DNA from: Pseudomonadota bacterium
Lineage (GTDB): Bacteria > Pseudomonadota > Gammaproteobacteria > Burkholderiales > Burkholderiaceae_C
Direction of reading: 5' to 3'
Length of the DNA: 54,239 nt
Assembly: GCA_018242005.1 (NCBI GenBank)
Contig: JAFECU010000281.1
Location: forward strand, 1-54,239
The position numbers and the translations under genes are program-made. The number at the start of each line of letters is the position of its first letter. Within the stretch, counting starts at the first letter, position 1. Below are positions 1 to 54,239 of the stretch, one piece after another. The notes beneath the pieces were generated by a model. The model was not told where the DNA came from. It did no database searches and saw nothing but the letters and a program-made list of their open reading frames with translations.

Positions 1-132
1 GAATGCTTCCATCGCCCTCTTTCCCTTGTATTGCTTCAATCTCAATCGGCCGCAATGCGCCAACAGTCGATCATCTGGCCATCGACGCCCCCGGACGGAT
101 ACGGGAAGTCCTGCCGCACGCAGGGCCTGCCC

Positions 133-1335
133 TCATTGCCAGGCATCGGCAACCCTCCGGAATAATTGCAGCTGCCCCTGCGTCGTCGCCTCCCACGAGA
201 AGGTATGCGCAAACGCGCGCGTCTCTTCTCTGGTCGGCATTTGGCGTTGCAGGCTCTGCCAGGCGGCTGTCAGAGCCTGGGCGTCGCGACTGGCCATGAG
301 CGTACCGGCGGCCGGGCTGCTCACCACCTCGGGCGTGCCGCAGATATTGGTTGCCACCACCGGCGTGCCGCAGGCCATGGCCTCCAGCAGCACATTGGCC
401 CAGCCTTCGCGGCTGCTGCACAGAACGAGTGCGTCGGCCGCGCTGTACCACCATTTCAGATCTGCCTGCGGCACCACGCCGGCCCAGCGCACTCGGTCAG
501 CAACGCCCAGGCTCTGCGCCAGGGTCTTGAGGGCGCCCTCTTCCGGGCCGGCGCCTGCGATCAACAGCGTCACCCCGGGCAGGTGGGTCAGCGCCTCGAT
601 GGTGATGTGGTGGCCCTTGAGTTCGACCAGGTTACCGACCGACAGCAGGTAGTTGCCCTGCACCGGCAGCCCCAGGTGCTGGCGGGCTTCTGCGCGATCC
701 TCGGGCACGAAGCGCTCAAGGTCCACGCCGTTGCGCAGGGTGTTGAGCTTGGCGCGGTCTGCCCCCAGTTCCGCCAGCCGATCCATGAGCGCCTGGCTTA
801 CGCCAATCGAGGCGCCCGCCTGCGCCGCGGCGCCCAGGATCAGTTGGCGCGGAAAGGCGTACCGGGTGATGACGTTCAGGTCGGAGCCGCGGGCCGTCAC
901 CACGAAGGGTTTGTGAAGCCACCGGGCCAGCAGCGCGGCCGCTACGCCGTCAGGGTAGTAGTAGTGGGCGTCGATGAGGTCGAAGTCGAAACCCTGGCGC
1001 TGCAAGCGGCGAATGGAAGGCAGCGCCCCCATGGCCATGGCATAGGGGGCAATGTTCATGCCCACCTTGGGCGGCAGCAGGTAGCGTGGGTGGTGCACCT
1101 CGACTCCGTTGCGCAGCTCCTGCCGCGGCGTGGCGGCAAAACGCGCATACGCCCCAAAACGCTCGGACTTGGAGGGGAACCACGGCACGGGCGCCACCAC
1201 TTTAGCCTGCACCTCACCGGTCTTTAGCAGTTCGCGCAGGCGCGTCTCCACGAAAATTCCGTGGATGGGGCGCACCGCGCTCGGGTAAAGGGTCGAGAAC
1301 AGAAGAATCTTCACCTGAGCCACCGGATCGACCAT
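133..1335 (-). CDS. Glycosyltransferase family 4 (GT-B), exopolysaccharide locus
   Basis: Predicted cytoplasmic glycosyltransferase of about 400 residues that adds a sugar from a nucleotide donor to the growing lipid-linked exopolysaccharide unit. The N-terminal half holds a GT-B acceptor domain (ILLFSTLYPS near the start, then FDLIDAHYYYPDG). The C-terminal half holds the donor-binding pattern of the GT1/GT4 group, with NGVDLERF, LLSVGNLVELKG and EGWANVLLEAMACGTPVVAT. I chose the ATG at 1335; a GTG six bases upstream is also in frame, and neither has a clear Shine-Dalgarno. It follows wecC by 22 bases and is the last gene of the cluster inside the window. Family is clear; donor and acceptor sugars cannot be read from sequence. 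Confidence 0.9.
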   Translation of the reverse strand: MVDPVAQVKILLFSTLYPSAVRPIHGIFVETRLRELLKTGEVQAKVVAPVPWFPSKSERFGAYARFAATPRQELRNGVEVHHPRYLLPPKVGMNIAPYAMAMGALPSIRRLQRQGFDFDLIDAHYYYPDGVAAALLARWLHKPFVVTARGSDLNVITRYAFPRQLILGAAAQAGASIGVSQALMDRLAELGADRAKLNTLRNGVDLERFVPEDRAEARQHLGLPVQGNYLLSVGNLVELKGHHITIEALTHLPGVTLLIAGAGPEEGALKTLAQSLGVADRVRWAGVVPQADLKWWYSAADALVLCSSREGWANVLLEAMACGTPVVATNICGTPEVVSSPAAGTLMASRDAQALTAAWQSLQRQMPTREETRAFAHTFSWEATTQGQLQLFRRVADAWQ

Positions 1336-1357
1336 GTGCACAACGCAGGGAATCGGC

Positions 1358-2578
1358 TCACCGAAGCACGCCCTTGGTATCGATCACCACTTTGTCCTTG
1401 ATGACCTGTGGGTCGATGTCCTTGAATTCGTCGTGATCGACCAGCAGCAGCAGGATGTCGGCCTCCTTGATCACGCTCTTCAGGTCGTACAGCGGGAAGG
1501 GCGCCTTCTCTTTATGCACGTTGGGGTCGCAGGCCATGATCTTGCCGATACCCATCTGGTGCAGGTGCGCAACGATGTCTATGGACGGCGATTCGCGCAT
1601 GTCGTCGATGTTTGCCTTGAAGGTCAGGCCCAGGCAGCCGATCACCGGCTCATGAAAGCGCGCAGCCTTGGCCTTGACCTTGGCGATCACCCAGTCGGGC
1701 TTGGCGTCGTTGACCTCGCGCGCCGTGCGGATCAGGCGGGCCTCGTCCGGGGCGCTGGCGACGATGAACCAGGGATCGACGGCGATGCAATGCCCACCCA
1801 CGCCCGGGCCGGGCTGGAGGATGTTCACACGCGGGTGGCGATTGGCCAGGGCGATGGTCTCCCAGACGTTGATGCCCAGATGGTCGCACACCACGGACAG
1901 CTCATTGGCGAACGCGATGTTGACGTCGCGGAACGAGTTCTCCACCAGCTTCGACATTTCCGCCGTGCGGCTGTCGGTCTCCAGGATGGCGCCGTTGCAG
2001 AAGGTCTTGTAGAGCGCCTTGGCCTTGGCCACTGCGGCCTTGGTGGTGCCGCCGATGATGCGGTCGTTGTCCACGAGCTCACGCAGGATCTGCCCTGGCA
2101 ACACGCGCTCGGGGCAATGCGCGGTGTGGATCTTGCCGTCCAGTTCGGGGCGCATGGCCACAATGATCTCCTGCACGCGCTCGGTCGTGCCCACGGGTGA
2201 CGTGGATTCAAGGATGACCAGGTTGTCCTCGCGCAGATATGGCGCGATGACGCGCGTGGCGGCCTCCACATAGGCCAGGTCGGGGGCCTTGGGGTTGCCG
2301 TCCACCTCCTTGAAGGGCGTGGGCACCGCCAGGATAAAGGTGTCACCCTCTTCCGGCGTTAACGAGGCCTTGAGGTTGCCGCTGTTGACCGCGGACTTCA
2401 CCAGGATGTCGAGATCCGGTTCGACGATGTGGATGCGACCGGAATTGATGGTGTCAACCGCTTGGGCGTTGACATCCACGCCAAGCACTTGATGCCCCTT
2501 GGTGGCGAGCATGGAGGCAGTGGGCAGGCCGATGTAGCCCAGGCCCATCACAACGATCTTCTGAAACTCACGCGCCAT
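1358..2578 (-). CDS. wecC: UDP-N-acetyl-D-mannosamine dehydrogenase
   Basis: Oxidises UDP-ManNAc to UDP-ManNAc-uronate with two NAD+, supplying an acidic sugar for the exopolysaccharide. The 406-residue length is normal. The Rossmann NAD motif [10 protein letters not shown] is at about residues 12-21, the central [18 protein letters not shown] helix is present, and the catalytic cysteine sits in [13 protein letters not shown] at about residue 264. The start is the ATG at 2578, with AGGAG seven bases upstream; a GTG directly before it is an alternative. The start overlaps the 3' end of wecB, so the two are translationally coupled. A related UDP-sugar dehydrogenase specificity such as UDP-Glc cannot be excluded, but pairing with wecB favours ManNAc. 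Confidence 0.93.
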
Positions 2579-3719
2579 CACGGCTCTCCTTGTTGATGCC
2601 CATCAGGGTCTTGACGATGCGCTGGACCGCCAGACCGTCGCCATAGGGGTTGTGCGCCTGCGCCATGGCGGCATAGGCCGCAGTGTCCGTCAGCAGCCGA
2701 GTGGCTTCGCATGCAAGCTTGTGCCTGTCAGTTCCGACGAGTCGCACGGTGCCCGCCTGTACGGCCTCGGGGCGTTCGGTAGTGTCGCGCATGACCAGTA
2801 CCGGTTTTCCGAGCGAAGGTGCCTCTTCTTGTACTCCGCCCGAGTCGGTGATGATGAAGTGCGACCGGTCCATCAGGTATACGAAGGGCAGATAGTCCAC
2901 CGGGTCGATCAGGTGGACATTGCCCAACTGACGCGCTGCCAGAATGTCGCGCACGGGCTGGCGTACGTTGGGGTTCAGGTGCACGGGATAGAGCACGTCC
3001 ACATCGGGGTGGGCGCAGGCAATGTCTGCCAAGGCATGGCAGATGTTCTGGAATCCTTCGCCAAAGTTCTCCCGCCGGTGACCCGTGACGAGGATCAACC
3101 GACGGCCTGGCTTGAGAAACGAGAACGTCGCATCCAGATCCTGGCGCAGCGCGGCATCGGCACGCAGCTTGTCGGCCACCACCAACAAGGCATCGATCAC
3201 GGTGTTGCCGGTGACATGGATGTCCTGCTCACGCACGCCCTCGCGCAACAGATTGGCCTTGGCGGCCGAGGTGGGGGCAAAGTGGATATCGGCCACGGCG
3301 CCGGTGATGCGGCGATTCATCTCCTCGGGGAAAGGCGCCCATTTGTTGCCCGTGCGCAGACCCGCCTCCACATGGCCGACCTTGGCACGCGTGTAGTAGG
3401 CGGCGAGGCTGGCGGCCAGGGTTGTGGAGGTGTCGCCATGCACCAGCACCAGGTCGGGTTGCTCCGCGGCCAGCACGTGTTTGAGACCCGTGAGAATGTT
3501 GGCCGTGATGTCGAACAAGTCCTGTCCTGGCTTCATCACGTTCAGATCATGCTCGGGCTGGATGTCAAAGAGGCGCAGCACCTGATCGAGCATTTCGCGG
3601 TGCTGGGCCGTGACGCACACCACGGTTTGAATGTCGGACGCCGCCTGCTGCAGTGCCTTGACCAGCGGGGCCATCTTGATGGCCTCGGGCCGGGTGCCAA
3701 ATACCACCATGACTTTCAT
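2568..3719 (-). CDS. wecB: UDP-N-acetylglucosamine 2-epimerase (non-hydrolysing)
   Basis: Interconverts UDP-GlcNAc and UDP-ManNAc and feeds wecC, whose start it overlaps. The 383 residues match the family length. The N-terminus [19 protein letters not shown] is the family signature, followed by [20 protein letters not shown] with the conserved EAGLRTG loop, and the UDP-binding [18 protein letters not shown] motif in the C-terminal Rossmann domain. The ATG at 3719 overlaps the stop of the upstream glycosyltransferase by four bases (ATGA), so translation is coupled. Its substrate derives from GlcN-6-P made by GlmS, encoded about 19 kb away in the same window. Confidence 0.95.
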
Positions 3720-4933
3720 GAACGCGACTCCGATCGGGTGAGTCGTTCGTAAACGGGCTTGTAGTTGGCCACGCTGTTGCGCCAGTTGCGCACCGATTCG
3801 ACGAACGCACGACCGTTGGCCTTGAGCTGCGGCCAGATCTGCGGACGCGCCAGCAGATCGAGCACCGCCTGCGTGAGTGCCTGCCTGTCGTCGGCCTTGA
3901 AGAGCACACCTGTCTTCATGTGCTCGACCAGTTCGCGATGGCCACCCACGGACGAGGCGACAAACAGCTTGTGCTGTGCCATGGCCTCCAGCGGCTTGAG
4001 CGGCGTGACCAGCTCGGTGAGCCGCATGGAGTGGCGCGGATAGGCGAGCACGTCGATGAGGTCGTAGTAGCGGCTGACCTCCTTGTGCGGCACGCGGCCG
4101 GAGAACACCACATGGCCTTCGAGCCCCAGGCGCGTGACCTGCTCACGCAGGCGCGCCTCTTCGGGCCCTCCACCCACGAGCAGCAGAGCAACGGCAGGAT
4201 TGGCCTGCAGGATGGACGGCAGCGCGTCGATCAACAGGTTGAGCCCCTCATAGGCATAGAACGAACCCACGAAACCCAGCACCACCTTGCCATCGAGCGC
4301 AAGCGAGCGCTTGAGCTCCGGGTCGGGTGCCTGCGACGCCTGGAAGGCATGGATATCCACGGCATTGGGGATCACGGTTACCTTGGTGGGGTCGATGCCA
4401 CGGTCTGCAATGTCCGAGCGCAGCCCCTCGCATATCGTGAACACATGGTCCGCCCGGCGGATGGCGCGGGTTTCCAGCGCACGGGTCACGCGGTAGCGCA
4501 GGCTGCCTTCGTGCGTCGTGCCATGGTCTACCGCGGCGTCTTCCCAGAAGGCACGGATTTCATAGACCACCGGGATGCCCAACTCGCGACCCACGCGAAT
4601 GGCCGGCAGCGCGTTGAGCACGGGCGAGTGGGCGTGGATGATGTCCGGTTGAATCTCTTTCGCCACCTCGCGCAGCCTGCGGGTCAATTGCGCCATGAGC
4701 TCCCATTGCCCAGCCACTGGCAAATTTGATAGCGCACCACGCACAACAGGCGTGCGATAGAAGCTCAGATCATCAACCGTCTGCAGGGCCTCGTCGCTAG
4801 GGCCTTGCTTGGGCGATGTGAGGTGAAAGGTCTCCCAGCCCAGTGCCCGCTGCTCACGCAGCAAGGCTGCCGTGCGAAACGTGTAGCCGCTGTGCAGTGG
4901 TATGGAGTGATCTAGAACGTGAAGAATTCTCAT
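3716..4933 (-). CDS. XrtA/PEP-CTERM-associated glycosyltransferase (Daro_2409-like)
   Basis: A 405-residue GT-B family 4 enzyme. Its start, [19 protein letters not shown], is the signature of the exosortase-A-linked glycosyltransferase family typified by Daro_2409. The donor domain shows [27 protein letters not shown] and the [17 protein letters not shown] region. The reading frame stays open 69 codons upstream, but that part lies inside the neighbouring gene and has no family similarity, so the ATG at 4933 is the start. It lies 13 bases after the stp2-type gene and overlaps wecB by four bases. Role inferred: addition of one sugar of the repeat unit on the cytoplasmic face. Sugar specificity unknown. 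Confidence 0.92.
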
Positions 4934-4946
4934 GGCTGAGCGCGGT

Positions 4947-6092
4947 TCAGGCCGACTCCTTGCAGTCGAACAGTTGTTGATATTGCCGCACCATGGTGTC
5001 GATGGCGAAGCTGCGCAGCGCGTATTTGCGACCGGCCTGGCCCTGTCGAGCGGCCGCTTCGCGCTCACAGAAGGCATGCACGATGGCGGCGGCCAGCGCC
5101 GACTCGTCATCCGGAGGCACCAGGTGGCCTGTGATGCCATCCTGTACGAGGTCTGGCGTGCCGCCGACGGCGGTGGCCACTACGGGCAGGCCGCTGGCCA
5201 TGGCCTCCTGCAGCGTGCACGAGGTGCCCTCGGCCTGCGATGGCAGTATGAACAGATCGAGCGAACGCAGCACCTCGGGCACGTCGTCGCGAGCGCCTGG
5301 CAGCCAGGCCAGGTCGCCCATCCGGGCGTCGGCCAACACACGCTCAACCTCGGCGCGCAGCGGACCTTCTCCCACGATGACCAGGCGTGCGGCATCGCGC
5401 ATGGCGGGGTTGTCTTGCAAGGCACGCGCGAAGGCGCGCGCCAGCAGGGGCTGGTTCTTGACGGTCTGCAGACGTCCAACCGTGCCCACCAGCCAATGCC
5501 TGCCTGGCTCAAAGGGGCAGCCTGGCGCCGCACGGCGTGCTCCCCGTGCGGGTGCGAAAGTATCGGTATCCACGCCGTTGGCGATGAGGCTGCGCCGCTG
5601 CGCGGGCACGCCCACGGCACGGCCGAGGTATTCATCCAGATCGCGCGAGACGGCCACGTAGTGGCTTACGAACGGCCGATAGACACGGCGCAGACGCTGG
5701 TAGCGCGGGTTGCATCCCTGCGGGTCGTGCACGTCCCAGCCGTGCTCGGCGTGCACACGCAGCGGCACGCGCGCCAACCACGCCAGGGGCACGACCTCCA
5801 GCGCGGCCAGGTTGCAGCTATGCAGCACCTGGGGCCTCAGTTCGCGCAGCAGGCGGTACATGCGCGGGTACATGGGCACTGCGTGGCCGGGCGGTTTGTT
5901 CAGTGCGATGACGCGCACGTCGGGGCGGACGATGCGCTGGCGGAATTCGCTCGCAGTGGTCAGTGCCAGCACCACATGCTCGAAGCGTACGGGCGGCAGG
6001 CGGTTGATGAGCTGAACGATGACGTTCTCCAGCCCGCCAATGCCAAAGCTGTGCACCAGATGCACGATGCGAACCCGATCCGCATCAGCCAT
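4947..6092 (-). CDS. XrtA/PEP-CTERM-associated sugar transferase, Stp2 type
   Basis: A 381-residue family 4 glycosyltransferase matching the 'Stp2' group of PEP-CTERM/EpsH-associated sugar transferases. The N-terminus reads RIVHLVHSFGIGGLENVIVQ, where the GGLE loop contacts the acceptor. The C-terminal nucleotide-sugar site shows LIANGVDTDTF, WLVGTVGRLQTVKNQ, LPSQAEGTSCTLQEAMASGL and PVVATAVGGTPDLV. The ATG at 6092 lies inside the end of the amidotransferase gene (8-base overlap). Presumed to extend the lipid-linked repeat unit in the cytoplasm; which sugar it adds cannot be told. Confidence 0.93.
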   Translation of the reverse strand: MADADRVRIVHLVHSFGIGGLENVIVQLINRLPPVRFEHVVLALTTASEFRQRIVRPDVRVIALNKPPGHAVPMYPRMYRLLRELRPQVLHSCNLAALEVVPLAWLARVPLRVHAEHGWDVHDPQGCNPRYQRLRRVYRPFVSHYVAVSRDLDEYLGRAVGVPAQRRSLIANGVDTDTFAPARGARRAAPGCPFEPGRHWLVGTVGRLQTVKNQPLLARAFARALQDNPAMRDAARLVIVGEGPLRAEVERVLADARMGDLAWLPGARDDVPEVLRSLDLFILPSQAEGTSCTLQEAMASGLPVVATAVGGTPDLVQDGITGHLVPPDDESALAAAIVHAFCEREAAARQGQAGRKYALRSFAIDTMVRQYQQLFDCKESA

Positions 6093-7995
6093 GAGGATCC
6101 GTCCCGTCGTTCAAGCGCAGAAAGGCCTCGAACATGAGCAGCATCCACAACGCCGTGCCATGGTCGCGCAGGCCGCTGTTGTGCTCCTCGATCAGGCGGC
6201 GCAGGGCTTCGGGGTTGAAGTAGCCACAGTCGCGCATGCGCTCGCCCAGCAGGGCCTGGCGCACGCGGTCTTTCAGCGGACCGCGCAGCCAGGTCGCCAT
6301 AGGCACCGAAAAACCCATCTTGGGCCGGTACAACAAGTCGTGCGGCAACAGTGATTCGTAGGCCTGCTTGAAGATGGCCTTGCCTTGTCCGTCACGAATC
6401 TTGAAGTCGCTGGGCAGAGTGGCGAGCCACTCCACCAGCATGTGGTCCATTAAGGGCTCGCGCACCTCCAGCGAATGGGCCATGCTGGCGCGGTCGACCT
6501 TGGTGTTGATGTCGCCCACCAGCCAGGTCTTGTAGTCCAGGTACTGGATGAGGGCCAGGGGGTCTTCGGTCTGGGCCTGCGCAGCATGCTGGCGAAACAC
6601 TTCGAGCGCACCATACCCGCCGAGGCCGCGCTGGAAGGCAGGTGCGAACAGGGTGCGGCGCGCATCGCCCCGCAGCTGGGTCATGCTGTGGCAATAGGCC
6701 TGCACGCTGTCCATGGCCAGGGCCTGGAAGGTGGTCTTGGCACGCAGCGGGCGCGGCGCCCAGTCGGCCTTGGGATACCAGCGCCCCAGGGGGCCGAACA
6801 TGGCACGGCGCAGAGCCAGCGGCATGCGCCCGCGCACGGCCTCTTCGCCCAGGTGCATGCGGTATCGCCGGTAGCCACCCAGGCTCTCGTCGCCGCCGTC
6901 GCCCGACAGGGCCACGGTGACATGCTGGCGCGCCATCTGGCAGACGCGATAGGTGGGGATGGCCGAGCTGTCGGCAAAGGGTTCGTCGTAGAGCCAGGCC
7001 AGGGTGTCGATGAGGTCGAAGTCGTCGCTCTTGACGATGTCCAGCCTGTGGTCGGTCTGGTAACGATCGGCCACCTGCCGGGCAAAGCTGGTTTCGTCGA
7101 AGCGCGGATCGTCAAAACCTATGGAACAGGTATGCACCGGCGTGCTGGAAAGGCCCGCCATGGTGGCGACCACGGCGCTGGAATCGACGCCGCCCGACAG
7201 AAAGGCGCCCAGCGGCACGTCGGCAATCATGCGCAGGCGTACCGACTCGCGCACGCGCTCCCGCAGCTCGGCCTGGGCATCTTGCACGCTGATGGCGTTG
7301 TTGTTGGTGAAGCGCACATCCCAGTAGGAACGTGGCGCCGGCCTGCCCGCGGCGCCACGGCGCAGCGTGAGCGTGTGGGCGGCTGGCAGCTTGTGGGCGT
7401 TACGGTAGATGCAGCGCGGGTCGGGCACATAGCCGAACGAGAAATACTCCTCGACGGCCAGCGGGTCGATGTCACGCACGAATCCCGGGTGCGCGGTCAG
7501 CACCTTGAGTTCGGAGCCAAAAATAAAGCTGCCGTCCGGCAACCAGGCGTAGTGCATGGGCTTGACGCCCATGCGGTCACGCGCCAGGAACAGGGTCTGG
7601 CACTTGCGGTCCCACAGGGCAAAGGCGAACATGCCTCTGAGTCTGTGTACGCAGGCCTCACCCCAGGCGGCCCAGGCCTGCACGATCACCTCGGTGTCGC
7701 TGCGCGTCCTGAAGGGACGGCCCAGGGCCTTGAGCTCCTGCATCAACTCGCGGTAGTTGTAGATCTCGCCGTTGAAGACGATGCCGATGTTGCCGTCGGC
7801 ACTGAACAGCGGCTGGGTGCCGGTGGCCAGGTCTATGACCGACAGGCGCCTGTGTCCCAGGGCCAGGCCGGGCTCCACATGGACTTCGTTCTCGTCGGGT
7901 CCGCGGTGGGACTGGATGTTGCTGATGCGCGCGATCAGCTCGCGTGAAATGGCGCCCGTGCCCCGCGTGTCAAAAATGCCGGAAATGCCGCACAT
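6085..7995 (-). CDS. XrtA system-associated amidotransferase, asparagine-synthase-like
   Basis: 636 residues with the asparagine synthetase B architecture. An N-terminal class II glutamine amidotransferase domain starts at Met-Cys2 (MCGISGIFDTRG; Cys2 is the nucleophile after Met removal), with GHRRLSVIDL and FNGEIYNYREL. From about residue 230 an ATP-pyrophosphatase domain carries the SGGVDSSAVVA P-loop and ALSGDGGDESLGGYRRY. Homologues in exosortase A loci form their own subfamily ('amidotransferase 1'), thought to amidate a uronic acid or other carboxylate of the polysaccharide rather than aspartate. That fits the neighbouring wecC product, a uronic acid, but the substrate is inference. 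Two bases separate it from xrtA and it overlaps the stp2-type gene. Confidence 0.92.
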   Translation of the reverse strand: MCGISGIFDTRGTGAISRELIARISNIQSHRGPDENEVHVEPGLALGHRRLSVIDLATGTQPLFSADGNIGIVFNGEIYNYRELMQELKALGRPFRTRSDTEVIVQAWAAWGEACVHRLRGMFAFALWDRKCQTLFLARDRMGVKPMHYAWLPDGSFIFGSELKVLTAHPGFVRDIDPLAVEEYFSFGYVPDPRCIYRNAHKLPAAHTLTLRRGAAGRPAPRSYWDVRFTNNNAISVQDAQAELRERVRESVRLRMIADVPLGAFLSGGVDSSAVVATMAGLSSTPVHTCSIGFDDPRFDETSFARQVADRYQTDHRLDIVKSDDFDLIDTLAWLYDEPFADSSAIPTYRVCQMARQHVTVALSGDGGDESLGGYRRYRMHLGEEAVRGRMPLALRRAMFGPLGRWYPKADWAPRPLRAKTTFQALAMDSVQAYCHSMTQLRGDARRTLFAPAFQRGLGGYGALEVFRQHAAQAQTEDPLALIQYLDYKTWLVGDINTKVDRASMAHSLEVREPLMDHMLVEWLATLPSDFKIRDGQGKAIFKQAYESLLPHDLLYRPKMGFSVPMATWLRGPLKDRVRQALLGERMRDCGYFNPEALRRLIEEHNSGLRDHGTALWMLLMFEAFLRLNDGTDPHG

Positions 7996-7997
7996 GT

Positions 7998-9581
7998 TCA
8001 GTCGCGCCCTCGGGTTTGCTGCAGCGCTTGCACCAGCGCGCCGCCCTGGCTGTCCAGGTAGGACTGCAGGAGCGCGGCGGCGTCTGCCTGGGCCGTCTTG
8101 GAGTCGGACAAGGGTGTGTAAATCACGATATTGGCGCCGTCATCACCCCAGCCGCTGATCCGCCCCAGGGCGCCCTGGAGCTTGCCCGCGTAGTCGCTGG
8201 CGGTGAATACGCCGTGAACCCAGTAGAAGCGCCAGGCCAGCAGGCGCTCGCCCGCGCCGGCAATGCCGCGCGCATGTTCGCGTACCACGGCGCTTTCCAC
8301 GCGCAGGCGCTGGCCATTCAGCCGCACGTCGGCGGAATCACTCGCCACACGCGCCCAAACCGGGTCCATGCTTTGCACGAGCACATTCTCGGAGCTGACC
8401 AGCTTGCGCTCGTAGTCCTGCTGGCGGTAGTAGCTCACATGCAGGCCCACGGGTCTGCCTTGGGCATCAGCGAGGCCCATTTGCAGATCGGCCGAGGCGT
8501 TCTGGAACGCGGGCACCCATGTGCTTGGCGGCGTGGCAGTGGCGCTCCATGGCGCCGCGACATTGGGCCTGGCCAGTTGTACCGCCGTTGTCGTCGCGCC
8601 CAGGTGCATCAGAGCCAGCACGGCGTGCGGCGCCAGCACCACGAGCAGCGACAGCGACAGACCAAACCACGGCCAACGACCGGAGCGACTTGGTTCGGCC
8701 AGGCTGACCGGCAACGGCGCCTTGAGTGGCGGCGCCGGGTCAACCCAGCGCGCGCCTATGAGAAACATGATGCCAATGACCAGCCCGAAGAAAAGCCAGC
8801 CGTAGATGAGATGGTCGACGCCGGTGGCGATGGTGTTGCCCGAAAGATGCCCCAGCAGCACGATGAGGTATGCGCGCAGCCAGTTCGCCACCAACGGCAC
8901 CAGGATGGCCACGGCAATGAACACCATGCGCTTGCGCATGCTCTGGTAGCTGAGATAGGCAAACAAACAACCCACGGTCACCGAGGCGATAAGGTAGCGT
9001 ATGCCGCTGCAGGCCTCGACGACGGACCAGGTTCCTGACGGGATGACGAATTGCTGGCCCTCACGGTAAACCGGGATGCCGCTCAAGCGCAGCGCCAATA
9101 CGGTGAAGTCCGCCGTCCACACCATCAGGCGCGGCATCAGAAAGTCGCCGATGGGCACGGCAAAGAACAGAAAAGCCAGGGGGAATGCCAAGGCCCTGGC
9201 AATGCGCCAGCCCAGCACCGCTGGCACCGACAGCACGATGAGCGTCACCAATGCGAGCTGGGTCGCCGCATTCACGGAGACCAGATCGCCTGCCAACCAC
9301 AGGGCCCCTGCGCCCAGCATGAGCAACCACGCCATTCGCCCCGGAGTCGGCGCCATCGATGCCAGGATGGCACGCTGGCGCCACACCAACCACAGTGAAA
9401 TCAGCGGCACCACGAAGCCATGCGCGTAGGTGTCGGAGCGCGCCCAGATCATGGCCATGCCCAGGGCCGAATGCCAATAGGCGGCAAGGATCACGAGCTG
9501 CAACAAAACGAGCGCCGCCAGCGGGCGGCGCCAGTCGACGGGCATGGGTTGGATGCGGTCTGTCATGTCTGCCACCTTCAT
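7998..9581 (-). CDS. xrtA: Exosortase A with fused C-terminal EpsI domain
   Basis: Membrane cysteine protease/transpeptidase predicted to cut PEP-CTERM proteins at the Pro-Glu-Pro signal and pass them to the cell surface. About eight hydrophobic segments fill residues 20-280. The exosortase triad is visible: Cys191 in VEACSGIRYL, Arg236 in ANWLRAYLIV and His257 in GVDHLIYGW. Residues from about 300 to 527 form an EpsI-type periplasmic domain (WRFYWVHGVFTASDYAGKL), a fusion common in betaproteobacterial XrtA. An internal Met6 is an alternative start. Four-base overlap with the Stp1-type gene. The PEP-CTERM protein at 20824-21645 is the only recognisable substrate in the window. Confidence 0.96.
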   Translation of the reverse strand: MKVADMTDRIQPMPVDWRRPLAALVLLQLVILAAYWHSALGMAMIWARSDTYAHGFVVPLISLWLVWRQRAILASMAPTPGRMAWLLMLGAGALWLAGDLVSVNAATQLALVTLIVLSVPAVLGWRIARALAFPLAFLFFAVPIGDFLMPRLMVWTADFTVLALRLSGIPVYREGQQFVIPSGTWSVVEACSGIRYLIASVTVGCLFAYLSYQSMRKRMVFIAVAILVPLVANWLRAYLIVLLGHLSGNTIATGVDHLIYGWLFFGLVIGIMFLIGARWVDPAPPLKAPLPVSLAEPSRSGRWPWFGLSLSLLVVLAPHAVLALMHLGATTTAVQLARPNVAAPWSATATPPSTWVPAFQNASADLQMGLADAQGRPVGLHVSYYRQQDYERKLVSSENVLVQSMDPVWARVASDSADVRLNGQRLRVESAVVREHARGIAGAGERLLAWRFYWVHGVFTASDYAGKLQGALGRISGWGDDGANIVIYTPLSDSKTAQADAAALLQSYLDSQGGALVQALQQTRGRD

Positions 9582-10816
9582 GCCATCACATCATCCATGC
9601 AGGCGGCGCCCACCCTGCCCAGGCTGCTATCAATTGTGCTGAGGTGGGCCTGCCAGCTACAGGCCTCCTGCACGTATCGGCGTGCCTGACGTCCGAGCTC
9701 GGTGAGCTTGGCTGGCGACTCAAGCAGCGATTGCAGTGCATGGGCGAACTCTTGCGGCCCATCGGCTCGCAGCAGCCCCTGTTCTGCCGTGGCGCCAATG
9801 GCATCGGCGCAGCTGCTGACGGTGACCACGGCTTGCTCCATGGACATGGCCTCCAGAATCTTGTTCTGGATGCCGCGCGCCACGCGCAGGGGCGCGACCA
9901 CGGCGCTCGCATGCTGCAGGTAGGGCCGCACGTCGGGCACGGTGCCCGTGACGACGACATGCGGGCCCGCCAAGGCCTGCACCTGAGGCGATGGGCTGCG
10001 GCCCACCACGTAGAAGCGCAGCTGTGGGTTGCGCTCAATCAGTTTCGGCAGCATATCGGCCACAAACCAGCACACGCCATCGATGTTGGGCCAGTAGTCC
10101 ATGGCACCGGTGAAGACGACGGCCTGCTCGCCCGGCGCAAACGGATTCTCGCGTTGAGGGTCGGGTGCAAAAAAACCGGCATCCACTCCGTTGCCCATGG
10201 CTTGCACCCGCGCCGCGCATTCCGGGGCCTGAGACAGGAACAGCTCGGTTTCGTTGGGTGTCACAAAGTATGAACACTGCGCAGATGCCGCCATGGCGCG
10301 CTCGTACGCAAGAAGACGCCGGCCCTCGCGGCGATACAGCATGGACAGAGGCCAAGGGTGCGCGGGTGCGTATTGGGTCCACTTGGCAGAGTCCACATCC
10401 ACGAAGTCCACCAGCATGGGCACCTGCGGCAAAAGCAGTTGCGCGTATTGCGCCATGGCAGAGGAAAAAACCACGCAGGCCTTTATCTCGTGTGCGGCCG
10501 CCGTCTGTTGTACCCAGCGCCGCATGCCGGCGCTACGGTAATAGGCCAGCGTCAGCGCCTCTCCCGTGAGTACGGCAGTCAGGCTCTTGATCTTGGCAGT
10601 GGGTGCGTGAATGCGTTCCACATGCAGGTCGCGGCACATGCCCCGGACCGTCGGCAGGTGTTGCAGGTCATCGGGGTCGTCCACAAAGGTCCCCAGGAAC
10701 ACCTGGTGGTTCTTTTGCAAATGGCGCAGCAAATGGTAGGAGCGCACCTTGTCACCCTTGTTGGGCGGGTACGGCAGCCTATGCACCAGATAAAGAATAT
10801 TGCTTGCTGCAACCAT
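9578..10816 (-). CDS. XrtA/PEP-CTERM-associated sugar transferase, Stp1 type
   Basis: A 412-residue family 4 glycosyltransferase of the 'Stp1' PEP-CTERM/EpsH-associated group. The N-terminal signature is NILYLVHRLPYPPNKGDKVR, and the donor domain has QAMGNGVDAGFFAPD, AVVFTGAMDYWPNIDG and RGIQNKILEAMSMEQAVV. It starts at the ATG at 10816, 14 bases after the FemAB-like gene, and overlaps xrtA by four bases. In described loci stp1, stp2 and xrtA travel together, and the same set is seen here. Specific sugar unknown. Confidence 0.94.
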   Translation of the reverse strand: MVAASNILYLVHRLPYPPNKGDKVRSYHLLRHLQKNHQVFLGTFVDDPDDLQHLPTVRGMCRDLHVERIHAPTAKIKSLTAVLTGEALTLAYYRSAGMRRWVQQTAAAHEIKACVVFSSAMAQYAQLLLPQVPMLVDFVDVDSAKWTQYAPAHPWPLSMLYRREGRRLLAYERAMAASAQCSYFVTPNETELFLSQAPECAARVQAMGNGVDAGFFAPDPQRENPFAPGEQAVVFTGAMDYWPNIDGVCWFVADMLPKLIERNPQLRFYVVGRSPSPQVQALAGPHVVVTGTVPDVRPYLQHASAVVAPLRVARGIQNKILEAMSMEQAVVTVSSCADAIGATAEQGLLRADGPQEFAHALQSLLESPAKLTELGRQARRYVQEACSWQAHLSTIDSSLGRVGAACMDDVMA

Positions 10817-10830
10817 GGATGAAGATTCGA

Positions 10831-11886
10831 TTAACCAAGGTTGCGCACAATCTTGGGGCCCAGCCAGTTGGTCAACTGAATGGGCATGCGTCGCCAGGTG
10901 GCGATCAGGAGGCGGTATTTGGCATTCGAAGGATTGTTCTGCGGCACGCTGTCACGCTTATACAGACGGTATTCATAGTGCAGCGGCGTGGGTTCGACCC
11001 CCCAGTTTTTCTTGAATGCGTAGGAACCCGTGTTTTGCTTGCTGCGGCCATAGTCGAATACCTTCAGGCCTCGGGCACAGGCACGGCGCATCAGCTCCCA
11101 ATACTTGAAATCGTTGGCCGCAAGCTCGCGCGCAGCCTCGGCATCCCCTGCGTAGTAGGGCAGCACCTCGTCACGAAAATAAAAACTCAACACGCTGCTG
11201 ACCGGCCTGCCATCGGGTGCACAAACCGTGAGTACCTCGCAATCATTGCCAAAGACGCGACGCAGGGCAGCGAAATATGTCTTGGGCAGTGCCGGAGTGC
11301 CATGACGGCGCACGTTGTCGGCGTAGAGCTCAAAAAATCGATCTGCTGCCTCGTCAATATGGGAGGTCAGCCCATTCTTTATGCCCTTTCGGACCATGGC
11401 GCGCTGTTTTCGCGGGATGGCCAGGAGATTGGCCTCCTCCGTGGCTTCTATGGGCTTGCGAAACGTGACATAGAGGTCTTGCATTGGCCAATCGGTGTGC
11501 CGGCGCTGTACATTGCGCAACTCCAGGTGATCCACCCCGAGGCGTTCTGCAAGGCGCTCGGCCTCCTGCTCCAGCGCTGCCGCAGCGTGTTCATCCAGCG
11601 CCGCAACACCGCCGTACACGGAGAATGGCAGGCTGGTCAGTGCATTGCCAAACAAGCGGCTCTTGACATGCCCGAGCGGCAGGACGCCGCGAATACCGGC
11701 GGCTGACTCGGCAAAAAGGAAATAGGTGTCATGGCGGAAAACCTCACGAATCAACACCTGCCAGCCTGCACGATGGAAGAACGTGGCCTGGCCGCATGCC
11801 AGGACAAAATCGTCCCAGCGGGCCACGTCAGTGGCGTTATGTGGGTCCAATGACCGAACGGTCAGCGCAACTTGAGCATCAGGCAA
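10831..11886 (-). CDS. FemAB-like GNAT protein, PEP-CTERM system-associated
   Basis: About 351 residues with the FemAB/GNAT fold: an N-terminal half ending in LPFSVYGGVAAL and a C-terminal half with YYAGDAEAARELAANDFKYW and the family mark FDYGRSKQNTGSYAFKKNWG. FemAB relatives transfer amino acids from aminoacyl-tRNA to amino sugars of peptidoglycan; in exosortase loci the acceptor is unknown, possibly an amino sugar of the exopolysaccharide. Start: a TTG at 11886 has GGAGG six bases upstream and overlaps the deacetylase stop by eight bases; an ATG at 11904 is in frame but lacks a ribosome site. I prefer the TTG. The family call is firm, the start less so. Confidence 0.88.
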   Translation of the reverse strand: MPDAQVALTVRSLDPHNATDVARWDDFVLACGQATFFHRAGWQVLIREVFRHDTYFLFAESAAGIRGVLPLGHVKSRLFGNALTSLPFSVYGGVAALDEHAAAALEQEAERLAERLGVDHLELRNVQRRHTDWPMQDLYVTFRKPIEATEEANLLAIPRKQRAMVRKGIKNGLTSHIDEAADRFFELYADNVRRHGTPALPKTYFAALRRVFGNDCEVLTVCAPDGRPVSSVLSFYFRDEVLPYYAGDAEAARELAANDFKYWELMRRACARGLKVFDYGRSKQNTGSYAFKKNWGVEPTPLHYEYRLYKRDSVPQNNPSNAKYRLLIATWRRMPIQLTNWLGPKIVRNLG

Positions 11887-12745
11887 GCGGCACCTCCGAT
11901 CCATGTCCGGACAGGAAGATTTGATCCATCCGACCCCAGCGAAAATCCTTGAGCAACTGTCCCAACCTCTTTTCCATGCGACCAATATTCACGTAGTGCC
12001 TGAAACGCGTCTTGAGCCCAATGCCGGGCACAAGGGGCTGGCCCACGTCAATCTCCCATGGATGGAAGTAGAAGACCGCGGGCGCTTGGTCCACGCCATT
12101 GACCCGGCGCAGCATCCACCTCGAGAGCGGATAAGGCAGCAGGCGAAAATACCCCCCCCCGCTGGACGGGAGGTTCCGATTGAATACACGCAGGGTCGTC
12201 GGCGGAATTTCCATCAAGCCGTCGCGGATTTGATGGCTAAATCTCGGCGCATCCGGCATGCCGTAGTGGTCATGCCGTATGGGATAAATGCTGGAGCTGT
12301 ACCGGTAGCCGGCACGCAGCAGCGTATCGAGCGCCCACATATTTCCGGAACCTATGGAGAAACTTGGCGCGCGGTAGCCTTGCACCGGCATGCCTCCAAT
12401 GTCTTCGAGCAAAGCCTTTGCGCTGCGAATATCCTCAAAGAAGGCCGCTTCGGAAAGGTCGCTCACGCGCTGATGCCCATAACCGTGGCTGGCAAGCTCA
12501 TGCCCACCCTCCACAATGCGGCGAACCATTTCGGGATAACGTTCGGCGATCCAGCCCAAGGTGAAAAATGTAGCCTGGATGCCCTCATCGTCCAGCAAGG
12601 AGAGTATGCGATCCACATTGCGTTCGACACGGCATTCATGTGAATCCCAGTCACCACGCTCAATATGAGGCGCAAATGCCGAGACCTGGAAATAGTCTTC
12701 GACATCGATCGTCAGTGCGTTGGTAATGCAATGGCCGCTTCGCAT
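11879..12745 (-). CDS. XrtA system polysaccharide deacetylase
   Basis: 288 residues of the NodB-type carbohydrate esterase 4 fold. The metal and base motifs are visible: TIDVEDYFQVSAF (catalytic Asp, metal Asp) near residue 10, ELASHGYGHQR (metal-binding HxxxH) near residue 85, GYRAPSFSI near residue 125 and FYFHPWEID near residue 230. It should remove N-acetyl groups from the exopolysaccharide, changing its charge. The PEP-CTERM-associated subfamily is recognised by the DVEDYFQV start and total length. Five bases separate it from the ATPase gene; it overlaps the FemAB-like gene. Confidence 0.94.
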   Translation of the reverse strand: MRSGHCITNALTIDVEDYFQVSAFAPHIERGDWDSHECRVERNVDRILSLLDDEGIQATFFTLGWIAERYPEMVRRIVEGGHELASHGYGHQRVSDLSEAAFFEDIRSAKALLEDIGGMPVQGYRAPSFSIGSGNMWALDTLLRAGYRYSSSIYPIRHDHYGMPDAPRFSHQIRDGLMEIPPTTLRVFNRNLPSSGGGYFRLLPYPLSRWMLRRVNGVDQAPAVFYFHPWEIDVGQPLVPGIGLKTRFRHYVNIGRMEKRLGQLLKDFRWGRMDQIFLSGHGSEVPLA

Positions 12746-12750
12746 GACGA

Positions 12751-13851
12751 CTAGCCCGCCGCGCTATCCGGTTCCTGACGCCGTGCAGCGGTAACCAGCT
12801 TCTGCAGGTTCATGAGGATTTCCAGGTTCACACGCTCCTGGCGCAACACGCTGCGCTCGATGCGCAGGAGATGTGCGCTCAGTTGCTCAGCCGTTATATG
12901 CGCGAGATTGCTGGATACGCTGCTGACCAGTTCGTCATCCAGATTCAAGGCGGACAACTCGGAGTCTTCCTGCGGCAGCACTCCACGCGTTGCAGGTCTC
13001 AACCGGGACTCCAGGGGGTGGTAGACCTTGGGCGGCACATTCATTTCGGACTGGACCTCATGAATGATTTCATTGACCAATTCGACGTCGATATGCGTCT
13101 TGTCGGACAGAAAACCCTGCAGCAACACGCGATCCATCAGCGTGTTCACCCGCCGAGGGATTCCTGCCGTGAAACGATAGATACAGTCAAATATTTCGGC
13201 ATCAAAGGTGGGCTTGTCCACCGCCCCCGCGCACTTCAGGCGGTGCAGAATGTACTCGCGGGTTTCTTCGGCGTCGAGCGGGCCGAGGTGACAGGTGGCG
13301 ATGACACGCTGACGCAGCTGCAACATGTCGGGGCTTTGCAGGATCTCCCGGAACTCGGGCTGCCCCACAAGAAATGTTTGCAACAAGGCATCCTGGCCGT
13401 TTTGAAAATTGGACAGCATGCGCAATTCCTCGACGGCTTGCGGTTGCAAATTCTGCGCCTCGTCGACGATAAGGAGGCAGCGCTTGCCCTTGAGCGTCTG
13501 AGTGACGAAGAAGGCCTCCAAGGCCAGCAATAGATCGCCCTTGGGCACACCATTGACACGCACGCCGAATGCGGCCCCCACCAGGCGCAGCGTGTCGTCC
13601 GCGCCCAGCTGGGTACTCACCAGATGTGCCGCCACGACCGTATCGGGATCCAGGCTGTCCAAAAGGCCCCGCACGATCGTGGTCTTGCCAGCGCCAACCT
13701 CGCCCGTGACGACGATGAAGCCCTCGCAGCACATGACGCCGTATTCCAGATAGGCCCTGGCACGCTGGTGCTGCTTGCTACTGAAGTAGAAGCTTGGATC
13801 CGGATTGAGCTGGAAGGGTTTGCTGCTTAACCCATAAAAGGCTTCATACAT
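12751..13851 (-). CDS. XrtA/PEP-CTERM system-associated ATPase (ExeA/GspA-like)
   Basis: 366-residue AAA-type ATPase. MYEAFYGLSSKPFQLNPDP is the typical ExeA/TniB-like start, the Walker A motif is GEVGAGKTT at about residue 51, and Walker B is CLLIVDEAQNL at about residue 128, followed by an arginine-containing sensor region and a winged-helix tail. No membrane segment. In exosortase loci this protein lies between the outer-membrane barrel and the deacetylase, as here; it may power or regulate assembly of the export complex, but its partner is unknown. The last 60 residues (LRIERSVLRQERVNLEILMN) look coiled-coil. Confidence 0.93.
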   Translation of the reverse strand: MYEAFYGLSSKPFQLNPDPSFYFSSKQHQRARAYLEYGVMCCEGFIVVTGEVGAGKTTIVRGLLDSLDPDTVVAAHLVSTQLGADDTLRLVGAAFGVRVNGVPKGDLLLALEAFFVTQTLKGKRCLLIVDEAQNLQPQAVEELRMLSNFQNGQDALLQTFLVGQPEFREILQSPDMLQLRQRVIATCHLGPLDAEETREYILHRLKCAGAVDKPTFDAEIFDCIYRFTAGIPRRVNTLMDRVLLQGFLSDKTHIDVELVNEIIHEVQSEMNVPPKVYHPLESRLRPATRGVLPQEDSELSALNLDDELVSSVSSNLAHITAEQLSAHLLRIERSVLRQERVNLEILMNLQKLVTAARRQEPDSAAG

Positions 13852-13854
13852 GGA

Positions 13855-15546
13855 TCAAAACCGGTGTGTGATGAAACCCATGATGTCTGACTCGTCATAT
13901 TGATTGATACTTCCATCCGACAAAACGCGGCGCACCTGTATACCGACATTGGTGCGGCCGGTCACGAAGGTATTCCAACCGAGAATGTAGGTCCGAGTCC
14001 GGGTCGCCACCCCGGGTACGCTGCCCACGCTACGCATGTCGCCGAGGCTTGCACTGACCGATGAGTTGACCGTAAGGCGATGCGCAAGTATCAGATTCCA
14101 GCCTTGTTGGCGGATCTGTGTATTGGTGCCGAAGTCGTCACCCAGATTTAGCAGTCCACCAAGCTGGCGGCTATTGATGCGCGACACCACCATGGTGACC
14201 GAACTACGCTGCCCTAGTATTGCAAAAGAAAGCTGCTGAACCCGCTGCAGAATACTTTGCGACGTTAGGAAATCCTGAAACACCTGCATATTTGCAGGCA
14301 GGCCCCGACGGTCAATTTCAGCCTGCACGAGTTGCGCGCGTTGAATCGGATCGGACTCGACCCGGCTATAGAAACCATTCAGCAGGTCATACAGCGAACC
14401 CAGCGATGGCGATTGCGCGCCCAATCCATTGACAATGCGTCGGCGATCGATATAGCGCCATACGGTGCGTGAAGTACGATGTTCAAAGTCAACGTTATGC
14501 GACTCGCCAAAGTATCGGTTTTCACGCTCAAAGAACAGCCGCGTGCGCTCGGAAGGTTGCCAGTCGCCGCCAAAGCCTGTGATGCTGTGACTCTGCTGAT
14601 TGGGCGATAGCTGATTGGTCGATTCGACCCCGCCTATGCCAATCATGCGAAGATGAGGTGTGACGGCGTAGCTCAGGCGACCACGCAACGCCGTCGTATC
14701 GATGCGACGGCCAGGAGAAAAATCGGCGGTCTGCTGTGTTGCATCTACCGCCCACCAGACGATTTGCCCCGGACTTCTATTTCCTACGTGCAACAGCCCG
14801 TCATATACCGTGACCGCTGCGCGGTTATTGGCATCGGTGCGGGTGTCACGCACGCTGTAACGCGCCTCGTAGTCCATTTCAGAGCCAATGCGGCCCTTTA
14901 CGTACGGTGATATGGCAAAGGTCGATGTCTGCGCCAAATTGCTATTGGCGGGCGTAAAATCGCCCGGTGATCCAAAGACGGAAACGGGTTGCAACGAAAC
15001 GACGCCATAAAGATCAACGAAAAGCCAATTATCGACGGCTTCCACGACCGCGTTCGCACGCAGGTCATGCCAGAATTTATCGGAGGTCGTGTTCTTCCAG
15101 TAATGCGCGCTGCGCAGAGAATAGTCGGCAAACCCTCTGATGCGTGCGGTATTGCTCAACAGACGGAAGCCCGGAATCAGCTCGGTGATTTGATCGCTGG
15201 TATTTGTCGGATCAAGCCGCACGTTGCTCGTGACTGTGTGCCGCACCGTCAGCCGCGGTTCCAGCCAGAAGCCATGGCGGCCCGCATCGGTTGTCGCCTT
15301 TGAAGACTGGGGCAGAGCCTGAGACTGCTCCTGCGGCGGCGACAGGCCAAGTGGCGGCACCAACGTGCTCAATCCCAGCCCATCGGGCGGGGGGGGGATG
15401 GCCGTGCCAGGAGCTTGCAATGCCGTGTTGTCGACCGGCTGCGCCATTGCCACGCACGGCAAAAATGCCGAAGTAGCGATCAACAGCCGCATCGCGGCAG
15501 AAACGCGCTCCGTGCGGCGCAAGCGTGGTAGGTGCGCAAAACCCAT
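13855..15546 (-). CDS. PEP-CTERM system-associated outer-membrane beta-barrel protein
   Basis: About 563 residues with an arginine-bearing N-terminus and a hydrophobic signal segment (MRLLIATSAFLPCVAMAQ) starting around residue 19. The mature part is rich in alternating aromatic strands (RHTVTSNVRLDP, YEARYSVRDTRTD, RTRLFFERENRYFGES) and ends in Phe (ESDIMGFITHRF), as outer-membrane barrels do. It matches the conserved hypothetical group found beside the tyrosine kinase in XrtA loci, a candidate secretion channel analogous to capsule/alginate porins. The ATG at 15546 has GAGGTG six bases upstream; a GTG at 15555 is also possible. The call rests on barrel character and position. Confidence 0.88.
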   Translation of the reverse strand: MGFAHLPRLRRTERVSAAMRLLIATSAFLPCVAMAQPVDNTALQAPGTAIPPPPDGLGLSTLVPPLGLSPPQEQSQALPQSSKATTDAGRHGFWLEPRLTVRHTVTSNVRLDPTNTSDQITELIPGFRLLSNTARIRGFADYSLRSAHYWKNTTSDKFWHDLRANAVVEAVDNWLFVDLYGVVSLQPVSVFGSPGDFTPANSNLAQTSTFAISPYVKGRIGSEMDYEARYSVRDTRTDANNRAAVTVYDGLLHVGNRSPGQIVWWAVDATQQTADFSPGRRIDTTALRGRLSYAVTPHLRMIGIGGVESTNQLSPNQQSHSITGFGGDWQPSERTRLFFERENRYFGESHNVDFEHRTSRTVWRYIDRRRIVNGLGAQSPSLGSLYDLLNGFYSRVESDPIQRAQLVQAEIDRRGLPANMQVFQDFLTSQSILQRVQQLSFAILGQRSSVTMVVSRINSRQLGGLLNLGDDFGTNTQIRQQGWNLILAHRLTVNSSVSASLGDMRSVGSVPGVATRTRTYILGWNTFVTGRTNVGIQVRRVLSDGSINQYDESDIMGFITHRF

Positions 15547-15556
15547 CACTTGCACC

Positions 15557-16462
15557 TCACGCCGCGGCGCCGACTGATCGGCTCTTGCCGATCATCTGGC
15601 CATAGTCATACCCATAACCATAGGCACCCAGGCCATGGTTGCGCACCTGGTTGAGCACCATGTACTTCACCGGGCTCGATTCAATGGTGGAAAGCGCATA
15701 CTTCACCTCCGATTGAAGCGTTTTCTCTGCCTGCACCACGACAACCACCTGGCCCATATGGGCGGCCAGGACCCGGGCCTCGGTCGTGAGCAGCAGCGGC
15801 GGCGAATCGAAAATGATGATTCTGTCGCTGTAGCGCTTTCCCATGTCTTCCACCAGAGCCGTCATTGCGTCACTGGCCAGCAACTCGGTCGCGCGTTGAT
15901 GCGCCAGGCCCGCCGGCAGCAGCGTGAGTTTTTCGACGTTGGTGCGCAGCAGCACATCGGCCAGGCTCACGCCATCTTCACGCAGAACGTCCAGCAGGCC
16001 GGGTGCAGGTGGCAAGCCGAGTTTGGTCATTACCGAAGGATGGGTCACATCGGCATCAACGAGCATGACCGTATGGTCCAACTCCAGCGCCAGACTCATG
16101 GCCAGGTTGATTGCAGTAAAGCTCTTTCCCTCACCCGGCAAGGCGCTGGTGACCATGATGAGATTGCCGTTGGCCACGACGGAGGCGCCCTTGCCCGTGG
16201 CATTGTCCAGCAAGGGGCGCTTGATGACCCGATACTGCTCGGTCATCGCCGATCGCCGGACGTTGGGAGTCACGTAACCACTGGCTCCCAGGGCGGTGAG
16301 GTCGATATGTACCGTCTTGGCTTCTGGCCTGGCGTGGGCTGCGTCCAATGCTTCAAGAGGCAGCGCCGACTCGTCCGGGTGCGGTCTGTCACCAGGCAAG
16401 GGAGTTCCCGACTTGCGCAACTGCTCCAGCCGCTGGGCCGCTTTTTCAATAGAGCTGGTCAT
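15557..16462 (-). CDS. XrtA-associated tyrosine autokinase (BY-kinase)
   Basis: 301-residue cytoplasmic bacterial tyrosine kinase. Walker A is in SALPGEGKSFTAINLA (about residue 110), Walker A' in VMLVDADVTHPS (about 138) and Walker B in IIIFDSPPLL (about 215). The C-terminus carries a tyrosine cluster, AYGYGYDYG, the usual autophosphorylation site. It works with the Wzz-like chain-length protein encoded nine bases upstream to control polymer length and export. Unlike E. coli Wzc, the kinase is separate from the membrane domain, as in Gram-positive CapA/CapB pairs and most XrtA loci. Residues 1-45 (IEKAAQRLEQLRKSG) form a charged helical leader. Confidence 0.94.
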   Translation of the reverse strand: MTSSIEKAAQRLEQLRKSGTPLPGDRPHPDESALPLEALDAAHARPEAKTVHIDLTALGASGYVTPNVRRSAMTEQYRVIKRPLLDNATGKGASVVANGNLIMVTSALPGEGKSFTAINLAMSLALELDHTVMLVDADVTHPSVMTKLGLPPAPGLLDVLREDGVSLADVLLRTNVEKLTLLPAGLAHQRATELLASDAMTALVEDMGKRYSDRIIIFDSPPLLLTTEARVLAAHMGQVVVVVQAEKTLQSEVKYALSTIESSPVKYMVLNQVRNHGLGAYGYGYDYGQMIGKSRSVGAAA

Positions 16463-16471
16463 GATTTCATG

Positions 16472-18028
16472 TCACTTGAAAGTACCTACGTGGTAGGACA
16501 GTGCCACCATGCACCCTACGTAAAGGAGGACGAAGGCAAGAAAGGCCATCATGAAGCGCTTGAGACTTCGAGACTCCCGCCTATGCAGATCGTCGTTGGA
16601 GATCAAGCCAACGACGCCGAGTACCGGCAGATTGGTCAGCTGCCGCAGGGCCGCGGCATCGAAAAATACCGGTCGGATCTGGCTCATGAGAAATGCAATC
16701 CCCAATCCCGCACCGATGGCCGCAAGGAGTGCCACCGGCATCAGCAGCACCCTGTTGGGAGCCACCGGCCTGGGGATCACACGCGGTGGGTCGATCACCC
16801 GGAATTCGGCCACGTTGGATGTGTTTTCCAACTTGCCCGACATCAGCGCCGATTCTCGGCGCGCGACGAGATCAGCGTAGTTTTTCTGATGAACCTGGTA
16901 GTCACGGTTGAGCTGCGCCAACTCAGCCTCCAACTGCGGGGCGACCTTGAGCTTCTGATGCGCGCGATTTGATCGCGCCTCGTACTCAACCACCCGGGCT
17001 CGCAGGGAGGCTGCCTGCACCTCGGCCGCCGAGTAGATGCGGCTGAGTTCGACGACCGCAGGGTTGGCTGCCGCAGCCCTGGCCGCCGGGATTCCCTTTC
17101 TGCGCAACTCGTCTACTTCGCGGCGCTTTTGCGCCTCGAGTTCCGCGATCAGGGCGCGTGTCCGCACCACGTCGGGGTGTTCGTCGGTATAGCGTTGCAG
17201 CAGCACATCCAGGTTGCGCTTCTGAGCGTAGATACGCGCGTCCAGCTCAGGCATCTGCACATCGGCTGCGGGCGTCCCATCGGACGCCGCCCCCTGGGCG
17301 CGCAGCAACTCCAGTTGGTGACCCGCTGCCGCGCGCGCGCTCTCGGCTTCACGCAAATCAAGCCTGGCTTGGCTCAGCTGATTGTCGATTTCTGCCACAC
17401 GTCCGGCCGAGTCAAGGCCGTTTTGAGATTCCATCTCGATATTTCGCAGCTTGAAGGCCTTCAGTCGTCCTTCGGCTTCGGCAAGCTTGGCCTCATAGCT
17501 CTTGATTTGCTCATCGAGGAAGCGGCGGGCGCTATCCGAGTCTTGGCGTGTGGCGCCCAGGCTGGATTCGACAAAAATGGTCAGCAGTGCCTGCACAACA
17601 CGCTGCGCCTTTTCCGGGCTCTTGTCCTTGTAAGACAGGGTGTAGAGATTGTCACGCCCGGCGGTCTGGATGCTGATGGCCTTTGTCACGGCATCAATCA
17701 CACCATCCGTTGATGCCTTGGAGGTCGAGCCCAAATCCAGGTCGGCGATGCGCACCAGTCGCTCCACCGTTGGCCGGTTGATGAGCGTTCGACTGAGCAT
17801 GGCGACCTGCTGCTCAATGTTCGGCTGCACGGCAATTCCGTTCATGAGCGGGCGCAGGATGGACTGCGTATCAACGAACACGCGCGCGGACGCCTGGTAG
17901 TAGTCGGGCATCATGAGCACCACTACAACGCCCACGACACCGACCAGCCAGGTGACCGCCATGGCTAACCGGCGATGAATCCACATGCCCCGCACGGTTG
18001 CGGCGAGCTGACCTAAGAGTTCATCCAT
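16472..18028 (-). CDS. XrtA system polysaccharide chain-length determinant (Wzz/PCP)
   Basis: 518-residue inner-membrane polysaccharide co-polymerase. One transmembrane helix lies at about residues 19-38 (AMAVTWLVGVVGVVVVLM) and a second at about 492-510 (MMAFLAFVLLYVGCMVAL). Between them are the Wzz domain and a long periplasmic coiled coil (about 160-400, for example RRFLDEQIKSYEAKLAEAEG). The pre-helix proline-rich motif RVIDPPRVIPRPVAPNRVLL is typical. It activates and is regulated by the tyrosine kinase next door. Upstream, 157 bases separate it from the export gene, the largest gap inside the cluster, so a second promoter there is possible but none is clear. Confidence 0.94.
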   Translation of the reverse strand: MDELLGQLAATVRGMWIHRRLAMAVTWLVGVVGVVVVLMMPDYYQASARVFVDTQSILRPLMNGIAVQPNIEQQVAMLSRTLINRPTVERLVRIADLDLGSTSKASTDGVIDAVTKAISIQTAGRDNLYTLSYKDKSPEKAQRVVQALLTIFVESSLGATRQDSDSARRFLDEQIKSYEAKLAEAEGRLKAFKLRNIEMESQNGLDSAGRVAEIDNQLSQARLDLREAESARAAAGHQLELLRAQGAASDGTPAADVQMPELDARIYAQKRNLDVLLQRYTDEHPDVVRTRALIAELEAQKRREVDELRRKGIPAARAAAANPAVVELSRIYSAAEVQAASLRARVVEYEARSNRAHQKLKVAPQLEAELAQLNRDYQVHQKNYADLVARRESALMSGKLENTSNVAEFRVIDPPRVIPRPVAPNRVLLMPVALLAAIGAGLGIAFLMSQIRPVFFDAAALRQLTNLPVLGVVGLISNDDLHRRESRSLKRFMMAFLAFVLLYVGCMVALSYHVGTFK

Positions 18029-18185
18029 TACATACCTCTTGACCGCCCAGCCCGTCCTTAACCACCGAAGCCAACGGTTCGGTGTCCGGTGGGCTCGAAG
18101 GCCTGTCCACCATTGATTGCCTTTGCCTCACGCCGTCAAGGGCGCCCGGTTGACCGCCCGCGACGCTCAATGAACGCCGTGGCAA

Positions 18186-18818
18186 TTAAAACCATCCTTG
18201 CGGAATGATGAGGATATCGCCCGGCAGCACATCCACGTTGGCACCGATATCACCACGCTTGATCAGATCGTCCAACCGCACGTTGTAGCGCTTGTTGCCA
18301 TCGGCCGTACGCACCAGTGTTGCGCGATTGCCATCAGCGAAATCGGTCAGGCCGCCCGCTGCGATCAGGACATCAAGGACCGTCATCTTTTGCTTATAGG
18401 CAAGAAACTGAGGTTTTGCCGCCTCGCCCACCACGCGAATCTGTTCGCTGTACGGACCAACAAAACTGGTCACGATCACCGTGACGACGGGGTCGCGCAC
18501 ATATTTGCCCAGTTCTTTCTCGACATCCCGGGCAATCTGCGTGGAGGTCTTGCCTTGCGCGACGAGGCCGTCAATCAAGGGCGTGGACACCTGGCCGTCC
18601 GGGCGGACAGGAACCGAAAGCGACAGCTCGGGGTTGCGCCAAACGATGATGCTGAGGGTATCGCCCGGGCCAACGATGTAGTTGTAGTTGGGGGCGGAGG
18701 CATTGGCAGGCGCCGCAGGGTATCGCGCGCCGGCGCAACCGGCCACCGCAGCCACCAGGACGGCCGCGGTCAGTGCGCGGGCAAATGAGGCCAAGAGTCT
18801 AGAAACATGCTTTTGCAT
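18186..18818 (-). CDS. XrtA system polysaccharide export lipoprotein (Wza-like)
   Basis: 210 residues with a lipoprotein signal ending in LVAAVAGC (lipidated Cys28). The polysaccharide-export domain follows: NYIVGPGDTLSIIVWRNPEL, VRPDGQVSTPLIDGL and ELGKYVRDPVVTVIV. After it comes one SLBB domain (IRVVGEAAKPQFLAYKQKMT, VLDVLIAAGGLTDFADG) ending in LPGDILIIPQGWF. It would form the periplasmic/outer-membrane conduit for the polymer. It is the first gene of the minus-strand cluster, with AAGGGGAT before its ATG, and the only candidate promoter and palindrome for the operon lie in the 256 bases upstream. Confidence 0.95.
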   Translation of the reverse strand: MQKHVSRLLASFARALTAAVLVAAVAGCAGARYPAAPANASAPNYNYIVGPGDTLSIIVWRNPELSLSVPVRPDGQVSTPLIDGLVAQGKTSTQIARDVEKELGKYVRDPVVTVIVTSFVGPYSEQIRVVGEAAKPQFLAYKQKMTVLDVLIAAGGLTDFADGNRATLVRTADGNKRYNVRLDDLIKRGDIGANVDVLPGDILIIPQGWF

Positions 18819-18839
18819 GGCGATCCCCTTCTACATTGT

Positions 18840-18898
18840 TTAGATCGAATCTAACAGAATGTTACTTAAAGAATACTGCGTCCGATTGCGATACGCAA
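18840..18898 (-). promoter_or_regulatory. Candidate promoter and palindromic operator of the XrtA operon
   Basis: On the minus strand a -35-like TTGCGT (18898-18893) is followed after 17 bases by a -10-like TATTCT (18875-18870). Just downstream, between the presumed start point and the export gene, lies a perfect 15-base palindrome TTAGAT-TCG-ATCTAA (18854-18840). The arrangement suggests a sigma-70 promoter with a repressor or leader element. The promoter match is modest (3/6 and 4/6); the palindrome is exact. Confidence 0.35.
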
Positions 18899-19020
18899 GC
18901 GCTGACTGACACATGTCGCTCGCGCGCCGCACATTGCGCGGGACGGCTTTGCGCAGCTGCAGCAGACAAGTCAATCGACCATTGAACACGGTATTGCGCA
19001 CGCTCTAAAATCAACAAAAT

Positions 19021-19043
19021 CTATCAGCGTTTCATAATGATAG
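19021..19043 (-). terminator. Weak inverted repeat after manC
   Basis: CTATCA at 19021-19026 and TGATAG at 19038-19043 form a 6-bp AT-rich stem with an 11-base loop. Read on the minus strand, it lies 32 bases after the manC stop and is followed by T-rich sequence. It could be a weak terminator or only a decayed repeat. Confidence 0.25.
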
Positions 19044-19074
19044 CAAACATGGAGCCGTAACAGCCGCGCTCGAA

Positions 19075-20517
19075 CTACCGTCCATAGACATCTTCAAACC
19101 GCACGATGTCATCCTCGCCCAGATAGCCTCCCGACTGCACCTCGATCATTTCCAGATCCACCTGGCCCGGGTTCTCCAGGCGGTGTGTCACACCCAGCGG
19201 GATGTAGGTTGACTGGTTTTCCGTCAGCAGAAAAGTCTCCTTGTCCTTGGTCACACGGGCCGTGCCTCGGACCACGACCCAATGTTCCGCCCGGTGATGA
19301 TGCATTTGCAGTGACAGCTTGCCACCGGGTTTAACCATGATGCGCTTGACCTGAAATCGCTCGCCTCCGTCCACCCCGTCGTACCAACCCCAGGGGCGAT
19401 AGACCTTGCGATGCATGACCCCCTCGGTCCCCCCATCGCGCTTGAGGCGGTCAACAATCTTTTTTACGTCCTGGGTGTGGCGCTGATCTGCAACAAGCAC
19501 GGCATCAGGGGTCTCCACCACGACCAGCCCTTGCACGCCCACGCAGGCCACCAGGCGGCCCGAGGACAGCGCCAGGGTATTGCGGCTGCCCTGCATGAGG
19601 GCCCGGCCCTGGACCACATTGCCGTCGGCGTCCTTGGGCAGGATGTCCCACAACGCATCCCAGGCACCCACATCGGACCAGCCCGCCGACAAGGGCAGCA
19701 CCACGCCGCGGGGCAGACCCGCCACCGCCTGCGTGCCGGTCAGGCGCTCCATCACCGCATAGTCGATGGAGTCGCTGGGGCAGGTTGCGAAAGCATCGGC
19801 ATCGACACGCCAGAACGACAGGTCCGATGCGCCTCCCTCCCAGGCGGTGCGGCAGGCGGCCAGGATGTCGGGCCGGCACAGCTCCAATGCACTCAGCCAG
19901 ACCGAGGCACGCAACACGAACAGGCCGCTGTTCCAGAGATAGTCGCCCGCCTGCAGGTAACTCTCGGCCGTCACGCGGTCAGGCTTTTCGACAAAACGCG
20001 CAATGGCGCGCGCGCCACCCTCATCGACCACAGCCGCGGCCTGTATGTAGCCATAGCCTGTCTCCGGCCGATCGGGAGTGATGCCGAAGGTGACGATGGC
20101 GTTGTCCTGAGCCAGTCGCGCGGCATGGCGCATGCCTTCCCGAAAGGCCGCAACTTCTGTAATCACATGATCGGCCGGCATGACCAGGAGCACGGGGTCG
20201 TCCCCGTTGGACCGAGCCGCCAGCGCCGCCAGCGTGAGGGCCGGCGCGGTGTTTCGCCCCACCGGCTCCAGCACGATGCGCCCCTGCTTGCCGATCAAGC
20301 GCAATTGCTCGGCGACCACAAAGCGGTATTCCTCGTTGCACACCACCAGCGGCGGCGCACTGTCCGCGCCGTCGATGCCATCAAAGCGCCGCAGCGTCGC
20401 CTGCAGGAGGGAGTCCTCGCCCATGAGCGCGAGCAACTGCTTGGGATATTTCTCGCGCGACAGTGGCCACAGGCGCGTGCCCGAGCCACCCGACAAGACC
20501 ACTGGCTGAATCAACAT
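19075..20517 (-). CDS. manC: Mannose-1-phosphate guanylyltransferase / mannose-6-phosphate isomerase
   Basis: 480-residue bifunctional type II enzyme making GDP-mannose. The nucleotidyltransferase domain starts with PVVLSGGSGTRLWPLSREKYPKQ (pyrophosphorylase signature, residues 5-27) and holds FVEKPDRVTAESYLQAGDYLWNSG. The C-terminal cupin isomerase domain (from about residue 370) shows RPWGWYDGVDGGERFQVKR, KPGGKLSLQMHHHRAEHWVVV (metal-binding His cluster) and STYIPLGVTHRLENPG. It lies 256 bases upstream of the XrtA operon on the same strand and is divergent from the PEP-CTERM gene. It probably supplies mannose or a derivative for the exopolysaccharide. Also named algA/cpsB/xanB in other species. 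Confidence 0.95.
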   Translation of the reverse strand: MLIQPVVLSGGSGTRLWPLSREKYPKQLLALMGEDSLLQATLRRFDGIDGADSAPPLVVCNEEYRFVVAEQLRLIGKQGRIVLEPVGRNTAPALTLAALAARSNGDDPVLLVMPADHVITEVAAFREGMRHAARLAQDNAIVTFGITPDRPETGYGYIQAAAVVDEGGARAIARFVEKPDRVTAESYLQAGDYLWNSGLFVLRASVWLSALELCRPDILAACRTAWEGGASDLSFWRVDADAFATCPSDSIDYAVMERLTGTQAVAGLPRGVVLPLSAGWSDVGAWDALWDILPKDADGNVVQGRALMQGSRNTLALSSGRLVACVGVQGLVVVETPDAVLVADQRHTQDVKKIVDRLKRDGGTEGVMHRKVYRPWGWYDGVDGGERFQVKRIMVKPGGKLSLQMHHHRAEHWVVVRGTARVTKDKETFLLTENQSTYIPLGVTHRLENPGQVDLEMIEVQSGGYLGEDDIVRFEDVYGR

Positions 20518-20823
20518 GATCTGTATCTATCCCTTCTATCCATCAATGCAGGGGCAAGCCCTGTCCGGAAAGCACAAGTGTGCCCGCTCGCGGCCCCCGG
20601 CAAATCCTAGCCGGCCGGACCGTTGCCCATCCGCACGACAACGCCCGGCCAGACCCCGGTGTCGGATTAACTTACACATTGCCAAAACAAAACCCAAGAC
20701 ACTTTTGTAACGCAATGATTTTTAACAAAATAATTCGCAGGCACGTAGTTTGCTTGTGTTTCGGCGACCCATTCCAGCAGTCACACCCAAGACCTCCGTC
20801 ACTGCATTCAAGGAGATTCACCA
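20518..20823. other. Divergent intergenic region between manC and the PEP-CTERM gene
   Basis: 306 bases without a gene. The part near manC is GC-rich (CCGGCCGG near 20610). Positions about 20668-20740 are strikingly AT-rich, an upstream region suited to DNA bending before the sigma-54 promoter. The last part is the leader of the PEP-CTERM gene with AAGGAG at 20810-20815. No convincing sigma-70 promoter for manC was found. Confidence 0.6.
20739..20755 (+). promoter_or_regulatory. Sigma-54 (-24/-12) promoter of the PEP-CTERM gene
   Basis: The sequence AGGCACGTAGTTTGCTT matches the RpoN consensus TGGCACG-N4-TTGCW. The invariant GG is at 20740-20741 and GC at 20752-20753, with exactly ten bases between. 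Transcription would start near 20764-20766, about 58 bases before the ATG at 20824. Established knowledge: PEP-CTERM genes in XrtA bacteria are often driven by sigma-54 with the PrsK/PrsR two-component system. Confidence 0.8.
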
Positions 20824-21645
20824 ATGTTCAGTTTCTCAAAAATTCTGCGGCGTGCGGGTGGGGCTCTCGCGCTCGCTGCTGCATCACTGGCTAGCTCTTC
20901 GGTGCCCCTGACCACCCAGCTCGGTTTTCTGATTGACGCGTCGGGCAGCATTGGCACAACCAACTTCAACATCATGAAGAGTGGCTACGCCTCGGCGCTG
21001 GCGGCCTTGCCAACCGACGGCTCCATCGAGGTCACCATATTCACCTCCTCTTCGGGCGCCACGCAGGTGGTGGCGCCCACCGTCGTCACCGCCGCCTCGC
21101 TGCCAGGGATCGTTTCAGGCATCAACAGCATGGCTTATTCGGCCGGTTCAACGGCTACGGCTACAGGCATCACAGCCATTGCCAATGCCATGACGGGGTC
21201 GGCCAACTTCAATCAAAACCTCAATTCCATGATCAACATCGCCACCGATGGCGCGCCCAATCTTTCCAATCAAAATGGCGTCAGCCCGCAGCAAGCGGCC
21301 ATCAATGCAGCCATTGCAGCCAAAGACAAGGGCATTGACGCCCTGACCGCTGAGTTCATCGGCGGCAAGCCCAGTGACGCAAACTTCCTGAAGGATCTGG
21401 TGTTCTCGCCCATCGCGGGCCCCTGCAGTGGTTGCGGCACCTACCTGGCGGCGGGCTCCACCCCCACCGACCCAATGACCACGAATCCCTGGGTCCTGAA
21501 GGTGGACAGCTTTGATGACTTCCCGACGGCCATCAAGACCAAGGTGCAGGTCGCGACCGGCCAGGTTCCAGAGCCAGGTGTCCTGATGCTGCTGGCCTTG
21601 GGCCTGGTAGGCCTGGGCGTGGCCCGCCGTAGTCGCTGCGACTGA
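20824..21645 (+). CDS. PEP-CTERM sorting-domain protein with von Willebrand A domain
   Basis: 273-residue secreted protein and likely exosortase A substrate. A signal peptide covers about residues 1-26 (ILRRAGGALALAAASLASSS). A vWA domain spans about 32-200, with the MIDAS metal site: DASGS (38-42), a Thr in the STATATG loop (about 110-115) and ATDGAPN (140-146). The C-terminus is a textbook PEP-CTERM signal: VPEP at 248-251, a hydrophobic helix (GVLMLLALGLVGLGVA) and a basic RRSR end. A Cys pair (PCSGCG, 200-205) may form a disulfide. AAGGAG nine bases before the ATG and an upstream sigma-54 promoter support a regulated, well-expressed surface or matrix adhesin-like protein. The ligand is unknown. 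Confidence 0.93.
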   Translation: MFSFSKILRRAGGALALAAASLASSSVPLTTQLGFLIDASGSIGTTNFNIMKSGYASALAALPTDGSIEVTIFTSSSGATQVVAPTVVTAASLPGIVSGINSMAYSAGSTATATGITAIANAMTGSANFNQNLNSMINIATDGAPNLSNQNGVSPQQAAINAAIAAKDKGIDALTAEFIGGKPSDANFLKDLVFSPIAGPCSGCGTYLAAGSTPTDPMTTNPWVLKVDSFDDFPTAIKTKVQVATGQVPEPGVLMLLALGLVGLGVARRSRCD

Positions 21646-21678
21646 TTGACCGCTGGGCCTTTGCCGCCCAACCACGCA

Positions 21679-21718
21679 ACGAGGGTGCCACGGACGCAGC
21701 ACCCTCGTTTTCTTTTGC
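21679..21718 (+). terminator. Rho-independent terminator of the PEP-CTERM gene
   Basis: A perfect 10-bp stem (ACGAGGGTGC at 21679-21688 with GCACCCTCGT at 21699-21708), a 10-base loop, then TTTTCTTTT. It lies 33 bases after the stop, so the PEP-CTERM gene is a single-gene transcript. Confidence 0.9.
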
Positions 21719-21810
21719 CTCTGGCGTTACACCATGGACAATGAAGGCGGCTGCGCCGCTGCGCGCCAGTTGTCGTACCTACCCCCTCCCCAGACCGCAG
21801 AAAGCAGAGC

Positions 21811-22158
21811 ATGAACCATTCGCTGAAATCCCTGGCGTTGGCGACATCGGCGTTGGCCATGGCAAGTCCGTCAACGGGACATGCGGCGCAGGATGACTGC
21901 ACGGTCAAGTCGCGCAGCAGCGCCGTGGTGCTGATGCACTGCAAGGCGAACCTCGCCGAAACCGTGTGGGTCGAGGCCGCCAAGGCCGCCTGCGAACCGG
22001 ACAAGGCCTGCAACGTATGGATTTGGGAAGACCTCAGCAAGATCCCGCAGACGGCCCCGCACACCGATAGCGACCTGCCCAGAAGCGCCACCGGTGCGGC
22101 CGTGGCCGTGTGGATCAACGACACGGCAAGCCTGATGCGGCTGAAGAAGCTGCGTTGA
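21811..22158 (+). CDS. Small secreted protein of unknown function
   Basis: 115 residues. An N-terminal signal peptide (HSLKSLALATSALAMASPSTGHA, cleavage after about residue 25 at the A-QDDC junction) leaves a mature protein of about 90 residues with three well-spaced cysteines and a fourth in the DKACNVW motif, which could form two disulfides. Other visible motifs are VVLMHCKANLAETVWVEAAKAACEPD and VAVWINDTASLMRLKKLR. I do not recognise a family. A strong terminator separates it from the PEP-CTERM gene upstream, and it ends 57 bases before the glmS-tail repeats. The signal peptide and ordinary coding character support it over the overlapping minus-strand frame. Periplasmic location is inferred. 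Confidence 0.7.
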   Translation: MNHSLKSLALATSALAMASPSTGHAAQDDCTVKSRSSAVVLMHCKANLAETVWVEAAKAACEPDKACNVWIWEDLSKIPQTAPHTDSDLPRSATGAAVAVWINDTASLMRLKKLR

Positions 22159-22196
22159 ACCTGGATCCGGCGGTTGACCGCTTGTGATCTTCCACT

Positions 22197-22208
22197 TCAA
22201 TATTGAAA
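22197..22208. repeat. 12-bp perfect palindrome TTCAATATTGAA
   Basis: An exact AT-rich palindrome in GC-rich DNA, seven bases before the tandem repeat. The same half-sites (TTCAAT and ATTGAA), spaced by four bases, occur at 24455-24470 upstream of glmS and the Lrp gene. It could be a binding site for an Lrp-type dimer or a repeat remnant. Confidence 0.4.
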
Positions 22209-22214
22209 CCGAGG

Positions 22215-22489
22215 CGGTCACTCGACCGTCACGCTTTTGGCCTGGCCACGGGGTTGTGCCGCCGCATAACTTCGCTGCGCGAAGTGAGCGGCGTCCAAAC
22301 CGCGCCAGTTGGGCGCTACGCGCGGCGGCTTCGCCGCACCAAGAGGGCGCCGGTCATTCGACCGTCACTCTCTTGGCCTGGCCTCGGGGTTGTGCCGCCG
22401 CATAACTTCGCTGCGCGAAGTGAGCGGCGTCCAAACCGCGCCAGTTGGGCGCTGCGCGCGGCGGCTTCGCCGCACCAAGAGGGCGCCGG

Positions 22490-22513
<24 letters not shown>
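22215..22513. repeat. 136-bp tandem repeat carrying copies of the glmS 3' end
   Basis: Two full units, 22215-22350 and 22351-22486, differ at only about six positions; a third partial unit (22487-22513) is the true end of glmS. Each unit starts with the reverse complement of the glmS terminal codons. Read on the minus strand, all three encode Ala-Lys-(Ser/Arg)-Val-Thr-Val-Glu-stop. About 110 bases of GC-rich filler follow, with two hairpins, ACTTCGC-TGC-GCGAAGT and GCGGC-TTC-GCCGC. The 331 bases between the secreted protein and glmS hold nothing else recognisable. Confidence 0.9.
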
Positions 22514-24400
<1,887 letters not shown>

Positions 24401-24454
24401 GAGAACACTCCTTCCAGTCGATGGACGCGATGCTATGGCTCACGAAACGTAATT

Positions 24455-24527
24455 TTCAATCAATATTGAATATCTTCTGACATTTTATTTCACTACAATT
24501 GAACAATGGAATATTTGACAAAATAAT
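24455..24527. promoter_or_regulatory. glmS/Lrp divergent promoter region with palindrome
   Basis: This AT-rich stretch between the divergent genes holds an inverted repeat TTCAAT-CAAT-ATTGAA (24455-24470) that suits an Lrp/AsnC-type dimer. On the plus strand TTGAAC (24499-24504) and AATAAT (24522-24527), 17 bases apart, would start transcription at or within a few bases of the Lrp ATG, implying a leaderless mRNA; no Shine-Dalgarno precedes that ATG. Autoregulation and control of glmS are inference. Confidence 0.4.
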
Positions 24528-24535
24528 AGCCAGGC

Positions 24536-25039
24536 ATGGAATCAAATTTCACACCAGACGCCATAGACCTGCAGTTGCTGGACCTGCTGCAACGCGACGC
24601 ATCGCTGAGCAATCAGGCATTGGCCGAGCGCGTGCATGTCTCGCCCCCCACCTGCCTGCGTCGGGTGCGCAGGCTGCAGGCCTCGGGCCTGATCGAGCGC
24701 CAGGTCGCCCTGCTGCAGCCCGACCGGCTGGCCCGCTTGCAGGGCCATGGGCTGTCGGCCATTGTGGAGGTGGCGCTGGACCGCCAAGGCGCAGAGCACC
24801 TGGACGCGTTCGAGGCGCGCGCCGTGGCGGAGTCGGCAGTGCAGCAATGCTGGCGCGTGTCGCCGGGACCAGACTTCGTGCTCGTCACGCACAGCCGCGA
24901 CATGCCGGACTACCTGGCGCTGTCGCAGCGCCTGTTCACGCAGGATGCGAACGTGCGCAACGTCAAGGCCTTCTTCGCCACGCGACGCGCAAAATTCGAG
25001 CCCATACTGCCCATAGCCTTGCCGAACAGGCGCCAGTAA
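24536..25039 (+). CDS. Lrp/AsnC family transcriptional regulator
   Basis: 167 residues. The N-terminal winged helix-turn-helix (IDLQLLDLLQRDASLSNQAL, then VSPPTCLRRVRRLQASGLI) is classic for Lrp/AsnC. The C-terminal RAM domain (about 75-150) shows SAIVEVALDRQG, the CWRVSPGPDFVLVTHSRDM effector-contact region and VRNVKAFFATRR. It binds DNA as a dimer or octamer in response to an amino acid, which cannot be named here. It is divergent from glmS, with a palindrome between them. The 101 bases after it hold a GC-rich hairpin (25082-25103) between convergent genes. Confidence 0.93.
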   Translation: MESNFTPDAIDLQLLDLLQRDASLSNQALAERVHVSPPTCLRRVRRLQASGLIERQVALLQPDRLARLQGHGLSAIVEVALDRQGAEHLDAFEARAVAESAVQQCWRVSPGPDFVLVTHSRDMPDYLALSQRLFTQDANVRNVKAFFATRRAKFEPILPIALPNRRQ

Positions 25040-25140
25040 CTATGCTATTTGTAGCAACTACATCATTCGGGCAAGCGGCACGCCCGCACCCGAGGGCGCG
25101 GGCCTGCGCCGCCAGGGTTCGATGGAGACGGCAGCCGCGA

Positions 25141-26271
25141 CTACGCCAGCGCGCGCCCGATGATGATCTTCTGCACGTCGCTCGTGCCTTCGTAGATCTG
25201 GCACACGCGCACGTCGCGGTAGATGCGCTCGACGGGGAAGTCGCTCACCACGCCGTAGCCGCCCAGGGTCTGGATGGCGGCGCTGCACACGCGCTCGGCC
25301 ATCTCGCTGGCGAACAGCTTGGCCATGGCGGCCTCCTTCAGGCAGGGCCGACCCGCGTCGCGCAGGGCTGCGGCGTGCCAGATGAGCTGGCGCGCGGCCT
25401 CGATCTGCGTGGCGCAATCGGCCAACCTGAAACCCACGGCCTGGTGGTTGAAGATGGGCTGGCCGAAGCTCTCGCGCTCCTTGGCATACGCCAGCGCCGC
25501 CTCGAAGGCGCTCCTGGCCATGCCCACGCTTTGTGCGGCGATGCCTATGCGCCCGCCCTCGAGCGCGCCCAGCGCGATCTTGTAGCCCTCGCCCTCGGCA
25601 CCGATCAGGTTCTGTGCCGGGATGCGGCAGTTATCGAAGTTGATCTGCGCAGTGTCGCTGCTGTGCTGGCCGAGCTTGTCTTCCAGGCGCGCGACCACGT
25701 AGCCCGGCGTGTCGGTCGGCACCAGAAAGGCGCTCATGCCTTTTTTGCCCGCACCCTTGTCGGTCACGGCGATGACAATGGCCACATGGCCGTTCTTGCC
25801 GCTGGTGATGAACTGCTTGACGCCGTTGATCACGTATTCATCACCATCCTTCACGGCCGTGGTGCGCAGGGCCGAGGCGTCGGAACCCACATGCGGCTCG
25901 GTCAGGCAAAACGCGCCGAGCATTTCGCCGCGCGCGAGCGGCGTGAGCCAGTCCCTCTTTTGCTGCGCGTTGCCGTAGCGCATGAGGATGGCGTTGACCG
26001 GGCAGTTGGTCACGCTGATGGCCGTGCTGGTGCCGCCGTCGCCGGCGGCGATTTCCTCGAGCACCAGGGCCAGGGTGAGGTAGTCGAGCCCCGCGCCGCC
26101 CAGCTCCTCGGGCACGCAAATGCCATAGGCGCCAAGCGCCGCCAGGCCCTGGTGGGCCTCGCGCGGAAAGTGATGCTCCCTGTCCCAGCGCGCGGCGTGG
26201 GGCCACAGTTCTTCCTGCGAAAACGCGCGCACGGCGTCGCGGATCATTTCCTGGTCTTGCGTGAGCAGCAT
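25141..26271 (-). CDS. Acyl-CoA dehydrogenase (short/medium-chain type)
   Basis: 376-residue FAD enzyme introducing a 2,3-double bond into an acyl-CoA. Domains run N-terminal helical (1-115), beta (FCLTEPHVGSDASALRTTA, VINGVKQFITSGKNGH) and C-terminal helical. The catalytic Glu is in the normal short-chain position, CQIYEGTSDVQKI near the C-terminus, and the flavin contact QTLGGYGVVSDFPVERIYRD is intact. Electrons go to ETF. It lies 22 bases downstream of the SDR gene in the liu-linked run. Butyryl-CoA or a branched-chain substrate is likely, but specificity cannot be fixed. Confidence 0.94.
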   Translation of the reverse strand: MLLTQDQEMIRDAVRAFSQEELWPHAARWDREHHFPREAHQGLAALGAYGICVPEELGGAGLDYLTLALVLEEIAAGDGGTSTAISVTNCPVNAILMRYGNAQQKRDWLTPLARGEMLGAFCLTEPHVGSDASALRTTAVKDGDEYVINGVKQFITSGKNGHVAIVIAVTDKGAGKKGMSAFLVPTDTPGYVVARLEDKLGQHSSDTAQINFDNCRIPAQNLIGAEGEGYKIALGALEGGRIGIAAQSVGMARSAFEAALAYAKERESFGQPIFNHQAVGFRLADCATQIEAARQLIWHAAALRDAGRPCLKEAAMAKLFASEMAERVCSAAIQTLGGYGVVSDFPVERIYRDVRVCQIYEGTSDVQKIIIGRALA

Positions 26272-26293
26272 CGTTGTCTTCCTTGAAATGTGT

Positions 26294-26962
26294 CTACCAG
26301 TGCGTGGCGCGGCGGCCGTCGTGGTGCAGCAGGCGGCCCTTGTCGGCAGGCGTGAGGCCGGCCAGCACGGCGCGCATGTCGCGCACGCTGTGCTCGGCGG
26401 TCAGCGGCGCGCCTGCGCCGCCCATGTCGGTGCGCACCCAGCCGGGGTCCATGGTGACCAGGGTGGCTCGGGGGTAGTCGTGCTGAGCGGCGGCCACGGC
26501 CATGTTGAGCGCGGCCTTGCTGCAGCGGTACAGCCAGCAGTCGCTGGCCGGCACGGTGGCGATCTGCGACATGCCGCTGGACAGGAAGGCGAACACGCCC
26601 CCCGCTGCCTCCACCAGCGGCGCCACCTGGGGCAGGGCCTGCATGGCGCCGAGCAGGTTGGTGTGCATGACGGCGTCAAAGTCCTGCTGCGTGGGCGGGG
26701 TCAACGCATTCGGGTGGCGCATGACGCCGGCCACGTAGAGCGCCAGATCGATCTTCTCGCCGTCGAGCATCCAGGCCAGGCCGCTGACGCTGGCGCTTTT
26801 GGCCACGTCCACCGTCAGCGCCTGCGCGCCCAGGGCCTGCACACGCGCGCGGCCGGCGTCATCGCGCACCGTGGCCAGCACGCGCCAGCCGGCGTCGGCA
26901 TACTGGCGTACGAACTCCAGCCCTATGCCGCGCGAGGCGCCAATCACCAGAACCGTGGACAT
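26294..26962 (-). CDS. SDR family oxidoreductase
   Basis: 222-residue short-chain dehydrogenase/reductase with a Rossmann fold. The cofactor motif TVLVIGASRGIGLEFVRQYA starts at residue 3 (TGxxxGIG-like, here GASRGIG). The catalytic Tyr and Lys are in WLYRCSKAALNMA (YxxxK variant YRCSK), with the Ser in FLSSGMSQI. No signal or membrane segment. Substrate unknown; it sits between the thiolase and an acyl-CoA dehydrogenase, so a role with acyl-CoA or aldehyde intermediates is possible. Start is the ATG at 26962. Confidence 0.9.
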   Translation of the reverse strand: MSTVLVIGASRGIGLEFVRQYADAGWRVLATVRDDAGRARVQALGAQALTVDVAKSASVSGLAWMLDGEKIDLALYVAGVMRHPNALTPPTQQDFDAVMHTNLLGAMQALPQVAPLVEAAGGVFAFLSSGMSQIATVPASDCWLYRCSKAALNMAVAAAQHDYPRATLVTMDPGWVRTDMGGAGAPLTAEHSVRDMRAVLAGLTPADKGRLLHHDGRRATHW

Positions 26963-26973
26963 CTATTTATATG

Positions 26974-27020
26974 AAATATGCCGCTGGCGCTTACCGGGCA
27001 AGCGTTGGCAGCTATTGATA
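26974..27020 (-). repeat. Dispersed hairpin repeat, copy A
   Basis: Read on the minus strand: TAGCTGC-N3-CGCTT-N7-AAGCG followed by AG-N-GGC and AT-rich sequence. It aligns without gaps to copies at 47671-47713 and 50961-51006. It fills the gap between the thiolase and SDR genes. From memory, this type of element is widespread in Comamonadaceae intergenic DNA. Confidence 0.6.
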
Positions 27021-27034
27021 AATGAGTGAAAAGC

Positions 27035-28225
27035 TCAGACAAGCTCGATGGCCATGGCGGTGGCCTCGCCGCCGCCAATGCACAGCGTGGCCAGACCCTT
27101 GGTCTTGCCGCGGGCCTTGAGCGCGTAGATCAGCGTGACCAGGATACGCGCGCCACTGGCGCCGATGGGGTGGCCCAGCGCGCAGGCGCCGCCATGCACG
27201 TTGACCTTGTCATGCGGCACCTTGAGGTCGTGCATGAGCGCCATGGGCACGACGGCGAAGGCCTCGTTGATCTCCCACAGATCCACGTCTTCGGCCTTCC
27301 AGCCGGCCTTCTTGAGCGCCTTCTCGGTCGCGCCGATGGGGGCGGTGGTGAACCAGTCGGGTTCCTGCGCATGGGTGGCGTGGGCGACTATTTTTGCCAG
27401 GGGCTTGCAGCCCAGCTCCTTGGCGGTGGACTGGCGCATGAGCACGAGGGCGGCCGCGCCATCGTTGATGCTGGAGCTGGCGGCGGCGGTGATGGTGCCG
27501 TCCTTCTTGAACGCGGGCTTCAAGGTAGGGATCTTGTCCAGGCGGATCTTGAGCGGGCCTTCGTCCTGGTCCACCGTGACCTCGCCCTTGCGCGTGCTGA
27601 ACGTCACGGGCGTGATTTCGTCCTTGAATGCGCCGCTCTTGATCGCGTCCTGCGCGCGCTGCACGCTGGCGATGGCAAAGGCGTCCTGTTGCTCGCGCGT
27701 GAACTGGTACTTGGCCGCGCAGTCTTCGCCAAACGTGCCCATGGAGCGGCCGGCCTCGTAGGCGTCCTCCAGGCCGTCGAGCATCATGTGGTCAAAGACC
27801 TTGTCATGGCCCATGCGATAGCCGCCGCGGCCCTTCTTGAGCAGGTAGGGGGCGTTGGTCATGCTCTCCATGCCGCCCGACACCATCACGTCGCGGCTGC
27901 CGGCGACGAGCTGGTCGTGAGCGAGGATGGTGGCCTCCATGCCGGCGCCGCACATCTTGGACAGCGTCACCGCGCCGGTGCTGCGCGGCAGCCCGCCCTT
28001 GTGGCCCGCCTGGCGCGCGGGCGCCTGGCCCTGGCCGGCCATCAGGCAGTTGCCGAACAGCACTTCATCGACCTTCTCGGGCGCAATGCCGGCGCGCGCC
28101 ACGGCGGCCTTGATGGCCGCGCCACCCAGGTCGTGCGCGGCGAGGTCGGAAAACTCACCCTGAAAGCCCCCCATGGGGGTGCGGGCGGCGCCGACGATGA
28201 CGATGGGGTCTTGATGTTGGCTCAT
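27035..28225 (-). CDS. Acetyl-CoA C-acetyltransferase (thiolase II)
   Basis: 396-residue biosynthetic/degradative thiolase joining or splitting acetoacetyl-CoA. The nucleophile Cys92 is in [10 protein letters not shown], and the second catalytic pair is in the C-terminal [16 protein letters not shown] and [14 protein letters not shown] motifs; INEAFAV is present. The frame is open upstream, but the ATG at 28225 has GGAG nine bases before it and overlaps the aceK stop as ATGA, so it is the start. In the liu-linked run it would remove acetoacetyl-CoA from leucine breakdown; a role in polyhydroxybutyrate (phaA-like) or as atoB is equally compatible. Confidence 0.95.
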
Positions 28226-30048
28226 TGCGGATCTCCTTGCAGTTGCTGTGATGACGCCGCGCAGCCAAAGCGCCGCGCCGCATCGTAGGGAAACACGTCG
28301 TAGACATGGCCGGCCTGTATGCGCTCCTTGTGCGACTGCCAGAACTCCACGTCCAGCAGGTCGGCATGGTGGCGCATGAAGGCCTCGCGCACCGCGCCGT
28401 TGCCGAGCAGAAAGGGGCCGAAGGTCTCGGGGAACACATCGCGCGGGCCCACGGGCCACCAGACTTCGCCGGAAAGCTCGTCCTCCTCGCAGCGCGGCGC
28501 GGGCACGCGGCGGAAGTTGCAGTCGGTCAGGTATTCGATCTCGTCATAGTCATAGAACACCACCTTGCCGTTGCGGGTCATGCCAAAGTTCTTCCACAGC
28601 ATGTCGCCGGGGAAGATGTTGGCGGCCACCAGGTCCTTGATGGCGTTGCCGTATTCAATCACCGCATGCTCCAGGGCGCTAGCGGCCTCGGGCTTGTCCA
28701 CGCCGGCGTCGAAGCATTCCTGCAGGTGGATGTTGAGCGGCACCATGCGCCGTTCTATGTACAGGTGGTTGATGATGACCTCCTGCCGCCCGTCGCCGTC
28801 ACGGTCGCTGATCTCGAGCTGGCTGGGCGCGTGCTTGCGTATCTCCTCGATGATCTCGTCCTCGAAGCGGTCGCGCGGAAAGGCCACCAGGCTGTATTCC
28901 AGCGTGTCGGCCATGCGGCCCACGCGGTCGTGCTGCTTGACCAGGAGGTACTTGGCCTGCACCTGCTCGCGCGTGGTCTCCTTGGGCGCCGGAAAATGGT
29001 CCTTGATGAGCTTGAACACGTAGGGAAAGCTCGGCAGGTCGAACACCAGCATGACCATGCCCTTGATGCCGGGTGCGATGCGGAACTTGTCGCTGGAATA
29101 CTTCAGGTGGTGCAGGAAGTCGCGGTAGAACAGCGTCTTGCCCTGCTTGGCCAGACCCAGCGCGCTGTAGAGCTCGGCACGGGGCTTGCGCGGCATGAGG
29201 CCGCGCAGGAACTGCACGTAGGCGCTGGGGATCTCCATGTCCACCATGAAGTAGGCGCGCGCAAAGCTGAACAGCATCTGCAGGTCGTTCTCGCCAAACA
29301 GCGCCGCGTCGATGACCAGACCGCCGCACTCGCCGTGCAGAACGGGCAGCGCGAACGGCAGTTCGTTGAAGCCATTGATCAGCCTGCCCACCACGTACGC
29401 GCCCTTGTTGCGAAAGAACAGGCTGGACAGCACCTGGATCTGGAAGTTGCTGCGCAGCTTCACGCCGCCCAGGCGCTGCTCCATGGCGCGCGCCACGAAG
29501 GCCACGTCGCGGGGCAGATCCTCAAACGGACGCTGCAGCCCGTAGTCCTCGATCATGCGGGTCAGCGCGGCCGCAAGGCCCTGCTGCGCGGGGTAATAGG
29601 CGCGGTAGGTGGGCCGGGCCTGCGGGTCGTCGCTCTCTATGTATTCGGTGCTGACGGCGGGCCGCACGAAGATGAAGTTGTTGTGAAAATGCGTGCGGTG
29701 CAGGATCTTGGTGGTGACCGAGTTGAAGAAGGTCTCCGCCAGCTCCGGCCGCAGGTGGTTCACCATGAGGCCTATGTAGTGCAGCTTGACCTGGTGCCAC
29801 AGGTCCATGGGCAGGGAGCCGGCCTTGAACTCCTTGTCGAGCCGGCGCACGCATTCCTTGACGCGCAGGTCGTAGAACTCGATGCGCTCGCGCTGCGCGC
29901 GCTGCTGGCCATGCCAGTCGGCCGTCTCGAAACGGTGCTTGGCACGCGCCGATTCGGCGCGGAACAGGCGATAGTGACGGTTGAAGCCGTCCATCATCGC
30001 CTTGGCGATGTCATAGGCCTGCGGAGCGTCGAGTCGTTCGGGGAACAT
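28222..30048 (-). CDS. aceK: Isocitrate dehydrogenase kinase/phosphatase
   Basis: 608-residue bifunctional enzyme that phosphorylates and dephosphorylates isocitrate dehydrogenase, switching carbon between the TCA cycle and the glyoxylate shunt. Visible motifs include [20 protein letters not shown] with the ATP-binding loop, [44 protein letters not shown] (kinase catalytic loop and metal Asp) and [14 protein letters not shown]. Length is normal. It lies 36 bases after the carbonic anhydrase gene and is coupled to the thiolase by ATGA rather than sitting with aceA/aceB as in enterics; this links it to acetyl-CoA-producing leucine catabolism. Confidence 0.97.
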
Positions 30049-30084
30049 GACCTGGCCTGCAGAACCGCGCCTGGCGTGGTGCGC

Positions 30085-30747
30085 CTACTTTCGCACGCGG
30101 CTGGCCACCTCGGCCACAGCCTGGCGGTGCGCCTCTTCCAGGCCCGCCACATCAGGCACGGTCATGTGCAGGTTGGTGATCAGGCCGTTGGTCAGGCTGT
30201 AGCACCAGCCATGGAGCTGCACCTTCTGGCCGCGCGCCCAGGCATCCTGCATCACGGTGGAGTGGGCGATGTTGAGCACCTGCTCGATGGCGTTGAGCTC
30301 GCACAGCGCGTCATGGCGCCATTGCAGGTCCAGTCCTTCAAGCAGTTCGGAATGCTTGTCTCGCACATCCTTCACATGGCGGATCCAGTTGTCCGCCAGG
30401 CCGATGCGGGCGTCCTGCAGCGCCGCCAGCACGCCACCGCAGCCGTAGTGGCCCACGACCATCAGATGCTCCACCTTGAGCTGATCGACCGCGTACTGAA
30501 TGGTGGACAGGCAATTCAGGTCAGTGGGAACGACCACGTTGGCAATGTTGCGGTGTACGAACACCTCGCCCGGCTCCAGCCCAGTGATCTGGTTGGCGGG
30601 CACACGGCTGTCGGAGCAGCCTATCCACATGTAGCGCGGCTTTTGCTGCGCCAGCAGGCCGGTGAAGAACCCGGGACGGTCACGCTCCATCCGGGCGGCC
30701 CATTCCTGGTTGTGGGCGAACAGCTCGTCAATGGAGGCGGTGGTCAT
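30085..30747 (-). CDS. can: Beta-class carbonic anhydrase
   Basis: 220-residue zinc enzyme interconverting CO2 and bicarbonate. Zinc ligands are visible: Cys44 in IGCSDSRVPAN (with the Asp46-Arg48 dyad), His100 and Cys103 in GHYGCGGV. It matches E. coli Can (CynT2) in length and motif spacing. The start is the ATG at 30747 with AAGGA nine bases upstream; a TTG two codons earlier is less likely. It lies 53 bases after ivd and 36 before aceK. Bicarbonate is a substrate of methylcrotonyl-CoA carboxylase in leucine degradation, which could explain the position next to ivd. Confidence 0.96.
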   Translation of the reverse strand: MTTASIDELFAHNQEWAARMERDRPGFFTGLLAQQKPRYMWIGCSDSRVPANQITGLEPGEVFVHRNIANVVVPTDLNCLSTIQYAVDQLKVEHLMVVGHYGCGGVLAALQDARIGLADNWIRHVKDVRDKHSELLEGLDLQWRHDALCELNAIEQVLNIAHSTVMQDAWARGQKVQLHGWCYSLTNGLITNLHMTVPDVAGLEEAHRQAVAEVASRVRK

Positions 30748-30800
30748 GGGCAATCCTTTGTTGTTTGCTATCGATGAGGGAGTGGCGCAGCCCGTATCCG

Positions 30801-31991
30801 TCAGCAGGTTTCGGAAAACAGCTCGCGGCCGATCAACATGCGGCGGATCTCGCTGGTGCCGGCGCCGATTTCATAGAGTTTCGCATCGCGCCACAGGCGT
30901 CCCAGCGGGTACTCGTTGATATAGCCGTTGCCGCCGTAGATCTGCACGCCCTCGCCGGCCATCCAGGTGGCCTTCTCGGCCGTCCAAAGAATGACGCTCG
31001 CGCAATCCTTGCGGACCTGGCGCACATGCTCGCTGCCCAGCATGTCCAGGTTCTTGGCCACGGTGTAGGCAAAGCTGCGGCCGGCCTGCAGCACGGTGTA
31101 CATGTCGGCCACCTTGCCCTGGATGAGCTGGAACTCGCCAATGCTCTGGCCGAACTGCTTGCGGTCGTGAATGTAAGGCACGACGTTGTCCATCACCGCC
31201 TGCATGATGCCCAGCGGTCCGCCGGTGAGCACGGCGCGCTCGTAGTCCAGGCCGCTCATCAGCACCTTGGCGCCGCCGTTGACCTGGCCGAGCACGTTCT
31301 CCGCCGGCACCTCCACGTCCTGGAACACCAGCTCGCCCGTGTGGCTGCCGCGCATCCCGAGCTTGTCGAGCTTTTGCGCGATGGAAAAGCCCTTCATGCC
31401 CTTCTCGATCAGGAAGGCCGTGACGCCACGCGCACCCAGCTCGGGCTCGGTCTTGGCGTAGACCACCAGGGTATCGGCATCAGGGCCGTTGGTGATCCAC
31501 ATCTTGCTGCCATTGAGCAGGTAATAGCCGCCCTTGTCCTCGGCCTTGAGCTTCATGCTGATGACGTCCGAGCCGGCGCCCGGTTCGCTCATGGCGAGCG
31601 CCCCGACATGCTCGCCGGAAATCAGCTTGGGCAGGTACCTGGCCTTTTGCGCGGCATTGCCGTTGCGGTTGATCTGGTTCACGCACAGGTTGGAGTGCGC
31701 GCCGTAGGACAGGCCCACCGAGGCGCTGGCGCGCGAGATTTCTTCCATGGCCACCATGTGCGCCAGGTAACCCATGCCCGCACCGCCGAACTCCTCGGGC
31801 ACGGTGATGCCGAGCACACCGAGGTCACCGAGTTTCTTCCAGACGTCCATGGGGAACTGGTCGGTGCGGTCGATCTCGGCCGCACGCGGGGCAATCTCCG
31901 CCTGCGCAAAATCGCGCACGGCGTCGCGCAGCGCATCGATGTCGTCGCCCAACTGGAAGTTCAGGCCTGGCAACTGGGTGGCAATGCTCAT
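30801..31991 (-). CDS. ivd: Isovaleryl-CoA dehydrogenase
   Basis: 396-residue FAD enzyme converting isovaleryl-CoA to 3-methylcrotonyl-CoA in leucine catabolism (also liuA). The catalytic base is in the isovaleryl-CoA-dehydrogenase position, Glu251 in [15 protein letters not shown], while the usual short-chain site reads [10 protein letters not shown] with Ala in place of Glu; both mark the IVD branch. Flavin motifs [12 protein letters not shown] and [11 protein letters not shown] are present. The start is the ATG at 31991 with AGGAG upstream. It lies downstream of liuR and has its own palindromic operator at 32082-32101. The later liu genes (carboxylase, enoyl-CoA hydratase, HMG-CoA lyase) are not here. 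Confidence 0.95.
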
Positions 31992-32081
31992 GAGGGGTCT
32001 CCTGGATTGAGGGTGATCACGGCGGGCTTCGGACGCGCCCTGTCGCCGTTGACCGCGAGCGCTGATCACGGCGCGTACAAA

Positions 32082-32101
32082 TGACGTTTACGTAAACGTC
32101 A
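32082..32101. promoter_or_regulatory. LiuR operator upstream of ivd
   Basis: TGACGTTTACGTAAACGTCA is a perfect 20-base palindrome, 90 bases before the ivd start and 14 bases after the liuR stop. It matches the MerR-type LiuR motif known from proteobacterial leucine-catabolism regulons. The same half-site recurs at 32515-32536 before liuR. Confidence 0.85.
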
Positions 32102-32115
32102 AATTATGCCGAACT

Positions 32116-32511
32116 TTAGGTCTTCGGTGGTTCGATTTTTGCAAGCAGTTCGACGGCCTCTCGTTCGTGCTCGCGCACCTCATCCAGATTGGCCTGCAAA
32201 TCCCTCATCTGCGCTTCGAGCTGCTTGCGATGCTGGGCCAACACCTCCAGAAACTTGCGCAATTGCACCCCCGTATCGCGGGGACTGTCATAGAGGTCGA
32301 TGATTTCCTTGGCCTCATTCAACGACAGGCCCAGGCGCTTGGCACGCAGTGTGAGCTTTAGCCGCGTGCGGTCGCGTGCGCTGTAGACGCGGCTACGGCC
32401 GCCAGGGCCGGCCCGTTCGGGCTGGAGCAGGCCCATGTCTTCATAAAAACGCATGGCGCGGGTGGTGAGGTCAAACTCCCGGGCAAGGTCACTGATGGTA
32501 TAGGTAGCCAT
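32116..32511 (-). CDS. liuR: MerR family regulator of leucine/isovalerate catabolism
   Basis: 131 residues. The N-terminal MerR winged helix (TYTISDLAREFDLTTRAMRF, YEDMGLLQPERAG, RVYSARDRTRLKLTLRAKRL) is followed by a long dimerisation coiled coil (about 80-125, VLAQHRKQLEAQMRDLQANL). There is no cysteine metal site, so it is not a metal sensor. Position before ivd and the paired palindromes identify it as LiuR; in characterised relatives the effector is a branched-chain acyl-CoA or related metabolite. The operator at 32515-32536 abuts its start codon, so it should control its own expression. Confidence 0.93.
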   Translation of the reverse strand: MATYTISDLAREFDLTTRAMRFYEDMGLLQPERAGPGGRSRVYSARDRTRLKLTLRAKRLGLSLNEAKEIIDLYDSPRDTGVQLRKFLEVLAQHRKQLEAQMRDLQANLDEVREHEREAVELLAKIEPPKT

Positions 32512-32514
32512 GAA

Positions 32515-32536
32515 TTGACGTTAACGTGAACGTCAA
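32515..32536. promoter_or_regulatory. LiuR operator upstream of liuR
   Basis: TTGACGTTAAC followed by GTGAACGTCAA: 11-base arms with a single mismatched pair, starting three bases before the liuR ATG. It would block transcription or initiation of liuR when bound, giving autoregulation. Confidence 0.8.
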
Positions 32537-32753
32537 TACTACCCCAGCAGTGAGTGCCCAGCGATCCCACATTCGCGCCCGCTGACCTTGCCCTTGTTTT
32601 GGGGAGTTCCTGCCCCGCAGCTCACGTGAGCTTTCTTGCCGCGCCTCGTACCAGCGCTGGTCGTGTTGCCACGTCGTAGCGGTGGGGCTGCGCCACGAAG
32701 CTCACCGCCGTGAACAAGGTAAGTGGCGCCGCCTGGGGCCGATGGTGGATGAA
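32537..32753. other. Non-coding stretch between liuR and the split tRNA
   Basis: 217 bases between the 5' side of liuR and the 3' end of the tRNA, both on the minus strand. Short GC-rich dyads are present (CAGCTCACGTGAGCT near 32615, CCAGCGCTGG near 32650). The liuR promoter should lie here. No open frame with coding character or clear terminator for the tRNA was found. Confidence 0.5.
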
Positions 32754-33081
32754 TGGTAGGCCGTGCTGGGCTCGAACCAGCGACCAAAGGATTCAAGTTT
32801 GCGTGGGTTTCCCCACTCCTTGGACTATCTCACCGCCCACAGCCGAACTGTTGGGGCGCCGGGCGCTCATGGGACGCTTATCGGATGGGCTCCTCACGTC
32901 CTAGTCTCTGCACCTTCCCGCCTACCGGTCCTGCGACCTGCCTTTCGGCGGGCTTGGCTCAAGGTTGCCATGGCTTGCGCTGTAGGGTTCCTTGAATTCA
33001 CCCGGTTTTCCAATGAGGCTCTCGCCCCATGGTCACCATTTTTGATGAGTCCTCTGCTCTAACCAACTGAGCTAACGGCCC
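32754..33081 (-). tRNA. tRNA with CAU anticodon (probably tRNA-Ile2), interrupted by a group I intron
   Basis: The 5' exon (33081-33045, 37 nt) begins GGGCCGTTAGCTCAGTTGG and ends in GGACTCAT, the anticodon CAT being at 33047-33045. The 3' exon (32793-32754, 40 nt) begins AATCCTTTGGTCG, contains the T-arm GCTGG-TTCGAGC-CCAGC and ends in an encoded CCA. Joined, they give a full 77-nt cloverleaf: acceptor GGGCCGT/ACGGCCT, D arm GCTC/GAGC, anticodon stem GAGGA/TCCTT. The first acceptor pair is G-U. The TTTGGTCGCTGG part resembles tRNA-Ile2, whose C34 is changed to lysidine by TilS; elongator tRNA-Met is the alternative. The 251-nt insertion sits after position 36. Confidence 0.93.
32794..33044 (-). 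ncRNA. Group I self-splicing intron (IC3, Azoarcus type) in the tRNA anticodon loop
   Basis: 251 nt, without an ORF. The hallmarks are in order on the minus strand. An internal guide GTGA (33036-33033) pairs with the exon end TCAT, with the required G-U at the splice site. P4 is TCAAGG (32995-32990) with CCTTGA (32964-32959), followed by GAGCCAAGCC. The P7 strands are GACTA in GTGCAGAGACTAG (32906-32902) and TAGTC in GAGATAGTCC (32827-32823). P9 is GTGGG-GAAA-CCCAC (32816-32803). The terminal G is at 32794. These blocks match what I recall of the Azoarcus tRNA-Ile(CAU) ribozyme, including the P9 GAAA tetraloop, but the intron is about 45 nt longer, mostly in the P8 region. Confidence 0.93.
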
Positions 33082-33166
33082 ATTCATACCAAAACCATCA
33101 TTGTGCCTGCTCGGCATGCGCCTTACGCACGCCGACCAAGCCTATTTCATCTCCAGTGGATCGACC

Positions 33167-33201
33167 ATGAGTCCTCCGCTCCATCAACTGAGCGAACCCT
33201 C
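33167..33201 (-). pseudogene. Decayed 5' half of a tRNA
   Basis: Read on the minus strand, GGGTTCGCTCAGTTGATGG then AGCGGAGGACTCAT closely follows the 5' exon of the neighbouring split tRNA (D-arm, anticodon stem, CAT). It stops at the same anticodon position and continues into GGTCGATCC, which may be a T-loop remnant. No acceptor stem or 3' half is present. It looks like a relic of a duplicated tRNA gene, 85 bases upstream of the intact one. The rest of the gap to hrcA shows nothing recognisable. Confidence 0.6.
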
Positions 33202-33253
33202 ATGAGGCGCCAGCCGCGCCAAATGCGCCGTGCACAACCGCGCATTGTATGCG

Positions 33254-34258
33254 TTACTTGTGGTGGCTCAGGGCGGTGGACACCAGTTTGGAGGTGATGT
33301 CCACGATCTGAATCATGCGGTCGTAGGGCATGCGCGTGGGGCCTATCACTCCCAGGGTGCCGACCACCTGGCCGTCCACCTCGTAGGGCGCGCTGACCAC
33401 GGATAGCTCCTCGAAAGGCACGACCTGGCTTTCGCCGCCGATAAAGATGCGCACGCCCTCGGCGCGGCTGGAGATGTCCAGCAGGCGCAGGATCTGCGTC
33501 TTTTGCTCGAACAGGTCGAAGGCCCGGCGCAGGTGGCTCATGTCGCCCGAAAAGTCGCTCACGGACAGAAGGTTGCGCTCGCCAGAGAATACAACCTCGT
33601 CCCGCGATTCGGACATGGCCTCGGTACTCACGCTCACGGCCGCCTGCATCAGCACCGCGATCTCGCCGCGCAGCCTGTCCACCTCCAGCCTGAGCCGCTC
33701 GCGCACCTGCTCCATGGCCAGGCCGGCATAGTGGGCGTTGAGGAAGTTGGCGGCCTCCACCAGCTGCGACTGGGTGTAGTCGGACTCGGTGAACAGCACA
33801 CGATTTTGCACATCGCCGTCGGGCGAGACGATGATGACCAATAGCCGCCTCTCCGACAGGCGCAAAAACTCGATATGCCGGAACACCGAGGCGCGGCGCG
33901 GCGCCATGACCACGCCCACGAACTGCGACAGGCTGGACAGCAGATGCGCGGCATTGGCGATGACCTTCTGCGGCTGCTCGGGCTTGATCTGCAGGGCCGG
34001 CAGCTGCTCCTGCTGGACCGTGAGCATGGTGTCCACAAACAAGCGATAGCCCTTGGCCGTGGGCACCCGGCCGGCAGAGGTATGGGGGCTCGCAATAAGC
34101 CCCAGCTCCTCAAGGTCTGCCATCACGTTGCGTATGGTGGCAGGAGACAATTCAAGGCCCGATGCCCGCGACAAGGTTCTGGAGCCCACCGGCTGCCCGT
34201 CGGCGATGTAGCGCTCGACCAGAGCCTTGAGCAACAACTTGGAGCGGTCATCCAGCAT
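33254..34258 (-). CDS. hrcA: Heat-inducible transcription repressor HrcA
   Basis: 334-residue repressor of groE/dnaK operons that binds CIRCE and is kept active by GroEL. The N-terminal winged helix ([38 protein letters not shown]) is followed by [20 protein letters not shown], a family signature, then the GAF-like dimerisation domain ([13 protein letters not shown]) and [20 protein letters not shown]. The start is the ATG at 34258; a TTG directly before it is in frame. It is divergent from nadK, with 28 bases between. No CIRCE inverted repeat is visible near it, so it is probably not autoregulated through CIRCE. Confidence 0.96.
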
Positions 34259-34286
34259 CAAGCCATTTTAATGATGTAATTTCCGC

Positions 34287-35183
34287 ATGAAACCCATCTT
34301 CCGTCGCGTCGCCATCATAGGCAAATACCAGGTACCCGTTGCCGGTGCGCCATCGGACAGCTCGCGGCAGATCATCGAGAGCATCGCCCAGTTCGTTGCT
34401 CAGCAGGAATGCGAGCCCACGCTGGAGGCCGAGACGGCGGCCAGCACCGGCCTCTGCGGCTATCACACGCTGGACGTGGACGAGATTGGCGGCCACTGCG
34501 ACCTGTGCCTGGTCGTGGGCGGCGACGGCACCATGCTCGGCGTGGGTCGCAAGCTGGCGGCCTATGGCACTCCGCTGGTGGGCATCAACCAGGGGCGGCT
34601 GGGCTTCATCACCGACATTCCGCTGCAGGGCTACCAGGAGGCGCTGACCCCCATATTGCACGGTGACTATGAGGAAGACGTGCGCCCGCTGATGCAGGCA
34701 CGCGTGGAGCGTGCGGGGGAGTCCGTTTTCGAGGCCCTGGCATTCAACGACGTGGTGGTCAACCGTGGTTCCACCTCCGGCATGGTGGAGCTGCGCGTCG
34801 AGGTGGATGGCGTATTTGTGTCCAACCAGCGCGCCGACGGCCTGATCGTTGCCTCGCCCACGGGTTCCACCGCATACGCGCTGTCGGCCGGCGGACCCAT
34901 GCTGCACCCCTTGATCCCGGGCTGGGTGCTGGTGCCGATCGCGCCGCACACCTTGTCCAACCGGCCCATCGTGCTGCCCGACACCGCCGAGATTGCCATC
35001 GAGGTGGCAGGCGGGCGCGACATCAGCGCCAACTTCGACATGCAGTCGCTGGCCTCGCTGCAGCATGGCGACCGTGTGCTGGTACGGCGATCGGCCCACC
35101 GCGTTTGCTTTCTGCACCCACGCGGCTGGAGCTTCTTTTCGACCCTGCGCAGGAAGCTGCGCTGGAACGAGGGAGGATCCTGA
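34287..35183 (+). CDS. nadK: NAD kinase
   Basis: 298-residue cytoplasmic enzyme making NADP+ from NAD+ and ATP. The diagnostic GGDGT motif is in [16 protein letters not shown] (about residue 75), followed by the NE/D motif FNDVVVNRG (about 153) and the glycine-rich [15 protein letters not shown] (about 190). Length and order match bacterial PpnK. It is the first gene of nadK-recN-rapZ, with a 2-base gap to recN. Confidence 0.97.
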
Positions 35184-35185
35184 GC

Positions 35186-36859
35186 ATGGCCCTGAGGCGC
35201 ATTGCGCTGCGCGACTTCGTCATCGTGCAGGCGCTGGATCTGGATCTGCACGCAGGCTTCACGGTGCTCACGGGCGAAACCGGCGCAGGCAAATCCATAT
35301 TGATCGACGCACTGCAGTTGCTGCTGGGCGCGCGTGCCGACACGGGCGTGATCCGCGAGGGCGCCGAACGCACCGACCTCTGCGCCGAATTTGACACCAG
35401 CCCGGCCGCCCTGGCCGCCTGGCTCGACGAGGCCGGCTTTCCTCAGGACGACCCGCTGCTGCTGCGCCGCACCGTGGACCTGCAGGGCAAGAGCCGCGCC
35501 TGGATCAACGGCATACCGGCCACGGCGGCGCAGATGCGCGCCCTGGGCGAGCACCTGCTGGACATCCACGGCCAGCACGCCTGGCAGAGCCTGACGCGAC
35601 CCGAGGCCGTGCGCGGCCTGCTTGACGCCTATGCCGGCGTGCAAGTGCAGCCGCTGGGGGCGCTGTGGACGGCCTGGCGCGACGCGCAAAAAGCGCTGGC
35701 CCATGCGCGCAGCGCGCAGGACTCGCTACAGCAGGAGCGCGAGCGCCTGCAATGGCAAATTGGCGAGGTCGACAAGCTCGCGCCGCGCGAGGGCGAGTGG
35801 GACGAGCTCAACGCCAGCCACGCCCGCCTGTCAAATGCCCAGGCGCTGCTGGACAACGCCCAGGGCGCGCTGATGGCGCTGCAGGGCGAAGACGCCGGCG
35901 GCGCCCTGAGCGCGCTGGCCCAGGCCCGCCAGCTGCTGCAGGTCTATGAGCATTTGGACGAGTCCTTCCGCGCCCTGGGCGAGGTGCTGGACTCCTGCAT
36001 CGCCCAGGCCGACGACGTGGCCCACTCGCTGCAGGGCTATCTGCGCCACGCCGAGCCCGACCCCGATGCATTGGAGCGGCTCGATGCTCGCCTGTCGCAA
36101 TGGCTGCAGCTGGCCCGCCGCTACAAGCGCACGCCGGCCGAGCTGCCGGGGCTGCTCCACGGCTGGAAGGAAGCCCTGCGTCGCCTGGACGACGCCGCCG
36201 ACCTGGCCGCGCTCGAAGCCGCCGAGCAGGCCCACGGCGGAGCCTACCTCAAGGCCGCGCGCGCCCTGTCGCAAAAGCGCGCCAAGGCCGCACCCGGGCT
36301 GGCAGAGGCCATCACCGAGGCCATGCAGGGCCTGGGCATGACGGGCGGACGCTTCGAGGTGCAGGTGGGCAGGGCCGCCGAGCCCGGAGCACATGGCCTG
36401 GATCAGGTGGCCTTCCTCGTCAGCAGCCATCCGGGCATGACGCCGCGCCCCGTGGGCAAGGTGGCCTCGGGTGGCGAGCTCTCGCGCATCGCGCTGGCCA
36501 TATCGGTCACCACGAGTACGCTGGGCGAGGCGCCCACGCTGATCTTCGACGAGGTCGATTCCGGCGTGGGCGGCGCCGTCGCCGAGACCGTGGGCCGGCT
36601 CATGCAGCAGCTTGGCCGCTCGCGCCAGGTGCTGGCCGTCACCCACCTGCCCCAGGTGGCGGCCTGTGCGGATCACCACCTGGTCGTCTCCAAGCACCGC
36701 CACGTCGGGGGCACGACCAGCGCCGTGGCCTCCGCCGGCGCCGAGCAGCGCGTTGCCGAGATCGCGCGCATGCTGGGCGGCGAGCATCTGTCCCCGACCA
36801 CCTTGGCACATGCCCGCGAGATGCTCGGCGGTGCACGTGCCGCCACCGCAGCGGGTTGA
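35186..36859 (+). CDS. recN: DNA repair protein RecN
   Basis: 557-residue SMC-like ATPase acting in double-strand break repair. Walker A is in FTVLTGETGAGKSILIDALQ (about residue 25). A central coiled coil with short arms follows (about 150-370, for example SLQQERERLQWQIGEVDK). The C-terminal ABC signature is SGGELSRIALAI and Walker B is TLIFDEVDSGVGGAVAE. The frame is open upstream within nadK, but the ATG at 35186 has GGAGG nine bases before it. No LexA box was recognised because the gene is embedded in an operon. Confidence 0.97.
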   Translation: MALRRIALRDFVIVQALDLDLHAGFTVLTGETGAGKSILIDALQLLLGARADTGVIREGAERTDLCAEFDTSPAALAAWLDEAGFPQDDPLLLRRTVDLQGKSRAWINGIPATAAQMRALGEHLLDIHGQHAWQSLTRPEAVRGLLDAYAGVQVQPLGALWTAWRDAQKALAHARSAQDSLQQERERLQWQIGEVDKLAPREGEWDELNASHARLSNAQALLDNAQGALMALQGEDAGGALSALAQARQLLQVYEHLDESFRALGEVLDSCIAQADDVAHSLQGYLRHAEPDPDALERLDARLSQWLQLARRYKRTPAELPGLLHGWKEALRRLDDAADLAALEAAEQAHGGAYLKAARALSQKRAKAAPGLAEAITEAMQGLGMTGGRFEVQVGRAAEPGAHGLDQVAFLVSSHPGMTPRPVGKVASGGELSRIALAISVTTSTLGEAPTLIFDEVDSGVGGAVAETVGRLMQQLGRSRQVLAVTHLPQVAACADHHLVVSKHRHVGGTTSAVASAGAEQRVAEIARMLGGEHLSPTTLAHAREMLGGARAATAAG

Positions 36860-36862
36860 GCC

Positions 36863-37726
36863 ATGGCACTGGAAGTCGTCGTCATCACCGGCATGTCCGG
36901 CTCTGGCAAGTCGGTGGCCCTGCACGCGCTGGAGGATGCGGGCTACTACTGCGTGGACAACCTGCCGCCTGAGCTGCTGGCCTCGTTCGTGGCGCTGGAG
37001 CATGCGCACCACGGCCATCGCGTCGCCGTTGCCATGGACGTGCGCAGCGCCACCGCCCTGCCGCTGGTGCCGCAGCAGCTGAACCGCCTGCGCGAGCAGG
37101 GCGTGCAGGTACGCTCGCTGTTCCTGGACGCCACCACCGGCACGCTGGTGCGTCGCTTTTCCGAGACGCGCCGGCGCCACCCCCTGTCACAAGACGAGCT
37201 CATCGAGGGACGTCGCGCCCTGGTGCAGACCATTGAGCTGGAGCGCGAGCTGCTAGCCGAGCTGCGCGCGCAGTCGCATGTCATAGACACCAGCACCCTG
37301 CGCGCCTCGCAGCTGCTGAGCTATGTGAAGGACCTGCTGGCCGTGCCGCCCAGTCAGCTCACGCTGGTGTTCCAGTCCTTCGCCTTCAAGCGTGGCCTGC
37401 CGTTCGACTCCGACTTTGTCTTCGACGTGCGCATGCTGCCCAACCCGCACTACGAACCCACGCTGCGCGAGCTCACCGGTCGCGATGCGCCCGTGGCCGA
37501 GTACCTGGAGCAGCAACCCGAGGTGGTGTTGATGCACACGCACATCAGCCAATTCCTGGAGCATTGGCTGGACGCGCTGGCACGGAACCACCGCAGCTAT
37601 GTCACGGTGGCCATAGGCTGCACGGGCGGGCAGCACCGCTCCGTCTACCTGGTGGAGGAGCTCGCCGATCACTTTGGTGGCCGCTGGAACACGCTGCGAC
37701 GGCACCGCGAGCTGGACGGGATTTAG
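36863..37726 (+). CDS. rapZ: RNase adapter protein RapZ
   Basis: 287-residue nucleotide-binding protein. The P-loop is [20 protein letters not shown] (residues 5-24), followed by the family motif [13 protein letters not shown] and the C-terminal glucosamine-6-P sensing domain with [19 protein letters not shown]. In E. coli RapZ brings RNase E to the GlmZ/GlmY sRNAs that control glmS; betaproteobacteria lack clear GlmZ, so its role here is less certain. Three bases separate it from recN. Its usual neighbours in gammaproteobacteria (ptsN, npr) are absent. Confidence 0.95.
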
Positions 37727-37876
37727 GCCCCCTGAGGCGCGTCGCGCGACGGCCGGGGGATCGGGTCGCGCCAGTTTCATGCGCCGCGGGCCATCGGCAG
37801 CGCAATGAATTGCCGTAGGCTCAAGTCGTGATAACGGGTGATTCGCCCTTCCGGGACACGCGCTCCACGCACAGCC

Positions 37877-37904
37877 CGTCATCCCCACGAAAGCGGGGAT
37901 GACG
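37877..37904. repeat. REP-like hairpin with GGGGATGACG arms
   Basis: A perfect 10-bp stem CGTCATCCCC (37877-37886) with GGGGATGACG (37895-37904) around ACGAAAGC, lying between the convergent rapZ and mutY. It resembles the common proteobacterial CATCCCCGCGAAAGCGGGGATG element and may act as a bidirectional terminator. A CCCCC/GGGGG dyad at about 37729-37759 precedes it. Confidence 0.6.
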
Positions 37905-37960
37905 AAGCGGCGGCTCTGCAGCGGAAATCGCTACTTGAGCCTTCAAAATAACGGCGTCAT

Positions 37961-39013
37961 CTACAGCGCGCCGATCAGCCTGCGCACGGGCGCGGGCAGT
38001 CCCAGCGCCAGGCATTGCTCGGGCGTGAACCAGCCGGCCTGGCCGCTCTCGGCGCAGTGCGGCTTCGCCGCCGCTTCCGCGCCTTGCGCCAGCACCGGGT
38101 GCAGGTGCAGGTCACGGTGCGTGAGCACATGGGTGAATGCCGGCAGATCTTCGGCACGGCCCAGGGCCGGCAGGGCCGCGTCCAGCGCGGTACGGCTGTC
38201 ATAGACCGGCGGACAATAGAGACCGGCCCAGATTCCTGCGGGTGGGCGGCGCTCCAACCACAGTCGGCCGTCGGCGTCCTGGCGCAGCAGCAGCCACCAG
38301 GCCTGCGCACTGCGCTTGAGCCTGCGCGTACGCACCGGGTAGTCCTGCGGGTTGCCGTCGCGCCGCGCCACGCAGCCCTCTTGCAGCGGGCACAGCATGC
38401 AGCTCGGATTGCGCGGAAGGCAAATGCCGGCGCCCAGGTCCATGAGTCCCTGTGTGTAGCGCGGCATGCAGACCTCAAGCTCATCGCGGGGCAACAGATC
38501 CTCGGCCAGGCGCCACAGCTCGCGTTCATTGCGCGCCTCGGCCAGGTCGGCATCAAAACCCAGCACCCTCGTGAGCACGCGCCGCACGTTGCCGTCGAGG
38601 ATGGCGGCGCGCTCGCCGAAGCAGAACGCGGCGATCGCACCCGCCGTGGAACGGCCAATGCCCGGCAGTGCGGCCAGCTCGGGCACTGTGCGAGGGAACT
38701 GCCCGCCATGCTGCAGCGCCACGATCTGCGCGCAGCGGTGCAGGTTGCGCGCGCGGCTGTAATAGCCCAGTCCGCTCCACAGCGCGAGCACCTCGTCCTG
38801 GGGCGCAGCGGCCAGCTGACGCACGTCCGGAAAGCGCGCCAGGAAGCGCGCGTAGTAATCCAGCACCGTCGCCACCTGGGTCTGCTGCAGCATGATCTCC
38901 GACAGCCACACGCGGTAGGCGTCGCGCGTGTTCTGCCACGGAAGCAGGTTGCGCCCATGGTCGGCCTGCCAGCACACGACGCGCGCTGCAATCTCCATCG
39001 GAGCTGCCGTCAT
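37961..39013 (-). CDS. mutY: A/G-specific adenine glycosylase
   Basis: 350-residue base-excision enzyme removing adenine opposite 8-oxoguanine. The helix-hairpin-helix (ELAALPGIGRSTAGAIAAF), catalytic Glu39 in WLSEIMLQQTQV, Asp140 in AILDGNVRRVL and the 4Fe-4S ligands C198-x6-C205-x2-C208-x5-C214 are all present. The C-terminal NUDIX-like domain (RDADGRLWLERRPPAGIWAG region) recognises 8-oxoG. It overlaps the GTPase gene by four bases (ATGA), and mutM of the same oxidised-guanine pathway is encoded just beyond that gene. Confidence 0.97.
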   Translation of the reverse strand: MTAAPMEIAARVVCWQADHGRNLLPWQNTRDAYRVWLSEIMLQQTQVATVLDYYARFLARFPDVRQLAAAPQDEVLALWSGLGYYSRARNLHRCAQIVALQHGGQFPRTVPELAALPGIGRSTAGAIAAFCFGERAAILDGNVRRVLTRVLGFDADLAEARNERELWRLAEDLLPRDELEVCMPRYTQGLMDLGAGICLPRNPSCMLCPLQEGCVARRDGNPQDYPVRTRRLKRSAQAWWLLLRQDADGRLWLERRPPAGIWAGLYCPPVYDSRTALDAALPALGRAEDLPAFTHVLTHRDLHLHPVLAQGAEAAAKPHCAESGQAGWFTPEQCLALGLPAPVRRLIGAL

Positions 39014-41004
39014 GCCGGTGTCAGGGGCATCAGCGGCTGGGGCTCGGTGTGCGGGATGTCCAACACAGGGACTTCATCCTGAATGCCCGGCTGCTGCACA
39101 AGCTCGGTAGTCAGCTCTTTCAGGCGCAGCTCCAGTTCTGCCAGGTTCTGCTCGGCGGCCTCGATCTCGGCAATGCGCTGCACCAGGCCACCGGCCGCCT
39201 GCTGGATGCGGTTCACCGCCTCCATGCGCCGGGCAAAGCTGCGCTTGCGCTCGCGCAGCTGCGCGTCGAGCTGGGCCGTGGCCGTCTTGCTCCACATCTC
39301 CAGATCATTGGCGGCGGCCTCGAACACCGTGCGCAGGCGCAGTCCCAACGCGCGCAGCAGGCGCTGCGCGAACTCCGGCCGGGCCAGACGCAACGCATTG
39401 CCCATGCCCACGTATTGCAGGTGGCGCCGCTCTATGGCCGTGATCTCCTGCACATAGGGCCCAAGATCCGCCAGCGACGGCACCTGCAGCGAAAACCCGA
39501 ACTCGGTGTTGAGTTGGCGGAAAGTGCCTGCCAGCATGGACTGAATCTCGCCCGCTGTGGCCTGGGCCGCCTCCATCGCCGCGCGCACGCGGGCAAAGCT
39601 CTCGCCATAGGCCTTGCGCACGCCCAGCTTGAGCCCCGCAGCCTCGAGCGCTTCGGTCAGCGGCACCAGCTGCGCCTTCAGCGAACGCGGCCCGAGCCGG
39701 TGGAACAGCTCGCGCAGCATTTTCAGGTGCACGGCGCGCACGGCCTGGATGCGATTCGAGCAGGCCTCGAACTCCTGCTGCTCCTGCTCGATACGCCCGC
39801 GCATGGTCTCGACCACGGAGGCGTTCTTGCCGCGCAGGCTGCGCAGCTCCAGCATCTGCTCGTCAAGGTCGCGGCGCCGGATGTTGAGCACGCGCCGGGT
39901 CTGGGCGTGCAGTCCGGCCACCCCGCTCGCCACGGTGGCACGCAAAATGGCCTGACGCCGCCCCATGATGCCCGCGCCCAGCGCCACCTCCAGCTGCGGC
40001 AGGCGGCTGGCCTCCAGCAGCGCATCGTCGCAGTTGATCTTCGCCACCAAGCCCTTTTGTGCCGAGATGGCCAGCACCTGGCCGAGCGGCATGCGCAGCA
40101 CCTCGGCGACGCTGTGGCGCTGGCGCTCGAGCTCTGCCTGAACCTGGGCGGGTGGGTTCAGCGGGTCCCACAGGGTATCGATCTTGTTGAGAACCACCAG
40201 GCGCGCCTCGGGCGCGTCGTCGGCCGCCCCCAGGTGCTCGCGCCAGATGGCGAGGTCGGAGCGTGTGACGCCGGTGTCCGCCCCCAGGATGAACACCACG
40301 GCATGCGCCTGTGCGATCAGGTTGATGGTGAGCTCGGGCTCCACGCCCACCGCGTTGAGGCCAGGAGTGTCGAGGATCACCAGCCCCTGCTTGAGCAGAG
40401 GATGCGGGATATTGATGATGGCGTGCCGCCACATAGGCACCTGTACCATGCCACCGGCATCCTGCATGGGGTTCTCGGCGCCTGCCTCGTCGCTCCAGAA
40501 ACCCAGGGCCCGCGCCTCATCCACGGACACCCGCCGCACCTCGGACACCTTTTGCAGGGCCTGGGCCATCTGGGCGGGGTCGTCCATGTTCAGCGCCAGC
40601 TTGGCCCAGCGATCGGGCTTGAGCCGCCATTCGGCCAGCCCTTGCGGCTGCATGCGCGTCTCTATGGGCAGCAGGCGCAGGCTGGGGGCCGTGCCGCTCT
40701 CGTAGCCCAGTTCCGTAGGACACATGGTGGTGCGCCCTGCGCTCGCGGGCATGATGCGTCGCCCATAGCCGGCAAAGAAGATGGCGTTGATGAGCTCGGA
40801 CTTGCCGCGCGAGAACTCGGCCACGAAGGCCACCGTTACCTTGTCACTGCGGACTTGTTCCTCTAGGCGCTGCAGCCGCTCCTCGACGGCCGAATCCATG
40901 AGGTCATGCGCCCCCATCCACTGGCCAAGCCGCCTGAGCTGCTGGGCAAAGGCACGCCGCCACGCACCATGCTGGTCAAAGCGTTCGTTGAATGAGGGTC
41001 CCAC
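39010..41004 (-). CDS. Dynamin-like large GTPase
   Basis: About 664 residues. The GTPase motifs are G1 EFSRGKSE (about 63-69), a G2 Thr in AGRTTMCPTE, G3 DTPG in LVILDTPGLNAVG (212-215) and G4 NKID (273-276). A long helical stalk with coiled coils follows (RGRIEQEQQEFEACSNRIQA, LNIRRRDLDEQMLELRSLRG and others). No transmembrane helix is evident. Bacterial dynamin-like proteins remodel or repair membranes; the exact role of this family is unknown. The frame is open to 41172 but that part lacks similarity and runs into mutM; the best start is the GTG at 41004 with a weak ribosome site. It lies between mutM and mutY, coupled to mutY. Confidence 0.85.
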   Translation of the reverse strand: MGPSFNERFDQHGAWRRAFAQQLRRLGQWMGAHDLMDSAVEERLQRLEEQVRSDKVTVAFVAEFSRGKSELINAIFFAGYGRRIMPASAGRTTMCPTELGYESGTAPSLRLLPIETRMQPQGLAEWRLKPDRWAKLALNMDDPAQMAQALQKVSEVRRVSVDEARALGFWSDEAGAENPMQDAGGMVQVPMWRHAIINIPHPLLKQGLVILDTPGLNAVGVEPELTINLIAQAHAVVFILGADTGVTRSDLAIWREHLGAADDAPEARLVVLNKIDTLWDPLNPPAQVQAELERQRHSVAEVLRMPLGQVLAISAQKGLVAKINCDDALLEASRLPQLEVALGAGIMGRRQAILRATVASGVAGLHAQTRRVLNIRRRDLDEQMLELRSLRGKNASVVETMRGRIEQEQQEFEACSNRIQAVRAVHLKMLRELFHRLGPRSLKAQLVPLTEALEAAGLKLGVRKAYGESFARVRAAMEAAQATAGEIQSMLAGTFRQLNTEFGFSLQVPSLADLGPYVQEITAIERRHLQYVGMGNALRLARPEFAQRLLRALGLRLRTVFEAAANDLEMWSKTATAQLDAQLRERKRSFARRMEAVNRIQQAAGGLVQRIAEIEAAEQNLAELELRLKELTTELVQQPGIQDEVPVLDIPHTEPQPLMPLTPA

Positions 41005-41096
41005 TGTGTTTCCGGCTGTCGATGCATGCGCCCACACGGGGCGGGATGGCGCAATATAGCATCGCCGCAGGTGCCCACCGCCCTCGTCGGCCGCCC

Positions 41097-41912
41097 CTAG
41101 CGGCGCTGGCACTGCGGGCAGAAAAAGCTGCTGCGCTGCCCCTGGCGCAGCACGCACACGGGCGTGCCGCATTGTCTGCAGGGCTGACCTGCGCGCCCAT
41201 AGACATTGGCCTCAAGCTGGAAATGCCCGGCGCTGCCATCGGCGCTGGAGAAGTCACGCAGCGTGCTGCCGCCGCGTCCCACGGCACGTGCCAGCACCTC
41301 GCGGATCGCACCATGCAGGCGCAGTGCGCGCCGAGGCCCTATGGCGCTGGCGCGTACCGTCGGCCTGATGCCGGCCAGGAACAGCACCTCGCTGGCGTAG
41401 ATATTGCCCACGCCTACGACCACCCGGCCCGCCAGCAGCAGCTGTTTGATGGACATGCGGCTGGCGCGCAGGCCCGCGTAGAAGGCCTGGAAATCGAAAT
41501 CCTCCGCCAGGGGCTCCGCCCCCAGCCCCCCGAGCAGCTTGCGCGCCTGTGGATCGCCCTCGCCCGCCACCCAGACCACGGCGCCAAAGCGGCGCGGGTC
41601 GTGCAGCCGTAGCCGGCCCTGATCCGTGTCCATGTCGAAGTGATCGTGCACGCCGCGCCCGGGCAGGTCGCTGGCAAAACGCAGGCTGCCCGACATGCCC
41701 AGGTGGATCAGCAACAGCCCGCACTGCAAATCCAGCAGCAGGTATTTACCGCGCCGGCGCACGCCCAGCACTCGCTGGCCGACCAGGTCTTCGGGTGCCA
41801 GGCCCAGCGGCCAGCGCAGGGGCTTGCCCAGGGTCACGGCACGTATTGTTGCGCCGCAGATCGCATTGGCGAGGCTGCGCCGCGTCACCTCCACCTCGGG
41901 CAGCTCAGGCAT
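41097..41912 (-). CDS. mutM: Formamidopyrimidine-DNA glycosylase
   Basis: 271-residue bifunctional glycosylase/AP lyase for 8-oxoguanine and FaPy lesions. After Met removal Pro2-Glu3 ([12 protein letters not shown]) form the active site; Lys58 region GKYLLLDL and [10 protein letters not shown] follow, and ILFLAGIRP-like helices give way to the C-terminal zinc finger [15 protein letters not shown] ... FFCPQCQ with four cysteines. The frame is open upstream, but PELPE fixes the ATG at 41912. It is divergent from the TPR protein, with only 29 bases between the starts. Confidence 0.97.
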
Positions 41913-41941
41913 GACAACACTCGTCAAGAAGTCTGCGAAGC

Positions 41942-43735
41942 ATGGATTATTATGGGCCGATGGTGCAATTCTTCCGTTGTTTCCGGCCAGCAGCCCTTGC
42001 CTGCCTGGCCGCAGCCTGTGTTTTTCCCGCCCTGGCGCAGACCCAAGGGCGCACCGGCGCAGCCGCCACGGCACTCGCTGCACAGGAGGAGGAGGAAGAG
42101 GCCAGTGCCGCACTCAATGCCGAGCTGTTCTACGAACTGTTGCTCAGCGAAATCACTACCAGCGAGGGCGACCCGGGAACGGGCTACAACCTGATGCTGG
42201 ACGCGGCGCGCCGAAGCGGCGATCCGCAGCTGTATCGCCGCGCCACGGAAATCGCGCTGCAGTCGCGTTCCGGCGAGTCCGCCCTGGCGGCCGCGCGCGC
42301 CTGGAAGGCGGCGCTGCCACAGTCGCGTGACGCCAACCGCTATCTGCTACGCATACTCGTGGCGCTCAACCGAATCGACGAAAGCGCCGAACCGTTGCGC
42401 CAGGAGCTGGCGCGCGCGCCCGCGCGCGACAAGATTTCCAGCATCCGCATCCTGCCCCAACTCTATGCGCGTGCCAGCGACAAGGCGCTGGCGGCACGCG
42501 TCGTCAGGCAGGCACTGAAAGAGGATTTCAACAACCCGGCCGTCGGCCCCACAGCATGGACCACCGTGGGTCGCATGGACCTGGCCGCGAACGACAAGGC
42601 GCGCGCACTCGAGGCCGCGGGCAACGCCCTGGCACAGGATCCTGGCGACGACGGCGCCGCAATGCTGGCACTGCAGTTGCTTGAAAGTGGTGTACCGGAG
42701 GCCGAAGGCCTGCTGCCCCGCTACCTCAGGGACAAGCCCGCCGCGGAGGTGCGCATGGCCTATGCACGCGTGCTGCTGGAGTCGCAGCGCCTGGGCGACG
42801 CACAGACGCAGCTGGAGGCCGTCACGCACGAACACCCCGACAGTGCCCAGGCCTGGCTGCTGCAGGCGGCGCTGCAACTGCAGAGCGGCCACCTGGACCA
42901 GGCCGAGGAGGCCCTGCAGCAGTGCACGCGGCTGCTGGATCAGGCCCCTGCCACCGAGCAACGCCAGCGCGCCCAGACCCAGGTCTACCTGATGCAGTCG
43001 CAGCTTGCCGAAAAACGCGGCGAGCTGGCCCAGGCCCAGGCCTGGCTGAACCGCATCGACGATGCCGAGGATGTTCTGGCCGTGCAAAGCCGACGTGCCT
43101 CTCTGCTGGTGCGCCAGGGCCGGCTTGATGAAGCGCGCGCGCTGATCCACGCCCTGCCCGCCAAGGGTCCGGACGACGAGCGCCTGAAGCTCCAGGCCGA
43201 GGTGCAGTTGCTGCGCGAGGCCGGCAAGTACCAGCAGGCGTATGAGCTTGCGGGCAAGGTCGCGGCCACGGCGCCGCAGGACAACGATCTGGTCTACGAC
43301 CAGGCCATGCTGGCCGAGAAGGCCGGACGCACTGCCGACATGGAGCGCCTGCTGCGCAGCATCATCACGCGCCAGCCCGACTATCACAATGCGCTCAACG
43401 CCCTGGGTTTTTCCCTGGCCGACCGCGGCGTGCAGCTCGACGAGGCCAAGACCCTCATCGTCAAGGCCCTGGAATTCGCGCCCCAGGACCCGTTCATCAC
43501 CGACAGCCTGGGCTGGGTCGAATTCCGCATGGGCAACCGCCAGCAGGCCCTGGACATCCTGGAGCGCGCCTACAAGGCCAGGCCCGACGCGGAAATCGCC
43601 GCCCACCTCGGCGAAGTGCAATGGAGCCTGGGTCAGCACGAGCGCGCACTGGCGACCTGGCGCGAGGGCCTGCGCATAAACAAGGACAACGACACCCTCA
43701 AGTCAACGCTCAAGCGCCTGGGAGCCAGGCCTTGA
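41942..43735 (+). CDS. Secreted tetratricopeptide-repeat protein
   Basis: 597 residues. A signal peptide ends at about residue 33 ([20 protein letters not shown]), an acidic linker [20 protein letters not shown] follows, then about ten TPR-like helix pairs fill the protein. The last ones read [20 protein letters not shown] and [20 protein letters not shown]. In Burkholderiales this protein regularly precedes lolB. A periplasmic or outer-membrane-associated scaffold role is likely; partners unknown. A second Met six codons in (41960) is an alternative start. The gene ends overlapping lolB. Confidence 0.88.
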
Positions 43736-44223
43736 GCGCACCCGTGCGCAGGCGCTTGCTGCTGGGTGCACTGAGTTTCTCGCTCATTGCCGGCTGCGCC
43801 CAGCCGCCACGCCCGGCCAGCGGCGCCGCCGATCACTGGAGCGGACGCCTCGCCGTGCAGGTCGAGGATGCCGCCTCGCAGTCGTTCAGCGCGGGCTTTG
43901 AACTGCAGGGCAGCGCCGAGGCCGGTGAACTGACCCTGTTCAATCCGCTGGGCAACGTCATGGCCCAACTGCAATGGTGGCCGGGCCAGGCGCTGCTGCG
44001 CAATGGCGGCGAACAGCGCCGGTCCACGTCGCTGGAGGCGCTGGTGCGCGAACTCACGGGAAGCGAGCTACCGATTGCCGCACTGTTCGGCTGGCTCAAG
44101 GGCGAGGCCGTGCAAGCCGCAGGCTGGCAGGCGGACCTGAGCGCGCTGGCCCAGGGCCGCCTGACCGCCATACGCCACACGCCCGTGCCGCAGACCACGC
44201 TGCGCGTGGTGCTGAGTCTTTGA
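43732..44223 (+). CDS. lolB: Outer-membrane lipoprotein-insertion protein LolB
   Basis: 163-residue outer-membrane lipoprotein that takes lipoproteins from LolA and inserts them in the outer membrane. The signal RRRLLLGALSFSLIAGC places the lipidated Cys near residue 20. The single lipocalin-like domain shows WSGRLAVQVEDAASQSFSAG, LTLFNPLGNVMAQLQWWPGQ and LPIAALFGWLKGEA, the last a LolB signature. The start is a TTG at 43732, with GGGAG seven bases upstream, overlapping the TPR stop as TTGA. This rare start is often missed. Essential in related bacteria. Confidence 0.93.
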   Translation: MSAPVRRRLLLGALSFSLIAGCAQPPRPASGAADHWSGRLAVQVEDAASQSFSAGFELQGSAEAGELTLFNPLGNVMAQLQWWPGQALLRNGGEQRRSTSLEALVRELTGSELPIAALFGWLKGEAVQAAGWQADLSALAQGRLTAIRHTPVPQTTLRVVLSL

Positions 44224-44230
44224 GCACAAC

Positions 44231-45085
44231 ATGCAAGCCCTGTACGACGTACCGGCGCCGGCCAAGCTGAACCTGTTCCTGCACGTCACGGGGCGCCGCC
44301 CCGACGGCTTTCACCTGCTGCAGTCGGTCTTCATGCTGATCGACTGGTGCGACACGCTGCACTTCGAGCTGCGCAGCGACGGCCTCATCACACGCGAGGA
44401 CCTCACGCAGCCCCTGCCCGAAGACGACCTCGTGCTGCGCGCCGCGCGTGCCCTGCGGGCCGCCAGCGGTTGTCACCTAGGCGCGCACATAGGCGTGCAC
44501 AAGCGCGTGCCCGCCCAGGCCGGCATGGGCGGCGGCTCATCGGATGCTGCCAGCACGCTGCTGGCGCTCAACCGGCTGTGGCGACTCAAGCTGCCGCGCG
44601 CGCGCCTGCATCAGATAGGCCTCACCCTGGGCGCCGACGTGCCATTCTTTTTATGTGGCAAAAACTCCTGGGTGGAGGGAATTGGTGACATAATTCGCCC
44701 TCTTGATTTTGAGCACCAACTGCCAGACGCGAGTTTTGTGGTGGTCAAGCCCGAAGCGGGCCTGGATACGAAGAGCATTTTTTCGCACCCAGCGCTTAAA
44801 CGCAATTCTGGCTGTGCTACAATCCAAGGCTTTGCTGCAACGCCCTACCAGTTTGGTGGCAACGACCTGCAGCCGGTTGCACAAACCCTGTGTCCCGAGA
44901 TAGGCCAGGCCATTGCCTGGCTGGAATCGAAGGGCTTGCAAGGGCGTATGACGGGCTCTGGAAGTGCGGTGTTTGCACAAGCCACACAGGCCATTGACCT
45001 GCACGGTGCACCTGCTGCATGGCAAGTCAAAATGTGTGAGAATTTAAAGCTTCATCCACTGTCGGACTGGGCTTTGGATGTGTAG
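44231..45085 (+). CDS. ispE: 4-diphosphocytidyl-2-C-methyl-D-erythritol kinase
   Basis: 284-residue GHMP kinase of the MEP isoprenoid pathway. The substrate-binding start APAKLNLFLHVTGRRPDGFH and the ATP glycine loop PAQAGMGGGSSDAASTLLAL are present; the catalytic Asp and Lys lie in GADVPFFLCG and the first motif. The C-terminal GHMP domain has RMTGSGSAVFA. A drop in GC is visible around 44640-44860 (FFLCGKNSWVEGIGDIIRPL region) relative to neighbours, though the protein stays in frame. It lies 7 bases after lolB. Confidence 0.96.
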   Translation: MQALYDVPAPAKLNLFLHVTGRRPDGFHLLQSVFMLIDWCDTLHFELRSDGLITREDLTQPLPEDDLVLRAARALRAASGCHLGAHIGVHKRVPAQAGMGGGSSDAASTLLALNRLWRLKLPRARLHQIGLTLGADVPFFLCGKNSWVEGIGDIIRPLDFEHQLPDASFVVVKPEAGLDTKSIFSHPALKRNSGCATIQGFAATPYQFGGNDLQPVAQTLCPEIGQAIAWLESKGLQGRMTGSGSAVFAQATQAIDLHGAPAAWQVKMCENLKLHPLSDWALDV

Positions 45086-45121
45086 ATTGAGGTGGGTTGC
45101 CGCATGGCAGCCGACCTGTGT

Positions 45122-45198
45122 AGGGGAGTCGCCAAGTTGGTAAAGGCACCGGATTTTGATTCCGGCATGCGAGGGTTCGAGTCCTTCCTCCCCTGCCA
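45122..45198 (+). tRNA. tRNA-Gln (TTG anticodon)
   Basis: 77 nt with encoded CCA. Acceptor AGGGGAG/CTCCCCT, D arm GCC-AGTTGGTAA-GGC, anticodon stem CCGGA/TCCGG with loop TTTTGAT (anticodon TTG at 45156-45158), T arm GAGGG-TTCGAGT-CCTTC, discriminator G. Position between ispE and prs is conserved in this group. Confidence 0.97.
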
Positions 45199-45245
45199 AA
45201 ACCCATTGCCCGTCCGGGACATCAATTCAGACTGCCGAGTCGCTC

Positions 45246-46205
45246 ATGCAAACCGCCACCCCTGACTTCCTGGTTTTCACGGGCAATGCCAACCCCGGCC
45301 TGGCTTCCGAGATCGTCCAGCACCTGGGCCGCAAGCTCGGCGCCGTCGATGTGGGGCGCTTCTCCGACGGCGAGGTCACGGTCGAGATCAAGCAGAACGT
45401 GCGTGCCCGCGATGTGTTCGTGGTGCAGTCCACCTGCGCGCCGACCAATGAAAACCTCATGGAACTGCTGATCATGGTCGATGCGCTCAAGCGCGCGTCG
45501 GCGGAGCGCATCAGCGCCGTGATCCCCTACTTCGGCTATGCCCGCCAGGACCGCCGCCCGCGCTCCACGCGCGTGCCGATCTCGGCCAAGGTTGTGGCCA
45601 ACATGCTGCAGGCTGTGGGCGTGGCCCGCGTGCTGACCATGGACCTGCACGCCGACCAGATCCAGGGCTTCTTCGACATTCCGGTGGACAACATCTACGC
45701 CTCGCCGGTGCTGCTGCGCGACCTCAATCAGAAGAAGTACGAGAACCTGATCGTCGTCAGCCCCGACGTGGGCGGCGTGGTGCGAGCCCGTGCGCTGGCC
45801 AAGCAGCTGGGCACGGATCTGGCCATCATCGACAAGCGCCGCCCCAAGGCGAACGTGTCCGAGGTCATGCATGTCATCGGCGACATCGACGGCCGCAACT
45901 GCGTGATCATGGACGACATGATCGACACCGCAGGCACGCTGGTGAAGGCCGCCGAGGTGCTCAAGGAGCGTGGCGCGAAGAACGTCTACGCCTACTGCAC
46001 GCACCCCATCTTCTCGGGTCCGGCCATCGAACGCATTGCCAAGGGCACGGCGCTCGACGAGGTGGTGGTGACCAACACCATTCCCCTGAGCGATGCCGCC
46101 AAGGGATGCTCCAAGATTCGCCAGCTCTCCGTGGCACCGCTGATCGGCGAGACGATCCAGCGCATCTCCAAGGGAGAGTCGGTATCGAGCCTGTTCTCCG
46201 ACTGA
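45246..46205 (+). CDS. prs: Ribose-phosphate pyrophosphokinase
   Basis: 319-residue enzyme making PRPP for nucleotides, His, Trp and NAD. Family marks are [18 protein letters not shown] and [12 protein letters not shown] at the N-terminus, [20 protein letters not shown] (ATP and catalytic loop), [18 protein letters not shown] and the PRPP loop [20 protein letters not shown]. The frame extends upstream through the tRNA, but the ATG at 45246 fits the family N-terminus. Followed by a terminator before rplY. Confidence 0.97.
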
Positions 46206-46227
46206 GCGTCGGCGAACATCACGCAGG

Positions 46228-46257
46228 CCTCATGCCCACCGGGCATGGGGTCTTTTT
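46228..46257 (+). terminator. Rho-independent terminator of prs
   Basis: CATGCCC (46231-46237) pairs with GGGCATG (46241-46247) around ACC, with flanking CC/GG extending the stem and TCTTTTTC after it. It lies 25 bases downstream of the prs stop. Confidence 0.8.
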
Positions 46258-46304
46258 CAACAGTGGGCCAGGCTGGTCGCGGCCGGCCCCATCAGGAGTT
46301 AGCT

Positions 46305-46931
46305 ATGCAATTCGTCGCTTTTGAGCGCGCCAAGCAAGGTACGGGTGCGAGCCGCCGTCTGCGCATTTCGGGCAAGACCCCCGGCATCGTCTATGGTGGC
46401 GCCGCCGAACCCCAGCAGATCGAACTCGATCACAACGCCCTGTGGCATGCCCTCAAGAAGGAAGCCTTCCACTCCAGCATCCTGGACATGGAACTGGGCG
46501 GCCAGGTCACCAAGGTGCTGCTGCGTGACGTGCAGTACCACCCCTTCAAGCAGCAGGTGCTGCACGTGGACTTCCAGCGCGTGGACGACAAGACCCGCGT
46601 GCACCTGAAGGTGCCGCTGCACTTCGAAGGCCTGGAAGGCTCGCAGGCCGTGAAGGTCGAAGGCTGCACCGTCACCCCCCTGATCCACGAAGTGGACGTG
46701 ATGTGCATGCCCTCGCAGCTGCCCGAGTTCATCACCGTCGATCTGAGCGGCCTGAACTCCAAGTCCACCCTGGGCGTGCAGTCGCTGAAGGTGCCCCATG
46801 GCGTGAAGGTCATCGTGCGCGGCTCGAACAAGAACCCCGCCCTGGTGTCCATCAAGCTGCCCGAAGTGGTGGTCGACGCCGCTGCCGCACCGGCACCCGC
46901 CGCCGCCCCCGCCAAGAAGGGCAAGAAGTAA
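46305..46931 (+). CDS. rplY: 50S ribosomal protein L25 (CTC family)
   Basis: 208-residue long-form L25. The 5S-rRNA-binding domain (1-90) starts FVAFERAKQGTGASRRLR and contains GKTPGIVYGG. The C-terminal TL5/CTC beta domain has VDFQRVDDKTRVHLKVPLHF and HEVDVMCMPSQLPEFITVD. An Ala/Pro/Lys-rich tail ends in KKGKK. The ATG at 46305 has AGGAG at 46293-46297 and fits the family; the upstream open frame covers the prs terminator. Confidence 0.96.
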   Translation: MQFVAFERAKQGTGASRRLRISGKTPGIVYGGAAEPQQIELDHNALWHALKKEAFHSSILDMELGGQVTKVLLRDVQYHPFKQQVLHVDFQRVDDKTRVHLKVPLHFEGLEGSQAVKVEGCTVTPLIHEVDVMCMPSQLPEFITVDLSGLNSKSTLGVQSLKVPHGVKVIVRGSNKNPALVSIKLPEVVVDAAAAPAPAAAPAKKGKK

Positions 46932-46974
46932 GCATTGCTTGCCTGGCCGCGCCACATGGGGCGGCCTGAAGATC

Positions 46975-47008
46975 AACGGCCCACGCCCTGCGTGGGCCGT
47001 TGTCATTT
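46975..47008 (+). terminator. Hairpin terminator of rplY
   Basis: A perfect 12-bp stem AACGGCCCACGC (46975-46986) with GCGTGGGCCGTT (46990-47001), loop CCT, followed by GTCATTT. The stem is very strong but the T run is poor. Confidence 0.7.
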
Positions 47009-47031
47009 GAGCCCCACGGATAATCGCCGCC

Positions 47032-47661
47032 ATGATCAAACTCTTTGTCGGCCTGGGCAACCCGGGCCCGGAATACGAGGCCACGCGCCACAACGCGGGT
47101 TTCTGGTGGATTGACGCGCTGGCGCGCGAGCTGAAGGTGACACTGGTGCCCGAGCGCGCCTACCACGGCCTGATGGCGCGCACCAGCATCGCCGGCCACA
47201 GCGTCTGGCTGCTCGAGCCGCAGACCTTCATGAACCTCTCGGGCAAGTCCGTGGCGGCCCTGGCGCGCTTCTTCAAGATCGCGCCCGAGGAAATCCTCGT
47301 CGTGCATGACGAGCTCGACCTGCCGCCGGGCCAGGCCAAGCTCAAGCGCGGGGGCAGCCACGCGGGCCACAATGGCCTGCGCGACATCCACGCCCAGCTG
47401 GGCAGCAGCGACTACTGGCGTCTGCGCCTGGGCATAGGCCATCCCGGCGTGAAGTCCGAAGTCATCCACTGGGTGCTGAAGAGACCCGCGCCCGACCAGC
47501 GCCAGCTGATCGACGACAGCATCGCCCACTCGCTCAAGGCCTACCCCGCCATGCTGGCCGGCGACATGGACAAGGCCACGCTGCTCGTGCACACGACGAA
47601 GCCGCCACGCCCCAAGCCACCGCGCCCTGCGCCCGCCGTGCCGCAGGGTGGAGCGATTTGA
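47032..47661 (+). CDS. pth: Peptidyl-tRNA hydrolase
   Basis: 209-residue enzyme releasing tRNA from prematurely dropped peptidyl-tRNA. Motifs are [21 protein letters not shown] (Asn and catalytic His), [33 protein letters not shown] and [20 protein letters not shown]. The C-terminal 18 residues are a Pro/Lys-rich tail ([15 protein letters not shown]) beyond the enzyme core. Convergent with the ferredoxin gene. Confidence 0.97.
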
Positions 47662-47670
47662 CTACATTAT

Positions 47671-47713
47671 TGATAGCTGCAAGCGATTGATAGACAAGCT
47701 TTAGAGCCTAAAA
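47671..47713 (+). repeat. Dispersed hairpin repeat, copy B
   Basis: TGATAGCTGC-N3-CGATT-N7-AAGCT then TTAGAGCC and AAAA. It is co-linear with copies A and C, fills the gap between convergent pth and the ferredoxin gene, and could serve as their terminator. Confidence 0.6.
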
Positions 47714-47722
47714 ACGTCCAGA

Positions 47723-48022
<300 letters not shown>

Positions 48023-48120
48023 TTATCCGCCCTCACAAGCGAGCAAGCCTCCATGGCCGGCCTGCGGTCGCGGTTTTTGCCGCTATGCTTTCGGGCCCCT
48101 TACAGCCGCCTCACTTGCCC

Positions 48121-49083
48121 ATGGCATTGTTCATCCTCCAACGCCTTGCGGCACTGATCGCCACGCTGCTGGGCGCCTCGATCGTGGTGTTCGTGGTGCT
48201 GGAGGTGTTGCCGGGCAACGCCGCCGAGGTGCTGCTCGGCCCCGACGCCGCGCCCGAGGCCGTGGCCGCCCTTGCCGCGCAACTGGGCCTGGACCAGCCC
48301 GCGCTGGTGCGCTACGGCCAGTGGATTCTGGGGCTGCTCACGGGCCGGCTGGGCGACAGCCATGCCTATGGCGCGCCGGTCATCGAATTGATCGCAGAAC
48401 GCCTGGCATTGACCGTGCCGCTCGCCCTGCTGGCCATGCTGCTGGCCTGCGCCCTGGCCCTGGCCGCGGGCCTGTATGCCGCGGCGCGCCACAACCGCCT
48501 GGGCGACTGGGGCGTGATGGGGCTGGCGCAGCTGGGCATTGCGATTCCCAACTTCTGGTTCGCCATCCTGCTCATCCTGCTGTTCTCGGTAAAGCTGCAG
48601 TGGTTCTCGGCCGGGGGCTTTCCGGGCTGGACCGAGGCGGCCGGCGGCGGCGTGCTGCCCGCGCTCAAGGCGCTGCTGCTGCCGGCCGTGGCGCTGGCCG
48701 TGGTGCAGGCGGCGATTCTGGCCCGCATCACGCGCTCGGCCGTGCTCGACGTGCTGCGCGAGGACTTCGTGCGCACCGCGCGCGCCAAGGGCCTCACGCG
48801 CCGCGCCGCGCTCTGGCGCCATGTGCTGCGCAACGCCATGATTCCCGTCGTCACCGTCATGGGCCTGCAGTTCGCCAACCTGCTGGCCGGCACCATCGTG
48901 GTGGAGAACGTGTTCAACCTGCCCGGCCTGGGCCGGCTCATCTTCCAGTCGATCGCCAACCGCGACCTGATCGTGGTGCGCAACTGCGTGATGCTGCTCG
49001 CGGCCATGGTGGTGCTGGTGAACTTCGTGGTCGATCTGCTGTATGCGGCCATTGATCCGCGCGTGAAGGTGGGCGGACCATGA
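48121..49083 (+). CDS. Peptide ABC transporter permease, DppB type
   Basis: 320-residue inner-membrane permease with six predicted helices. The N-terminal helix is LFILQRLAALIATLLGASIVV, and the cytoplasmic EAA loop, RTARAKGLTRRAALWRHVLR, contacts the ATPase. PGNAAEVLLGPDAAPE and VVENVFNLPGLGRLIFQSI are typical of DppB/OppB. The ATG at 48121 lies 140 bases after the divergent ferredoxin start, so the operon promoter should lie in 47981-48120. It is coupled to the next permease by ATGA. Dipeptide, oligopeptide, nickel and glutathione importers share this type, so cargo is open. Confidence 0.94.
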   Translation: MALFILQRLAALIATLLGASIVVFVVLEVLPGNAAEVLLGPDAAPEAVAALAAQLGLDQPALVRYGQWILGLLTGRLGDSHAYGAPVIELIAERLALTVPLALLAMLLACALALAAGLYAAARHNRLGDWGVMGLAQLGIAIPNFWFAILLILLFSVKLQWFSAGGFPGWTEAAGGGVLPALKALLLPAVALAVVQAAILARITRSAVLDVLREDFVRTARAKGLTRRAALWRHVLRNAMIPVVTVMGLQFANLLAGTIVVENVFNLPGLGRLIFQSIANRDLIVVRNCVMLLAAMVVLVNFVVDLLYAAIDPRVKVGGP

Positions 49084-49949
49084 GCCTTGCACCCGCCACG
49101 GCATTGCCGCCCGCGCCGGGCTTCTGGCGGCGCGCCCTGCGCCACCGCAGCTTCGCCATGGGCGCGCTGTTGACGGCGCTGCTGCTCGCCGCGGCCCTGC
49201 TCTCCCTCGTCTGGACGCCCTGGCCGCCCTACGACATGGCCATGGACGCCACGCTGCAACCGCCCGGCCCCGCACATTGGCTGGGCACCGACGCCTACGG
49301 GCGCGACGTGGCCTCGCTGCTGCTTGTGGGCGCGCGTGCGTCGATTGCCGTGGGCGTGATCGCCGTGGGCATTGGTCTCGCGCTGGGCGCGGCCCTGGGC
49401 CTGCTGGCCGCGGCGCGCGGCGGCTGGGTGGAGGAGGCCGTGATGCGCCTGGCGGACTTCACCTTCGCCTTCCCGGCGCTGCTGCTGGCCATCATGCTCA
49501 CGGCCGTGTTCGGGCCGGGCATGGTCAACGCCATCATCGCCATCGGCATCTTCTACATACCGACGTTTGCGCGCGTCACGCGCGCCTCGGCCAAGGCGCA
49601 GTGGGCGCGCGACTATGTCCTGGCCGCGCGCGCGTGCGGCAAGGGGCCGTGGCGCATCACGATCGAGCATGTGCTGCCCAACATCGCCTCGGTGCTCATC
49701 GTTCAGGCCACGATACAGTTTGCGCTCGCCATCCTGGCCGAGGCCGCCCTGTCCTACCTGGGCCTGGGCACTCAGCCGCCCCAGCCCTCCTGGGGACGCA
49801 TGCTGGCCGAGGCGCAGACGCTGATGTTCCAGGCCCCGCTGCTCGCCGTCTGGCCCGGCGTGGCGACCGCGCTGGCCGTGCTGGGCCTCAACCTTCTCGG
49901 CGACGGGCTGCGCGACCTGCTCGACCCCCGTCTTGCACGCCAAAGATGA
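49080..49949 (+). CDS. Peptide ABC transporter permease, DppC type
   Basis: 289-residue partner permease. N-terminal PGFWRRALRHRSFAMGALLT begins the first helix, HWLGTDAYGRDVASLLLVGA is the DppC family mark, and the EAA loop is RVTRASAKAQWARDYVLAAR. The C-terminal ALSYLGLGTQPPQPSWGRML is diagnostic of the OppC/DppC group. Both ends overlap the neighbouring genes by four bases (ATGA), so stoichiometric coupled translation is likely. Confidence 0.95.
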   Translation: MSLAPATALPPAPGFWRRALRHRSFAMGALLTALLLAAALLSLVWTPWPPYDMAMDATLQPPGPAHWLGTDAYGRDVASLLLVGARASIAVGVIAVGIGLALGAALGLLAAARGGWVEEAVMRLADFTFAFPALLLAIMLTAVFGPGMVNAIIAIGIFYIPTFARVTRASAKAQWARDYVLAARACGKGPWRITIEHVLPNIASVLIVQATIQFALAILAEAALSYLGLGTQPPQPSWGRMLAEAQTLMFQAPLLAVWPGVATALAVLGLNLLGDGLRDLLDPRLARQR

Positions 49950-50947
49950 CGAGCCGCACCGCCCCGCTGCTCGAGGTACGCGAGCTCGCCATCACGCTGC
50001 AGACGCAGCGCGGGCCGGTGCGCGCCGTGCACGACCTGAACTTCACACTCGCGCGCGGCGAGACCCTGGGCCTGATCGGCGAATCGGGCTGCGGCAAGTC
50101 GCTCACCGCGCTGGCGCTCATGGGCCTGCTGCCCGAGGGCGCGCGGGCCGAGGGCAGCATCCGCTTCGAGGGGCAGGAGTTGCTGGGCCTTCAAGAGCTC
50201 GCGCTGTGCCGCCTGCGCGGCAACCGCATGGCCATGGTGTTCCAAGAGCCCATGACGGCGCTCAACCCCGTGCATCGCATAGGCCGGCAGGTGGCCGAGC
50301 CGCTGCGCCTGCACCAGGGGCTGACGGCGGCCCAGGCGCGCACCGAGGCCATCGCCCTACTCGAGCGCGTGGGCATCACCCAGGCGGCACAGCGCTTGGA
50401 CGCCTACCCGCACCAGTTCTCGGGCGGGCAGCGCCAGCGCATCACGATTGCCATGGCGCTGGCCTGCGGGCCCGATCTCTTGATTGCCGACGAGCCCACC
50501 ACGGCGCTCGACGTGACGCTGCAGCGCCAGATCCTGGACCTGATCCACGGCCTGGTGGCCGAGCGCGGCATGGCGCTCGTCCTCATCTCGCACGACCTGG
50601 GCGTGATCGCGCGGAGCGTGCGCCGCACCCTGGTGATGTATGGCGGCACCGTCGTCGAGGCCGGCCCCACGCGCGCCGTGTTCGGCCGGCGCGCCCACCC
50701 CTACACCCAGGGCCTGTTCGCCGCCCGTCCGCAATGGGGCGCGGCGCGCGTGGCGGGCGGCCGCCTGCCCACCATTGCCGGCACCGTGCCCGAGCTGGCC
50801 GACCTGCCCGTGGGCTGCCCGTTTGCCGGGCGCTGCCCGCGCACCATCGCCGCCTGCCACGCCGCCCTGCCGCCCGCCGTGGACCTGGGCGCGGGCCTGG
50901 GCGGGGGCCATGTGGCGCGCTGCATACGCCTGGGGGACGCGCCTTGA
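49946..50947 (+). CDS. Peptide ABC transporter ATPase, DppD type
   Basis: 333-residue ATPase. Walker A is GLIGESGCGKSLTALALMG, the ABC signature is FSGGQRQRITIAMAL, and Walker B is LLIADEPTTALDVTLQ with the switch His in ISHDLGVIAR. The C-terminal oligopeptide/dipeptide extension has the cysteine cluster GCPFAGRCPRTIAACHA, which in DppD/OppD can carry a 4Fe-4S cluster. The ATG at 49946 overlaps the permease stop. GC content is especially high here. Confidence 0.96.
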   Translation: MTSRTAPLLEVRELAITLQTQRGPVRAVHDLNFTLARGETLGLIGESGCGKSLTALALMGLLPEGARAEGSIRFEGQELLGLQELALCRLRGNRMAMVFQEPMTALNPVHRIGRQVAEPLRLHQGLTAAQARTEAIALLERVGITQAAQRLDAYPHQFSGGQRQRITIAMALACGPDLLIADEPTTALDVTLQRQILDLIHGLVAERGMALVLISHDLGVIARSVRRTLVMYGGTVVEAGPTRAVFGRRAHPYTQGLFAARPQWGAARVAGGRLPTIAGTVPELADLPVGCPFAGRCPRTIAACHAALPPAVDLGAGLGGGHVARCIRLGDAP

Positions 50948-51810
50948 TCACTATGCAATCGGTAGCTGCTGACGCTTTACCAGCGGGCGCTGCAGGCCAA
51001 TTTGACCCCAATCCCGCACTGCTGCGCGTGCGTGACCTGCGGCGCGACTACGCGCTGCCGCGCACGCGCCTGTTGGCGCCACGCCCGCATCTGACGGCAC
51101 TCGCCGGCGTGAGCTTTGACCTGCACGCGGGCCGCAGCCTCGGCGTGGTGGGCGAATCGGGCTCGGGCAAGTCCACGCTGGCGCGGCTGGTGATGGCGCT
51201 CGATGCGCCCAGCAGCGGCAGCGTGCAGCTGCTCGGGCGCGACCTGCACCGCCTGCCCGCGGCCGAACTGCGCGCGGCGCGGCGCGACTTCCAGATGGTG
51301 TTCCAGGACCCCTATGGCTCGCTGGACCCGCGCCAGCGCGTCGAGACCATCGTCACCGAGCCGCTGCAGGCCCTGGCCGGCGCCACGCGTGCCGAGCTGC
51401 GCGAGCGCGCCGCCGAGGTGCTGGCCCAGGTGGGCCTGCGCCCGGGCGACGCGCACAAATACCCGCATGAATTCTCGGGTGGCCAGCGCCAGCGCATCGC
51501 CATCGCGCGGGCCCTCATCACGCGCCCGCGCCTGATCGTGGCCGACGAGCCCGTGAGCGCGCTCGACGTGTCGGTGCAGGCCCAGGTGCTCAACCTGCTG
51601 GCCGAGCTGCAGGAGCGCCTGGGCCTGAGTTTCCTGCTCATCAGCCACGACCTGGCCGTGGTGCAGCACCTGTGCGACGAGGTGCTCGTGCTGTACCAGG
51701 GGCAGGTGGTCGAGCGCGGCGCGCCGCAGACCTTGTTCAGCAGTCCACTGCACCCCTACACCCGGGCGCTGGTGGCGGCAGTGCCGCGCATCGACGACTT
51801 CATGGCCTGA
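50944..51810 (+). CDS. Peptide ABC transporter ATPase, DppF type
   Basis: 288-residue second ATPase. Walker A is GVVGESGSGKSTLARLVMAL, the Q-loop is FQMVFQDPYGSLDPRQRV, the signature is FSGGQRQRIAIARAL, Walker B is RLIVADEPVSALD, and LISHDLAVVQHLCDEVLVLY follows. The C-terminal extension is short with no cysteine cluster, as in DppF. Start: a TTG at 50944 overlaps the DppD stop as TTGA and has GGGGG seven bases upstream; an ATG at 50953 is in frame but has no closer ribosome site. The first 25 residues are unlike the family and are encoded by a dispersed repeat copy. Confidence 0.94.
   Translation: MITMQSVAADALPAGAAGQFDPNPALLRVRDLRRDYALPRTRLLAPRPHLTALAGVSFDLHAGRSLGVVGESGSGKSTLARLVMALDAPSSGSVQLLGRDLHRLPAAELRAARRDFQMVFQDPYGSLDPRQRVETIVTEPLQALAGATRAELRERAAEVLAQVGLRPGDAHKYPHEFSGGQRQRIAIARALITRPRLIVADEPVSALDVSVQAQVLNLLAELQERLGLSFLLISHDLAVVQHLCDEVLVLYQGQVVERGAPQTLFSSPLHPYTRALVAAVPRIDDFMA
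50961..51006 (+). repeat. Dispersed hairpin repeat, copy C, inside the DppF coding start
   Basis: GTAGCTGC-N3-CGCTT-N7-GGGCG then CTGCAGGCC and AATTTGAC. It aligns without gaps to copies A and B. Here it is translated, giving residues around VAADALPAGAAGQFD, before conserved sequence starts at ALLRVRDL. Confidence 0.6.
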
Positions 51811-51877
51811 TGGCCACATGCCGGCACCCGCTGTAGTACAACCGCAGGCGTTTCATTCACGCCAGGAGTCCCCACCC

Positions 51878-53368
51878 ATGCCGACCCGCCGCACCGCCCT
51901 CGCCTCCGCAGTCCTGGCCTCTGCCGCGCTGACCACGCCGCTGCACGCGCTGGCCCAGGGCAGGAAGGACAGCGTCACGCTGGCGCTGGTGCTGGAGCCG
52001 CCGGGCCTGGATCCCACGGCCGGCGCGGCCTCGTCGATTGCCGAGGTCACGCTCTACAACATCTACGAGACACTCACCAAGATCAACGCCGACGGCAGCG
52101 TCTCGCCGCTGCTGGCCGAGAGCTGGGAGGTCTCGCCCGACCTCAAGACCTATACCTTCCGGCTGCGCCGCGGCGTGCAGTTCCAGAACGGCGAGCCCTG
52201 CAACGCCACGGCCGTCAAGTTCTCGTTCGACCGCGCGGGCGGCGACAAGAGCACCAACAAGGACAAGCGCCTCTTCGCTGGCCTGACCACCCAGGTGGTC
52301 GATGAACACACCGTGGTGCTGATCAACCAGGACATCGAGCCCGACCTGCTGTTCCTGCTGGGCCAGGCCACGGCCATCATCGTCGAGCCCAAGAGCGCCG
52401 CCACCAACGCCACCCGGCCCGTGGGCACCGGCCCCTACCAGCTCGCGGCCTGGAGCCGCGGCGCGTCGCTCACGCTGGCGGCCTGGCCGCAGTGGCGCCA
52501 GGCGGCGGCCATCAAGATGCGCCGCGCCACCTTCCGCTTCATTCCCGACCCTGCGGCGCAGGTGGCCGCCCTGCTCGCGGGCGACGTGGACGCATTCCCG
52601 CGCGTCACGCCGCGCAGCATGGCGCAGTTCAAGAGCGACCCGCGCTTTCAGGTCATCGTGAGCGGCTCGCGCGCCAAGACCATCCTGGCCATCAACAACG
52701 CCCGAAAGCCGCTGGATGATGTGCGCGTGCGCCGCGCCATTGCCGCCGCCATAGACCGCAAGGCCGTCATCCAGGGCGCGGCCGACGGCCTGGGCGTGGC
52801 TATCGGCAGCCACTACGTGCCCGGCGCCTATGGTTTCGTGGACACCACGGGCATCAACCCCTACGACCCCGAGAAGGCCAGAAAGCTGCTGGCCGAGGCC
52901 GGCGTGAAGCTGCCTCTGACGCTGACCATGACACTGCCGCCCGCGCCCTACGCGCGCCAGGGCGGCGAGCTCATCGCGGCGCAGCTGGCCAAGGTGGGCA
53001 TCACGCTCAAGCTGCAGAACGTGGAATGGGCGCAATGGCTGTCGGGCACCTACGGCGCCAAGAACTACGACCTGACGCTGATCTCGCATGTGGAGCCCTT
53101 CGACCTGGGCAATTTCGCCAAGCCCGACTACTACTGGGGCTACAGGTCGCCGCAGTTCAACGAGCTCTACGACAAGATCAAGAACGCCGCCCGCCCGGCC
53201 GACCGCGCGCGCCTGCTCGGCGAGGCCCAGCGCCTGCTGGCCGTGGACGCGGTGCATGTCTTCCTCTACCAGCCGCAATGGGTGACCGTGGCCAGGAAAA
53301 ACCTGCGCGGGCTGTGGAAGGACATGCCGATCTTCGTCAACGACCTCTCGGCCCTGTCCTGGTCATGA
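51878..53368 (+). CDS. Peptide ABC transporter substrate-binding protein (SBP family 5)
   Basis: 496-residue periplasmic protein. The signal peptide has an RR pair (TRRTALASAVLASAALTTPL) and ends near AQG at residue 27; it is Sec- or weakly Tat-like. The mature family-5 fold shows LEPPGLDPTAGAASSIAEVT, YNIYETLTKINADGSVSPLL, AESWEVSPDLKTYTFRLRRG and VQFQNGEPCNATAVKFSFDR. The start ATG at 51878 has AGGAG ten bases upstream. It follows the ATPases by 67 bases, unusual since the binding protein is often first. Cargo may be a peptide or amide, given the amidase that follows. Confidence 0.94.
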   Translation: MPTRRTALASAVLASAALTTPLHALAQGRKDSVTLALVLEPPGLDPTAGAASSIAEVTLYNIYETLTKINADGSVSPLLAESWEVSPDLKTYTFRLRRGVQFQNGEPCNATAVKFSFDRAGGDKSTNKDKRLFAGLTTQVVDEHTVVLINQDIEPDLLFLLGQATAIIVEPKSAATNATRPVGTGPYQLAAWSRGASLTLAAWPQWRQAAAIKMRRATFRFIPDPAAQVAALLAGDVDAFPRVTPRSMAQFKSDPRFQVIVSGSRAKTILAINNARKPLDDVRVRRAIAAAIDRKAVIQGAADGLGVAIGSHYVPGAYGFVDTTGINPYDPEKARKLLAEAGVKLPLTLTMTLPPAPYARQGGELIAAQLAKVGITLKLQNVEWAQWLSGTYGAKNYDLTLISHVEPFDLGNFAKPDYYWGYRSPQFNELYDKIKNAARPADRARLLGEAQRLLAVDAVHVFLYQPQWVTVARKNLRGLWKDMPIFVNDLSALSWS

Positions 53369-54239
53369 CCGCGCTGCACGATCTGTCCGCCCACGAGCTG
53401 CTCGCCGCCTACCGTGCGCGCAGCCTCTCGCCCGTCGAAGTGACGCGTGCGCTGCTCGAGCACATTGCGCGCTGGGAGCCGCATCTGCACGCCACATACC
53501 TGCTGCGCCCCGACGAGGCCCTGGCCCAGGCACGCGCCAGCGAGGCACGCTGGCTGCGCGGCGCGCCCTGCGGGCTGCTCGATGGCGTGCCCGTCACGGT
53601 CAAGGACAACATCGCCACCCGCGGCGACCCCACGCCGCTGGGCACGGCCGCCCTGCCCCTGGTGCCCGCGGCGGCCGACGCCCCGCCCGCGGCGCGCCTG
53701 CGCGAGGCCGGCGCGGTCTTCATCAGCAAGACCACCATGCCGGACTACGGCATGCTGTCCTCGGGCCTGTCGTCGTTTCACGCGCTGGCGCGCAACCCCT
53801 GGGACCTGTCCAAGGGCCCGGGGGGCTCCAGCGCCGGCGCGGGCGCGGCCGCCGCGGCCGGCTATGCGCCGCTGCATGTGGGCACGGACATAGGCGGCTC
53901 CATTCGCCTGCCCGCGAGCTGGTGCGGCATCTTCGGCCTCAAGCCCAGCCTGGGACGCATCCCCATAGACCCGCCCTACACGGGCCGCGCCGCCGGCCCC
54001 ATGACGCGCACGGTGCACGACGCCGCGCTGATGATGCAGGTGCTCAGCCGCCCCGACGCGCGCGACAGCATGAGCCTGCCGGCGCAGGACATCGCCTGGG
54101 AGCAATGCGCGGCCCCACCCGAGCAGCTCCGCGGCCTGCGCCTGGGCCTGCTGCTCGACGCCGGCTGCGGCCTGCCCGTCGATGCCGAGGTGCGCGCCGC
54201 CATCGAGGCCGCCGCGCGCCTGTTCGAGCAGGCGGGCGC
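53365..54239 (+). CDS. Amidase signature family enzyme (3' end outside window)
   Basis: The first 291 residues are present and the frame runs off the window edge. The Ser-cis-Ser-Lys triad of the amidase signature family is visible: Lys80 in VPVTVKDNIAT, Ser155/Ser156 in GPGGSSAGAG and nucleophile Ser179 in GTDIGGSIRLPAS. HATYLLRPDEALAQA precedes it. It is coupled to the binding-protein gene by ATGA, so it probably hydrolyses an amide or peptide-like compound imported by the transporter. GatA is a distant alternative, but there are no gatC/gatB neighbours. No signal peptide, so cytoplasmic. Confidence 0.93.
   Translation, partial: MTALHDLSAHELLAAYRARSLSPVEVTRALLEHIARWEPHLHATYLLRPDEALAQARASEARWLRGAPCGLLDGVPVTVKDNIATRGDPTPLGTAALPLVPAAADAPPAARLREAGAVFISKTTMPDYGMLSSGLSSFHALARNPWDLSKGPGGSSAGAGAAAAAGYAPLHVGTDIGGSIRLPASWCGIFGLKPSLGRIPIDPPYTGRAAGPMTRTVHDAALMMQVLSRPDARDSMSLPAQDIAWEQCAAPPEQLRGLRLGLLLDAGCGLPVDAEVRAAIEAAARLFEQAG

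Follow-up and report, generated by a model that had tools for sequence, protein, structure and literature searches.

The group I intron of the tRNA-Ile(CAU) gene of Azoarcus sp. BH72 is of type IC3 and 205 nt long. To our knowledge, there is no settled answer to why bacterial tRNA genes carry self-splicing introns. The Azoarcus intron is named as a pre-tRNA-Ile intron in the available part of PMC3984707. Canonical tRNA-targeting islands, as the accessible text on Islander describes them (PMC4383910), are characterized by a tyrosine integrase, a tRNA gene as attB, a crossover in the anticodon loop and a displaced fragment at the far end, and they restore the disrupted tRNA. In the archaeal Caldiarchaeum, the available part of PMC3293823 describes a tRNA-Thr disrupted by a mobile element that brings in an archaeal tRNA intron through an intron-containing attP, with possible protection against further integration. 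The same 2012 text reports the Randau-Soll proposal, made for archaea, that introns block integration at attB, and states that before its own case no direct evidence linked tRNA introns and integrating elements. Finally, the group I introns of tmRNA lie in the loop of a tRNA-like gene that is also targeted by islands (PMC11915505); the portion of that paper at hand contains no description of them as island-carried replacements.

The locus considered here belongs to a window of 54,239 nt, i.e., the whole stretch of DNA that was analysed. Its comparison with these systems leads to the following points: (i) with Azoarcus, taken by its description, it shares the tRNA and the group I core, and differs from it by an additional P7.1 hairpin and by the transport of this intron type on integrative islands; (ii) these islands have the integrase, attB, crossover site and displaced fragment of the Islander type, whereas they leave the native tRNA broken and bring along an intron-split gene of their own (the restoring habit being that of the consulted part of PMC4383910); (iii) as in the Caldiarchaeum case, in the form given by the part of PMC3293823 at hand, a mobile element brings an intron into a tRNA, but here the intron is of group I, its carrier is a complete replacement gene distinct from the native one, and many bacterial genomes have it; (iv) as in the tmRNA introns of the PMC11915505 excerpt, the intron sits in the loop of a gene that islands target. 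Among the best matches in the open-licence literature (titles and abstract openings), no description of an island carrying an intron-split tRNA was found.

In what follows, nt are counted along the 77-nt tRNA gene (CAT is nt 35-37), while U36, C4 and G69 are standard tRNA numbers. G120 is a complete genome of another genus with nearly the same split gene. The features of the locus are:

33254..34261, minus strand: hrcA, which also precedes tRNA-Ile2 in the same-genus genomes inspected
33244..33249, minus strand: TACAAT, putative -10-like element just past hrcA, read from the sequence
33167..33197, minus strand: decayed 5' half of the native tRNA-Ile2, matching nt 6-37, 85 nt upstream of the split gene
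33082..33157, minus strand: remnant of the element leader, of which 76 nt align with the leader of the G120 island at a score of 122 (no shuffle control)
33045..33081, minus strand: 5' exon of tRNA-Ile2(CAU), first 37 nt, through the anticodon CAT inclusive
33033..33048, minus strand: P1, formed by exon UCAU and the internal guide, with a U.G wobble at the 5' splice site in 32 of 32 aligned introns
32794..33044, minus strand: group I intron, 251 nt, starting after U36, last base G, assigned by RF00028 (68.4 bits) and covariation
32872..32901, minus strand: extra hairpin at the P7.1 position, between the P7 5' strand and the P3 3' strand
32803..32816, minus strand: P9 hairpin with GAAA loop, both-side changes in 5 of 5 pairs
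32754..32793, minus strand: 3' exon of tRNA-Ile2 with CCA, read from the sequence and by ARAGORN with introns allowed
32674..32753, minus strand: remnant of the element 3' of the split tRNA, into the element's first gene (Trans_reg_dom-like), from the G120 island alignment

The gene names used here and below are presumably hrcA, nadK and recN, as recognised from the proteins and not by family search. In same-genus genomes TACAAT is likewise read in the stretch that separates hrcA from the intact tRNA.

When joined, the exons (33081-33045 and 32793-32754) form a 77-nt cloverleaf whose anticodon is CAT and whose CCA is encoded, which bears out the claim of the sequence-only reading that 251 nt are to be removed from a CAU tRNA. 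Its assignment of the insert to group I is confirmed by the covariance-model check: RF00028 matches 33070-32801 on the minus strand, over model positions 1-253 of 253, with 68.4 bits vs. a gathering score of 50 (E 2.7e-15). No other RF00028 match was found in the window genome, a 3.96-Mb draft assembly of 313 contigs with a completeness of 91%. As had been expected of standard tRNA calling, default ARAGORN (without introns) does not call the gene; with introns allowed the same 251-nt insert is proposed, but with a shifted splice site and under the name tRNA-Gln(TTG). The intron contains no homing endonuclease gene, i.e., no sense-strand frame of 80 aa or more inside the 251 nt. The antisense reading frames over it (32753-32995 and 32763-33062, plus strand) were taken as artefacts.

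A tRNA for AUA (or AUG) had been announced as missing apart from this gene; the first of these alternatives is supported and the second disfavoured. Intact tRNA-Ile2 copies, located after hrcA in same-genus genomes, are 90-92% identical to the spliced window tRNA, tilS is present in the window genome (155 bits), and the search for another tRNA-Ile2 that had been suggested, made with the spliced tRNA, found none in this draft (91% complete). Since these three observations agree, the split gene is, judged on its sequence, tRNA-Ile2 rather than Met; CAU anticodon, similarity and tilS are together those of a lysidine-type tRNA. The tRNA search of the window genome gave 32 matches, of which 30 were read through ARAGORN, the only CAU one being an initiator by sequence. 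For G120, 30 of 46 matches were read; the two with CAU are elongator and initiator Met by sequence, and a search of this complete genome with tRNA-Ile2 found no further copy. An identity as tRNA-Met is thus disfavoured both by the similarity to intact tRNA-Ile2 and by the separate elongator Met of G120. ATA codons are used in the window by hrcA (2), nadK (2) and recN (3).

For the structure, 32 introns of the window type were aligned with short exon ends; the pairing was written from the window sequence and then counted. The pattern by which the 32 were picked required CAT before the intron and G at its end, P1 pairing being not required. In this alignment 99.3% of 2071 cells pair and 27 of 65 pairs are changed on both sides. 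On each of five measures the observed value lies above those of all 500 shuffles, and pairing falls to 32-42% when the partner is slid by 1-3 columns. Conservation with covariation holds for the set P3, P4, P6, P7, P8 and P9; P1, P5, the two P6 pairs and P7 are invariant and thus contribute no covariation. The terminal G precedes AATCC in 32/32 introns. The details listed beforehand for the window intron, i.e., the U.G pair of the guide at the 5' splice site, P4, P7 (GACTA/TAGTC), the P9 GAAA hairpin and the terminal G, are all present. That it is an active ribozyme, as also proposed, appears well supported by the covariation, and it would be expected to splice. On the contrary, the extra length had been placed wrongly in P8: it is the hairpin 32901-32872, at P7.1, whose outer helix has both-side changes in 3/5 pairs with 99.4% of cells paired. 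Shorter introns (~202-217 nt), which we take to be Azoarcus-like from their appearance, occupy the same tRNA-Ile2 site in four other family genomes (L038-L041) and by eye have no hairpin of the P7.1 type.

The overall interpretation given by the sequence-only reading is only partly retained: Azoarcus was its sole comparison, and it overlooked both the mobile-element context and the decayed native copy, which lies 85 nt upstream. Among eight same-genus genomes searched, six have one intact tRNA-Ile2, while the window genome and G153 have only split copies. The acceptor pair is G4-C69 in the six intact copies vs. C4-G69 in the split copies of the window genome and G153. The decayed native half scores 41, against a maximum of 25 in 300 shuffles and of 31 in 200 shuffles, and its position is about that of the intact gene in same-genus genomes. 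Out of 36 loci given, 28 were testable for such a half, i.e., had the full split gene and at least 300 nt upstream (six lacked the full split tRNA and two had less than 300 nt). A native 5' half exceeding all 200 shuffles is found upstream at 14 of these 28 loci; within 300 nt upstream the other 14, G153 among them, give nothing significant. None of the six intron-free congener controls is above all 200 shuffles, one being close (3/200 as high). Two matches were not counted: that of G153 (24 vs. a shuffle maximum of 25, 7/300 as high; 10/200 as high in the second test), and a 28-point match to native tRNA at L034, which lies in the apparent end of hrcA and for which the 300-nt test of the same genome gave nothing.

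Element remnants lie on both sides of the split gene. Besides the leader remnant, positions 32760-32674 align to the end of the split tRNA and the first island gene of G120 with a score of 104 (tRNA end included), the maximum of 200 shuffles being 30; the Trans_reg_dom-like domain of this first gene is weak, below cut-off. The window genome yielded neither a native 3' half nor, at E 1e-100, a close relative of the integrase. Over 328 bp the split gene shares 99.1% identity with that of G120, a member of another genus, vs. 79.8% for hrcA, 76.9% for nadK and 72.4% for recN. The congener G153 has the opposite pattern when compared with the window (hrcA 88.6%, split gene only 80.8%), and its copy apparently comes from a separate event. 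Since the flanks match the G120 element and the identities are distributed in this manner, the window locus is best read as the stub of a G120-type island of which the native half has decayed, the body has been lost and the replacement tRNA has been kept.

In G120 and seven other genomes an island of 19-61 kb lies inside the native tRNA-Ile2 at CTCATAATC (nt 33-41, the core at the island ends), with the integrase at one end and the intron-split tRNA usually near the opposite one. In G120 the native gene is cut into nt 1-41 (473943-473983) and nt 33-77 (495382-495426), same strand, 21.4 kb apart, and the intron-split tRNA (474205-474532) is just within the left island end. G123 has the same arrangement across 22.3 kb. 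The intron pattern gave 36 named loci, 31 of them with tRNA-Ile2 exons; three in already searched genomes were set aside and 28 genomes were searched whole, one of which (G163) appears to be G135 again. Both native halves are on one contig, with the split gene between them, in at least 5 of these 28 further genomes:

G162: halves 22.7 kb apart, one contig
G171 (Rhodoferax bucti): halves 18.9 kb apart, one contig
G181 (Curvibacter sp. HBC28): halves 26.2 kb apart, one contig
G177 (Comamonas testosteroni SWCO2): halves 60 kb apart, split gene 36 kb from the 5' half
G179: halves 61 kb apart, one contig

In at least three more of the 28 (G155, G160, G159) the halves are on different contigs. G165 has a shorter 5' piece with 3' pieces elsewhere, and for G158 and G168 there is a 5' piece only among the matches listed. 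Outside this set, G390 has a pair of halves ~30 kb apart on one contig, and G031 a pair on different contigs.

The ends of the islands are precise. The left end AAGAGGCC following the core is common to eight genomes, with different host tRNAs. Between the first base of the native 5' half and that of the split gene there are 231-275 bp (261-265 bp in 8/11). The 5' exon of the split gene is identical in 10/11 islands, with a one-base difference in G155. The native halves, when joined, give a CAT tRNA in 10/10 islands; the ends as they stand give one in 0/10, i.e., the target tRNA is regenerated at neither end. In the relatives an integrase is present and the target is directly repeated at the two ends; in the window only remnants are seen. 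In G120 and G123 a 449-aa tyrosine integrase (PF00589 with PF13356) is beside the right end. All eight further right ends have a relative with 63-78% identity, two of these being cut by the end of the stretch; for G031 the identity is 42%. Two islands contain anti-phage genes, that of G120 Gabija and that of G123 a type I restriction system.

Very probably, then, the split gene of the window is not an old resident and arrived in an integrative island targeting tRNA-Ile2 at CTCATAATC. The tyrosine integrase would recombine at this site, in the anticodon arm of the host tRNA-Ile2; integration would divide the native gene, with nt 1-41 at one island end as the 5' half and nt 33-77 at the other as the 3' half. 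As seen in the sequences, the target is broken and a substitute is provided: the island does not regenerate the tRNA that it interrupts and carries a second, complete tRNA-Ile2, usually ~220 bp inward of the left end. As the intron of this replacement lies between CTCAT and AATC, i.e., within the shared core, the replacement has no contiguous core. In the window, the island body has been lost and the native 5' half persists only in decayed form; the split gene is then the sole tRNA-Ile2 found, and presumably the one that feeds translation.

Intron-split tRNA-Ile2 extends beyond these islands and is common outside the family. In a class-wide sample RF00028 matches were obtained in 56/369 genomes. 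For the best 30 class-wide loci ARAGORN resolved 26 intron tRNAs, and 18/26 are tRNA-Ile2 by exon reading. No convincing native fragment was found within the stretch of at most 1.5 kb examined on each side of these 18 genes (best 30 loci). Intron-split tRNA-Ile2 is therefore wider than the island habit, and probably older, the island having taken up a known kind of gene.

An intron-blind search was also made, i.e., 399 family genomes were searched with the integrase (E 1e-100 or better). It was found in six: G120, G123, G300 (whose coordinates are the same as those of G181), G390, G031 and G014. The first five have a broken native gene and an intron-split replacement. In G031 a different intron is inserted between nt 34 and 35. 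G014 shares the integrase and the right end but has an intact tRNA at the left, i.e., the classical restoring arrangement in which the target is regenerated at one end, and no intron match. Piscinibacter aquaticus (G166) has an intact tRNA-Ile2 and, elsewhere, a split one with neither leader nor integrase within the 10 kb examined.

These data bear on the role of the intron. The islands may be real and the intron a mere passenger, captured by chance with a split tRNA-Ile2 where any tRNA-Ile2 copy would have served. Such a capture is plausible because split tRNA-Ile2 is common in the class, and G014, with its close integrase beside an intact, intron-free tRNA, speaks in the same direction. Three facts do not: the split copy in five of the six integrase-bearing genomes; the intron of G031, which breaks the core as well from a place three nucleotides away from the usual one; and the split copies that accompany an element at tRNA-Arg(CCU) and perhaps one at tRNA-Thr(UGU). 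The passenger explanation falls just short of an even chance. The other possibility, which we hold tentatively and below even confidence, is that the ribozyme acts as a recombination shield. The island would break an essential tRNA and the host would depend on the replacement; the intron-split core would guard the latter against the island's own integrase and against competing elements that share the target, and self-splicing would hide the interruption. This device would have arisen more than once, given the two introns at Ile2 and the elements at tRNA-Arg(CCU) and perhaps tRNA-Thr(UGU). On present evidence the two explanations are about equally likely. A shield would fit the Randau-Soll proposal as the available text of PMC3293823 gives it.

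It is very unlikely that the window simply has a vertically inherited, Azoarcus-like group I intron in tRNA-Ile(CAU), with no mobile element at its locus. The same intron position is indeed widespread in the class, and half of the testable loci have no nearby native fragment. However, six of the eight same-genus genomes have an intact gene and no intron, the split gene is nearly identical to a copy of another genus whose hrcA is much less so, and a native fossil and element remnants on both sides are found.

Even less probable is an arrival by homing or reverse splicing into the native tRNA-Ile2, the upstream fragment being then due to chance or a duplicated tRNA piece. Group I introns can move without DNA elements and the window fragment is short, but the split gene has its own exons (C4-G69 vs. 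G4-C69 in the six intact same-genus copies), with the same 5' exon in 10/11 islands despite differing native tRNAs; in most islands a native half, cut at nt 41, lies a few hundred bp away from it, and on contigs that contain both native halves these are 19-61 kb apart. Equally improbable is a dead remnant with AUA read by another tRNA: the surrounding element is decayed and the genome incomplete, but the gene is intact in its exons, splice sites and core, the searches gave no other tRNA-Ile2, tilS is present, and hrcA, nadK and recN contain ATA codons.

With arrival in an island as the preferred reading, a bacterial island family is available with exact ends, an integrase, empty sites, broken native genes and an intron inside the core; the idea of tRNA protection is therefore directly testable. 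The islands also show a way for an element to become hard to lose. Island finders relying on a restored tRNA and tRNA callers ignoring group I introns are expected to miss them.

Other arrangements were observed at tRNA-Ile2. In G029 (L113:6789-13740) a native 5' half is followed by three tandem 3' halves, with a split tRNA-Ile2 inside on the opposite strand; the ends are unlike those of the other islands. In G012 (G012:C51:3224-3266 and L121, i.e., G012:C74) a tRNA-Ile2 with the shorter intron is beside a 544-aa integrase (PF13356, PF00589) and a native 3' half, the native 5' half being on another contig. In the intron-free congener G142 (L116, 9350-10294 in tRNA orientation) the intact tRNA-Ile2 is accompanied, ~820 bp further on, by a second 3' part (nt 31-77), an arrangement that resembles a small classical element at the same site.

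Outside tRNA-Ile2, G075 (L205:9619-14620) has a native 5' half (9619-9654, 89%) 226 bp upstream of a split tRNA-Arg(CCU) (9845-10135) and a native 3' half (14572-14620) 4.4 kb downstream. The tRNA is Arg(CCU) by reading, the shifted splice site of ARAGORN giving ACG. Between the halves are a weakly DndB-like gene and a DNA methyltransferase gene, and no integrase was recognised among the three genes scanned there. In G111 (L204:9994-10426) a second, native-looking 3' half lies ~100 bp past a split tRNA-Thr(UGU). A weak test found no such fragments at the non-Ile2 loci L206 (at a contig end), L207 (where the query was a short 3' exon piece) and L208. G020 contains two split tRNAs, Ile2 and Arg(CCU), ~11 kb apart (L037, L047). 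Five of the 36 pattern hits (L138, L142, L147, L160 and L161) are Chloroflexi, Anaerolineae and Armatimonadetes contigs with the intron-core pattern; they were left out as they have no tRNA-Ile2 exons.

Viral contigs gave no exact match to the intron pattern, and the single match among plasmids, the 5' exon of an ordinary intact tRNA, was rejected. Phage introns known by 2014 were all in protein genes, according to the available part of a review of that year (PMC3984707). The jumbo Klebsiella phage Muenster (MT708547.1, L167:2501-2800) has a tRNA-Ile2 split by a similar group I intron (RF00028, 104.1 bits), which is absent from the annotated features; three more Klebsiella phage records match the same query stretch. 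The Moraxella phages Mcat4 (L168:1214-1253) and Mcat5 (L171:3001-3040) carry a truncated tRNA-Ile2 (about nt 1-40), with nearly the same cut in the anticodon arm.
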